DNA from: Dictyophora rubrovolvata
Taxonomy: Eukaryota; Basidiomycota; Agaricomycetes; Phallales; Phallaceae
Assembly: GCA_029959195.1 (NCBI GenBank)
Contig: CP114118.1
Span: forward strand, 992,001 to 1,056,000
Reading direction: 5' to 3'
DNA length: 64,000 nucleotides
The position numbers were made by a program, and so were the translations under genes. Positions 1-64,000 of this stretch are shown here, in pieces. The notes beneath the pieces are model-generated. The model made no database searches. It was not told the origin of the DNA and saw only the letters and a program-made list of their open reading frames with translations. How positions within the stretch are numbered: position 1 is the stretch's first letter; the number at the start of each line of letters is the position of its first letter.

Positions 1-128
1 TTGGCGACAGCAGCAGCGACCCATTCTTCCTGGGATATATTTCCAAGGATATTGTTGACATTCTCCACCGTTAGGTCCTCGTCTGATAGTTCGAGCCATC
101 GCTTGCAGAGTTCGTGGACGGTGGACAT
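1..128 (-). CDS. N-terminal fragment of an unidentified protein
   Basis: An open frame runs from an ATG at 128 (minus strand) off the left edge and gives about 42 residues starting MSTVHELCKRWLEL. It is rich in acidic and hydrophobic residues and looks like an alpha-helical start; I see no signal peptide and do not recognise the family. Its start codon lies only 47 bases from the CGR1 start on the other strand, so the two genes probably share a promoter. The start is the first ATG upstream of the frame and is supported by that head-to-head layout, but an exon further upstream cannot be excluded. Confidence 0.5.
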   Translation of the reverse strand, partial: MSTVHELCKRWLELSDEDLTVENVNNILGNISQEEWVAAAVA

Positions 129-175
129 CGAAAATAGAAACCTGGGCGTCTAGAGTCTTCATTGAAACTCTCCGC

Positions 176-727
176 ATGGAGTCGTCGCTGGAAACAAGTG
201 GTGAATCTGCCCAGTCCGCCGTAGTAGTTGAATTATCGAATTCAGCAAATGGCCGTGTCTCTGGAAAGGGATGGAAAATGCAAAGAACGGCAACTCGGTG
301 TGTTTTCTATCTCAAGATTCAGAAAGCTGATTTTCGTACTTATATTCGGAAGTCGCTCGCATCTTTCAGAAGGTCTGAAATCAAGTTTTGAGGAGAGAAT
401 GGAGAAGACACAAAAAGAAAAGGCTTTTAAGAAGTTACAAAGGGAGTTAAAAGAAGAAAAAGAGGCAGAATTTACAAGGTTTGCAGCTCGTTTTGGGTAA
501 AACTTTTGACAGTGAACAACCTGGTATTTTCCAGACGAAAAGAGATTACAGCGGCTCGCAAGAAAGCGGCACTTGAGAGACAGCAATTTGAGGAAATGAA
601 GGCGAAGGTATGTCAATACTCAGTTAAAGTTGAAGTTTCCATAATGATGGTATATTATTAGATGGGAGCAAGAAAGGCTGCTAGGTTAAAAAAGAAAGCA
701 GGTCGCAGTAAAAAGGTCAACGGATAG
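176..727 (+). CDS. CGR1: rRNA-processing protein CGR1 homolog
   Basis: Small basic, coiled-coil nucleolar protein expected to act in 60S pre-rRNA processing. I read four exons: 176-297, 353-478, 535-607 and 662-727, whose phases join exactly to 128 residues, a normal length for the family. The family signature is present in order: SGKGWKMQRTATRRS near residue 30, then a long Lys/Glu helix (EERMEKTQKEKAFKKL), then FEEMKAKMGARKAARLKKK and a basic C-terminus ending KKVNG. Splicing of the first intron turns TATR into the family TATRRS, which supports that junction. It is convergent with VPS18, with 38 bases between the stops, and divergent from the fragment at 1-128. Identification rests on recalled family motifs. 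Confidence 0.88.
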
Positions 728-765
728 GACGATTGTTTACTTGAGAATATATATAAAGAAATGCA

Positions 766-3700
766 TCATAATTTCCATGAATCGTCGACCTCTCCCTCTG
801 CTATGAATGGTTTGTCCAATCCGGCAACGACAGAATCGCATAATGGGCAACTCGATGCCAATAACTCGTCCAATTCTTCCCTCATTTTCTCAATTTTATC
901 TGCATCCAAACCTTCCATCGCGTCTTGTTTAATGGCTCCCCACCCCCCGACGACACTCGCAAGTGACTCTGGGATGATCAATTCCCGTAGTTGGGTCCCG
1001 GCAGCTACGAGATTGCGAGTCAAGCCCATGCCCGGAATTGTCGAAAGAGCGCCTTGAGGACTGTTGAAGTTGGCTGACAACAGAGCTCGTTGAGGTGTAT
1101 TGCTTGAAACATCTCGCCGATGTCCATTGACATTTGCGCGGTCTTTTGTGGAGTGAGGCCTGATGATATCGTTTTGTAATGCAAGGATACGCCTCAGAGA
1201 TACCGCTGACAGATACTCTTTGACCTAAACATTTGTCAACTAAGGCCATTCAATTCTGAGCCTTTTATACACTCACAATGCTAATGAGACAATCCGCGTG
1301 AAACGAGTGCTGGCAAGGGAAGACGTAAAATTGCCGACTGAGGAGGGGAGTGGCACACTTTGAGCATCGTTCACCTGGCTGGAGAGTTATGAAACGGTTC
1401 TTCAAATCTGATATTTCTTTCTTTATAGCTTCCGCATTATGAGTTGCTTCGTCCATTTCCGTTTTCAAAGCTTCGATGTAGCTGCTATAGCTCTCCAAAG
1501 CAGCACAAATGTCGTCTTTGAAATCATCAATAACCACGAAATCAGGAAAGAAGGGTAAGATATCTTCGATTTTTAGTTGATCGGTATCTTCAAGTAAACG
1601 CATGGCACTACACAATTACATTGAGTAACACCAAAAAATAAATAAAGATGAACATACGCTTTGAGATCTTGCTTTTCCTGAATGATGTATTTCGCAATTT
1701 TAAGCCAAAGTTTCTTCTTTAACGGTCGATCATCTTCTGGTTTATCAGCGTTAATCTTTGCCAACTCCAAATCCCCCTTCAGCAAGGCCAAATCTACACT
1801 ATTCTCATATAGACCCATTTTGGAATAGATGTGAACGCATGCATGTGTCCGACCGCTTTGCTTACAGAGCCTGAGTGCGTAATCCAGATCATAATACGGC
1901 TTTCCAGTCAATGCATTTTCAGGAGCTGAGGACAGAAAACGTAATAATGGTCCGTCATGTTCAGGAGCGGAAGCAGAGACCGTGAAAAATGTAATGAGAA
2001 GATTGTGGATAATGGGAGACGACGAATGTGATTCGAATATTACGTGGTTTAAGTAACGTATGCCATGATTGAGAGAAAGCGGATCGCGAGGCAAGTGCTG
2101 TAATTGCAGAAGCGAGGGTATTAATCTCAAGGGATCCAGTGACGGTTGCCGCAACCACGAATCGACGGTTTCTTTGGGCGCATTTTGGACCAGGACAGGG
2201 CCAAACCGATAGTAAAGGTCCAGATTATTCTAATATCACAAAGTCACTTTGAAGAAGAAAATGGCATTCAACTCGTTCCACTAACCTGACGGTTGAGTAT
2301 ATCGATCGCCTTGATCCATTCTTCTTCTGTTACCCAGTTTTCAATAACACGCTCGAAATCGCCTACGACCGTTGCATAGTATAGATACATGTCGATTCGC
2401 CCGTGGCTCTGAATAATATCGTACGTTGTCTTACGGTCGAGGTTGGCCTAATCAGGCGCATATTGAGTATTAATGACATCTATTAAATGATCCATATTCC
2501 CGTCAAACATACCTTGTATGTTTCAAAAAACTGTTTCAATTCATCTTCTGTGGATATTCGTTCGGCTTGTAGATTCTCGACGTCGTGGGATACAGATTCA
2601 GAAGCGACTATGTCATCCAGCTGATTGCATTTGCTTAAATATATCTCGACCAGCCACGTAGCCAACATCATACGTTGAGTTAAATCCTGAATAAACTTAG
2701 CAGAAAGTCAAGGCAAAGGAATAATAGCCTACGGACAGTTTTACGCGTTCTTTCTAATCGCGAAATCAAGTAATACCTCAACGCCTCCCGCTCATTGGCA
2801 TCGATAAAACGAAGGGTAACTTCTTCAAAACTCTTAGAAGACTGGGCATAGCACTGCGCGGCTTGGATGAAGCGACCAGCTTCGAAGTGAGCATCCGCCT
2901 GGCGAGCAAGGACATGGTCTCTTTGACTAGGTGTCTTTTTTTTCCTGACGTTTAGTAGTCTGGAATCAAGCAGAGTAGAATAAACAACTGACACACCTTG
3001 GCATATTTCAAAGCGATGTCGGCTTGACCTTTCTCCAAATATATTTTCCAAACGTATCGATCCTCCTCAGAAATCACTAACTCCCATAGCGATGAATCGG
3101 TGTAAACCCAGTAAGTTTTTCGAGTGTCATCAGTTACAAGCCCACGAGCCTCTTCGCCCGGTTTCTGGTTAAAAACGCTGGATTAGTTCAAGCTAATTAT
3201 CAAAGGAAAAATAAAAGACGTGCAAGGGGTAAAGCTTCTTCGTAAACAACTTTATCGTTCAAATTGGATACTGCAACGATTCTATCTTGATATAATAATA
3301 CGAAGTGAAACTGTGTCAGGGCCAGGGCCAATGGGGCTTGAGGAAGAGCGTCGGCTACATCTTTCAGTCCTTCGAGTATAGGATATGGAATCAATTTTGG
3401 AGAGTCAATTAATCCATCCACGGGTGATGCAGTCGTATATTTCAATTCTCCGTTGTATATTCCCGGTGCTATTAGAAATCCTCGATGGGCTAACAGAATG
3501 ATGTCAACGAAAATCAACTCACTTGTTAGCCAGGCCATTGACGTAGGTAATGACTGAGGACGAGAAGCCTCAGCATTAAATATTTGTAGTTGTGAGAATT
3601 TGACATCCCCAGGAAGTTCCATGAATTCTTGAGCGATAATTAAACCAACTCCATTAGATCAAAAATCTCATAAAACTCACTTGGCACCATATCTTGATAG

Positions 3701-4625
3701 GTAGCAAAAAGGGTATTGAAAACTTTCCCAGCATCGTCGGATCTCCTGTCTACCTTTCCGACGAATTGGTAGACTCGCGTGGCTGTCGTCACCAAAACGA
3801 GGCTCTTCTTGAAGTCCGAAGGTGGGAAATATGTGAAGTCAACTCCAGTAGCCGGTTGGCGGTCGGTCAATGTATACACTGATTGCAGGTATCTTTCCTG
3901 GGACTTGAAGAAATCATCTTCTGAATCTAGACAAGCCTCGTATAATGTTCCGTTGCGACTGCCTATCAAAATCTCCTTCGTCGATGTTGTCGTAGATGAT
4001 AGAAGTCCGGGTCTATTCCAGGCAACACATTCAATGACCATTTTAAAGCTTCGTAATAGTTTAGGTCTTTTCCATCCTTTGTATACATAGTAGTTTTCCC
4101 CTTGCAAAGATGTTATGAGGACATGCCGACCGGACGGATCGAGGAAGACCTTATATAGCGTCATTTCAGAAGTCTTGCGGGGTATTTGGAGTTTTATGAT
4201 TTGATCGGGACGAGCAAGTTCAATCAGGATTAAAGCGTTAGTTGCCAAACCCATGGCCACCATATCCGAGGATACTGCTAGGGAAACCAATGGTGCTGGA
4301 ATCGTGTATTGCACAATGTTCAGCTCAAAGATGTTCTGTTCCTGGGCGGAAGGAAAGTCTAGCTTTATAAAAAAAGAGAGAAGTTGAATATATTGCTAAA
4401 CAAGCACACATTATGACTTACAGCAGGCGTGATTACGCCTCCCAAGTCAGCACGATTATCCCCTTCGCCAAACGAGGGCTCGAAGCCCTGATATGCTACC
4501 TGGGGTAAAGCTGACGACAGACCATGATGCACATCTGGATTAGTTCCAGAATGCTCTACGACTAACAATAAAACTCATAAGTGGGGAACAGTACACCAAG
4601 TGTAATACTCACAATCGTCGAACAT
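766..4625 (-). CDS. VPS18: Vacuolar sorting protein VPS18 (Pep3), HOPS/CORVET core subunit
   Basis: Large endosomal/vacuolar tethering subunit read on the minus strand in about a dozen exons. The first exon is only 13 nt (4625-4613), giving MFDD before an intron. The N-terminal half is a beta-propeller of the Pep3/Vps18 family (for example NIVQYTIPAPLVSLAVSSDMVAMG split over an exon join, and FHFVLLYQDRIVAVSNLNDK). The middle carries helical clathrin-repeat segments (HFEAGRFIQAAQCYAQS, LALLKGDLELAKINAD). A coiled segment is followed by a C-terminal RING-type zinc finger: CSKC, FPCQHSFHADC at about 1290-1380, and CPLC at about 830 in the last exon. The order propeller, clathrin repeat, RING is diagnostic. 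It is transcribed head to head with VPS51, with 122 bases between start codons. Confidence 0.9.
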
Positions 4626-4747
4626 GTCCTGCGGGTTTGCTGACAAAGATCTCCCAACCTTGGCGCCTGTCTTCCCGGATCAAAACGTCGGACATTACGA
4701 ATTTGGAACGGCTTATGATTGTTTTCTCCAAGCATGCCCTTGTGAAT

Positions 4748-5550
4748 ATGTCAACACAATCCAAAGGCTCTTCCGAGTCAACACGAACAGTTTCTCAACC
4801 ACATCCTCGGCGACCTTCTGTCCCATCTCAGACATCTACTTCACCTCGTTTCGCCAATGGAGCTGATCTTCCTGGGACCCATACAAGCCAAGAAGTTCCG
4901 GGCTCTCCTTTGACACCCGTTCGAGGTTCCATGCCTTCCCAAGAAATTTTGGAAAGGAGGCGAACATCAAAAGCTCGAGATTTGTTGAGAAAACACTATG
5001 GAATGGGAATTGGACCTCCTACGCCTACTGGGAATCCCAACGATCCAATGGACCTTGGTAAAGCTCTTTTGCCTGAAATGCTTTCGTTGTTGAGGGCACT
5101 AACAACTTGTTTTTTTCTTCATTCTTCAGATTCTCTGGCTTTCAATGCAAAAGCTTACTATGAACAATTGATCACTACTGCTTCTTTGCCCATGCTCTTG
5201 AAGCGGGAGAATGACCTATTGACAGGTGCGGGGTTGCCTGTCGCGACAGTTGTCTAGTCTCAATCCGTGGTTTAGAAATCAGAGAACTAGACAGCGAACG
5301 TCAATCACTGGTTTACAATCATCATCACGAACTCATAGCAGCCAGCGACACCATTAACGCTGTACGTAACTTAAACTATCTTACTGTAATCGCATACTAA
5401 ATTCCATTTTCCAAGGTAAAATCGAAAGCAGAATCTCTTGAATCTAATTTGGAAAAGTTAAAATCTGCTTTTTCTGAGATATCCCAGCTTTCTGCTCAAA
5501 TTTCGTCCGAACATACTACCTCTACCTCGTCTCAGCGTGGGTCTTCGTGA
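4748..5550 (+). CDS. VPS51: VPS51-like GARP/EARP tethering complex subunit
   Basis: Exons 4748-5057, 5130-5225, 5276-5361 and 5416-5550 join in phase to 208 residues. A Ser/Pro-rich N-terminus is followed by KARDLLRKHYG, DSLAFNAKAYYEQL and, across splice junctions, the Vps51/Vps67 signature LLTEIRELDSERQSLVYNHH with IAASDTINAVKSKAE, then a coiled coil. The family tethers endosome-derived vesicles at the late Golgi. Upstream in-frame codons before 4748 are not ATG, so 4748 is the start. It shares a 122-base divergent promoter with VPS18. The protein is short like the yeast protein; whether the open frame just downstream (5537-5719) is a lost C-terminal extension is unclear. Confidence 0.85.
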
Positions 5551-5953
5551 TGACACTCTTTGGGGAATAACCCATCACTGTCCCATACCACTCACATCGA
5601 TTCAACTACGTACTCCGTCCATCAATCGCGTCACGATTGGGTTGATTGGCGAAAAGGAAATTCAAGCGATGCAAGATTCCTTGGATGCCCTAGCACTATG
5701 TAGTCGAATCCGAGATTGAACAAGTTTGGTCTATGATTTTCTGAACGGGCCTATTTTTCCCTCCTACGAGAAATTTTTGCTGTAGATTGAAAGATTAGCG
5801 TCTTGATCACGCCGCCACTGTATCGTTAACGGGAAACTGCGGAACGCCTTGATATACTTATATATACCTGGTGCTGCTTTCAACCAACTAAAAAGAAGTG
5901 CCGAGTCTCCTTGAATTGTAATGACAATGAGAAAAGAGTGACTAGATACCTGT
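5551..5953. other. Convergent intergenic region between VPS51 and the kinase gene
   Basis: About 400 bases between two convergent genes. A short open frame (5537-5719, plus) overlaps the VPS51 stop in another frame and shows no family resemblance. I see no clear terminator or RNA gene. Confidence 0.5.
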
Positions 5954-7426
5954 TCAGCGAGCAACATAACTCAACCATGAATCCTTCAGCAGTTCCTGCG
6001 CGCTTTCTCTCTCCTCAGGCTTCCACTTCAACATCCTCCTGATGAACCGCAGAAACTGGGTCTTATCCTCCCCATTGAGTTTCCTCTCGGCATCTTCCAA
6101 ACTCATGCTCGGAATCTCAACAGCCCCCTTCCAATTCCCTGCGGGACAAGGCTATAAGCAATTTAGTTTATTTTGTGATCTTGTCATTCGTACCGGCTTT
6201 CCTATCAAACCATTGCCAAGGCCGATCCGTTTGACTTCTTTCAAGAAAGTCTTTTGGAGGAGGACCAAGCAACGCGATCATGCGAGCAAGGTGGTAAATA
6301 TTGTCTTCTTTGTTCTCAACTCCTCCTGTAGTTTTGAACAGATTGCCGTACTCAAACATATCCCAAATCTACGGCGTAGTATAATGAGTCGCACCATGAT
6401 GTTGTTTCAAAACGGCAAATACAGGGGAGACCACTTACAAGAACTCCGACATTCCAGATATCCACCTTCTCGGTCCAAGGAATGTCCAAGATGACTTCGG
6501 GCGCTCGATATTGATAGGGCTGAATGTCTTCTATGGGATTGTAATCGTCAAAACGAGCCTGGCCAAGGTCGCACAAAATTGGGCGGCCGTAGTTGTATAT
6601 GCGGGGGACCAGCGGTCGGGATGTGTATATGATCCGGTCGCCGTCAACGATCTTCCGGGGGCTGGGAGATTCCATCTCTTGCATTTCAAACTTGTTACAG
6701 TCACTTTGGGAAGAAGTGTCGCTCAAGTCTAGTAAGATGTTCTTCTCCTGAATGTCTATGAGGAGTTTCAGGAGATGGACATAGACACTAAACGAAGGTG
6801 AACGAGACTCACCAGTATGTATCACCTTGGCCTCGGTGTGCAGGAAGTCGAGGGCCAGAAGAACATGTTTGAGAACCAATCTCAAGAGGTCGACAGATAG
6901 GGATTTATCAGGAAATATTTTCCGGAATCCTTTTAGTGTGGTTGCCAGAGGTGGGTGGACGACAGCCTGATACTCTTTGTCACGGTGGGTGAGAACGAAC
7001 TCATCCAACATAGTCCTAACCAGTACGGAGCCGGCGTGGGTTGTTCTAATTGACTTGAGATGTTTCAGCACTGCGAGTTCTCCCGAGAGCTCCGCGTGGC
7101 TGCCGACTTTGAGAGCCACATGTTGATGTTCCCTGTTAAGTTGAGCGGAAATCACCACAAGTTACAATTGAAAGACTTTACACTAGATCCCGACATAACC
7201 ATACTGTAGCGTATGCTCCGTACCCTAGCTTTCCCACAACCTGATACTTTGACTTGAAAACTTGGCCTATTTGCACCGGATAAAAGTCGTCGGGTGTGTA
7301 CCACTCCAAGGTCTCCTCTTCAACTCGATGGGAGCCGTCAATGACATCGAAACCAGTCGTAGGAAACAGTCGCGGAAGCGATGGGTTGCGTAAAAAGTGG
7401 TGTGCAGCACGTAAGAGAGCCGCCAT
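5954..7426 (-). CDS. SRPK-like serine/threonine protein kinase
   Basis: Protein kinase of the SR-protein-kinase type, with a basic amphipathic N-terminus (MAALLRAAHHFLRN) that could be a mitochondrial presequence. Exon 1 is 7426-7182; a donor at 7181 joins it to 7132 in phase. Kinase landmarks in order: glycine loop KLGYGAYATVW, catalytic lysine in HVALKV, catalytic loop HTDIQEKNILL (the intron after HT is removed to give HTD, the SRPK variant of HRD), DLGQARF instead of DFG, YRAPEVIL, and WTEKVDIWNVG. It ends with KWKPEERESAQELL. HTD and DLG are typical of SRPKs; the Gln in HTDIQ replaces the usual Lys of the loop. Head to head with the SHB17-like gene (173 bases between starts). Confidence 0.85.
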
Positions 7427-7599
7427 TCGAACGGCCGAGTATAACGTGAGATTGTTCCCCGCACGGTTTCTGAGTAGTAATTTAACGCCCGTGTAATCTT
7501 ATCTTTTATCGCCTGACGGGCCAGAGCTGCTGAGCTGACCAATCATAACCAGCTGGCACTACCATACTCTGGCCACTGAGCAAGTTTCACTTCGTTATC

Positions 7600-8676
7600 A
7601 TGGCAAGGCCTGTGCCACGTCTCTTTGTCATTCGTCATGGCAAGTCCGACGTTATGCGTTGAATGAAATAACTGACTCGTACTCAAGGGGAAACTGAGTG
7701 GAGTCTAAATGGTAAGCACGCATGTTTGTTCTCCTTCCACGAATGATTGTACTTAGTGTCGGTAGGACGACATGTAATTCAATAATTTTGCACTAGCGAA
7801 GTTTTGGTTTATCAAGACAGATCATAGACCGGTCGGACGGACATTCCATTGACGGAGCACGGAAGGGATGTTATAAGGTCTCATGCGACAACGGTTGTCT
7901 GCGAAGGCAGTATGTTAATTGCTTTTGATCGATCGCAGCTATCTATTCTTAAAATTTACGTGTAGAGCTCATTGATCCCAAGAATTTAGCTCATGTCTTC
8001 GTATCTCCTCGGAAACGAGCACAGGAGACCTTTCACTTGCTCTTCCATCACTTGGGTACGCCTCCGCACACGGTTACAGAGGATGTGAGAGAATGGGATT
8101 ATGGAGATTATGAGGGTCTCAAGCCGTCGGAAATAAACGGGAAACATCCAGATTGGATGATCTTTAGAGATGGGTACGTGTCTTGCAAAGTTAAATATCG
8201 AATAGCTTAGTATTCATAGCTGTCCGGGTGGAGAGAGTCCTCAAGATATCTCGAACCGCATTGATGGTGTAATAGCCAAGGTAACGTAGCGAGGTAGCTG
8301 TAATGAAATAATCTTAATTTGATACGCATATCCATAGGTTCGTGAAATCCACCGCCAGTTCCAAGAAGATGGCATTGGTGCTCGAGACGTCTTGATCGTC
8401 GCTCACGGACACCTCACTCGTGTCCTGGTTGCAAGATGGCTTGAAGCACCTATTACACTCGGTATGTTCAATCGCGCGCGTGTTTTAAACCCTACATTCT
8501 CTATGGTCTTTCAGGTTACCGCTTTAATATAGAGCCTGCTGGGGTGAGTTTTAGATCCTGTTAAAACGAGACTCGGGGTTAATATCGGACACCATGTGCA
8601 GGTTGTAATACTATCGTACAACCACGAATCGCTGAACGAGCCTTGTCTGAATGGATTGAATCTGTACGCTATTTGA
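7600..8676 (+). CDS. SHB17: Histidine-phosphatase-superfamily sugar bisphosphatase, SHB17-like
   Basis: Nine exons join in perfect phase to 216 residues: 7600-7639, 7688-7711, 7766-7773, 7828-7909, 7966-8173, 8220-8280, 8338-8461, 8515-8543 and 8602-8676. The product has the phosphohistidine motif RHGETEW near residue 12, GRHTGRTDIPLTEHG, FVSPRKRAQET, EWDYGDYEG, RDGCPGGES and the second catalytic histidine in IVAHGH, then ILSYNHESLNEP. These match yeast sedoheptulose-1,7-bisphosphatase better than glycolytic mutase. The yeast enzyme, as I recall, is longer by an insertion before the C-terminus, absent here. Two oddities decide the model: a GC..AG intron in the RHG codons and an 8-nt exon. Substrate is inferred from similarity. 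Confidence 0.87.
7640..7687 (+). other. GC-AG intron in the SHB17-like gene
   Basis: The donor is GCAAGT rather than GTAAGT and the acceptor is CAAG. Removing these 48 bases joins RH-G to GETEWSLNG in phase and rebuilds the catalytic RHGETEW motif; no GT donor in the vicinity does so. Confidence 0.85.
7766..7773 (+). other. 8-nt microexon of the SHB17-like gene
   Basis: Bases GACGACAT are flanked by GGTAG on the left and GTAATT on the right. They complete the codons Gly-Arg-His between SLN and TGRTD. Skipping them leaves either a stop codon (TAG at 7825-7827) or a frame shift. Confidence 0.82.
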
Positions 8677-8856
8677 GAATTAGATACTCTTTTTTTGTCA
8701 AATTCGGTTCGTAATATGTATGTACTCTGAGTCTGATCCGTTGTGTGCTATAAATCAATGCTGTAAAACTTGAACCAAACAGTCACATTCAGCCCTAAAC
8801 GGCGCTTGTTGTCTGGCCGTCTCCCCTTCTGTGGGACCTTGCCTCGCGTCTCCAGC

Positions 8857-11800
8857 ATGGCGGAATCCTCAACGGTAGAGGATGTCTCTGAATTCATTAG
8901 AAAAGATGATATCAACACTCCGTTGGAAGGTGTCCACAAGGAACTTACACTTGAGGAGCTTAACGGTAAACAGAAAGATACCACTACTAACACAGGTGAT
9001 ACCCCTAAGGACACAGCTACAAATACCAAGCCAAAGTCTGTCGTAGAAATGGGTAGAAAGAAAGCAGCAGCGAAATCCATCGCTACTAAGCCAAAGCCAG
9101 AGACTTCCCCCGCAAAGCCGTCTACTCCTGCTGCTTCTAAGAAGGTTAGAATGATTGCTGCACTTGCTACTAGCTTTTTTTACGACTTCTTACAACTTCA
9201 GCCATTGAGCTCTTCTACGAGCACGTCTACGGCTACCAAACCTACCGCAGCAGCCAAGTCTGCTACAACATCATCAACAACAACTATAAAGTCCGCCTCT
9301 TCTTCTGCCCCTGATAGGAAGCCAGTGACTTCTCCTATTCAAAATCTCGTCAAGCCAGCCATTTCCGTTGCAAAATCATCCACAGCTCATGCAACGGCCA
9401 GCTTATCCCATTCCCGACGTGCTTCGCTCGCCCCTAGCATAACTTCTTCCTCCAGTCTCGCTAAACCATCTTCTTCCCGTCCACCATCTGTTAGCTCAGT
9501 GAGCAAAGGACCGGCTTCCGCCACTACTTCTGGACCTCCTAGAGCATCTGTCGTGTCTCCCGCATCGAGTACAGAGCCTGGAGGATCCACGGTACGACCT
9601 CGGGCCTCCGTAACTGAGGGTGTTCTCCCAAAGAAAACAACATCTTCTCGTTCTAGTCTTTCTTCCGTTAAGCTTGCGACCACCACCACTCCCGGCAAAG
9701 CCACAGCGACTATTCCCGAAGTCAACGAGGAAGTTCAAGAACTCAAAGGAAAAGTCAAGAGTCTAGAAGAGACAATTGAAAGCGTTACAACTGAACTGGC
9801 AACAGTTCAAGCCGAACGGGACGAGAAGAAGGAACGCATAAAGACTCTTGAGGAGTCAACTGTTGCTCTCGAGTCTGAGCTTAAACAAATCTCGGAACGT
9901 CTGGAACTGACCAAGAATGAAAAGGAATCTGCTGACACTGAATTGACTCGCGTTAATGAAGAGGTCAGCTAAAATTTTTATAAGGGTTGTTTTTTTTATT
10001 TGAATATATCTCATGCCAATTTTCACAGCTGAAATCAGCGGTAGATTCACAATTGAATCAACTCGGCGATTTCCACGCCCTTCAAGAACAAATCAAATCT
10101 GTCGAGGCCGAGTTGACCAGTGCTAAAGAAGCGTTGACCGCTGCACGAGATGCTCACGAAAAAGCATTGGGCGACTCCAACACAAAGAATCAGGAGCAAC
10201 TGGCTGAAGCTCAGGCATCTCTAAAAGTCATCAACGATGAACTCGTATCCCTTCGCGAGGCTCATGCAAAAGTTCAAGACGAGGCAGGACATCACTCTAG
10301 CAATCTTCAATCCGAAATTGAGAAGTCTGCCGCTTTATCCGCTGAGATCGAAGCCTTAAAGAAGACGAAGGAGGAGATTGAGTCTAAGCTAGCCGAATCT
10401 GAAGTTGAAGCGCTCGAGTTGAAGGAGAGCATTGAGAACGAAACCGAACAGAAAGCTAAAATCTCGGCTCATCTGGTGGCTCTCGAGAAGGAGCTTGAGA
10501 TTGCTAAAGAGTCCATCCAAGCCGCAATCGCTGCCGGTGAAGTGAAGGATGAAGAACACAGGGCGTTGCTTGCTAAATTGAGTAGCCTTGAGGCTCAATT
10601 AACGGAGGCATTGGGGAATCGAGATGCCATGCAAGCTGCTTTGGCGGCTAAGGAGGAGGCGCATGCCTTGGAGCTGGTTAAGATTCAGCAGATGCATGAG
10701 GAGGCCAATTTTGTCACAGCAGAAGAGTTGCGTCGTATCAAAGAAGATTTGGAGGTGATTTTTTTCTCGGGTGTTTTTTGCTAATTTGATATACAAAACT
10801 CATTCCGGTACTTAGGGCCAAGAGGCCAAATATGCGAGACAACTTGAGGAAGCAAAAACCAAACATGCAGAATTACTGGAGGAGGCCTTTCAGAACGCAA
10901 AGGTATTTAATATAATTTGTCTATATATGGAACTCATCGTCGCCAATTTTAGAACGAAGCAAGCCAAACCCATGCCCAAGACCTCCAGACCCTTCGCCTG
11001 CAGTCACAGAACACCATCGAGCAGCTACGACAAGCCCATCAGACATCACTGGATGATATGAAAGTGATACACGAGGAAACCTTGCAGAATGAGGTCCAAG
11101 CTTTGGAGAAACAAATTTCGACATTAACCCTAGACCTGAAAGTGACTCGTGAAGACCTCGCCAAGGCGAAGACTAGTCTAGACAGTTCAGCTTCCTTAGA
11201 AAGTGCTCTCAGAACTCGGCTCGAAGAAAAAGAAGCTGAGCTTGCAGCTACTAAAGTGGCGTTGACTGAGAACGCTGAGAAGGAACGGGTGTCACAAGAG
11301 CTCGAAAATGCTAAAGCCGAATTGGCTAGTCGAACGGAGGACTTCACTGCATTCAAGGAGTCATTCCAGCAAATAATGCTCAATCATCAAACCGAGCTTG
11401 AGGAGGCTGCGAAGGGGCATGCTGAGGAAATGATCAAACTTAAGGAGATCCAGACCGAGAAAGAGGCTTCATATAAGAGAGATCGCGAAGAGTTGGCTTC
11501 GCGTATATCGGAACTAGAGGTTGAGCTGGCAACTTTGAAAGCCTCCGTGGCAGACACTACGACGTCGTCGATTGCACCATCGACACCTCGTAAAGAGGCC
11601 AATGGGAACGCGACGACGGTTACTAAAGAAGAGTTGCAGCGAATGCATGAGGCGCATAGCTTGAAATTGTATGAAATGGAGTCGGTACACGCTGAGGCAG
11701 TGAAATCGTTGACCGAGAAGCTTGAAACTGCCACGGCGTCCGCGGAAGAACAACGCGCACATGCGGAGCGACTCCAGATGGAACTGACATTTACGGAGAA

Positions 11801-12030
11801 TTCGGCAGAGGATATGGAGGATGAACTCAAGCAGTACGTCCGCATTCGAACTTTCATATTATCAGCGTGTTTTGGATTAGGCTATCTTTATTACCTTGGA
11901 GTACCTTCCGGACCTTTTTAATTTCCTCTCTGATATATTTCATATTCGTGTCTAACTATCTGTATCCACCAGGCTGAAGCAAGAAGTCGAGCACCTTAAG
12001 GCGATGCAGCAAGTGAACGATACAGAATAG
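8857..12030 (+). CDS. Long coiled-coil protein with basic Ser/Ala/Thr-rich N-terminus
   Basis: Read as exons about 8857-9145, 9202-9963, 10029-10754, 10817-10902, 10953-11833 and 11973-12030. The first 300 residues are low-complexity and basic (Ser, Thr, Ala, Pro, Lys, with SRRASLAPS and similar), typical of microtubule- or scaffold-binding tails. The rest is an almost unbroken heptad coiled coil (for example EELKGKVKSLEETIE-like repeats, Lys/Glu/Leu rich), ending LKAMQQVNDTE. I find no CAP-Gly, motor or other catalytic domain. Start 8857 is the first ATG in frame; upstream sequence in frame begins only with TTG. Structural or cytoskeletal role is a guess. It is tandem with, and downstream of, the SHB17-like gene. 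Confidence 0.8.
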
Positions 12031-12455
12031 TAAAAAAAAGACACGCTGGAGTTATGATGCATCAGCCGGGTTTTGAGTAAAAATACAAATCTTATTTCAC
12101 GTTTTTTCAATTCTTTGTGGCATGACGAGGGATATCTTTTTTGTTCGGACAACAACAACTCAATTTACATATGGATTTAATATTATTATGGCTGATTTAT
12201 ATACCCCCCCTTTAAGGCCTGATTGCATCACAATTGTTCCGCAAGCCTATGTGCTGTAAATAAGAATAAACCCGAATGCCGGCGCTTAAGTTGTGCGTCT
12301 TCCTTTTATCCTCTTCCACCATCTGCAAATATCGTTTTTCTTTTTTTTTCTCCTCCACTTTTTTTCTATCTTCTATAACTCTCTATTTTTTTTTCTTTCT
12401 TGTTTCTTCTTTTTTTAAACACATTTATTATTCTATCACGCAGGTCGTGCCAAGT
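12031..12455. promoter_or_regulatory. Upstream region and pyrimidine-rich leader of the phosphatase gene
   Basis: The stretch 12310-12420 on the plus strand is almost pure C/T with long T runs, a common pattern just before transcription starts in fungi. An ATG at 12276 opens a frame that runs in phase into the phosphatase, but its peptide is low-complexity Phe/Ser and I take it as leader rather than protein. Confidence 0.45.
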
Positions 12456-14642
12456 ATGCCCGCGCTTCATCGTCCACTCTCCATTCAAACCACCCAGAAA
12501 ACACCTTCAAAGAGAAGAACTCTTCCTCCTTCTCTTCACATAAATCGTTCCTATGACCTTCCAGCGACTACCGTTGTGCAAGATTCAGAGACACCGTCTT
12601 CAGCACTTTCAGACCAGTCAGAGGCGGACTCCGTCAACCCTCCCGTTAAACCCTTACTGACTCGCAATCGGAAGAAGCTCTCCTTAACCATCCATACCCA
12701 GTCCAATGATTCTTCAACATCCTTAAGCGGTTCTGAGTCTCCATTTGTAGCTCCGAACACTCCTCAAGGGCTCCCGTCATGGAGAAGATCTTCCATCGTG
12801 TCATTACCTAACGTTTCCTCTGCTCTTAGAAGAGACGAGGAGACCTCTCCCAGTGCTCCTTATCCTGACGGGCCCGTTGAGGTATTGCCTGGAATATGGA
12901 TTGGAACAGAAGACCATGCTCGCGACTGGAAGTCTTTGGTTAACAAGGGAATTCGAGCCGTTCTCAATGTAGCGAAGGAAGTCGCTCCCCCTTATGCATC
13001 CTTGCCTGAATCAAGTCTAAGGTCGACCGTGTCTACACCCAATCTATCTACCAAATTTAGCTTGAAGGTTGATTCGACTTATGTTCCTCCACATATCCCC
13101 AGTGGACGACCATCAATGCATTACCTCAGACTTCCTTGGTCTCACGGACAAGCTGACTTAGTAAACAATGGGTTCGTCGAGGGAATGAACTTCGTTGATA
13201 CTTCTCTGAACCGAGGCGATGGTGTGCTCATTCAGTAAGCGATGCCTGTTTCGCGAGATGTGCCTTCGATTATGTACTCACCTCTCTTAGTTGTCAGTGC
13301 GGTGTCTCTCGTTCAGCGACAATGGTCATTGCATTGGTGATGCGCGCAGCCCATTCAGATTCCCCAACAGTCCCTCCGGAGGTGCTTGCATTGAAAAGCG
13401 GTGGTATGCATGGTGGGCTTTGTTTTTTTGCCCGCTGATCCGACGGCGGCTAACTGTCACGTGCCAGCTTCCTATGCCTTTGTCAAGGAAAAAAGCAAAT
13501 GGGTCGGTCCCAATATGTCGTACGTGTCTGGTTACTGCTGTGTTCAATTATAATTGGTTGATGTGGGGTATCAAAATAGGCTCATGTATCAACTATTGGA
13601 ATACGAACGAATATTGAATATCGGTAACCGTTCTCCGACAGTTTCGGACAGGTCATCCCAGATTGCTTCGGAAGAGGCCGAATGGGGGCGTCAAAGGCAG
13701 GCAATGGATGAGGTCGCAGAACATAGAGATGAGCAAGATTCTGATAGTCTCTTCATGCGCGAAGCCCAAGCACTTGACTTGGAAATGGAGCAACGTATTG
13801 AGGCCCGTAGACTTTCTGTGCCGTCCCTCATCTCCACCACCTCTTCAGCGTTCTCAGCTCCAGGCGTTGCTTGGAAAAGTCGGTTTGGAACCGGTGTTGT
13901 TCGCAGTCGCGCAGGCTCGGTTGCTAGCAATTTTACAAATCATAATAGTATCCTCAGCGAGGATCTTATGGAAGAGGATGAAGAAAACTTAGTAACTGAC
14001 ACGGAATTCTCGGTTGACAACTCTTCTCTTACGACCAGTACGGATGTAATCCATAAAGAAAGCTTATTTTTGCGGGTTTCTAGTCATCCTCCCCCTTCCG
14101 CGCCCGTATTTAAAAACTCCTTTGCCCTAGCACCTCCCCCGTCTGCAAGTCATTTCAAGACTTCGTTCGACACCCTTCCGTCTTCTAATCTCCCATTTCC
14201 CAAACACAATGCTAGTCGACCGTATTCCTTTCATAGGTTCCAAAGAAAGAAAGTTGCACCCAGTTTACCTCCAGTTCCACCGTCTCCTGTTAACACTGGC
14301 CAGACACCTATTTCAGACCATGCAATTGAACCAAAAAAGCGTGTCCGCCCGTCACCTGCACCACTTCTTTTGCCTAGAGAGCCTTACAACATAAGACCTT
14401 CCCCATCGACATCTTTGAAGCTCGGACGGACGCCATCTCAATCCCAAACTCTATTTGTATTTCCCCCTGAAGAGTCTATAACTACACCTTCGACATTAAC
14501 TTTGATGTCCAATCTGATACCCCTTTCATCTACCCCCCGTGTATCTTCCTTTCAGAAGGAGGGGCGACGTCGGGCTCTCATCCTGGGTCCACCGCCCACT
14601 CCGACTACTGCATGCAGCAGAGTCGATGCCTTCCGTTGCTAA
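12456..14642 (+). CDS. Dual-specificity protein phosphatase, Msg5/MAPK-phosphatase-like
   Basis: Four or so exons, with 12456-13234 first. A Ser/Pro-rich N-terminus precedes the catalytic domain: EVLPGIWIGTEDHARDW and GIRAVLNVAKEV, the acid-loop segment LPWSHGQADL, then HCQCGVSRSAT, giving the HC(x5)R signature with catalytic Cys261 and Arg267 by my model. Three short introns interrupt the domain; the last joins NMS to LMYQLLEYERILN. After the domain comes a 300-residue Ser/Pro/Arg-rich tail without recognised domains. The family removes phosphate from Tyr and Thr of MAP kinases. The substrate here is not visible. Start 12456 follows a T-rich leader; an earlier ATG at 12276 is in frame. Confidence 0.85.
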
Positions 14643-15076
14643 AAGGATCATAATACAATCTGAATTCACTACTTTGTTTTGATATATTTCCCCGCAGTTA
14701 CATTTTCAACTGTATGTCTATTTCAAAGGTGTAAATTTATGCTTCGACTTCTCGTAGGACTTTTATTTTTTATTTCTGCCGGGTCTGCCCTAGATCTTTC
14801 TTATTCACTTGCATACATATGTATATATCTCATTTAATTGTCCATATTTACCATATTTTCTGCTTACAGCTTTTGGTTTCATGTTGATCTAGCGTTATTC
14901 AGCACAGGGTATTTATGCGGAATATATATGCCAATATGCCCAGCTCCTCTAACCACTATTCCTGAATAAGATCCGGTTATTTGGCAGGTCTTTCCAAAGA
15001 TAGGATCGAGCTTGTACTTATATGAATTTTATTTTAAGAAACAATATTAACAGCCAGCCGTATGCATAATAAGTTA
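14643..15076. other. Convergent intergenic region
   Basis: AT-rich 434 bases between the phosphatase and the RTA1-like gene, with several ATATAT tracts (about 14815-14830). These may serve 3' end formation of both genes. No gene seen. Confidence 0.45.
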
Positions 15077-16725
15077 TTAATGAGTGGGAGGGGTTGTCTT
15101 TGTGTTTCCAGAATAAATAATGCGACTGGGGGGTGGCGCGGCCTTTTCATCTAACTGTTGTTGCGGTGGTGCTTGTTGACCTGGCTGTGGTCTCGGTTTC
15201 CAAATAATGTTGGTGTTGATACGGGGAAGTTGTTTATGTGACATTCTTGGTGAGGAGCGTGGAGAGGACATATTGGATTCGTGCGATAGGGAACCATCCT
15301 TGTAGAACTGTCCAGGATGGTAGATGCATAATACGACCATCGCGATGAAAACAAACAGGCCATTGAAGACGTCTACATAATTGTAAGAACCTGTTTTTCT
15401 TTAGTATTGAAATGAAATGATCTTACCTAAAGGCCACTCCTGTTTAATTGTCGTGTTCCTGTTTAGCAGAATGATATCAACAACTCGGTAAACAGTGCTA
15501 AGTTTCTGCAGGTTAGTCATTCTGATAAATAAGGCGGTGCTCATGATTGAAAAACGAACTTGACAAAAAGTAACACCTCCGTTATAAACAAACCCCGAAT
15601 TTGTTTGTTGTTTCGTGTTCTGGCGTAAACGTCTTCTAATCCATCAAGAACTTTGGTGGCATCGTATCTAGAGTAAGTGTCGATCGCGAGAACGCTGCTT
15701 GAGATGAACAGGGCTGTACAGCAAGCGAGCGTTTTTTTTTAGCAGTGCCTCCGATAAAAAAAGGGAGATTTAGATAAGCTTACCGAAATATAATAATGAT
15801 CCAGCTAATAAGATGCGACCACCGATACTGGTCGAGTTATAAACCTCAGCCGCGCCGATGGCCTCGAGAACGAGGGTAATAGCATACTAGATTTGCGCAT
15901 TGAAAGTTCGTTATTTTATCGGGGCACCATCCGATTTAAACAGTACTTACCATAATCCATATAAGCTGAACGTCTGGAAAGGACTGCAGTTGAAGTCATC
16001 ATCGTCGACGATAGGAGTGGGGGTAGACGTACATAAAGAATGGTATGCGCGCGTGAAGTGTCTACCTAATCTAGGGATGATCTTGAAGAACGTACCCCAT
16101 GTTGCCGCTAAGGAACATTGAGCAATGCCTACCTAAGGAACTCGAACGAGGTACTAACCGAATAACGGGAGTGGAGCAACGAACTAGAATAGTTAAAATT
16201 TATGCAAGAGGGTGAACGGCCATAAAGCTCACCAAGACGGAGTACCTAAGCCGTTGACTTTAGCAAGACATTCGCATACAGTTTTTTATACTCACTGTGA
16301 ACGAAACGTAGACAAGTCAGACTGATCCGTAGCGAACTTTGTCCGAATAGCCCAACCAGCTATCTCGAGAACCCCAGCCAGCAGAACAGCCAGAGAGAAT
16401 TTCCACGTCTGATAAAACGTAGCTTGAAAGATGTGAAACACTAAAACGCGCTCCACAGCTCAGCGGGATCGTCGATGATATATATCAATAAGACCGTCGA
16501 ACCTGATACAAGCCCGAAAACAACTAAAAATGCAATGCAAACCCATTCCTCAGGAATGTACTGAAGAGAGTCTCAGTTGTAGTGTTCTTTTGTCCCTTTT
16601 GAGAAAAAAAAGAACAGGCTCTCACCGGTGGGCTTTCAAGAGCAAGAAGTTTAGCTAGATAAATCGATGGCGGTTTGTCAGTTCTGCGTTGCCATGAGTA
16701 TTAAAGCACAAGACTACGTACACAT
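15077..16725 (-). CDS. RTA1-like multi-pass membrane protein
   Basis: Minus-strand gene in about nine short exons. Recognisable segments in order: IPEEWVCIAFLVVFGL (first membrane span), FSLAVLLAGVLEIAGWAIRTKF (split for brevity: LLAGVLEIAGWAIR), FVAPLPLFG, WDVQLIWIMYAITLVLEAIG, GGRILLAGSLLYF, IRGLFITEVLLFVK, then LSTVYRVVDIIL and DVFNGLFVFIAMVVLCIYHPG. The pattern GW-R after span 2, AP in span 3, VYR and the final HPG matches RTA1 lipid-translocating/sterol-stress proteins. The C-terminal 60 residues are Pro/Gln-rich and cytosolic by inference. The N-terminus is uncertain: an ATG at 16725 joined over a very short 34-base intron gives MCTTDKPPSIYL. Substrate unknown. Confidence 0.7.
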
Positions 16726-17589
16726 TATAGAATTAGAAGGTAATGTAAAATAAGATAACTAGAAGAAACGAAAAAGAAAAAGAAAATTATCCAGAAGGTG
16801 GAAGGAATAAGATAACGTTTGGTGAAACCCTGGCATCAAAACAGGAGTATTTATATGTATGTATGGGGACGGTCATGGTAAGCCAATTCTCGCTTCAGGG
16901 CTGTTTCTATCAATTGCGCGCTAGCTGTCTCAGCAAATGACAACCTTTTGATCCTGATCGGAGAACGGCAAGACAATTATCATTTTTCGTGGATGTAGTC
17001 AATATTTCAGACTTGAGAAATTAAGCAATGTTCATCACAGGATATACAGGATATGATCACACGGTGTCGAATAATATTAACATACCCAGTCCGGCACGGG
17101 TTAATCACTATTAAACAATTGAGCGCCGTCATGCCATGCGAGTAATGCCGGGTGTATAATCGACGTGAATGACCTACATAGGCCGTCACTTTTTTTTGCC
17201 ATGATGGTCTAAACGTTGATTTGCCCTGTTTTTTGAAAAACTCCCCGATTCTCCAGACTTTCACATTGCACCTGGAGGTTCCAAATATCGGGCTCTGACT
17301 CTTCTCTGTCCTCTGTCCTAGTCATGTACTTCGATCAAGGCTTTGGAAATGAGGTTGCCAAGAGGTGGCTGTCCAAGTTGATTTTGTACAACACAGCGCG
17401 GCTAAGATTTCAAAGCGCTGCCATGGCGCCTAATGGACGAAGTCTCGTGTTACGTAACTATATAACTCATTACCTAAGCAACTCTTTTCCAAGCTTTTTT
17501 TTTCCAGTCGCGTGCGCTTTTCGTGCCACCGCGACCCGCTCCCCCCTCAATTTCGGATTTGGAGTTCAACTACTCCCGCTAGTTGCCAA
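16726..17589. promoter_or_regulatory. Divergent intergenic region
   Basis: 864 bases between the RTA1-like gene (minus) and the unknown gene at 17590 (plus). It contains T-rich and C/T-rich tracts near 17490-17510 just before the plus-strand gene. Short open frames here have no family resemblance. Confidence 0.45.
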
Positions 17590-18376
17590 ATGCCCAATCT
17601 ATCTGAACCTACGCTATTCAGTCCACTTCCTTCCATAACCAATAATCACACTACTGACCCACAGCGGGTCGCCAAACGTAAACGTAGTTATGACCCTCCA
17701 GGAAAATGTCAATACGACGAGAATGAACCTTCTTCACGGTTAATTACGAAGAGAGCTCGAATAGTAGACGTGTCTGGCGCGTCGCACAAAGCCCATACTT
17801 TCAACGCAGATACACCTCGCGAGCAGCATGGCTGTGCAGATGACTCGGCCTTATTGTCGTCGTCGTCGAGCTCCATAGATGTAGCAAATTTTATCACTCT
17901 TCTTCTGGATGGCTTGAATAAACGCTCTCAATCTGAGTTTTCATCCGAACCCGTAAAGCCACCCTCTCCGTACCAGCGGAGGCCAACATCTCCACTGGCT
18001 CAGTCGCCATATAGGCAACCCTTTGTACGAAAACAAGTTGGCGGCCAATGTGGCGGGCGGGTGGAACCCAGTCTTCAGAGATGGGTTTTGTATCAGAATC
18101 ATATGCAAGAGTAAGCTATCATATTTTTTTCCTTTAATACGCTTCTCAATGTGTCGCTCCACCTGTATCAAGTATTAGATCATGTCCTCCTCATCTTCGC
18201 TCTGCTGAATGGATTGAGACATTACATGAAATGGGCTGGGAGAATCTCCATCCATCGTATGCCCTTGACGTTGGAGATATATTTATACCTGGGCCCGAAG
18301 ATGATTCAGAAGATGATCTACTGGAAGTAGACATTGGGCAGTACGCACAAACACAAAGACTTGATGGGAAGATGTA
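17590..18376 (+). CDS. Unknown protein, Ser-rich with basic N-terminal patch
   Basis: Two exons, 17590-18110 and 18179-18376, join in phase to a protein of about 239 residues. The N-terminal part has a bipartite basic stretch (RVAKRKRSYDPPGK, then KRAR) that could be a nuclear-localisation signal, followed by a run of serines. The second exon is more ordered and acidic: SAEWIETLHEMGWENLHPSY, then an Asp/Glu-rich tail. No catalytic motif is visible. The conserved-looking C-terminus suggests a real gene rather than a chance frame; the first in-frame ATG is at 17590. Confidence 0.62.
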
Positions 18377-18947
18377 GAACACCGAAGGCGAGTCGATGGC
18401 AGTATTCCGGAAGCAGTCGTACATATATACATATACATATCGTTTGTAGTTTTTTTTTTTAGCCGTATACTGTCAGATATATTATTATCATTATCACTCT
18501 TAATGTAACACGCACGCCTTTCAGACCTGAAATCGAAACTTGAAGAATGTCTATTTCATATGTATTTTGAAAAGAAATCATAAGTAAACTACATGAAAAC
18601 TCGTTAAAACAGCATAAGGGATCATGAATCATCATAATTCGTCACGGCTTCATAGTGAAACAGGAACCAAAAAAAAATGAAAATAGTGGAACAAAAATGA
18701 AATGAACACATGAAAATACAAAAGCGTCCTTGGTATAGACCAAAATGGCTTACAAGGGGGGTATTACAATCTGGATAAAAATAAAATGGCTGTGATCGTT
18801 GGGATTGTTTGTCCCTTCGACCACAGATTTTCGCCACCGAATGGAAAGAAGAAAAAAAAGATGCTGGTACTTCCTCATCCATCCATTCTGTGTCACCAAC
18901 TAGATGGTGATTAAACGTTCCCCGCGCGCTCTCTCTCTCCTAAACGT
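18377..18947. other. Convergent intergenic region
   Basis: 571 AT-rich bases between two convergent genes. A TA/CA-rich tract at about 18423-18440 and a T10 run at 18453 are the only structure. A minus-strand open frame (18622-18882) has biased composition and no family resemblance. Confidence 0.45.
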
Positions 18948-21585
18948 TCAAGGAGATTGCTGTCTAGACGACTGTAGCACGTCAACTATCGACGCAGTTT
19001 CTTGACCACTGGCTTTACCTACGGAATCGAACGCTTGCACCACTGGATTACTCGTGCTTCTGGAAACAACAGTCTCGCTGGCTGTCTGTCCCGAAACAAT
19101 TGAACCAGGTCTACTGCCTGCTCTGCTCCTCTCCTCTTCGCTGACACGTTCTTCAGGAGCGGGAAGAACACGATCGGCAACTGCAGATGGCCTCCGTCTC
19201 ACACGATGCCCTCCAATAGCGGACAGACTGGCTCTTTGTAGTGGAGGGGGATAGTAGTCATCGTCACTAAGCGGGTCATTTTGGGATGCTTGTGTCTCGT
19301 GTGATAAGGTCGTATGCTCAGAGGGACGGGAAGAATGGGAGCCGGTATGATGAGAAACGTGCTCGGACGGGGCATACAACGAAACACGCGGCGTAAGGGA
19401 AAATCCAGCAGTAACAGGCGAACCTAAAAAGTAAGACTGCCCAGATTCGATAAGAGCTTCTTGAGACATAGGTCGCAGACGTGTTGACGTTGATGCCACT
19501 TCGACAGCATGCTGAAATGTATAATCAGCTGAATAAGAACGCAAAACTTCAATGCATCGAACTTACCTCTGTGTCTAGCGCTCGCTCAACGGGCGAATTG
19601 CTTTCTGGAGATCGTTTGCTTTTCATGCTACTCCACTCATCGGGTGATCTTGGGGGTGCTAGATCAAGGATATCAGCTCCTCTCAACTCAGGAGATGGCG
19701 AAGCCGGAGCATCCCATCGTGGAATGGCAACTAATCCGGGTGGAAACGATGGAGACGGAGAACCTCTAGGAGATGGAGTTCGCGATAAAAGATTGACTGG
19801 CAATGAAGCAGCTTGGAAAGGCAGTATAGGTTCAGGAACTGGTATGTCAAGAACGTCAACAGCGCGTATAGTAGTCTCCGCAGGCGGCTGCGCGGTACCC
19901 GTATCCTCCAAATCTACGAGTCCGCTAGTCCGCTGAGGTAATTCCGAGGCTGACGGATTGAGACTGTGCGATCTAGACGTTGCAGAGTGGTAGACCGTTG
20001 GTCCACTTCGGCCGCTGGCACTTCCATTCCCACTTCCTTCACGGCTTCCACTGCTATGACCAACTGAAAAGAGAGCAGTCGGAGGTCTTAATCCCAATTC
20101 GTTATCCGCTAAGCTAAAATAGTTGAAATCAGATTGCGGCCTGGAACCCTGTCCTGGGTACAGAATAGCGGAGTGTGGGCGAGAAGCAGGATGAAAGCTT
20201 AGTCTATTGAAGCTAGAAGTTCTATGAACCTCGTCTGTAGTATTTAGAGGTGGACTAGAATAGCGATAGGCAGTTGGTGACTGGTTCGACGCTCGTCGTA
20301 ACCAGCTAAGCCTACTCAGTCCTGTCAACTGAGTAAGGCCTGCCAAAGATGCTCCCAAACTGAAAGTATTGTCGGGACTGTGTCGCTGCTGCTGACCTAA
20401 AGTAGACACCGGAACTTGACGACCTGCATCCACACGTTGAGCAGTAAGAAGCGTCGCGCTTTCGTCGACTTCACTAGGGGGACTTTCCGGATAGGGCAAA
20501 CTCTCGGTGGAATGATGCCTGGATTTGGTGCGGGATGTGCTGGCGATCGCAGGGGGAATATATGCATATGTATCTTCGTTAGAAAGAAAATGCGAACGAG
20601 GTGGCGCGAGAGGCGGACTAGCTCCCGGTGGTAATTGTGCATACTTTCCACTTCCGTCGGATATTTCCGCACCAAGTGATGAGCTTTGTCGAGCGGTCTC
20701 ATCCAATTCTCTAGGAGGGGCGTCCACATGGGATCTACCCGAATTGAAAAATAGTGCGCTTGGAGCCATAGTCGAACGGCTGGCATTAGTTTTCTGACTG
20801 GTGGAGGAATTAACCCCCTCAGTAGCAGCAGCAGCAGCAGATCCGCCCGAAACCTCGCTGGTTCTGGGTATTGGACCCGCGGCAAGCGCAGATTCAAGTC
20901 TATCCATCACTCTCACCGAGTTTGCGTACATTTGAGCTCGAGTACGACCTGTAACATGAGAACGCTCAACATGTTCTTCCGGGAGTAGCGATACCCTGTC
21001 GGAAGTTATCATCCAACCGGAAGAGGGAGGCTGACCGATCGGGCGCACGGCTCTCCGACGACGAACTCTACGAGTGACCAACCACAGGGCAAGAAGAAGA
21101 ATAGCAACTACGCCAATTGACAGTCCAATGGCAACCTTGGTTCCGGTACTAAGTCCGCGCGAATGTCCCAACGCTGCACTCGATTGTGATGGTATAACGG
21201 ACGACGAAGAGGTCGACGCGGTAGTCGATGTTGACGACGTAGGGGAAGTTGAGGACGAAGTTGGAGTAGGAGTGGCTAATGTGGTAGAAATTTGGGTAGG
21301 TGTTGGGGAAGGGGAATTAGAGGACGGGGTTGAAGTTGGGGGTCCAACAACGATAGTGGGAGGAAACGTTGATCCACCGAACGTGAAATCGGATCCGAGC
21401 GGTATCTACAAAGACTTGATTAAAAGAGAGCAAATGACGAGGAAGAAAGTGCGGCGTACACTCGGACCGAAATATCCCAAGGGTATGAATCGAATGCTCG
21501 TCTCTACTACTTGGGCACCGTTTACTTGTGTAGTAATTGGTACAGGCGTAAGCCAGGGAGGAAAAACCTGGGTAGGTGCGGTCAT
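18948..21585 (-). CDS. Single-pass membrane protein with Ser/Thr-rich ectodomain
   Basis: Three exons: 21585 to about 21456, about 21405-19567, and 19511-18948. The N-terminal part (MTAPTQVFPPWLTPVPITTQ) has no strong signal peptide and is followed by a Thr/Ser/Pro-rich stretch likely to be O-glycosylated. One clear membrane span (GTKVAIGLSIGVVAILLLAL, then WLVTRRVRRRRAVR) is followed by a stop-transfer basic cluster. The remaining 650 residues are cytosolic, Ser/Pro-rich and disordered. This layout is shared by many basidiomycete proteins resembling wall-stress sensors (Mid2/Wsc type), but I see no WSC cysteine domain. Function is inferred only from topology. Upstream region lies at 21586-22196. 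Confidence 0.75.
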
Positions 21586-22196
21586 TTTGGCAAAAATATA
21601 ATGGTTTATAGAGCTACGAGTTGCTCGAAGTGGTGTATTGCTGTAGAATGTTAGTTCAAGAGAATGTGAGGATCAAAACAGTGCTAAAAAATGATAAACC
21701 TGAAAAACGGTCGGTATAGCGAGCACAATGGGCATCTAAAGCCGTTACAAATACAAACTCACCAAAAAAATGTATCTTTTTGTGTTTGTAATACTTAACC
21801 AAGAAGTCGTAATAAAATCAATGCTCTAATAAGTTGGGTATGGGCGTAAAGATTAGTCGTGAAAGTAACGTGTGATGGTAATGGTCAAAACGTTGAAAGA
21901 GAGGTGGACCACTGAGACCGGAACCAAAAAAGCACCCGCTTCTCGCGAAAGATCACGTGATTAGTTCGTTAAAGCTCGATCGGCCATTGGCTCCCGCGAA
22001 TTCCGCCTTGGCCGTCCTCGTACAGCCCTGCCATGTCCAGCTGTGTTCTTGTTTTGTATTTTGTTACAGCCATAGTATGCCTTGGCTTCAGAATATCCGG
22101 GAATTAATACCATGTAATGACTTGTCAACCTTTTAAGTTTTAAACTACAAGCTTCTCACGCAACTTATCGCCCAATAAGGTGGTACATATACTCAG
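21586..22196. promoter_or_regulatory. Promoter region of the membrane-protein gene
   Basis: 611 bases. A palindromic CACGTG E-box sits at 21954-21959 inside GATCACGTGATT, close to ATTGG (a reverse CCAAT box) at about 21985. Which of the neighbouring genes uses it is not known; the region lies 5' of the gene at 21585 and 3' of LAS1. Confidence 0.45.
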
Positions 22197-24001
22197 TCAT
22201 GTATTAACTACCGAATAAAAAACACCTATAGGGACAGGTTTCCATCCGTCCGATTCCTCAAGTCTCCGCCATCTCGATGTCTCAACAGCCTCATCTGAGC
22301 TATTATCGCCGGTCCCAGTATCGACTGAATCAACAATCATATCTTTCGAACTCTCGTAATCGGCTGAACTAATAGGTACATCCGATGAGGTGGTTTTATT
22401 AGCAGATCGCAAAGCGGACAATCTTTCCGACATGATTTGAAGAGCGTCATCATTCCACGACTATAACATGAGAATGAGACTAGATGCATTGGTAATACTC
22501 GGAACTCCACTCACAGGTTTGCAGCCCGATGATCTGACGAGGGCTGATATGATATCTCCACTACTGCCCTTTAGCCTTTCATGGCGCTGTGATAACTCGA
22601 GCACCAGAGCTTTCGCCCTGGTCAGAACATAATGTTAGTATAAAAGAGTTGACATCTCGAATGGTAAACATACGTACGCATTGTTGTGACGATGGCCAAA
22701 GCCAAGCAAAAACTCTCTCAGGATATCATTCAAGTCAATATCCGCACCATCGGTATTTTGATAATTATCAACAATCCACAAGATCCAAGAAGCCAACGTG
22801 AAGTCGTATGACAAGTCAGAATGATTAGTCCCATTCTCATTTCCATTTCCATTCGTCGAGACTCCATCCGAGGATGAAGGTGCTTCAAAACGATCCGAAA
22901 GTAGATATGAAAGAATACGAGAAATGAGAATGTTTAGAAATGTCGGATGGTTGGACTGCACGTGCGAAAGTAAAGGAGACCAGATGGATATGTATTCAGC
23001 TGGGGGACCAGCCAATCGCTGACTGGGCTGAGTTCGTTTTCTACATTCATGAGAAAGTACGCCACTTGAGAAAAGAATCATAAATCACCTTTTAGCCACA
23101 GGAACTAAACCACCCCGATCGATTAGCCTGTCCGCCAGTTCTGACAAAGACCATCTTTCCTTCTCCTCGACCTCCTCTTCTTGAGAAGCTGGATGAAGAG
23201 TTCTTGAAGCAACAACACTAGCCTCCGCCAACCACTGATCAAACCCTCGAAGAATCTTGACCATGTCAGTTTTGGAAGACGATTTCAATGTAACATCACG
23301 CGTTGTCGCTTTCGATATTTGCTTGTATCGTAAAAGGAGTGGCGAAAGAGGCGCCAATTTTATGTTTTCTAACGTCTGTGCGTGTGGCGATATTGTAGGC
23401 AGAAAGTAGTTGTATAAAAGCCAATTCATCGCCTGTAAAGTCCGGTTTTTTTTAAATAAAAAAAATCTTTCAAAGAAGCAGAGTTAGTCTACGTCCACAT
23501 ACCTCTTTAGCTCCTTCACGTAGTACTTCCAGACTCGGTAGATCTTCATGAGTACCAGCATGTCTCAATTCAACCATCGACAACGGAATTCCAATTTGAG
23601 CAGCAATACTGACGATAGGCCTCGCAAACACGCCACTTTGCAAAGGATCCACCAAGCCATTCACAAATCGAATTAAAGCAAGAGAATACGATTGTCGTAA
23701 ACTCAACGACAGACCATTGGAACTGGAATTGGAGAAATTATTTTCATCTTGAAAGCAAACTGAAAGTATGGATAAAGTAGATTCTAGGGCACTGGGAAGA
23801 GCGGTTGCGACTTTCCATGCTGAAAGCTGATAAAAGGATAAATACAAATGAAACAAATCATCTAGAGCAGTTTGTCTTTTAACATACACGATGAATGGCC
23901 TTTTCTTTTGAAAAATTATCTGAGTCTTCGCCATATATCCATTGAAAGACGGTTCGTAATTCGCTAGTGTTTGCCCAAGGGACTCGTTTGGGGAGCCTCA
24001 T
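22197..24001 (-). CDS. LAS1: Las1-like pre-rRNA endoribonuclease
   Basis: HEPN-family nuclease that, with Grc3 kinase, cleaves ITS2 during 60S ribosome assembly. Start ATG at 24001 gives MRLPKRVPWANTSELRTVF; exon 1 ends with KAIHR and joins over a 66-base intron to LSAWKVATALPSALESTL, the family signature. The catalytic HEPN motif is RHAGTHEDLPSL (at about 23555-23590), with the RxxxxH residues present. Further exons carry AMNWLLYNYFLP, TFLNILISRILSYL and the C-terminal GWKPVPIGVF. The first intron happens to be open, so an unspliced frame (MAKTQ...) exists but breaks the conserved start. Six or so exons in total. It is tandem with the beta-tubulin gene. Confidence 0.88.
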
Positions 24002-24249
24002 AAGGCGATTTTGGGGAGAGCCGAATGACTAATCTCACCATACTAATCGTTCTGTACAAGAATCAAGTTTGAGCTGCTACTAATTTCGAAAACCTGAACC
24101 AAATTTCTATTTTTGATGGAAAGAAAACAATGATTCAACGAAAATTATATGGAGCTACTATTAATTGTCCGGATCCGAAGCATGGGAGAGTAGTGCTACA
24201 TGGAAACAAAGAGCTTGAATTAAAAAAGAGAGATGACTCGAGGTCAAGG

Positions 24250-27038
24250 TTAGGAAATGCTATTGCCATTCACTTCTTCTTCTCCTTCATATTCTTCTTC
24301 ATCAACTGTGGCTTCTTGGTACTATTGCAAGGTTCTTAAATTTGATATTTGAGAAAAATTACAATAAAACACACCTGTTGGTACTCGGCGCTATCAAAAA
24401 AAAAAAAAGAATTGAATTGACAACTGTTCGTCGAAATCAAAGATAATGAAACATACATTAAATCCGAGATGTTACTTTCAGCTAATAAATGCGTAAGAAA
24501 TCATAAACCCAGTAGACAAACAATGCATACGATACCTTCCGTAAATTCCATGTCGTCCATACCTTCACCCTGGTACCAATGGAGGAAAGCCCTGCGCTTG
24601 AACATGGCTTTGAATTGGGTCATATTACGGACGAACAATTCTTGAATGGCGGTCTTTGTGGTTTTCAATTTCTTTTGAGCCATAGTGAGGGATTGGAATT
24701 CGAAATAACTTACTGTATTTGCTAATCCGGTGGCAGACTGGATGCATCATCCATAAACACATATAACTTATAATTTGAAAAAGGAAGTCCTCACTTTTTT
24801 TTGACCAACTGACGGGACACTGCATAGGGATAAGGAAACATTACCCGGAATCCATCTAAAAAGTCGATGAGGCTTAGATTAAAAGTTCGGATATCCTGAA
24901 AGTTGAAACTTACTCCACAAACATATGTGAATTTTTGACTTGTAATTGCTGAATCGATTGCTATATTAAGGAAATTATTATGATAAAATTTTCGCAAGAT
25001 CTCATTGAACTGACTTCCGCCTATAACAATGAAACTCAATGAGCATACGCATTATGAGTGATGATGACTTACTTCTCTAGAAGAAATATTGCCACGAAAT
25101 ACCACAGTGGCAGCGAGATATTTTCCAAAACGGGGGTCAACTGCGACTAATGCATGTCTTTTATCGAACAGACTTGCACACACACACACAAAAGGTCAAG
25201 ATAAATTAAATCGAAAATTTGGAAAACTCACGCAGTAGTCAGCTCTGATACCGAATTCATTTGAAAAGATCTTGATGACTCAGTAAAGAAAGGGGCATAG
25301 GACGGTGCAAGAAAATGGAGCTTCAACAAAAAGGATGAATTAGAGTGCATGTTTAGAAAAAAAATCAAACAGTGACAACCATACCCGAGGGAAAGGAATT
25401 AGATTCATAGCAAATTTACGAAGGTTACTATGGCGTTCATGATTAACATCTAAAGGTTCTTTTCTCGAGGAAAAAAAGGGTTACCTATTCAGAAGTCCCG
25501 GGAATCGGAGAGAAGTGCTGAGACCACAAATAGTATGTGAAATCAACTAATGACAAGGAGTTAGTTATTAGTTAATTAATAAAGAAGAAAAAAATTCGGA
25601 ACCTTATTCAAATGACTAAATGATGGATTGGGTGTCTTGAGTGTTCGGACGCAGATATCGTACCTGAAAATCGGGTTCGAATAGAGGTAGTAAGTCATTC
25701 ATATCACAGACTTACAATGCTTCGTTATCCAAACAGACGGTCATGTCGCTATTGTCTACTAGTTGATGTAGAGAAAGCACCGAATTATAGGGCTATGGAA
25801 GAAAGGTTAAATTGGTTTGTTAGATAGAGATAGAGGCATACTTCGACGACAGTTTCCGACACCTGTTAAAAATTAAAGACAACGTCACGACAAAAATAGA
25901 TCAAGATACATACTTTTGGAGATGGTAGGACCGAAAAAGTTGCCAACATGCGGTCAGGGTATTCCTTTTTTGAGATGTTGATAAGATGGATTTTACATCA
26001 TTACAAGTGATTGGTGCTAGTGACTCACCTCGCGTATTTTGGAAAGGAGTAAAGAACCCAGACCAGCGCCGGTTCCGCCTCCGAGGGAATGCATCATTTG
26101 GAACCCTTGGAGGGCATTACACGATTCACTCTGGTGCCTCAAGACCTCCTGTTGGGTAATCAGTTATGTGAGTCGAGTCAGGTTGGTATTAGCATTTGAT
26201 TACCAGAATTTGATCGATCAACTCGGCACCTAAAACAAGGATTATTTAAATGTCCAAGTGTGGAGCTGAGCTACAATTGACTGACCCTCTGTATAATCTT
26301 TCAGGATGAAATGTTTGTCAGCTTGTGATTGAGAGCCCTATTGGAAGGCATATGCGTACATCCTTTGGCCCAGTTATTACCTGCGCCTATGAGTACTGTC
26401 AATACGGATTCTCGAGTGACTGCAAACGATGTTACTGACCTGAATCGGCTGTAATGATGGTGTCCGGACGATAGAGAGAACCCTGAGGCCCTGATTTTAT
26501 CTGGGGAAAATAATAAAGGCTGATGATTATGGGGTAGATATGACGAAGAGATATAGTACCCTGTTTAGCACCCCGGATTCAAGGTCGATTTGGACGCTTC
26601 TTGGGACATATTTTGATGCTTGTTCGGAGCCGCTCACTTCTGTGAAGTAAACACCAATCTGGCCGGGATTGTTTAGATAAGGCGACAGGAAATGAAATGA
26701 CAAAACTAACGCGATCCAACTGTTGAGTGTTGTCTCCTATATAAGCCTAATAGACAATTTGAGGTTGAGCTTTAGGGTTTGGGGGAAAATGTTGAAGTTG
26801 CTTACGCCGGTACGATCCAAGCCGTGCTCCGCAAGGACCATCTCCCAAAAGGCCTCGCCCACCTTGACTAAAATCAGTGATCGATGAACCGATCCAACAT
26901 CGAGAAACATTTCTAACTTGGTTGCCAGCCTGTATTAACCGCAAAAGAGTGTTCAACCCGTAAACACGAAGCTAAAAGGAGCAGCAGTGGCAAAACACAT
27001 ACCTGTCCGACTTGGATGCTGATGATTTCTTGAGCCAT
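24250..27038 (-). CDS. Divergent beta-tubulin paralog
   Basis: Tubulin-superfamily GTPase in about 20 small exons. It begins [12 protein letters not shown], then a 12-nt exon (26918-26929, AGNQ) and [19 protein letters not shown]. It has [11 protein letters not shown], the GTP loop [12 protein letters not shown] (usually GGGTGSGMGT), [38 protein letters not shown] (usually PRLHFFMVGFAP) and the beta-type end [35 protein letters not shown], followed by VNGNSIS. The length and motif order are beta-tubulin, yet many positions fixed in canonical beta-tubulin differ, including the MREI start. I infer an extra paralog besides the canonical gene. Basidiomycetes are known to carry divergent tubulins; its role is not visible. 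Confidence 0.85.
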
Positions 27039-27483
27039 CGTCTGAAGGCGCGTGTGAAGTGTAAGCACGAAACTGCGACTGTTTGAACTCTTGTTGGAGG
27101 CGGAGAGGGATGGATAAACAGTAATTAATAGGCGCTGTAGCGAGGATGAGGTATGGCTGCTGACCAATCATTCCGAGTACTAGTCCTCTGTGCAAGCAAA
27201 GAGTGTATTAATATTACTCCTCAATGAACCTCAACGAATAGTTTACTCTTACTCACCTAGCTCACTCACTCTCACTCCTGTGCGTGTTCACAGATTAAGC
27301 ATGCGCCAAGACATCGCGTGTCATGGAATCCTTCCGCATTAAGGTTCTCCTCCTCCTCTAAAACGGTGTTCCGTTAGCCTGTTTCTGCATCTGCCATTAT
27401 GTAATGTCTGCACTTTTAATGCCTTTCACCGAGTCTGCCTTATCTCTCTCTTCAAAAATCATTCCTTTATTCCCCCCCGCAAC
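27039..27483. promoter_or_regulatory. Divergent promoter between tubulin and ferric reductase 1
   Basis: 445 bases. Contains a CCAAT motif at about 27160 and a single GGATAAAC core near 27110, but no ATCWGATAA element, unlike the promoters of ferric reductases 2 and 3. A C/T-rich tract (about 27235-27290) lies before the ferric reductase start. Confidence 0.5.
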
Positions 27484-29908
27484 ATGTCGACAATCAATGT
27501 CAACGACAACGCCGCACTCAATACGAACAGCACATCTCAAATTCAGGATGCCATCAAAGAAATTTCCTTTCTCAAGGCAGTTTTCTATTCCATTACGCTG
27601 TGGATTTGTATCTGCACTCTTGTGGGCGTGCTTTTCATCGTTCATCTCATTAGCTCCCTCTTCTATTACGTTCGCATGAGAAGATTCTCAAACCAAACTC
27701 CTCGTCATAACACCTTTCATACTTTTGTCAATGTCTCTCGTATCGTTCTCTGTCGGCTCACTCTGTCTATTACTTCATACTACCAATGGAACATTGCCCA
27801 AGTCTCCGTCATCTCGGGATACCTCCTAGCACTTCTCGTCCTACAATTCATAGATTGTACGTTCATTATTGCTGGCTTCCACCGTCCAGAAACCAATATT
27901 TAAATAGGTTACAACCCGTTTACTGGAGTAACCCTTGACATCCACTACTGGTCAGTTCGTGCTGGCGTCATGGCCATGAATCAACTCTTCCTATTACAAG
28001 CCCTCGCGATGAAAAACAACGTCATCTTTTGTAAGCTAAGCTAAGCGTCTTATTTCAGTGTTCTTCAACGATAAATTAAATGTGATTTTTTTTGCAAGCC
28101 CTGATTGGCATTTCTTACGAAAAAGTTTGTCCACCCCTTCATGTGTTTTGGCCCTTTCATTTACTCACTTTTGGCTCCATTCAAAAGCTTCAGATATTTC
28201 ATCGAGTCCTCGGTCGAATAAGTGTAGCTTTCGTGTGGCTGCATTTTTGTAGTCATGCAAGTCCAAGCTCCAGTTCTCCTTTATTTGCTACTGCTGACCA
28301 TAAACCAATTAAAGATCGCATTGGGGTGAGCCACTCGTTTCATTGTATGCACTGATTTTTATTAGTCATATGCAATTAGCCTCAAGTCCTCTGGCTTGGC
28401 TTTGCAATGGCAGATCATGGGTATTTTAGCTGCTTCATCCTATACTGCCTTACTTCTATCGTCTATTCATACATTCCGCAAACGATATTACGAGGCATTC
28501 CTTGGACTACATATGACCTTGGCTGGGTGAGTATGGGTGGTTTGACTCCATTGAAATCGTATTTACATATATACATTCAGCGTAATCGTTATAGCAGTAT
28601 ACTTTCATGTCAACCATAGCACAAGGTATCTCATTTTTCTACTACACGCTGATGAGATTGCCTTTTTACACGATTTTAGTTTCAACGATGGTGCCATTCC
28701 ATTTTTCATCTTTTGGGCAACAGACCGGTCCATTCGTACTCTCCGTCCTCTTGTCATTCACATCCTATCACACTGTCACCGCCGCAGGGTAAACACCGAA
28801 AGAGATACAATCCAACTAATCTCGGACTCCGTCATGTTAATCACCTTGTACAGGAGTATGTCTTGGAAAGCCGGTCAACATGTATATTTGACCATACCTG
28901 CCCTCTCACTGCGCTCTCCCCTTGAGGCGCATCCTTTCTCAATCGCCACAATTCCGGACTCTTTTGATTCAGAATCGGCGATAAACAACGATCGAAAAAC
29001 ATTACGGTTTATTGTCCGCGTAAGAAATGGTTTTACGAGACGGTTAATGGATTCAGTCAAAATCGCAGGCGTGCGAGCAACGCCTATGCCTATGTCTTTC
29101 ACCCTTATTGATGGACCCTACGGCATTCCTCCCAAAGTGGAAGCTTTCAAAAACGTTATACTCGTAGCGGGTATTGTAAAAAAAATCGAAAAGTACTGTT
29201 TGCGTTTTCTGAATTTTTGATCAGGAGGGACTGGTATTTCCTTTACATTGCCACTTTTCCAGCGTATCGTCAAGTGAAATTATTTTCTGTTCCCAAATAA
29301 AATCAGCAGCGTTATGACCTAAATTCTCGCCAGGGATTCGTCTAAACGGAGAAGCTTGTGTCGTTATGTGTCATTTTGCTGGATTGTTTCTCATCTTGGT
29401 GCATAGATCTATTTTTTAAATTTACTCACATACCGAGCATTCGCCTTAATACTTTCTTTCATGGCAGAGGAACTGAGTTGGGTTTCTTCTCAGCTTCTAG
29501 AAGCTCTCAATGCGGCTCCACAGACACTTCAAATCGAGGTTCACTTGTTCGTTACACGTCCTTCCGAGAAGTCTCCTTATGGAAATTTGAACCACACTCC
29601 GAGTCGTCCGTTGTTGCCTCACGAATTCCTTACACACGAGTCTGTTACACTTGAATTGAGAAAACCGGATATCAAACATTCTCTTCGTCAAAAAGTTGAG
29701 GGTCGCGTCGGTTCCACAATTGTGGCTGGTAAGTTAAACATGTTCCGATTTTTTCTATACTTTTCTTTTGAATGCTGACTGAATATTAGTGTCTGGTCCC
29801 GCTTCGTTGGCGAATGATGTACGACGCGCCTTGCTACTTAAATTTCACTCAGAGTCCATCGGCAGTAAAGAAATTTATCTGCACGTTGAAACGTACCGCG
29901 TCGCGTAA
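27484..29908 (+). CDS. Ferric-reductase-like flavocytochrome 1 (FRE family)
   Basis: Multi-exon plasma-membrane metalloreductase expected to move electrons from NADPH through FAD and two hemes to extracellular Fe(III) or Cu(II). Membrane part: WICICTLVGVLFIVHLI, the GYNPFTGVTLD loop, then heme histidines in LQIFHRVLGRISVAFVWLH and LGLHMTLAGVIVIAVYFHVNH, each pair about 13 residues apart. Cytosolic part: MSWKAGQHVYLTIP and HPFSIATIP for FAD, RVRNGFTRRL, DGPYG, and GGTGISFTLPLFQRI for NADPH. The last exon ends ETYRVA with the stop directly in it. Convergent with ferric reductase 2 (209 bases apart). No iron-type GATA element is seen upstream. Confidence 0.85.
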
Positions 29909-30117
29909 CTGGTGGAGCTAAGTGAGTGTATCACATGCGCATACATACATTTATGATTGAAAAACCCGTTTATTGACAATCATACATATTTATTTAGATC
30001 ATTTGTGTTTCAAATAAACTATATCGATAAACCATATCATGAATTCATCCGAGGCTGAAGTTGCCCTCCCATAGACTTTCTTCTTTTTTCCGTCATAAAA
30101 TAATCGTGTTGTTACAG

Positions 30118-32764
30118 TTACTAAAAAAGGTTCGTGTATCAGATCTCGACATGTATACAAGTTTTTTTTTCAGTCAAACAATCAAATCAACTCTTACCGC
30201 TATTTCATACGGCTTCGTGTACAAATAGACTCCAGGCTGTCCCTTCAGCTTGGCTTCTGGAGTAATGACATTAAATCGAAGCGCCTTTCGCACGTCCTCG
30301 ACCATACTAGGCGGTCCCGCCACTGAATTAGTGCCCGAATCAACTTCAGCAACAAGCAACAGCAGAACCAGAAACTTCGAACACACACCATTTACTGAGA
30401 GATTAGTTTGAACCAGAGATAGTTTCTCCTCAAGCAGGTGTTTGATGTCCGGCCTTCCCGAAAGCATTGCAATTGTACCTTTTTCTATCGGAGTTGAGGT
30501 TTTCCCCCCTTCGGACGATGACGTCGCTGGTTTCGCTTCTTCTTCAATTTCACTGCTATCTTTTTCGTCTTTTGGTGTTCCGGTGGTGAGAGAAGGCAAC
30601 GAAGGCACAGACATGGCAGTTTGAGCTGTGTTATAGAGTTGGATCTTGATTTCTAGAGATGTTGGTGTGGTTTCGAGGATGTCTTGGAAGGAATCGAGGA
30701 TGTATGTTAATGTGTCTAATTCAGAGTCGTGTCAATACTGGTGAGTTAAGATGATATAGGCTGTTTTAACAGAAGACGCACTGATGTCTGGTGTTGATGT
30801 AACCCATACTAATAAAACGGAGGTACACACTGATCGTCTGTCTCGTACAGCCCTTTAAAGAAAGTTGTCATGAGAACCATCGTGGTTAATGAAAAGTTAT
30901 ATCACTGTACCGGACGGTTTCTCGTAACGCAGGCAATCCGAACGAAAGTCCAGAGCCACCTAATTAAAACAATGTGAGAAACACCGACAAGAGGAGAAGA
31001 AGAGGTAAGAGCATAAAGGACGGACCGGCGATTATCACGATATCAGAGAAAGAACTCAAATCTGGAGATGAGCCGTAAGGACCGTCTATAAACGCTCTGA
31101 ATCGGAATTCTTCATTTCGTTCCTGCGCTTCGGTGATTGAACGATACAAACGCCTCGTAAACCCATTTCTAACTCTAATAAGAAAAACAAGTTCACTGAG
31201 CGCGGTTTTTGTTTTTTCTTCCGGGAGGGTTACGATGGTGAAAGGGTGAGCTTCGAATGGGAGGATTGATACTTTGGAAAGGGTTATATATGCGCTTTGA
31301 CCGGCTTTCCAATTCATCTTTTGGTAAATGGTGAGTTTTATTAGGTCTGAGGAGATGATTTCAGCTTTGTTGAAGTTTGATGAGGAGCCTCGGCTGTTCC
31401 AGATAATTCGTATTGCGCGAAGCACTCTGTCGAATCCCCAAAAGAAAATTGCAGGCACCAAGTACGTCACGTTACTGTCAAGGGGAAAATCAGTATATGG
31501 TGACATGGAGATAATGAGACTCAGTTTTTAGACTTGCCCGCTTGATCCTTTGACGTGATAGTATGTGGCGATGAGAGCAACTCTGTGTATTAACAGCGTC
31601 GGCGGGTAAGTTAATTAGGCAGGCTCCGAATTTTGAAAGCAGAAAAGAACTCACAGGGACATGAAAAGATGGATTATGAATACGATGTTATAAAACCTCG
31701 CTCGTAAAGGTCTGATTAGGATAATAATGGATACTATCCACACGGCTACTGCAGCGTAACCTATTCGTAGCCATGCTGTTGACGCTTCATCAGGTGTTAC
31801 TCTATGGCGGGGGATTAGTTTTTTATCATGACTTCCCAGAGTTGTGAACACAGTTTACCCTAGATGTAACTAGTGGAAATAGTAGTCGAAAGTTGATCAG
31901 ACGCTTTAGCTGATTTATGTAAAGAAAGGCTTACCCTTCCGCCAGTATGCACTAAGAGAAGGATGAGAGAAACTCGGGCGATAGCTCGATGGAATATATG
32001 TAACTGTGGGGCATTTATAATGATGCAAAGGAAAAAGGAAAAAAAAAACCAGATTGAATGTACCTTTTCGAAACTGATTCCCGTGATGACTATGGAAACC
32101 ACGAGTTATTCCAGGAAAAATAATTGGGACAAGGTGAGGAGACGTACAAGATATCAAGTTACTCTTTCCAGAAAGAAGCACTAGAAGGGGCATGTGCGAT
32201 ATTGCGATATTACCTGCACGATTTGCATAAAACAGGGGGTCAAGTTTCAAGCCTGTATCCGAATTATAACCTGCAACAACGTCTTCAGCTTAATTTGATT
32301 GTAATGATGGAAAGGAAAAATGTACAGTTGATAAAAGTCCAGGTGAGAACCATAATTGTATACGCAACGACGATGAAGGTCTCTGCCCCGTTGATTCGAA
32401 GGGTGCTGCCTACAGGCACTGTGTAGCGATACAACAGTATCGATATAGTTTCACGAACAGCGGCCTCCAGTCTTCTCAGAATTCCCGTCTTCAAAGAAGA
32501 CGAACGGTGAACTTTTTCAGGATCATTTTCATCTCTTGTTTGTTTACGACTCGACGCTAGGGTTTTTTTTCGCTGTATTAGAAGGATCAAAATGTTCGTG
32601 AGATGAAGCAGAGACAAGAGTGCTAGAAAACTGGCTATGAGCCACCAAATTTGATTGGGATAGGCTATATTTCGTGCGAGACGTAAGGCTTTAGTAGGAC
32701 TGACGTTTGCCATTGTTGGGGGGAACTTCAGAAAATGAGGAAAGGGGGCTGATTTGGGAGACAT
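30118..32764 (-). CDS. Ferric-reductase-like flavocytochrome 2 (FRE family)
   Basis: Paralog of the neighbouring genes. Start at 32764, with a second in-frame ATG at 32713 that may be used. Segments in order: NIAYPNQIWWLIASFLALLS, TFIVVAYTIMVLTWTFINC, then GISFEKVQ-type loop spliced to LQIFHRAIARVSLILLLVH (heme), NKAEIISSDLIKLTIYQKMN, WKAGQSAYITL and HPFTIVTLP (FAD), LIRVRNGFTRRLY, DGPYGSSPDL, and a C-terminal NADPH part ending KPYEIA. Read without splicing the frame ends at 30174; with the GTAAGA donor after EIA spliced to an acceptor at 30121 the next codon is TAA (30118-30120), matching the RVA stop of paralog 1. Two palindromic ATCWGATAA sites lie upstream. Confidence 0.85.
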
Positions 32765-32821
32765 TAGGGGGTTTATTTATGTATGTATGACGGCCCCTCT
32801 GAACGACCATGACCTAAAATC

Positions 32822-32840
32822 TTATCAGATTATCAGATAA
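32822..32840. promoter_or_regulatory. Overlapping ATCWGATAA elements (iron-GATA type) upstream of ferric reductase 2
   Basis: TTATCAGAT at 32822-32830 is ATCTGATAA on the minus strand; TTATCAGATAA at 32830-32840 reads ATCAGATAA on both sides of a palindrome. These lie 58-76 bases upstream of the ATG at 32764. ATCWGATAA is the known extended site of fungal iron-sensing GATA repressors (SRE/SreA/Fep1 group). Binding here is inferred. Confidence 0.7.
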
Positions 32841-34383
32841 TATGAATGACAATGAGGGTTTGTAATGGCCCTTTTTTTTTGATCGCGAGGCCAAGACTTT
32901 TAGAAGCTAGAAGCGGTTGTTTGGATCCTAGCAACTGCGAGGGACGGTACTAGGGAGGGACCTACCCTGCTTGGACATGTGCATACGATATTACTTGTGA
33001 AATGGTTTCCAAAAGACGTCAGAATTCTCCTTTTTCTGTGTCCAAAGTCGATGTCAAATAAATTTTTTTGGGGGGGAGGGTGCGCGAAATAGACGCTTCG
33101 GCGTTATCAGATAAGATCACTAAGAAGATCACCCTGATGCTCATATTTTTATCCGCAAAGGCCACGTGCACATGTGACATGCGCAACCCATCGGCCCGAG
33201 ATCCAACCAGATCAATGACGTTGGTGTCTCGCACAATTTCCTTTTTTTTTAAAGTAAAAAATTATTTTTTCATTTGTCTTTTGGGTCGTTTTTCGGTTGC
33301 GAGTATATCCTTTCCCCAACGATTCTCTCCCGGGAGATTCTTCAAATCCGACTTTGATTCGATTGCCCGTTATATCAACAACCCTTTTGAAAGTATGTTT
33401 TTACTTCACTCTTCGAATATCCAACTTATATCAACGCAGACTTCCTCTTACAGACTTATTTGTGATTCGACGCGTCCTTCAGTCCCGTTGCCGCTAAGTT
33501 CGCCTGGTGACTCCACCATGTCGTGTGCTACCAAACTGTTCTCACCCCCGACAGTGCGTCTTTGTTGTTATATTAATTAAGTCTTTAGTTGATTGTGATG
33601 GGAATCCATCGTTTCCACAACTTTACAGCTCCCTCCGCACCGTACTACGACCTTACAAGCGCTATCGCGAATTCCTCTGATGATGTCGGCGCGTCGTCCA
33701 TTTTCGCCTCATCCGCGGTCGCAGGCGGTCTGTCCCTTGTATAACGTTGGACTTTAGGACTGATACTGATGCGTCCTTACGCTTCACAGGTTCTCCGCAC
33801 ATCGTTTCGTCAACGACATCACCACAACCATCGACGACCATCATCCATCGTCAAAACTTCATTTTTCCTCGAGTTGAGCGCGTTGGCAGTTCTCTTGAGT
33901 CATAAACAACTCAAATTTGACTTCGAAAACGTCCGTCACGTGTTGGAGCGTCAGTAGTTGCGTGATTGCTGATAACCCTCAACTCGCGTTCGTGTGGTCC
34001 ACTTCTACTCCTGAAACAGAGGTCAGTTTTCAGTGAGTTCCTCTTTTTTTATATTCCTTTGCTTATGATTAATAGGATTAAAACATTTATTAGTCTTCCT
34101 CCCTGTTTAACCATGCCGGTTTCTTTTTATTTTATCCGAAGCTGGCGTGCACCGTGTGTAATTAAAACAAAGTCTGAAACATTTCCGAGTCAGCGAAACT
34201 TATTTTCTTAAACTTTAGGCATCATGATCGTTTGGCGACTCAACCAGTGCTAATAACAAGTATACATACATTCTATCTAATGAAACTCATGTTGATAAAT
34301 TTCGAGTTTATATAAAAAATGAAGTCTAAATTTCTGGTGAGCTTTTAACTCTCATTTCAACTGACGCGACTCATATTGATCGT
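32841..34383. other. Promoter of ferric reductase 2 plus unresolved sequence
   Basis: About 1.5 kb between ferric reductase 2 (5' side) and ferric reductase 3 (3' side). Beyond the GATA elements it has CACGTG at 33163-33168. At 33240-33960 the plus strand shows several short frames separated by plausible GT..AG introns, including MSCATKLFSPPT at about 33518 followed after an intron by APSAPYYDLTSAIANSS. I do not recognise a family and cannot decide whether it is a small gene, a relic or chance. Confidence 0.4.
33104..33114. promoter_or_regulatory. Second palindromic ATCWGATAA element upstream of ferric reductase 2
   Basis: TTATCAGATAA, the same 11-base palindrome as at 32830, about 340 bases upstream of the ferric reductase 2 start. 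Confidence 0.68.
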
Positions 34384-36849
34384 TCACTAGAAAAAGCATC
34401 AGCCAAACCACGTTATCAACTCGAAAGAAAAAAAGAAAACATTCTTACGGCAATTTCGTACGGCTCAGTATGCAGGTATACCCTCGGATACCCTTTCAGT
34501 GTCGCCTTCGGAGTGATATGTTCGAACCGGAGGGCTCTGCGCACGTCTTCCACCAAACCTCCTGGACCGGCAACTAATAATACCCATCCATCGCGATTTG
34601 GTGAGTTTTTGTCTCTAGTCGTTAGTTTTCGCGACATACCATTCACTGACACTGCATTCTCTCCACAAGATATTTCCTCTTCAAAAAGCGATTGAATGTT
34701 TGGTCTTCCACGAGTGAACGTTATCTGGTCAACCTCCGACTCGATTGGACTGGACGCCTTTTCCGTATAAGGTGAATAGGGTATCTTCTGATCTTCTTCT
34801 TTTTCCTTGTCAGGTACTTCAGTTAGAGACGCGATAGAGGATGTTTCACGAGTGGCATGCAGGCGTATACGGATTCGCAATGAAGGCGGCGCCTGTTGTG
34901 TCACTTCATTCAAAGACTCGAGAACCCATCCATAGTTACCCTCGACATCTGTTGATGATATTCGTCAATCAATTAAGCCCGCGCGCCTTGCCGTCAGCGG
35001 AATATAATGCCTACTGAGCTCTGCGGTGGCTACCGCCCAAACTAATAAAACCGATGTGCATGACGATTGATTGTTTTTAACATTTCTAGGGGTATGATGG
35101 TAAGCACATGTAACATGCATTCCGTACATAACTCACCTCGCAATGTTGAGCAACAGAGGCAATCCAAAGGAAATGCCAGAACCACCTACCCATCAAGGTG
35201 AGCAGGAAAATCGTTCGAGAAAACGGAACGCAAGACAAACCGGTGATAATGATGACATCAGAGAATGCCGCCAAGTGAGACGGAGAGCCATATGGACCGT
35301 CGATAAATGCGTTGAGCTGGAGTTCGTTGTTCCGCTCTTGCGCGATTGAGATAGCCTGGTACAAACGTTTCGTAAAGCCGTTTCTGACTTTAACGAGGAA
35401 AACGAGCTCGCTTGGTACGTCTGTCTCGGTTGTTGGAATAGTAGCAATCGTGAATGGGTGACTTTCGAATGGTAACCATGATATAGTCGGAATGGTAATG
35501 TACGCGCTTTGTCCGGCCTTCCAAGACATCCGCTGATAAATGCTCAGTTTGATCATGTCGGAGGATATGACTTCGGCTTTGATTGGACTTGGATGGATAC
35601 CCCTGTTGTTCCAGATAATTCGCGCAAGCCGGAGAACTCTATCCAATCCCCAGAAAACGTAGGCGGGGATCAAGTAATTCTGATATCTGTGAGTTTTTTT
35701 TGTCATTTTCAAGAGTTATTTTCTAAAGAAAATGCGATTTACCCTCCTGCTCCCATGATATGATAGTATAGGCCTATGGTGATCATCCTGTCGGTGATTT
35801 GACACTTTATTCCGCTAATCGGTCGAGAGAAGACATACAATGAAAACACAATGTGCACGGATACAAATATGTTGTAGTATCGTGTGCGCAGGGGCTTGAC
35901 GAACATGACCGCTACGATTACCCATGCTGAGAAGGCTGCGATTCCCATTCGTAACCATGCGTTGGTAATAACGTCGCTGCCCGTCAGTCTAAGGGGGGGA
36001 AAGTGGTTAACATCTTTCAATCAAGTAAGCATTGAGCAGTGTGATATTACCCTAAGCTGATCTAAACGCAGGCAATTTTTTTCGTCGGAATTTTGTTTGG
36101 ATCAAAGAATTCGGGAGTACGTACTCTTCCACCTGCATGGATTAAAATAAGGACGATGGCGAACCTAGCCATGGCGCGGTGAAGTATATGCAGCTAAAAA
36201 AATATTATTCTCATTAATCATGAACAGCGTCAAATTAGAAAACCTTTTCGAAACTGATTCCAGTTATAACTTTGGTAGTGATGAGCTCGAATAATTTGCG
36301 AGAGATAAATGGTAAAACATACGAGAGAGGAGATTATTTTTGCCAGAAAGGAGAACAATCAAGGGTATGTGTGAGGCGGCGATGTTACCCGCTCGATCCG
36401 CATAATAATTTGGATCGATTTTCAAACCTGTATCGCTATCATAGGCTATTGCAGCGTGAGTTGCATTTGGGTATATTTAAAATGGTGAAAAACTGACAAT
36501 TTACAAAGGTCCAGGTGAGAACGATGGCGATATATCCGGCGACGACGCTGATTTCAGCCCAGTTGACTCGATTATTGTTGCCGAGAGGAACGGTGTAACG
36601 GTAGAGCAGAATGGACACAGTCTCTTGGACTGCAGAAGGTAGACGTCTCAGAGAAATTTTGTCTGTGTTAATATCAGTTGTCTGTTCGGGATCTGTCCTC
36701 GCTGATTTATGTTTGCGGGGGAACAGGAGAGTCGTGAAATGGTGTAGAGATACGAGGGCGATGAAGGACGCTAAAAACCACCAGACCTGGTTGGGGTATG
36801 AAGTATCCCGTGCGTTACTCGAAATACTATTGACGTCGTCGCTTGGCAT
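34384..36849 (-). CDS. Ferric-reductase-like flavocytochrome 3 (FRE family)
   Basis: Third paralog, same orientation and exon plan as copy 2. Start at 36849 (MPSDDVNSISSNARDTSYPN). It has QVWWFLASFIALVSLHHF, AEISVVAGYIAIVLTWTFVN, YNIFVSVHIVFSLY, KAEVISSDMIKLSIYQRMSW, WKAGQSAYITIP, HPFTIATIP, VKVRNGFTKRLY, DGPYGSPSHL and a C-terminus ending EPYEIA. As in copy 2, a GTAAGA donor follows EIA; splicing to CTAG at 34387-34390 gives TGA at once, so the terminal exon would hold only the stop codon. Unspliced, the frame adds RMFSFFLSS. Two ATCWGATAA palindromes are upstream, at 37399 and 37446. Confidence 0.85.
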
Positions 36850-37398
36850 GACTCGAGAGATAATGTGAGGAAATATGAAAGGGAGATAGTGGGATGAAAA
36901 AAATGAGGATAAAAAAGCAAAGACTTAATAAATGGAGGCCTGTTGCCAGTACAACTGCTGCGCATTCATCTTACTCTATTAGATGGTTCGGGTGAGTTGA
37001 CAACTAGCCTTGCACCGGGTGATTTTGACAATAGGCTTCTTTTCCATTAACAGATACTACGCCAAAAAGAGTTTATTTTTTCACACAGAGACGATCACGT
37101 TTGGTTTGTAAAATCATATCAAAAATAAAACGTGCTGTCCGATCCGACCACTTGTCCCCGTTGCCTGAAATTTCGAACAGGTGAGGTGTTCCCTGAGTTG
37201 AAAGCGAGGAGGGTTGTGCGCCAAGATGAGGTGACAAGTTCTGCAGCACAAGGAAATGCGCAGTCTCTTAAATAAAATTTAATGAATTGAAGAATTCTGC
37301 TCGCCATATCTTTTAGGTTCTTCTTCTTTGGACTGAATTCGAAATCGACTGGTCAGCCTCAGGGCTGACCTAACCGGGCAAATCGGGCGCTTGCAGTT

Positions 37399-37409
37399 TT
37401 ATCTGATAA
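37399..37409. promoter_or_regulatory. Palindromic ATCWGATAA element upstream of ferric reductase 3
   Basis: TTATCTGATAA, an 11-base palindrome reading ATCTGATAA on plus and ATCAGATAA on minus, about 550 bases upstream of the ATG at 36849. Confidence 0.68.
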
Positions 37410-37445
37410 GATGAGGCAGCTGATCTTGTCGGCTAAAGGTTTTTT

Positions 37446-37456
37446 TTATCAGATAA
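37446..37456. promoter_or_regulatory. Second palindromic ATCWGATAA element upstream of ferric reductase 3
   Basis: TTATCAGATAA, 37 bases beyond the previous site; a half-site TTATCTG follows at 37506-37512. Such paired spacing is like that upstream of ferric reductase 2. Confidence 0.68.
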
Positions 37457-38040
37457 GCCCGACAAACGTGAGTGGAACGAGGACGATAATGCGATAATGA
37501 TTGTTTTATCTGTTTTTAGAAGAAAGAGCGAGGCGCCTTTAGTAATTTTGAATGGGGCATGCTTCGTTTACCATGTGGTTTGTTGATCTAATTCAATTGC
37601 AGTATATCGCGTCACGATACATGCTGTGGTTCTTTCTTTTTCTGAATGAAATCGAATATAGTTTCGTGCCGCGGTCAATGTCCATAGTTACTCTTAAAGT
37701 AGTAAAGATGGTTACAGAACAAGCGAAGGACTAGCAACTAGCTCTTTTTGCAGTTCATCGCGGAATTGCGAAAGCATGCAGGATGATTATCTCCCAAAAC
37801 ACGTCAGTTGACCATAGAAGTCTACATCACAAGCGAAGAGGGGAAAGACAGCGAGGGAATTTTTGTCCATTTGATAGTCCCATTACGTGAATTAAGGGCG
37901 GTCTCCACCGACCCCCGAGTTTTCCGAGTATACGTATATACTCGAATGACGACAGGATCGAGTAGTACCCACCGGATCGATTTGAAAAAAAAAAGAAATA
38001 ATATATAAAGAGTTATATGGTATCACTAAACACGGAAGTC

Positions 38041-39059
38041 TTATCTCCTGACATAATACTGCTGCGGTTTCCAAGGCATCTCTTGAAGTGGCTCGTTGAG
38101 GGAGGTTTGGTCATATGCACCAGCGCCTTCGTCGTTCAGAGGAATGGTGATTCCGGAAACCATGTAAACGGATACGACGATGAATTCCATGATCAGAGCC
38201 ATGACCAAATAGATTTCCCATTTGCCGTTCGTTGTTGAGAATTCAGAGTTGGGGGGGTTAAAAGCGCTTAGTAAGGAGTAGGCGACTCGCACAGCGAGGA
38301 AGGGGAGGGCGATAGAAATATTGCGCAGGAACTAATTTGTTGGTTGAAAAGGGTGTGTTCATATATGAGATGAATATGAATGTCCTCATGGTGAATTTGA
38401 ACGGAACTTACTCTACGGTAGATGACTGGGAGTTCGCTTTTTACAGTCCACAGCAGCACATGAGTGGCGAAAATGGCTACATATCCGCCCAAGAAAAGGG
38501 CGGTGCCGATCTTGGTAAGATTGTGACCAGAGTTCGCTTTAGAAGCCGAATTGCCTGGTGCTTGGTCGAGTCCTCCAATGACGGCGAAGATGATACCGAC
38601 CACGAGTACGACTCGAACCAATTGTAAAATTCGGGAAAGGTTTGGTAAAGCTCTGTCAGATCTGTGGTGGTGATATATTAAGTACATGGCGTGATGGGTG
38701 ACGAATTAGCGCCTCTTACAATAGGGTTACGAAGGCATGTGTAGCCAGGAGTAGAGGGCTGAGACCAAGGGCTTGCAGGATTCCAGCTGCCGTCAGTACG
38801 CCCGATGATGGGTTCGATTCATCTTGAGAGAGTATGGTCAAAATGGCGCCCAGAGACCGAACTATAATACCGCAAGTGTTAGCTGAGAAACAGAACAGTC
38901 GAAACGACAGGGGGATTTACTTATGGAGAAGCCCAGAAGAAGAACCCAACCAGCTTTTCGAGTAAAACCATATCGTAATGTAACAAAAAACGCAATTAGT
39001 GCAACTGGGATGTAGACGACTACTTCAACAACGGCGAGTTTTCCAAAGTCATTTAGCAT
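38041..39059 (-). CDS. DUF7702-like multi-pass membrane protein A
   Basis: About five exons. It starts at 39059 (MLNDFGKLAVVEVVVYIPVA) and carries seven hydrophobic segments: VVVYIPVALIAFFVTLRYGF, GWVLLLGFSI, GLSPLLLATHAFV (after splicing), LVRVVLVVGIIFAVIGGLDQ, GTALFLGGYVAIFATHVLLW, FLRNISIALPFLAVRVAYSL and WEIYLVMALIMEFIVVSVYM. It ends in a short polar tail. The pattern RYGFTRKAGW, AILTILSQ-like turn, ATHAF, GG-D, R-AYS and MEF matches the fungal family I know as DUF7702; its function is unknown. It is head to head with a paralog at 40390, separated by 1.33 kb. Confidence 0.72.
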
Positions 39060-40389
39060 CGTGAAATAAGGCCGATAAGGCTGGGGGTTACGGTTGAAGA
39101 AAGGGGAGGGATATAGAAAGTGGAGGAGAAAAGATGAAAAGATGAAGCAGTTTTAACGCCTCAGTAGGGTACTGGTTTGCGAAGGCGTGGAAGCCAATAC
39201 CAAAGAGGTTCCTTTAAGCGGCGGAACTGCGCAACTAAACTGATTTTCCGAATTGGATAGCATGGCGGTGCGGAAGTAAATAAAACAAAAGGGCGACTAT
39301 TTTCACCGGTATCCGAAGCGCAGTTGCTGAAAAGTGCGTGCAACTAACATAATAGATAGTCGAGGCACTATGTGGATTGATCTCGTTGGGCTCTGTCACC
39401 CGTGTCACAGTCCGATGTCACTCGCAAGGCGGTGCAAGTGTCCGCCGCGGCAAGGTTTCAAGACGATTTACCAACGATTTCCAGTTTCCCGCCCACCGCA
39501 CTTTACGATTAGTATTAGACCGTCTTTAACACTCTAAGAAGACTAACAAAAGACTCCCTTTTTTGAGCTTCGTTAATTCAGAAAATAGTGTTCTCAAAGT
39601 GCCCATGCTCCAACCTTCAGAATTGACGAATTTTTTTGGCAGACTTCCATCTGATCTGGTTTGATTTATTATTTAAATTCTTTAGCGCTGCTACCACCCC
39701 ATTCGGTATTTCGTTGCGTGCCGGACGGATAATATCGTATCATCATTCGCCACACCATCGAGGCATTGCACATTGAACGCTAGCTGTGCCGGACCCAGCC
39801 GACGACCTACTCAATACGTACAGACGGCCCAAAGGTGAGCCCAGTGCGTGCTAACACGCCGTGATTGTCCACAAGTTAACTGTTCTAAGAAAAGGAAAAC
39901 GACGTCTTGCTGCTTCGTCACAACCAGTCTCCACCAACATTTTGAGAGAAACATCCGCTGCGGAGCGGAGTGACAATAGAAAGCCAGAGGAAGCAAGGAA
40001 GCACCCGAATTGTAATCTGTACATGATAAGCTGACTGCGACGGGCCTGTGCCGGGATGAATGATATTCGTCTCTCGGACAAACTTCGTCACGCATCGCTT
40101 CACACTTTGCAAGCCTAAAGTCATCTTTCTATCGGGCGTGAATCACTTGTATCACTTGTCAATGCTTTTTTGGCAATTCTCGCAGCAATTCTCGCAGCAC
40201 TTCACGCAGCAATCCTTGTCGCAATCTAGGATGCATCTCTATTGCTATTGCCGGGCCCTCGGGAAAGTACCCCAACGTTTCAAACTCCATGTGATATATA
40301 TAAATGTCGCCTTGCCCCATCAATAAACATCCCTTTCCTTCCTTCCCTTCAAACCCCCCCCCCCTTCTTCCATAGTCTCAACGCCTAAT
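39060..40389. promoter_or_regulatory. Divergent promoter of the two DUF7702-like genes
   Basis: 1.33 kb without a convincing gene. It contains the 12-base tandem repeat at 40174-40221 and a TATATATAAA box at about 40292-40301, roughly 90 bases before the ATG at 40390, followed by a C/T tract. CGATAA occurs at about 39073, next to the start of gene A, but it is not the extended iron-type site. Confidence 0.5.
40174..40221. repeat. 12-base tandem repeat
   Basis: Two exact units CAATTCTCGCAG (40174-40185, 40186-40197), then CACTTCACGCAG (40198-40209) and a decayed CAATCCTTGTCG. It lies about 170-215 bases upstream of DUF7702-like gene B. Confidence 0.75.
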
Positions 40390-41325
40390 ATGACATTAGG
40401 TCCCTTCGGGAAAGTCGCAATTGCGCAAGTGGTCTTCTATATTCCAATCGCGTGTATCACTTTCGTTGTCGCTTTGAGACATGGATTTAGTCGAAGACTG
40501 GGCTGGCTGTTTATCTTCACCTTTTCAATGTGTGAGTAAAAATCACACCGCGCCCGTATATTCAACCAAATACACTAAACCTTAATTCAGTCCGTCTGGT
40601 TGGAGGCATATTGACAGTTGTCTCTCGGTCAGAGGCCAATCCCGCGGAGGGAATTGTCATAACAGCTGACGTGCTTACTGGAATTGGTTTGGCCCCTCTC
40701 CTATTAGCAACGCACGCTTTTGTCTCGGGAATGTAAGTAACTATCTATAGTCACAAAGCTGTCATTTACAAACCTTATTTCATTAGAGCCACTTCCATAA
40801 GTCATCCGCTTGAGCGACCGTTATCCACGTCCCGTCTACTCCTCATAGCCGGCTTGATCTTGGGTATTATCGGTGGTTCAGACGAGTCTCCTTCAAATGA
40901 CGCGTCGACTCAAAACACTGGAAGGACGTTAACCAAAGCGGCCGTTTGCTTATTCTTGGCCGTATACGTTATCCTTGTCCTCTTTCATCTGCTCTTGTGG
41001 AGAGAAAAACAGAGCATTGCCCCGAACTTCCGCAAAGTGAGTAGGAAACAAACAACCTCTGTATTTGCTCATCTAATATAATCGTTTCGTGTAGCTCCTT
41101 TCCGGTATCACGGTGGCACTCGTTCCGCTCTGTGTCAGGATCGTCTACAGTATGCTTTCAGACTTTGGCTCCCCAAGTAAATTCTCCCCGGTATTCGGCG
41201 AATGGCAATTCTTCGTATTCATGGGGTTGCTAATGGAGTATATCGTCGTGGTTATTTACATTGTCACTGGTCTTTCCATCCCAACCCATAAAGACGTGGA
41301 GGCCTCCGGATATCCTATGGCCTGA
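40390..41325 (+). CDS. DUF7702-like multi-pass membrane protein B
   Basis: Paralog of the gene at 38041-39059, with the same exon plan. Start at 40390 (MTLGPFGKVAIAQVVFYIPI). Segments: VVFYIPIACITFVVALRHGF, GWLFIFTFSM, FRLVGGILTVVSRSE, GIGLAPLLLATHAFV, LLLIAGLILGIIGGSDESP, AVCLFLAVYVILVLFHLLLW, GITVALVPLCVRIVYSML and WQFFVFMGLLMEYIVVVIYI. It ends VEASGYPMA. Shared landmarks with A are RHGF/RYGF, LLLATHAF, IIGG, LLLW, VRIVYS and ME[FY]IVV. A well-placed TATA box precedes it. Function unknown; membrane location is inferred from hydrophobicity. Confidence 0.74.
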
Positions 41326-42794
41326 ACACTGTCTCTCTCTCTTCTTCCGCCTGGACCGTACATTCGATGATATTCCTAAAATTCCGCATTAATTTGCTCC
41401 CCCTTTTTCATGTATTATGCCTCCCTAGTACATTATTTTTTTATGATTTTCTTACTTCGCTGACACTTGTATTCCTTACTTAACGACCACCGGTACATAT
41501 CTTCGAATCCTTCTTTTTGAGCTAGTAGGTTTGGCGAAAATCAGCCATTTCCTACTAACTTAACCGAACTATTTACAAAGTCGATGGCCTGGCGTGTAAG
41601 CATAGATATATAGTATAGAAAGCATGACGAGATTCGTCGTGAGATTGAATCACCGAGACGCAATGCGTTAAGCACACCCTTTGGGTATTTGTGTCTGACG
41701 GGGTCTCTTCTGTTGATGATGCCTAGTAGAACGACTCTTATTTTCTTCGGGGTCATTGATTTAATATTTGCGTTACTGATACCATGCATTTTTAATTAAT
41801 TATTGAGCATTTTTATTTTCGAAGTCTCTAATAGCTTTAATTGCTATAGAATTCTCGTCACTTACATTAATTGTATCTCATTAATGTAAAAAGCACGATT
41901 TCAGGATGCCCTCTGTGAATTTACAACCTTTCAAGTAATATCACAAGCTCTGAGTTCCAAATCCCGGTCTCTAAAACAGAACAGGGTTTTGGGACACATT
42001 GTTGGCAGACTTTTCAGCTTTACTTTGTCAGCTGTCACCATCTCGTTTCCACGTCTGGTTTCATTCACCAATTCCACGAGGCGACATGATTTTACGATAT
42101 GAACACCGTTAGTGAATTAGGCTGAGTGACAGGGTCTTGGATTGACAGTCAATGGAGACAACCAGTCCAAAATTCGCCGAAACTTTCCTCGTTCTTGAAG
42201 GAGAGGCTTAAGACCGGGCGCCGGCGTCAACTCCGACTCCGAGTCGCCGAGGACGAAGTGCTCAATTCCGACGAGGCGCTTCTCCGAAATAATCTTTTTT
42301 TAATGAGACACATGACAATTTGGACGATGTTCCACAACGAAGTCAACTGCCAGTGAAACAAATTCCGACGTTGTTGGGGGAGTTACCGTTTCAGCTTCAC
42401 ACTCTTTGTTCTAGCTTCAACAATGGTAATGTGAGTTCTTTTGCGACGTATCCCGTTACACTGATGTAATGCTGACTGGGAAATTGTCTCGTTTGCTGAA
42501 GGCCAGAGCCTATAGCTTATGCGGTTAACCAAGGTTTGTGACATTGTATGTTCTTTTCAAACCCGGGGCTGAAATCGCATGCAGAAAATGCTCCGAACCA
42601 ATCAAAGTGCGAGTCAACACTGGTTTACCATACATTCAATTTGATTGTTTGCAGTTTTAAAACCAAAACCCATCGAATTAGATCAAAGGCGAATGACAAT
42701 GGTTCTACGAAAGTAGTATTCAGATTAGACAATGTGTACGCTTTTCAGGTTTCAAGTATTAACACAGTTCAATCATACAATTTCCTACTAATAG
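41326..42794. other. Long intergenic stretch with small inverted repeats
   Basis: About 1.47 kb AT-rich. It includes the hairpins at 41831-41889. At 42580-42640 a plus-strand frame reads ACRKCSEPIKV, which recalls the first half of a Zn2Cys6 cluster but lacks the next cysteine in frame; this may be the DNA-binding exon, intact or decayed, of the regulator that follows. Confidence 0.4.
41862..41889. repeat. Perfect 10-base inverted repeat
   Basis: TTACATTAAT (41862-41871) and ATTAATGTAA (41880-41889) are perfect complements around an 8-base loop. A second, smaller one, ATAGC..GCTAT, lies at 41831-41847. Confidence 0.7.
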
Positions 42795-45257
42795 GGAGTC
42801 TTTGGATCTTCGAAAGCAACAGCAGGACAAATTGACTCAAATGTCGTTGCGTATTCAAGAGTTGGAAAAGGCTATCGCAGAATTGGTAAAGGACAATCCA
42901 ACAAGCAGCTCAGATTCGAGTTCGATTACTGGCAACCTGAGCGATATTCTCCAACTCGAATTGACCACGCCATCTGGAGACGAGTCTACTAGTAAAGAGG
43001 AAATGTCAAACGGCTTTCTCCTCAATGATCGAGATATGCTGGACGATTCCTTTGAATATAGTATCAGTCATTTACAGAACGATTATAATATGGAGTTGTA
43101 CGGACCGACAGGTGCTTCGGAGGTATGTATCATGATGTATGGCCACGGCGGTGCGCTTTTAGTTGACAAATACAGGATCATATGAGATTGTACAAAGAAA
43201 CAACTTGGCGCCATATACTTATTACGAGAATCAATGGATTAAAGCCACCAGACGACAGCTCGTCTGATTCAAGTCATTATCCTCCACATATATTTTTCCG
43301 AAGCCTTTTGTTCCCTTGTCCCCCACGAGATCAGGGCACATTAAATATCGACTCTTACACAGAATATCTTCCCTCGTATGGACGTGCCTGTGCCCTTCTG
43401 AATAATTATTTATACCACTTCAGCTGGTCGTAAGTACAAGTAATCCCTCTCAATGGCCATAATGATTGCTCGTTCACATCATAACTAGGTGCTTGATTGT
43501 TGCGATAGACGATTTATACAATTTAATCACCTATTTTTATCCGTCAAAATTGGCAGTTAAACCTTTGGAGCCTACGGATGCTCGGAAATTATCGCTTCTA
43601 TGCACCGTATTTCTGATTGGAACACTTTTTGATCTTGATTTGGATGCCGAAGCAATTGCTACTCAAGCGGAGCTTTTCCACCTTCTCGTTAGAGCGTCGC
43701 TGGCTTCCCACTGCTTTTCTGTTGAAACGACTGTTGAGGCGCTGCAATCATTGGTAAGAGTAGTGTATTATCAGGCTAAACTACGGTTTTTATTTATTGT
43801 CGTTTGGTTAGATTCTTCTGATATGGTTTTACCGTTTATGCCCAGGCGGAAGCTCGAGGTGCTCCTGTCTACATTTCTCGCCCTAATGGTGACATTATTG
43901 ACATCCCATCTAGTGCCAAGGAACGCTGGATTTTGTCAGGACCCATCCTAAAGCTCATTCAAGGGGTATGTTCATAATGTACTTTTGTTCTTGGCTTGTC
44001 AAAGACTGAAGGAGTAGTAGATTGGTCTGGGTTAGCGCGTCTGCCTTGCCTTTAAAAAGCATACTTCACAATCCTTTATTTAGATCGGAACAGTCGTCGG
44101 TATTTGACAGATGCCGAACAATGTAATCGGTTTGAACAACTCTTCTGGGAGTATAATGTTGTGGACATATGGCAGGTTTGTTTGCGGTCCCCCTCGTTCT
44201 CATTCTAATGTGGTCTAATGTCAACATACATATTTATTTTCAAGAGTTTCGCCTTAGGCCGTCCAACAACTGTCCCTCCAATATCGACTGTTTGTCAACT
44301 TCCTAGAAGTGTCAAACCCTTGGCACCATTCAAATCAGAATGTAAAAAAATAGAACTATCTGCATTTACGTTTGATTTGATTATCGTTTCCAGTTTACAT
44401 TTGGAAATACGACTTCGCGCGTTTATTGGCTGGGATTACCAGCCTTGGTGTTGAACGGCCTGCTGTATATGCCGATGTTTTAAACTTCGAGAAGCAGGTA
44501 CAAACGTTTCATGAGCCAATCTCATTGGAATGGCATAACAACTTCGTTGACGGTGAATTACCCGGAGCTGCATTACAAAGATTCATGGTCGCTGTGTTCA
44601 AACAATTGGGTGTGTTATAAATTTTTTAAGTCTTGTTCATTATTACAACACCCCCTTTATAATAGCCATGCTTTATTTGCACCGACCTTACTTCTGGCAT
44701 GCTACGTCAAAGAGTTGTTCTCAGCACAACGCTCTTGTCTTTTCACATTCTGTAGCTATGGTGTATAATAGGTAAGATTTCTCTGCTATAACCATTTTTT
44801 TTATAACGCACGAGTAATTTCGAAAGTGCATCAACTATTGTGACCTTGACGAAAGATGTCTGGCATATGCATCCTAAAACAGTCGAGCGGGTGACTCCCG
44901 TTTGGAGATATTGTGAGACAGCTACTGTACGGGTTTTTAAAGTCAACCACATCAGATTATGCTCCAGATTCTGACTCTAGTTCACTTCAGTTGATGCTGG
45001 GAGTGCTAGTCGTTCGCAATCCGGAGGGGCCGTTCGCAAAAAATGCTTTCAAAAAGATGGAAGAGGCCTGCGATGTGTTTCGTAATGCCAAGGAGTGCTT
45101 TCTCCCCCAAGCAGATACCGTAAGTGGTCCTAATACATAATGTTGATGTGATTGGTTTAAAGAAAACTCTTAGCAAAATCTGATAAGTATGTGCATGAAG
45201 GTGGGAGAGTCACTCGCCAAAGCTTCGCGTAGCGCGTCCGAGTCGTCAGCGAACTAA
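42795..45257 (+). CDS. Fungal_trans-domain transcription regulator (N-terminus unresolved)
   Basis: Begins in my model with a coiled linker (KLTQMSLRIQELEKAIAEL), then an acidic Ser-rich part, then the fungal-specific regulator domain: TWRHILITRINGL, LVRASLASHCFSVETTVEAL, ERWILSGPILKLIQGIGLDR, YLTDAEQCNRFEQLFWEYN, WQSFALGRPTTVPPI, YIWKYDFARLLAGI, MLYLHRPYFWHAT, LMLGVLVVRNPEGPFAKNAF and a final LISMCMKVGESLAKASRS, stop at 45257. The 10-nt exon 44021-44030 is needed to join QG to DRNSRRYL in frame. The zinc cluster expected upstream of the coil is not recovered; the first ATG in frame is at 42841. DNA target unknown. It lies between the DUF7702-like genes and the monooxygenase/formamidase palindrome and could regulate either. 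Confidence 0.7.
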
Positions 45258-45366
45258 AGTATTATTGTTCATGCACCTTTGAATCGACGTCAGTGAGAAG
45301 GTATAAATTAACGAATTAGACCGATCCAAATTCAGAATTTGAAGCCGTAACAGTAAGATATTTAAT

Positions 45367-45403
45367 CTCTCTCTTAGTAGTCGGACAGACGACTAAGAGA
45401 GAG
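45367..45403. repeat. 12-base perfect inverted repeat
   Basis: CTCTCTCTTAGT (45367-45378) and ACTAAGAGAGAG (45392-45403) are exact complements around a 13-base loop that itself holds AGTCG and a partial mate. It lies between the regulator and the left palindrome arm. Confidence 0.78.
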
Positions 45404-45744
45404 GTGACGCGCTTCGTAGTACGCGGTAATGCCAAATGGGCGTCACGTCGGTGTTCGTCCGCCCAATTCCACCCGGCTCTCAAGCATGGCGACGTTTTTT
45501 TTTTCGTGTTAGGAATGTCGAAAAGCTTGCATTTATTATATTCGATCAAAGTGGAAGAGCAATAAAATATCAATTGTACTGTATTACGACCAATACCCGT
45601 ATGCTACGCCGATAACCCTAAAGCACCTATGCGTGATGTCTCTACATGTCATTGAGACCATATTCGTTGTTCATAACGTTAAGACTCGTCAGCTATTCTG
45701 AAATGCCGCGCAACAGCACTTTGAAAGCACCGCTATGTCGCGGA

Positions 45745-47705
45745 GAACGGACAATGCTTAGTCAGCTCCATTTGAATCCCATTGGCGTTCTTTCAAAAAC
45801 TTTTTCGCACTTCTCGAGCGATATCACGCTTTGATGCCAGTCAAAGTAACCGACTGGTCAGAATTCGTTGTAAGCCAATTTCCATGTCAAACGGATTTTC
45901 CATGCGTAGTATGTATACAGTTCCTCCGATGAAACACTCTCCTTCTTTTCATTATTGCAGTATCAAGTTTTCCCAATTTCGACATGGACATGGAATTCTT
46001 GCGAGGCCGTCGGCTCTGGTTCGATTGAGAAGCAGTTCCAGCTCATAACGGGCCTTTTGTCATCAACATCAGAAGCTATTAGATGTCATTCTCGAGCTCA
46101 TCTCTTATAAAAAGAATTGGATAGTCAACCTCAGAATAACATCACATCACATCGTCCACTTTACACTACTTCTCAAATGTCGAACGAAACACAAGTTCTA
46201 GTCGTTGGTGCTGGTCCAACCGGATTGGCCGCCGCGATTGCATTAGCCCAAAAGGGTATTGACGTTCAGATCGTCGACGCCTCTTCATCGAACAAAAACG
46301 GTGCAAGAGCTGCTGTAGTCCACGCTCATACACTCGAGGTAAATAAGTAATCCACTTATCGATAATGATCATAATTCTAACACAGTCAACTTAAAGCTTC
46401 TCGATACTCTCGGAGCAGCGGATGCACTCATCCAACGAGGAATAAGATGCGACAGCATCAGTTTCAAATCTTCCGCCGAACATACCATTGTCAATGTTGA
46501 CATGGGCCTCATTGCCAAGTACACCCGCTACCCCTTTTCCCTTCTCATTTCTCAAAGTGATGTCGAAGGCATTCTACAGCAACATTTGGATATCCATGGC
46601 ATTCATATACAACGCGAGAAAGAAATCACAGGTATCAAGAGGATACACGACGCCAAGGCTGAAGTTTTATTCGCCGATAATTCGACTATTGTCACCAAAT
46701 ATATTATAGCCGCGGACGGCGCCCACTCTACGGTAAGTTTACGCATTCAAAGAACGTGATAATATAAGATTAGTACTGACATTGTAAACCGTAGGTCAGA
46801 CATTTGGTCGGGATAGACTTTAAAAATCCCCTGACGGGTGCATCTTACGACGAACCCAGCGATTCAGACGCATTCCAAATAGCATTGGCAGATGTATACC
46901 TCCAAGATCCTCTTCCCGAATTTCTTCCAAGAGATCAGCCGACATTCATGATAGACCGCTTCATCCTCATTATACCATTACCATCCCCAGACCCGAATAG
47001 ACTCATGTGGCGTATTGGCTTAGGCGTACCCTCTGGAAAGGGTGAAATACCACACAACCCATCAATCGAGTATTTCCAACAGGAAATTAACAAGCGTAGT
47101 CCTTTCAGTACTCCAATCACTATCTCTTCTATTCTCGTCTCATCTCGATATCGAGTTCGTGCTGCTCTAGCCGATACATATACGGCCAAGATTGGAAACA
47201 CGCACGTCTTGCTGATCGGTGATGCTGCGCATGTGCATTCACCTGTTGGTGGACAAGGCATGAATCTTGGAATATGCGACGCGATATCTGCTGCAAATAC
47301 GATTGAAGCACACTTGGAGGCGTCTAGCCCCGGGCGAAAAGATGCTGTTTTGATGACGTATGGGAAGAGACGACATGAAGCTGGTAAGCGGGTTGTTGGA
47401 ATGACGATGACGATGACGAAATTTTTGGCATTTGGGGCTGGGTCTGAATGGAAAGTGCGTTTGCGGAATATTGTGTTCAAGACTTTGATGAGCATCGGAC
47501 CGATTCGGCGACAGGCGGCATGGAGGGTGTCTGGGTTAGTCAATCGTCCAGACGATGTGTGAACAACCGGGAGACTGGTGAAAAGTCGGTCATGGATACG
47601 GCGTTTACAAAAAGGAATATTATTAGTATATAATTCTGTCCGTATATTTATGTAGATCATATATGTAATTGAACGATATCGTCTTTAAAGAATGGGACAA
47701 AGCAG
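45745..47705. repeat. Left arm of a large inverted duplication
   Basis: About 1.96 kb that reappears reverse-complemented at 51168-53142. It contains the monooxygenase gene A with some 430 bases upstream and 140 downstream. The coding part has the same length in both arms (1386 bases); small indels lie only in the flanks. Confidence 0.93.
46177..47562 (+). CDS. FAD-dependent aromatic-type monooxygenase A
   Basis: Exons 46177-46338, 46397-46732 and 46795-47562 join in phase to 421 residues. Group A flavoprotein hydroxylase: dinucleotide fold VVGAGPTGLAAAIAL (Gly11, Gly13, Gly16), the DG motif AADGAHSTVR (Asp161-Gly162), and the GD motif LLIGDAAHVHSPVGGQGMN (Gly308-Asp309) that binds the ribityl chain of FAD. 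The family uses NAD(P)H and O2 to hydroxylate phenolic or other aromatic substrates. At 421 residues it lacks the thioredoxin-like C-terminal domain of phenol-hydroxylase types. Start 46177 is the first ATG; the longer upstream frame begins only with TTG. Near-identical to the gene at 51313-52698 in the opposite arm. Substrate unknown. Confidence 0.9.
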
Positions 47706-48283
47706 TCTCATAGTAAGTAGCACCAGCGAGTGCCTGGAAGCATGGAGTCCTATACTCAATAGCTGGAACTGAGGTGTGAATAAGTCCAAGATGCGATGGG
47801 AAGGTTGGGTGCCGCTACTTGGCAAGTACTCGAGTACCCAGGCTCAGCCTGACGAGCCATCATGATGTCGTAATCATCACAGCGCGCTTTTCGCGTCCAA
47901 GCTCTAAAAATCCCGCCATTAATTTTCAGTGTCAAAGCTACAATATAAGATGGGAGAAGGCTCGGAAGAACAGAGTCACCTGGCATCCCAGCTTTAAGAA
48001 GCAGAGGCCCGACAGCCAATCAGAAAAAGCCCTCAGAGGACATTCCCTAGTCTCAACTTTCAAGACGGTGACCCGCTGATAAGCAACATTACCCGTTATC
48101 AAAAGGCTATCTTCTGGGATAAAGCAAGTCAACCAATGAGAATTCTGGCCTGATTCTGCACTTTCACCCGAAAGACAGGGCGTGTGAGACTGTATATTAA
48201 CTTGCAGCTCCCAGTCACTCAGGTAAGCTTAAACGTTAAACCACTACTACTGGCACTGTCCTTGGACAATCATACCCACTCCA
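47706..48283. promoter_or_regulatory. Left part of the spacer, upstream of formamidase
   Basis: 578 bases between the left arm and the formamidase start. It holds only short frames on either strand; presumed to contain the formamidase promoter. A CCAAT motif occurs at about 48133 and another just before the ATG at 48281. Confidence 0.45.
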
Positions 48284-50935
48284 ATGGCAACTAAGGCGAA
48301 TTCTGTACCTTACCCCACTCTTATCAAGGTAAGCGTATAAAACAAGCAAAACATTCTTTGTCTTATCCTCATACGTAGATTGATCCGTTTGTGTAAGTCC
48401 AAACTGTTTTCCACGGCACGATACATGGATGATAAGAATGACCAAATTTTCATTCTTGACGACTATGCAGACCAGCAGATCAGCAAAAGGTTCGACTTGT
48501 GCTTGAAATGATGAGAGACACTGCTGTACTCATTTACGTCGTTATTAGGGTCTTCATAATCGATGGCAGTAAGCAGAACTGTTCTTTCAGAAGATACAAC
48601 TTTCACACGGTTTTTTAGTCCCGAAATACCTCCCGTGGCAACTGTTAAACCGGGAGAGGTAATCAAATGTGTTGATCAAAAATTCAGTCATCTCAGAGCT
48701 AAATCCTTGTCTACCCTTCGTCTTAGGTTTTCAAGATCGAGTGTATAGGTGGGTTCCCGCATATTTTGCTTTAAGCAAAAGTTTCTTATCGTGAAATAAA
48801 TACCATCAGACTGGACTGGTGCCCAAATTGGCAATAACGATAGTACGTCGATTGCATACTTTCGCCTGCGAGGGATCGGATCAATTAAATTTGGCTCAGT
48901 TAGTGACGACATCAAGAACGTGGATCTGACCAAAGTACACAATTTGAGTGGTCCGGTAGCCGTCGAAGGAGCAGAGCCCGGAGATGCGCTAGTTGTGGAT
49001 ATTCTAGATGGTAATAAGAACTTCTGAACTGAGTAACCCTAATGATTTGATCGAGCTTCAAGTTACACCTTTTGAAAAAATGCCCTGGGGATATACGGTA
49101 TATCACAATTGGTTCTGGTTCTAGTATTCGTTACGCTCATCTACTAAACTTCAGGGCATTTTTGAGCTCACGAACGGAGGCGGTCTTTTCGGTAAGCTTC
49201 CTCTGACTTTAAGAACGCGTCGGAATTCTTTTGTACCTTTAATCCTTAGCCCGAGAATTCAACAGCAAAGCCTGTAAAGCTATTTGGGATCTCGAAGGTT
49301 TTTATTTTTTTTATTTTCGAACATTCACTGAAAATTCAACGACCTGTGAATAGGGATCTATGCATCTTCTCGTCATATTCACGGAGTCAAATTCGCTGGA
49401 ATTCCGCATCCAGGACTCATGTCTGTATCACCAGTTTTTCTTTTTCAAATACTCACAATTTGTTATATAGAGGGACTGCCCCATCACAAGAGCTCCTTGA
49501 TACTTGGAACACCCGTGAAGGGGAGCTCATTGCCCAGCACCTTCACGCCGTTCCAGCGGTTGCTTTCCCACCTGAGCCAGTTGGGGCATATGTTGGACAG
49601 GATCTTCCCAAAGACGTAATAGAGAAGATTGCAAAAGAAGGCGCAAGAACTATTCCCGGAAGAGAACACGGTGGAAATTGCGATGTACGTTGTGTTCGTG
49701 ATTAATTTGTCCCGCTTTCAATTGATTTGTCCTCTGCGTGCTAGATCAAGAACCTCTCCAAGTGCGTGTCACATATGCTAATATTAACCCTTCAGTCTCA
49801 ATATTTTGATCTTGAAGAGGATCGCGATGCTATTTCCCTGTTTTTATAAAGGGCGCCAATCTTTCCGTTGGAGATCTTCACTTTTCACAAGGAGATGTGT
49901 GTTTCCCGAATTTAAAATATCGTACTTCTCGTGACACAATTATTTTCTAGGGCGAGGTATGTCCCTCAACATCTTGATAGCATAATGCTGAAGTGGCATG
50001 CAGCTGTCTTTCTGTGGTGCAATAGAGATGGCCGGAATAATAACATTCAAGACTAGCATTATAAAGGGAGGCGTTGAAAAATTCGCTCTCAAACAGCCTA
50101 TTTTCCTTGTATGTATTTTTTTTGTCAAATAGTCACAAGGCATTCAAAAGGAATAGCCATCACCTGTGGATCCTGTATACTCCGCGAAGGTGAGATTACA
50201 AGTCAGATGTAGCTATATGCTAGTGAAAATATTTGCAGCTTGTATTTGAAGGAATCAGCGTGGACTATCGTAAGTGATTGGGTATTATCAAACCTTTTTG
50301 ATTGACGTTTTTTGTAGACGGAGATGGTAAACAATATAACATGGACGCGTGAGTTTCAAAATTCAGCATTATTCAAGTGTTCGTTGTTAAGACCGGGCGT
50401 TATTATAGAACGGTCGCCTACAAGCAAGCAGCTCTCAACGCCATCGCGTATTTACAGAAAGTGAGCTTGTATCGTTGATAAGCTTGATTAAACTCAGCTT
50501 TCGATAGTTAGGCTACAGTGTGTTTTAGCCGCTTATATCTTGATTGTAGTACTAAAAGCTGCGTCACGCAACTAGCTCGCGAACAAGCATGTGAGTAAAT
50601 TCGCATATAACTAATAACTTCCATGTTCTTATTTTGTCCTATGCATGTAGATCTGCTTCTCTCCGCTGCGCCGATAGAAAGTCATATCGGAGCCATTGTC
50701 GTAAGCATACAAATAGTAGAACAGCACTTTCTCGGTTCAACGAAATACTAGGATTCACCAAACGCATGCGTTACGTTAGCGTTACCTATTGGAATTTTCG
50801 AAAACGTGCGTATAATGTTACCCTTTTCAAAATTTGACTCGTTAAGATTTGTTTTAGGATATTCTGCCGAAACCGGAAGGACTCACCAAGAACGATTATG
50901 GCCAATGTGCTATCAGGAGTGACGGGGTGCTTTAA
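48284..50935 (+). CDS. Formamidase (FmdA/AmdA family)
   Basis: Cytosolic amidase expected to hydrolyse formamide to formate and ammonia. About 25 tiny exons: MATKANSVPYPTLIK, IDPFVPADQQK, GLHNRWHPEIPPVATVKPGE, VFKIECIDWTGAQIGNNDS, SDDIKNVDLTKVHNLSGPVA, EGAEPGDALVVDILDV, MPWGYTGIFELTNGGGLF, IYASSRHIHGVKFAGIPHPG, GTAPSQELLDTWNTREG, REHGGNCDIKNLSKGSR, GANLSVGDLHFSQGDGE, FCGAIEMAGIITF, KLVFEGISVD, GDGKQYNMDATVAYKQAALN, REQAYLLLSAAPIESHIGAI, DSPNACVTLALPIGIF, stop at 50935. All conserved formamidase blocks are present, so the gene appears intact; the join between AYLQK and REQAY is the only one I could not settle. A 6-nt exon at 49951-49956 supplies Gly-Glu. It lies alone in the spacer of the inverted duplication. 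Confidence 0.88.
49951..49956 (+). other. 6-nt microexon of the formamidase gene
   Basis: GGCGAG, flanked by TTTTCTAG and GTATGT, encodes Gly-Glu and completes the family motif SQGDGE before LSFCGAIEM. Both flanking introns have ordinary ends. Confidence 0.75.
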
Positions 50936-51312
50936 GATCGAGTAATATGTATCGTTGGCAGATCTATGTAATGTAACTGTAGCATTTGTCTGAGAATTAC
51001 GAATATCCTGGACCTGCAAAGAAAGAATATGACGCGATACAAAAATTGATTGCCCCCTGCTATGAATATATTGGATTCAATGAATATATCGATACTTGGG
51101 ATAATTATTCAACTATTTAGGTACGTATTCTCCAGTTGCGTATACATCGCTCTCAGTTATCCAAACGCTGCTTTGTCTCATTCTTTGACGACAACATCGT
51201 TCAATTAAATGACATGAAAATATATGGACAGAATTATAGAATTATATACTAATAATATTCCTTTTTGTAAACGCCGTATCCATGACCGACTTTTCACCAG
51301 TCTCTCAGTTGT
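50936..51312. other. Convergent gap between formamidase and monooxygenase B
   Basis: 377 bases; the right arm of the duplication begins inside it at about 51168. No gene seen. Confidence 0.5.
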
Positions 51313-53142
51313 TCACACATCGTCTGGACGATTGACTAACCCAGACACCCTCCATGCCGCCTGTCGCCGAATCGGTCCGATGCTCATCAAAGTCTTGAAC
51401 ACAATATTCCGCAAACGCACTTTCCATTCAGACCCAGCCCCAAATGCCAAAAATTTCGTCATCGTCATCGTCATTCCAACAACCCGCTTACCAGCTTCAT
51501 GTCGTCTCTTCCCATACGTCATCAAAACAGCATCTTTTCGCCCGGGGTTAGACGCCTCCAAGTGTGCTTCAATCGTATTTGCAGCAGATATCGCGTCGCA
51601 TATTCCAAGATTCATGCCTTGTCCACCAACAGGTGAATGCACATGCGCAGCATCACCGATCAGCAAGACGTGCGTGTTTCCAATCTTGGCCGTATATGTA
51701 TCGGCTAGAGCAGCACGAACTCGATATCGAGATGAGACGAGAATAGAAGAGATAGTGATTGGAGTACTGAAAGGACTACGCTTGTTAATTTCCTGTTGGA
51801 AATACTCGATTGATGGGTTGTGTGGTATTTCACCCTTTCCAGAGGGTACGCCTAAGCCAATACGCCACATGAGTCTATTCGGGTCTGGGGATGGTAATGG
51901 TATAATGAGGATGAAGCGGTCTATCATGAATGTCGGCTGATCTCTTGGAAGAAATTCGGGAAGAGGATCTTGGAGGTATACATCTGCCAATGCTATTTGA
52001 AACGCGTCTGAATCACTGGGGTCGTCGTAAGATGCACCCGTCAGAGGATTTTTAAAGTCTATCCCGACCAAATGTCTGACCTACGGTTTACAATGTCAGT
52101 ACTAATCTTATATTATCACGTTCTTTGAATGCGTAAACTTACCGTAGAGTGGGCGCCGTCCGCGGCTATAATATATTTGGTGACAATAGTCGAATTATCG
52201 GCGAATAAAACTTCAGCCTTGGCGTCGTGTATCCTCTTGATACCTGTGATTTCTTTCTCGCGTTGTATATGAATGCCATGGATATTCAAATGTTGTTGCA
52301 AAATGCCTTCGACATCACTTTGAGAAATGAGAAGGGAGAAAGGGTAGCGGGTGTACTTGGCAATGAGACTTATGTCAACATTGACAATGGTATGTTCGGT
52401 AGAAGATTTGAAACTGATGTTGTCGTATCTTATTCCTCGTTGGATGAGTGCATCCGCTGCTCCGAGAGTATCGAGAAGCTTTAAGTTGACTGTGTTAGAA
52501 TTATGATCATTATCGATAAGTGGATTACTTATTTACCTCGAGTGTATGAGCGTGGACTACAGCAGCTCTTGCACCGTTTTTGTTCGATGAAGAGGCGTCG
52601 ACGATCTGAACGTCAATACCCTTTTGGGCTAATGCAATCGCGGCGGTCAATCCGGTTGGACCAGCACCGACGACTAGAACTTGTGTTTCGTTCGACATTT
52701 GAGAAGTAGTGTAAAGTAGATGGTGTGATGTGATGTTTCTGTTACTGCTGTTGCGTTGTTGCTCTGAGGTTGACTATCCAACTCTTTTTATAAGAGATGA
52801 GCTCGAGGATGACATTGGAATGACATCTGATAGCTCCTGATGATGATGACAAAAGGCCCGTTATGAGCTGGAACTGCTTCTCAATCGAACCAGAGCCGAC
52901 GGCCTCGCAAGAATTCAATGTCCATGTCGAAATTGATATTACGATGAAGTGTTTTATCGGAGCTGTATACATATTACGCATGGAAAATCCGTTTGACATG
53001 GAATTTGGCTTACAACGAATTCTGACCAGTCGGTTACTTTGACTGGCATCAAAGCGTGATATCGCTCGAGAAGTGCGAAAAAGTTTTTAAAAGAACGCCA
53101 ATGGGATTCAGCCCAATGGAGCTGACTAAGCATCGTCCGTTC
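51168..53142. repeat. Right arm of the large inverted duplication
   Basis: About 1.98 kb, reverse complement of 45745-47705, with a 3462-base spacer between arms. The last 700 coding bases are almost identical between arms, while differences cluster in exon 2 and the start of exon 3. Confidence 0.93.
51313..52698 (-). CDS. FAD-dependent aromatic-type monooxygenase B
   Basis: Near-identical copy of the gene at 46177-47562: same exon sizes, 421 residues, all FAD motifs intact (VVGAGPTGLTAAIAL, AADGAHST, LLIGDAAHVHSPVGGQG). I count about nine amino-acid differences, for example Ala to Thr in the dinucleotide fold, Cys to Tyr and Ser to Asn in the IRCDS/IRYDN segment, Ala to Thr after KSS, Met-Gly to Ile-Ser, Asp to Asn in HLDIHG, Glu to Asp, and Ser to Asn in EASSPG. 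None hits a known cofactor residue, so both copies may be active. It has the same TATA-like TCTTATAAAAAG upstream. Convergent with the formamidase. Confidence 0.9.
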
Positions 53143-54767
53143 AACGTCCGCGAGCTTTCACCAGTAACGGGAACGGCCTCAGCGAATGTAAGTAGGAAGT
53201 GCTTATGATGATGATCGGAGGACTTAGATGTTTTTTTGCGATTCGTCTTTTCAATACGTCGTTGTTATTGATGATAAATGGATATGGGCAACTTGTAGGA
53301 ACGTACCAAAAACGCACTTGTTGTGAAAATATCGTCATCATTAAGATTATACCAGCCACAAATACTGAAATCGAACAAGTGTCGAGGGCACAACTTTCAC
53401 CATCATTTCTATAGAAGATCCATAGTGAGTGGAGAATCGAGATTCCATCTCATATTTTTTGTGGTTACAGTTCTTTGGGGCGTAAATCAAGCGATTAATC
53501 TATTCGGGTTGGTAAACGGGAAAAATATTCCCGTTTTGGAGAGTAAGTTTGGTAGCCGATGATCTACCCAGATTGAGACCTTCCACTGAGAGGCTGAAGT
53601 TGGGTTGAGATCCTATCTCCCCGGCCCTGGGAAAAGTTAAACGTGGAGTTATACGGTAGAACGAATATGCCGTCAAGGGGAAGCCGCCGCTTTATACATA
53701 ACCTTTGACCTACAGTTGTTACTGGTCCAACTAGCTCCATATTCTTCTTGGAAGAATTCCGGGAACGAAGTGAGGCTTGGGAACACCCGAGCGAAAATAC
53801 ACCGAATGACACGTCTATACAACCCTGAAATTAACGTAAAAGATAAGGCTAAAACGTAATGTTCTCGCAGTGCGCCCAAAAATAAGGTGTTCCGGGTAGT
53901 TCAAGTTGTAGGCAATCAAATTCTACCAGAATTTGAAAGCAGGCGACACTCTCCCGTCGATATATGGCATCTTATTTGGTGTAAACATACTTTCAAGACA
54001 CGGAAAATGTCATCAGAAGAAGGAGACTACGCAAGAATAAAATGTAGCATCAAAGGGAAGTGATATTCACAAAGCTCACAGGTGCATACATGTATTGCCT
54101 ATTTATATTTGCACCATTAAACCATTCATCCGCTCCCAAGCCTTCATCTACGTAATCCTTGTACATAAATTATATTCGTGGTTTTGAAAGGAAGGATGCG
54201 CCAATTCTAGGTAGCATAAGTGCATTCATACACTCAAAGGGAAAGTTGTAAGGAGGGTCGACTGCCGCCGTCAGTACTAATACACCATTTCATGGGACTG
54301 AGATTGGACGTGCATCATTATGTGAGCTCAATGCACAGAGTGCATGCGAATCAACATATTGAGACCAACCTCATCCCAGGAAACTTTAGAGATATGACTG
54401 TGGACGAAGGTGTCATTGAACGACGACGGTCTTACTGAGAGCATACACACCTTTATAGACTTTCCAACACTGAATATTACAAGGGTATCAAAGAAATGCA
54501 CCCTTCCATTCCAGACTCACCCAGTTCTTTAAGCTCGTGTGTCTAGGGCGTTTTGTCCCCCAATATTCAACACCCCGTGTATCACGCCTTCCATATTTGC
54601 AGTATATAACCAGTAAGGGAAACACTTGTATACATACTTGCTCTAGTTGGAACTGGTCATAAAGAGGTTCACGGCATTTCAGCAATTTACGATGCAGATA
54701 AAAAAAAATACAGTTTTATAAAAATTCTAGGAACTACACATATTTCAAAACAAGACAAAAGGAAAAA
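53143..54767. other. Gene-poor stretch
   Basis: 1.6 kb to the right of the inverted duplication. Open frames are short and unlike any family I know. A small hairpin, ACGGGAA..TTCCCGT, lies at about 53516-53534. Could be decayed sequence next to the duplication breakpoint. Confidence 0.45.
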
Positions 54768-57700
54768 CTACCCTTTTCCTCCAATAGACCGATTCGACCG
54801 TCTCACCGCCTTCTTCCGCTTAGACGTTTCGGGGATCTCGTCAGAATGCTTCACGTTCGACCGCACAGGTATGATCTCATCGGTACTTCCAGAAACCACA
54901 GTACTCTTCTCAAATAAGGCGATGAGTCTTCTCTTTTCGTCCCGTTGGTCTGGGTCTTCATAAATGACGCCTAGAGGAGACTCTTCCTCGTTGGTAATAT
55001 TGTCTTCCTTGTTCGATAGGCAGGATAACGGCGAAGATGTGGCTACCAGGGACATCAATGACGGCACGGCTTTATCAGATTCCCCCCGCTAAAAAAAAGA
55101 AGAAGAAAGTTAAGCAAAAAAGGTGCAAATCGGGTAAACGGAACTGGGGGTAATACCAGTGATCTGGAGTGTGGACGGGGACGTTTCGTTGGACGTTTCT
55201 GAACCGTTAATTCATCAAACTTGGGCTCAGGTGCTCTCTTGCCAAGAAGAGCCGTAATGGCCGTGCGCAAGACCCGTGTTTCGCTGATTGAAGGTGACAA
55301 TGTCCGTGTTAAACCAGAATTTATTTGTAGAGGGGACGGTGAACAAGAAGAGGGTATCTGTGTTCGTTTCATTTCTACATCTTGGCTGGCCTTTGACGCT
55401 TCTTGAAGTGAGGATGGATGTGAAGGTTGCATAGAGCACCCTCGGGTGTTATTTTTCTCAATAGTTTCAGGAGACCCCGGAATGCGAAGGCCAAGTGGTT
55501 CCCCAAATGTTAGTTCCATGTCTCCCTCTGTTCCAATTGGTGGGAAAGAACTCGTGGAATTAGCAGGTGCCGGAATGAATGTATGATATGATACCGTGGG
55601 ACAGTCCGTCACTGACGATGTTTCTTCTAAACGCAGTGAAGGATCAGAAGGTCTACAGGGCTCGGTGTCTTGTGAATGATCTGCCGAATCGGGAACATCA
55701 GCAAAAATAATTTAGAGAAGGGTCAGATTTACTGTTTGTAATATCAATAATCTTTTCTTCCCTTCCGTCAACTTTGAGCTCGATAGCCTTCTCTCCCCCT
55801 TTTACTTCTGAGAGAAACATAACATCTTTGGACTCATGGATAATGGTTTGTGAGCCATCATTTCTCACTTCAAAATCCCGTTGGACAGGCACTTTTCCAT
55901 TCCTGGCGATGAAAAACAGCCATTCTAAATCCACGACGGGAATCTTCCATTCTTGAGCTTTCTGAAACTTCTCCCCATGACCAGAAGGACAAATCAAATG
56001 ACTTGTGGACTTTGAAAATGCAGATTGAACATTGGCACCTTTTATTGCAAAACGCCAAGAGGCAAATCAATTTGAAAACTGAATTGACAGGCCTTAATTA
56101 CACTCACCGACAGCACGCAAAAGTCGTTTCGTCCAGTAAGTTTCAGCGGAGTCCAGACCGGATAAACTAACAAATAGTTTCTCAGACCCTGAAAGAACAT
56201 GTTAATTTTTTTTCAATCTTTTGGGGTGACAATTGCACTGGGTACCTTCTGCTGGGATAGTGACGCTGAGAGGCGTGAAGGTAATGTGCTCATCGGCTGC
56301 GCACATTCTTTCTTCGAATATTGATCTCTCCACCCAACATTCAGTTCTAAACTTCGAGCGATCCGCTGGATTGACTTTATTCCAAAAAGTACTTCCTCTA
56401 GTCGAGTCAGGAATAAAAACTGTCTATAAAGAAAGTAACACAACCCACCCAACGAGTCTCACGAGAAAGAAGTCAGGTTCGATAAAGGCATCGTCGTCAC
56501 TAAGCCATCGCCCGCCACGTTTATTTATGGCATCACGTAACGCAGCGCCTTCTTTCGCTTCTCCAAGGGCACGAAAACTATAGCCAGCGAAGATATTGGC
56601 AGCTGTGATATCGGATAAGGGCTGCTTCGAGATAGACTCAGGTGCGGAGACAGCTGCGTCCGCTTCAGAAGCACTTCGCAAGGAAAGAGGAATAGCCTGT
56701 GATGGAGAAGCGACGGCGAACAAAGAGTCTTTTCGAAAATCTGAGAGACGTTCTAGAACAGAACTTCTTCCTTGTTGCCAGTTAGAAGATACGCCTGAGT
56801 TTGTTTCAGCTAACTCTGAGGCGTCTACTGATATAGCCGGCACAGGAGCAGGTTCAGTTTGAGGGTCTTCCTTTTCGTGTTGAGAGGATTTTCGCGTGTG
56901 TATGATGTTCCGAAGGATACGAAGGCCTATGCCCTTTTGTTTCTGGGTTTGACCGAGTTCGGGTGCATCATCTTCTCCACCGAGATATGACGGAGGGAGA
57001 GATTGAGGTAAGGAGTTTACTTGGGAATCTGATGGCAATATTGTCACTTGTTTGTTCAATTTCCGTGCTAATGAAACTGAGTTTAGATACGCAATATATA
57101 CAGCAAATTACCTACATTCCACTGCTACCAGCTTTTTGGTAGGACGAGGCATATTGATGACATATGGTTCTTCATCCCACCTTCCTGATATCACGTTAGG
57201 CCACACAAAAGGTTTAATGAGATATGAACTTGCCGCCAAACTCCAAACAGTCCCAGAACCATTCTTCCCAGATGATACATATCTTCTTCTTTCCTCGTTC
57301 TTGGTTAACTCGCTTTGCCCAAGCAACCTTGTCCGATGATATATCCGAGCACAACAAATGAGTGCTTGAAGGGCCAAGCGATCTAGAGTAGACTCCTCCT
57401 TGCTCCTGTATGATCGTGGCAATGCGTTCTCTAGTTTCAATATCCTGCATCCCAGTTATGCACAACTGCACGCCATTGAATATAGGAAGCCTATGCTCAG
57501 CGACAAACTTTTCGTTATTTCAGTGTTTATAAAATTATAGTTAAGCGGGATAAGAAAGTAACCTGATTTAAATCAATTGTTTCTCCTCTTAACCATGCGT
57601 TATAAATGGCCTCAATCCAACTTTCACTCAAGATCGGCAAGTTACGTTCAACAGCACACTATGGGTGAGAGTCAGTCAATGTTATGATATATCGCCTTAA

Positions 57701-58132
57701 ATTTTACCTGGTATTTCGCGCTCCCAGGGCCGTCCGCCACAAGATGAGTAACTTTGTCAGTGAAATCATTTGAACGACTCGCGCCCAGCTGTTGAGCATA
57801 GGCAAACAGTGTAGCCTGAACAAGATAAGCATCCAGGTGCTAGCGCAACGATATAAACATATGAATTACTTTGTCTAGCCTTCCGCTTGCACATAGAACT
57901 ACTCCACGCAATGGCGACGATACTTCACGAAAATCTAACTCTCCGATATCGTTACCGCCTTCGTCTTCCCGGGTATTAGATGTACTCGCAACTGTTTCTT
58001 TAGGGTTTGTGATAGACGGGGCAGGCCTTAATATAACATTTGGAACCTAAATTCATATCGATGAGTAGATTCAAGTACTTGAGGACTTTTCGGAATTACC
58101 TTGGTCGCTCCTCGACGTTTCCCGTTTTTCAT
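54768..58132 (-). CDS. Multi-BRCT replication/checkpoint protein, Dpb11/Rad4/TopBP1-like
   Basis: Start at 58132 (MKNGKRRGATK), many exons. BRCT 1: LRGVVLCASGRLDK, LFAYAQQLGASRSNDFTDKV, THLVADGPGSAKYQ, LPILSESWIEAIYNAW. BRCT 2: FNGVQLCITGMQDIETRERI, QGGVYSRSLGPSSTHLLCSD, ICIIWEEWFWDCLE. After a linker, BRCT 3: NIFAGYSFRALGEAKEGAAL with INKRGGRWLSDDDAFIEPDF. BRCT 4: GSEKLFVSLSGLDSAETYW, THLICPSGHGEKFQKAQEWK, IPVVDLEWLFFIARNG. The C-terminal 350 residues are disordered and basic, with KRPTKRPRPHSR-like nuclear signals. Two BRCT pairs plus tail is the Dpb11/Rad4 plan: a scaffold that binds phosphorylated replication and checkpoint proteins. I assign the group rather than strict orthology. Confidence 0.82.
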
Positions 58133-58412
58133 GCTATGGTTTCGTGTGCCGCGCGGCGCGTTTGGACCTTCATGGGCGCATCTGGCGGGATTGGAAATCG
58201 GAGGTATTGTTCACGCTCCGATTAAATATTGATGGAAGGTCTGTCCAGCTCAAATTATTCGAATTTTCAATATACACATAACTTTCTCGGTTTTGTTTTT
58301 TTTTGAGTTCGAGTCAACGGTAAAGAGTGCTATCAGTCATCGTCCGGGAGCCTGATCGTATCTTGTAAACGGGTCAAACAAGTTTGGTCACACATGCGTC
58401 ACTAATACAATT

Positions 58413-59710
58413 ATGCCTCCAACGCCATCCTCTTCCAGAGCTCTCAATGCCATTCTTCCCCAGATAGCAGCATCTCCATACGAAGCCCATCAAAAGGCCC
58501 GAACATTTGCGTCTCGTTACGTCAAATCCTCTCAGTTTGATGTTGCGATCGAAGTCCTGTTCCAGTCGGCTAGAGAACTCCTGAAAACTGGTCAGCAAGG
58601 GAGCGGGACAGACTTAGGCTGTTTTCTGATTGAAGTGTATGAAAGTAAACCGGAGGATATTACCGAGGAATCTAGGTGTACGTCAGAAGTGTGTTTGACC
58701 GTTACATCCGAGTCTTAATGTTGAACAGCTCGTCTAACGCAACTAATTGCCTTAACTGGACCAAATGGCTCGTGGAGAAAGACTTTGATTGATCGTTCAG
58801 CCGCGTAAATTTCTTTGTGTTCTCCGTTTTTTCTTTTCAGAATGACAGACGCTATTGTTAGATGGACAACCAAAGTTGGGACTTGCCCTGCAGGAGACCC
58901 GGATCTTCACCACTATATCGGAGAGCTTTTATATAAAGGTATAGCCCTGGTTTGCTTCTGTCGTTGTGTTACGATTTTAACGTACTTGACTCTTCCAGAG
59001 GGATCTCTCGAACAGGCCGAGTTGCATTTTCTTGCCGCTGGAAAGCGAGATAGTGCTCGCCTTTTATCCGAGGTGTTGACCGAGTGGTTAGGTGACTCAC
59101 CAGATGTTGGCAAGTTCGCTTGCAGAGGCGTAATACCGTAGGCACTCAACGTTCTCACCTTTTTATCTCTTCTAACGATCGGAAAACAAAGATATCTTCT
59201 AGAAGGAAACATCCTCGCTGCTCGGATATTCTTATCCCATTTTCTTTCTCATTTGTCAAGCACACGCCCTGCCATTCTGACTGACAAGACACCTTTGAAT
59301 GTCGGAGAAACTTCAGATGTTATACATGTGACGAACGATCAGGTCCTCAATTTTCTTCAGCTGGCCGTTCTTACTTGCCAGCGCGCTCAGGGCGACAAAA
59401 ACAAGACTATCCGGGAGGCGTGGGTGAGGCTTTGTGGATCATACCAATCGAAAGGTGGATTAATGGCGGACCTTAACATGCGAAAAGTGAATAAACTATC
59501 ATTCATTTATTCATTCATCCTAGCGGCCTGGAATTGACCTGGCTCTTTTCTTTTCAAAAGGCTTTAGCAGAGATTGGACAGTTATACTTCAACATTCCAA
59601 TGCCGCGTAATCAAGCCAATCCGTTACAAGATATGCTCTCTTCATTGTTTGGTGGCGGTTCGAGCGGACCTAAGACATTGTCTCCCACCAGTAGTCTAGG
59701 ACTGGATTAG
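58413..59710 (+). CDS. GET4: GET4-like tail-anchored protein insertion factor
   Basis: Alpha-solenoid protein of the Get4/Get5 complex, which hands tail-anchored proteins to Get3 in the cytosol. About five exons. Landmarks: YEAHQKARTFASRYVKSSQF, AIEVLFQSARELLKTGQ, GTDLGCFLIEVYES, RLTQLIALTGPNGSWRK, DPDLHHYIGELLYKEGSLEQ, AELHFLAAGKRDSARLL, GVIPYLLEGNILAARIFLSH, then LQLAVLTCQRAQGDKN, and a C-terminus NPLQDMLSSLFGGG. The first intron donor is GTACGT at about 58679, giving phase to SRLTQ. It is divergent from the BRCT gene (280 bases between starts). Confidence 0.88.
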
Positions 59711-59845
59711 AGGCAATAAAACGATTTGACGGTGTAAAGTGAATTGTCAATTTAAGTCATGAGAGACTTGTTCTTTCATGTTGATAACTATGTTCGCCAA
59801 CAAATGACGCGAAACGACAGTTTTATTGTGATGACAAAATCTAGA

Positions 59846-60587
59846 CTAGATACCAGCTCTAGGATAGAGAGTTACGATTGTGTTGATGTAGGTGAAGATG
59901 CGGATGATGCTATCATATAAATGTTCGGCATGCTATGAGGGATCTTTGGAGATAATATGTAGCAGACTCACAATCATGGAAGAGATTATTTGTGATGCTC
60001 TTTGCCTCAAACGATGTTTATCGTCCGGTGGACGAGCACCCGAGGCCGTGATACCTGTGGTAGCGGCTCCCCACTGTGCAGCTACTACCTCAACATCGTC
60101 TGCGCTGGGAGATCCAGGCATGGTTCTTACCGAAAGCTCAGTTGTAGGTGTCGCCGGTGTCCACGATGATGTTGACAGTCGATTCGCCAGTGGGCTCGGT
60201 ATCGACTCCGGGTCTAGAATACTCAATGTAAAACCTTTTGAAATTTGTACTTCAAGGGTAGCAATGGATATTCACCTTTTGTATAATCAGGAGGATATTC
60301 CGGAATAGCTGAAAGGTCATCGAGTACACCTTCGTCTAGTGTACTTTGCTGAATGTCACCAAATCGCACTAATCTTGCACCGTCCCATCTCTGGCCGAAA
60401 ATTCCAAGCCAAATTTCGTTGTTTTTCCGAAATACATAGCAGTTTTTTTGGGCGTCATAACCAAGACACTTCATGTCTCGAGGGAGAAAAGCATTATCCT
60501 AATATCATGCATTCCGTTCGTCGTAATAGGCTTTTGACCTTTGAGAAATCCACTTACACTGTATTGTCTTAAATTAGGAGAAGGCAT
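59846..60587 (-). CDS. Unknown conserved-looking protein
   Basis: Four exons: the first gives MPSPNLRQYS from 60587, then DNAFLPRDMKCLGYDAQKN, IWLGIFGQRWDGARLVRFGD and IPEYPPDYTKG, then after an intron a Ser/Thr/Pro-rich part, RQRASQIISSMI, and a last exon HAEHLYDSIIRIFTYINTIV ending at 59846. All joins keep phase. The C-terminal helix is hydrophobic and could contact a membrane. I do not recognise a family; splice support and ordered segments make it a likely gene. Convergent with GET4 (135 bases apart). Confidence 0.62.
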
Positions 60588-61926
60588 TAATGTGGTACAA
60601 GATTAAAGTTAAATGTTAGAGGTAGACTAGCAGAAGAAAAGGGGAGTTTCCCGCCGCATACGGATGGTGGGGTCTTTTATATGCAAATCCGCAATGACCA
60701 TCAATAGAGATCATGAATATATTGCGCAAATAGAAAGCTTTCCTTGCCTCATGTGAATTGATTGTGTCATTCATGAAGACCCTGGGACTGCCAGGGAGCA
60801 CCACTGGCTGCTTGATGTCCATTGGTCCTATACTAACCGAAAATCAATTGAGACCTAGTTTAGTATTAATACGGAATAGCAATTTCATAATGTCCACATC
60901 TTTGATTTTTCTTGTGTAGCTCACTGTGTATTGAATCCTATATTTCGTTGGCGCACTCCAATTTTAGTGATACTACCTGCCATCAGCCGTTTGATCATCA
61001 TGTTTTTACGGGTCAGGCCGAGTGGAGATTTTGTCTTCTTTACGACTGTCCCGTGTAATAAGGACGCAGTTGCTAGTCTCATGACTCTGTTTAAATCACG
61101 ATCACGGTTGTGTGTAGGAAGCGCAGCAGCGACAGTTGCTTCTCAAGTTACCAGCCTTAAAATCTCCCATACTGTATGAGAAAGCATTCCTACGAATGTT
61201 TTTCCTCAAAAGAACTGACACTTGACGTAGCAGTCGTTAGTCGATTCGGCACACTGGCGGTGATCTCAATGGTCATTTTGGGAAGCCGAACGCTCATGTC
61301 AGCTTTGAGAGCCGGGTTTTATTTTCCCATAATTCATCATACCTCTCTTTGTATCTGCACCAATTTGGTGCATTGCATCGTACCGGTTATCAAATGACGC
61401 CGTTTTGTTTATAAACTCGACAAAAATTGCAAACGTCTGGTGGCTTATACCAACGATGGGCGTTGTGTCTCTGAGTGAAAGATGTCGTTACAGCTCCAAC
61501 AGGCTGTCATACATAAACGGACAGGAATAGAAGAAACCTCACATTCATTTTACTTCCACAAGCCGCAGTCTGAGACGAGTTATCGTTAGAGGTCGCTGAT
61601 GCTTCATTCACCAAGTAATAATCAGACTGGATGTTCGGAGAAAACAATTGGTGATGTGCGTAGTCGAGTATCAGCCCAGTTCCATACGTCACCAGGTCCT
61701 TTTTTGTTTTATTGACGCTGTATTGGTAACAATGGATACCGCCAATTCCCAACAAAACATTATAGCGGTGAGTTACTTGTTGATATTTTAGGGCTACCAA
61801 ATAAGACTATAAAACGACAGGCGTTAATAGCGCTTTGTAAAAAATGCTAAAGAACATAATGTACTTTCCGTAGCCGTGTCTATACTCTTTTCTTTGTTGA
61901 GAAAAAGACTGTTGGATACTTCATAA
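60588..61926. other. Stretch without a convincing gene
   Basis: 1.34 kb between two minus-strand genes. Short frames occur on the minus strand, for example an ATG frame 60822-60616 (MDIKQPVVLPGSPRVF) and 61800-61507, and on the plus strand at 60931-61179, but I see no family motif and could not splice them into a longer protein. Confidence 0.4.
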
Positions 61927-62356
61927 TCACGAAAAGGCTTTCTCTGCATTTTCCGCCGATCGTTCTCTTTGAAGTCGAGAGGTATAAGATCGACTGATGG
62001 TATTAACTGTCGTTCAATAGTGATTAGCTGAGAACATGTAGTACCAGATACAGTTAATAGACTCACATGCTTCCATGTATCGGTCCATACATCGCCTCAA
62101 ACACGTCTAAACCAAAAATTAAGAATGTAAGCATAAAACATTTATTCCTTGACAAATGTATGCCGACCTCATCTGAGCTAGAAAGTCCTTTTGCAGAAGG
62201 TTTGGTGATGCATCGAGCATAGCACTTTTTGGTCATCGAGTTGAGGAGTTCCTGGGCATTCATCATTGCCATTTCTTGTTTCATTTGAGCCATAAGCCTT
62301 TGTTTGATGGATTCCGAGTCCGACCCACGAGATGACGAACCAAGAAAGCTCGACAT
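61927..62356 (-). CDS. TIM13: TIM13-like small Tim chaperone of the mitochondrial intermembrane space
   Basis: Exons 62356-62168, 62106-62067 and 62006-61927 join in phase to 102 residues. Small Tim twin CX3C motifs are present: CYARC near residue 46 and CLRRC near residue 67, 16 residues apart as in the family. The start MSSFLGSSS and the central QEMAMMNAQELLNSMTKKC fit Tim13, and the last exon gives FNTISRSYTSRL, the family end. With Tim8 it ferries hydrophobic proteins such as Tim23 across the intermembrane space. The third exon starts at 62006 rather than at a closer AG, because only this restores the conserved end. Confidence 0.88.
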
Positions 62357-62918
62357 TTTTTGAGAGCGACGTGAGTAGTGGAACGTCTAAGATACTTTTA
62401 GTAATGTGTGGTGACGTATCTGTGACAATATACATACAGCACGTGACATGGTTTTCCTCATTTTTTCCTTTAGCTTGAGCGTTGAACGTTAATTTTTAAA
62501 CAAATGATGACGATGTCGGAGAAATTATCCGTTTCAACTGAACATTTCAATTCAATGAAGTGGAGTAGTGAATGACTGGCGAAACGTTCAACGAAACAAC
62601 TGATGAAACGGCTTGGAAGTGGCCTAGGTCCTGCTCTGACCAGCATTGAATTCGTTGACAATTTATGTTGCTAAAATGCAGGAAATAGGAATGCAAAAGC
62701 ACTATTTGACAAGCTGAAGGTACAGACGTATCGGGTTTTTGATAGGCAGTCTCAGTTATTGGTTGAAAAGGGAAATTGAAGCACGTGAAGTAATACCAAG
62801 TTTGTGCAAAGTTTCAAGTTGTTTTCATTTCAATAAGATAACGCCATTCATCCTTCCATGTCGAATGTGACATCTTCTATTCTTCGCTCCACCTTTTTTT
62901 CCTCCTCTCCACATCATC
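62357..62918. promoter_or_regulatory. Divergent promoter between TIM13 and the MFS transporter
   Basis: 562 bases with two CACGTG boxes, at 62440-62445 (followed by AC) and 62782-62787, and an ATTGG near 62760. CACGTG is the core bound by Cbf1/Pho4-type bHLH factors in fungi. A C/T-rich tract (62870-62910) lies just before the transporter ATG. Confidence 0.5.
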
Positions 62919-64000
62919 ATGGATGAGGAAAAGCACATGGCCGCTGACAGTAAGGTGTCGGAATCGCACCATATACCTATTACTACCGATGAAACACCGC
63001 TGGAAGAGGGCGTTGACAGGACATATCAGTTGAAGAGTCAGCTCGGTGAGCTATCAGAGTTCAGAGATAAATCATGATGTTTTTGCTGAGTATAAGGGCG
63101 GGGGGGAAAGTAAATGAATGCTTACAGAATGAGTTGAGCCCGTTGACGTTTCTCTTTCGAGTGTTGCTCTTCCTGACACGTTCGTAATTAATAGAATTGG
63201 CTGGGGTCGGTACCAAGTGGCTCTCTTCATCGTATCCGGGTTTGGCTGGGCAGCGGATGGTAAAGTCTTGGAGGGTCTGATTGAACAAACATATACACTA
63301 ACCAAGAGATAACTTTACGATAGAAATATGGCTACAGGGTGATGATCCTTTCCTCCGCTATCAATACTTGCCTAGTGACTTGATAACTTTCAGGACTGTC
63401 TCTCATACTTCCACAAATCACACTAGAAATGAACCCGCCTCATATCGCTTTCGCAACCCTGGCTACGTACACGGGACTGATAGTTGGTGCGACCACTTGG
63501 GTGAGTATATCTTCCAATTCAATTGTGATCAAGGGATTGACCATGCGTTTTCAGGGCGTTTTGGCAGATGCTATAGGCAGACGACTTTCATGGAACGTAA
63601 GTTGGAATTGACCAGCTAACTAGGAGTCTGTTTGCTTCATTGAATGCAGATCACCCTGTTTCTGGCCGGTGTATTTGGCATCGCCGCAGGCGGCGCCAAG
63701 GACTTCATCACCCTATGCGCATTACTGGCTTGCCTAGGCTTTGGCGTTGGAGGAAAGTGAGTGGTCATTGTGAAGAGTCCATTTACCCCCCAACTTATAG
63801 GCCGTTTTTTAAAGCTTACCTGTGGACGGTAAATCCCCTCATGAGCTTCAGATTACACATTTAAACATTTATGATACAGGTGCTTTATACCTTGAGCACA
63901 TACCTCAAAGCCATCAGGTAATGTATATATATATACATTATCGGAGGAAATCTATGCTAATAATGCTAATATGCCAGTGGACGCTGACTTTACTTTCCGT
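62919..64000 (+). CDS. MFS transporter, SV2/sugar-porter-like (N-terminal part)
   Basis: Major-facilitator protein cut by the right edge. It starts MDEEKHMAADSKVSESHH at 62919 with a polar cytosolic tail. Then GWGRYQVALFIVSGFGWAAD, EIWLQG (a 15-nt exon, 63324-63338), LSLILPQITLEMNPPHIAF, ATYTGLIVGATTWGVLADAI, GRR (the MFS loop 2-3 DAIGRR), ITLFLAGVFGIAAGG, LCALLACLGFGVGG, NLPVDG (a 14-nt exon, 63815-63828) and ALYLEHIPQSHQ before WTLTLLS at the edge. N-PVDGA-Y-E is typical of a fungal MFS group related to SV2/phosphate and organic-anion porters. Substrate unknown. The exon(s) between 63046 and 63190 are unresolved. Confidence 0.8.
63919..63940. repeat. 22-base perfect AT palindrome inside an intron
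   Basis: A TAATG, alternating TA tract and CATTA form an exact 22-base palindrome at the 5' end of the last visible intron of the transporter; the donor GTAATG overlaps it. Confidence 0.75.

Follow-up and report, generated by a model that had tools for sequence, protein, structure and literature searches.

Results

An inverted duplication around a formamidase gene

Does a flavin monooxygenase gene that occurs twice, in mirror image, on either side of a single formamidase gene point to a shared catabolic route, or did duplication and recombination produce this arrangement with the formamidase as a bystander? The locus lies on contig C2 (992001-1056000; this 64 kb stretch is the window, and positions are counted within it unless a contig is named) in a single assembly of a single genome, which comprises 28.2 Mb in 11 contigs. 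The mirror arrangement described in the first-pass annotation is confirmed both by gapped alignment and by self-BLAST: the left arm of the inverted repeat (45738..47705, forward strand) and the right arm (51168..53153, reverse strand) face each other, are about 2 kb long each, and align (45738-47705 against 53153-51168) over 2,020 columns, 134 of which differ, 48 as substitutions and 86 as gap columns. A mechanical repeat search reports the pair as an inverted block of 1,500 nt at 98%, with three shorter blocks besides. The sole other inverted pair of at least 40 nt reported in the window is 53 nt long at 72%, and self-BLAST of the 104 kb around the locus, at limits of at least 150 bases and E 1e-10, returned only the arms, a third copy matching each arm (about 73%) and one direct pair (68%). 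The arms thus lie far beyond what chance would give. The spacer between them (47706-51167) measures 3,462 bases and contains one intact formamidase gene, in agreement with the 3.46 kb segment holding a formamidase alone that had been described.

Near-identical inverted sequence is a common spot for misassembly, and one could suspect on this ground that the assembly doubled a single arm. The substitutions and indels that separate the arms speak, however, against a single sequence entered twice; moreover, a genome search with the sequence inside the left arm's inner end gave no second copy, and one with the sequence outside the right arm's outer end gave none beyond the arm itself. We give an assembly artefact almost no credence.

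The monooxygenase genes and their upstream regions

Gene A occupies 46177..47562 on the forward strand (exons 46177-46338, 46397-46732 and 46795-47562), and its mirror copy, gene B, occupies 51313..52698 on the reverse strand (exons 52698-52537, 52478-52143 and 52080-51313). The earlier claim of a complete 1386-base monooxygenase gene in each arm is correct in that both copies are complete, but neither is a single open frame: each has three exons and two introns, a coding sequence of 1,266 bases including the stop, and 421 residues. In a Pfam scan, gene A matched FAD_binding_3 (PF01494) with an E value of 8.8e-55 and 186.8 bits against a cut-off of 22, and inspection by eye of both translations located VVGAGPTG, ADGAHSTVR and GDAAHVHSP, which we take to be the N-terminal GxGxxG, DG and GD motifs of class A flavin monooxygenases. 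While gene A is thus like the class A flavoprotein monooxygenases in its profile score and FAD-binding motifs, none of the 25 NCBIfam families listed, of 74, was over its cut-off. Its best-scoring solved chain, among the 60 listed of 123 matches, is 4k5r, an "Oxygenase", and rifampin monooxygenases are also found among those 60; a megablast search of gene A against plasmids gave no match. Judged from their sequences, A and B are ordinary class A flavin monooxygenases, which presumably use FAD and NAD(P)H to oxygenate a substrate of aromatic or similar type. The earlier idea of a substrate that yields formamide gains nothing from these family matches, which reach only as far as "class A flavin monooxygenase". 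The two proteins differ at 9 of 421 residues, with a dN of 0.009 against a dS of 0.041 (NG86), and we propose that both copies have been kept open under purifying selection.

Each arm also includes about 400 bases of sequence upstream of the monooxygenase gene. The annotation had placed a promoter in each arm, which holds to the extent that both carry a similar upstream region, but the two regions are not identical, differing by 14 substitutions and 8 gap events over the 373 aligned bases of the outer flank. In the region upstream of gene A (45738..46176, forward strand), TATAAA stands 71 bases before the ATG and CCAAT 302 and 204 bases before it, whereas the region upstream of gene B (52699..53153, reverse strand) has TATAAA at 94 bases, lacks both CCAAT elements of A, and has one of its own 120 bases before the ATG, within an 11-base insertion. 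The greater distance of TATAAA from the ATG in B is mainly due to a 24-base insertion that follows it. Doubled expression of the monooxygenase is possible with such an arrangement.

The spacer gene and the question of a linked pathway

Formamidase converts formamide to formate and ammonia. The spacer gene (48284..50935, forward strand) encodes 421 residues plus a stop in 26 exons separated by 25 introns of 47-78 bases each, in a model whose splice sites were picked by hand and checked by open reading. Such introns suggest a fungal genome, and their density a probable basidiomycete. It scores 585.2 bits against the NCBIfam equivalog NF045496 (cut-off 500), and residues 12-407 of 421 align with the solved formamidase 2wkn, its best solved relative, with an E value of 2.3e-141. 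Compared with FmdA (PF03069, NF045496), the predicted protein is alike and over the equivalog cut-off, the sole difference noted being the 25 short introns, and it reads as an ordinary formamidase. One of the hand-spliced exons, at 49951-49956, is only six bases long and contributes to the stretch DGELSFCGAIEMAG, which aligns with 2wkn.

The adjacency of the genes, and a spacer that reads as a single formamidase gene, could be taken as a sign that the two enzymes belong to one linked catabolic module, in which the substrate of the monooxygenase later gives formamide. At the other loci found in this genome, however, the pairing is absent: there is no formamidase near any of the 3 other monooxygenase loci found (the third copy on C2, and one each on C4 and C8; at least three such loci exist), and no monooxygenase of this type near the 1 other FmdA_AmdA locus found (on C6; at least one exists). 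Bacterial formamidase loci gave the same picture, as none of 80 (the best 80 of 587) had a monooxygenase homologue within up to 8 kb on each side, at E 1e-3 and also at E 10, when open frames of at least 150 residues were searched in loci of which 62 of the 80 spanned at least 12 kb and a few less than 5 kb. A control query with the formamidase matched 80/80 of these loci, and the same search program does match bacterial solved chains when given the monooxygenase. The named neighbour genes, too, are non-catabolic, and the pairing appears neither in the literature matches listed nor in the available text of PMC3948071 and PMC5362632. The linked catabolic route put forward in the first-pass annotation is thus very unlikely on these counts, and the locus indicates no new pathway. 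According to the part of PMC10781810 that was available, formamide is formed from histidine and cyanide in some microorganisms, so a formamidase would have a role without any monooxygenase.

The third copy of the monooxygenase gene bears on the same question. It lies at C2:1069557-1070989 (equivalent to 77557-78989 in window numbering), outside the window and about 24 kb past the right arm, and is 73.5% identical to A at the DNA level. Aligned with A, its exon 1 shows a gap of 8 bases and its exon 3 an insertion of 4; because the coding frame changes inside both of these exons it looks like a pseudogene, although unusual splicing is possible. Of two more relatives, the one on C4 reaches 46% protein identity over its longest stretch and the one on C8 is weak. 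Since the frameshifted copy is far from any formamidase match (about 26.6 kb from the spacer gene), the monooxygenase gene evidently duplicates without the formamidase and, as we read it, also decays independently. From this pattern, seen in this one genome and in bacteria, the formamidase would be a probable bystander trapped between the arms. A Thi4 gene (L006:295-966) lies to the left of the third copy.

Distribution of the differences between the arms

Differences between the arms were counted over an ungapped core of 1,491 bases (46138-47628 against 52737-51247). Only 26 were found, 25 of them transitions; 21 fall in coding sequence, where 12 are silent and 9 change the protein. They are far from evenly placed. 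The main diverged patch (46449..46589, forward strand) contains 13 of them, 7 silent and 6 amino-acid-changing, and a second patch (46830-46875) contains 5, while the longest tract identical between the arms (46876..47326, forward strand) extends over 451 bases and further identical runs cover 46590-46829 (240 bases), 47328-47567 (240) and 46229-46448 (220). These tracts exceed what an even spread of the differences would give, as looked for in a homogenised inverted repeat, and the longest run has a P of 0.002 when all sites are considered. The introns do not differ at any of 120 bases, and the inner (3') flank differs at 8 of 70 aligned bases with 3 gap events; the flanks are thus more diverged than the genes, and carry indels.

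Such clustering fits recombination, in the form of gene conversion, between the arms. It might also have arisen after a recent duplication from ordinary mutation under selection, with the clustering due to chance and constraint, or to assembly polishing, and conversion playing no part. Exon 3, for instance, is perhaps under stronger constraint, and consensus polishing may render tracts of near-identical repeats falsely identical. In a test restricted to silent sites (12 differences over 538 sites, introns counted), the single longest identical run by itself had P 0.018, which leaves some room for this alternative; the two longest runs jointly, however, gave P 0.003, and the three longest jointly were matched in 0 of 200,000 shuffles, under a test that assumes equal mutability per site, scores only transitions as silent and was devised once the clustering had been seen. 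As several tracts remain clustered on silent sites and introns alone, we regard an origin without conversion as unlikely, though a serious contender, and our preferred reading of the clustered differences is that the arms have undergone gene conversion centred on the genes.

Separately, we observed that at 20 of the 26 core differences arm A has G or C where arm B has A or T, in mixed sequence contexts. This skew has a two-sided binomial probability of about 0.009, calculated by hand, and plain conversion does not account for it. Repeat-induced point mutation was considered in view of the 25 transitions among 26 differences and rejected, as the bases beside the changed sites are mixed by eye and show no single-context signature. 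Polarisation by the third copy, a poor outgroup at 73.5% identity, places the derived state in B at 13 of the 26 differences and in A at 9, and leaves 4 unclear. The third copy was likewise rejected as the donor in a conversion of the diverged patch, since within the patch its states match A at some sites and B at others.

Origin of the arrangement and known counterparts

We consider it likely that the locus arose as follows. One class A monooxygenase gene, together with its upstream region, would have been duplicated as an inverted segment on the far side of an adjacent formamidase gene unrelated to it. Purifying selection would have kept both copies open, while gene conversion since then moved sequence between the arms, so that identical tracts now alternate with diverged patches. 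The duplication would raise or diversify the dose of the monooxygenase, with the formamidase enclosed as a bystander.

On this account the locus fits a known kind, the homogenised inverted gene pair. In Caenorhabditis, gene pairs in inverted repeats are kept alike within species, as seen by comparing three species (PMC1803023, available part), and the present locus shares with them near-identical inverted homologous genes in homogenised-looking arms. The Caenorhabditis pairs described there are divergent or convergent, and ours is convergent; their spacers measure a few hundred bases, whereas the spacer here is 3.5 kb long, holds an unrelated gene and is known from one genome. The second counterpart is the flip/flop region on chromosome XIV of Saccharomyces, where, in the available text of PMC9731477, arms of 4 kb enclose 24 kb with 15 genes, a segment that occurs in both orientations. 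Both that region and the present locus have a unique segment between near-identical, gene-bearing, homogenised inverted repeats, although the arms here are 2 kb long and enclose 3.5 kb with one gene, in the one orientation seen.

Inversion of the spacer is possible with this geometry, and one could speculate that recombination between the arms inverts the formamidase segment, so that both orientations occur in the species. The resemblance to the Saccharomyces region (PMC9731477, in the part available) and the mosaic arms, which hint at recombination between them, lend this some appeal. Against it stand the single orientation in a single genome and the stability of the yeast orientation on laboratory timescales, as stated in the same portion of that report, and we find it doubtful that the segment flips. 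Still more speculative, and with slender prospects, is a combined picture in which a flip/flop device operates together with conversion that keeps the bulk of the monooxygenase uniform but lets 46449-46589 (residues 72-119) diverge, giving two enzymes of different substrate preference under differently built promoters.

The locus is a small, clean case of inverted gene duplication in which identical and diverged tracts form a patchwork, apparently in a fungal nuclear genome, and it could serve for tests of how arms at short range convert and invert.

Flanking genes and edges of the arms

In the left flank, 4 of 10 fragments had a Pfam family over cut-off (DUF7702 twice, FAD_binding_8 and NAD_binding_6), as did 6 of 10 in the right flank and beyond (BRCT types twice, GET4 twice, Tim10/DDP and Thi4). 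The DUF7702 gene fragments, at 38271-38705 (reverse strand) and 40737-41078 (forward strand), are divergent. A regulator gene at 42763-45137 was considered and rejected: the fragments there had no Pfam family over cut-off, and a six-frame pattern search of the window, which intron-split stretches would escape, turned up nothing resembling Zn2Cys6.

A transposon at the edges was rejected as well, on searches with the left flank, the inner end of the left arm and the right flank. The stretch at the inner end of the left arm matched only itself in its own genome, in a search that overlooked even its brief mirrored counterpart within the right arm and that short or diverged copies can therefore escape; the one match to the right flank was the left arm's mirror end. 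Beside the left arm, at 45353-45472, is a short element with a hairpin stem of 12 base pairs, pieces of which recur at 4 more places (C4, C6 twice and C7) with 77-80% identity. It looks like a small dispersed repeat, and since it lies outside the arm and has no mirror at the right arm, it does not account for the duplication.

The direct pair 31024-31443 / 35239-35655, 68% alike, lies in apparent tandem ferric-reductase genes: the 35239-35655 copy matches FAD_binding_8 and, farther downstream, NAD_binding_6, and near 31024-31443 NAD_binding_6 is just under its cut-off.
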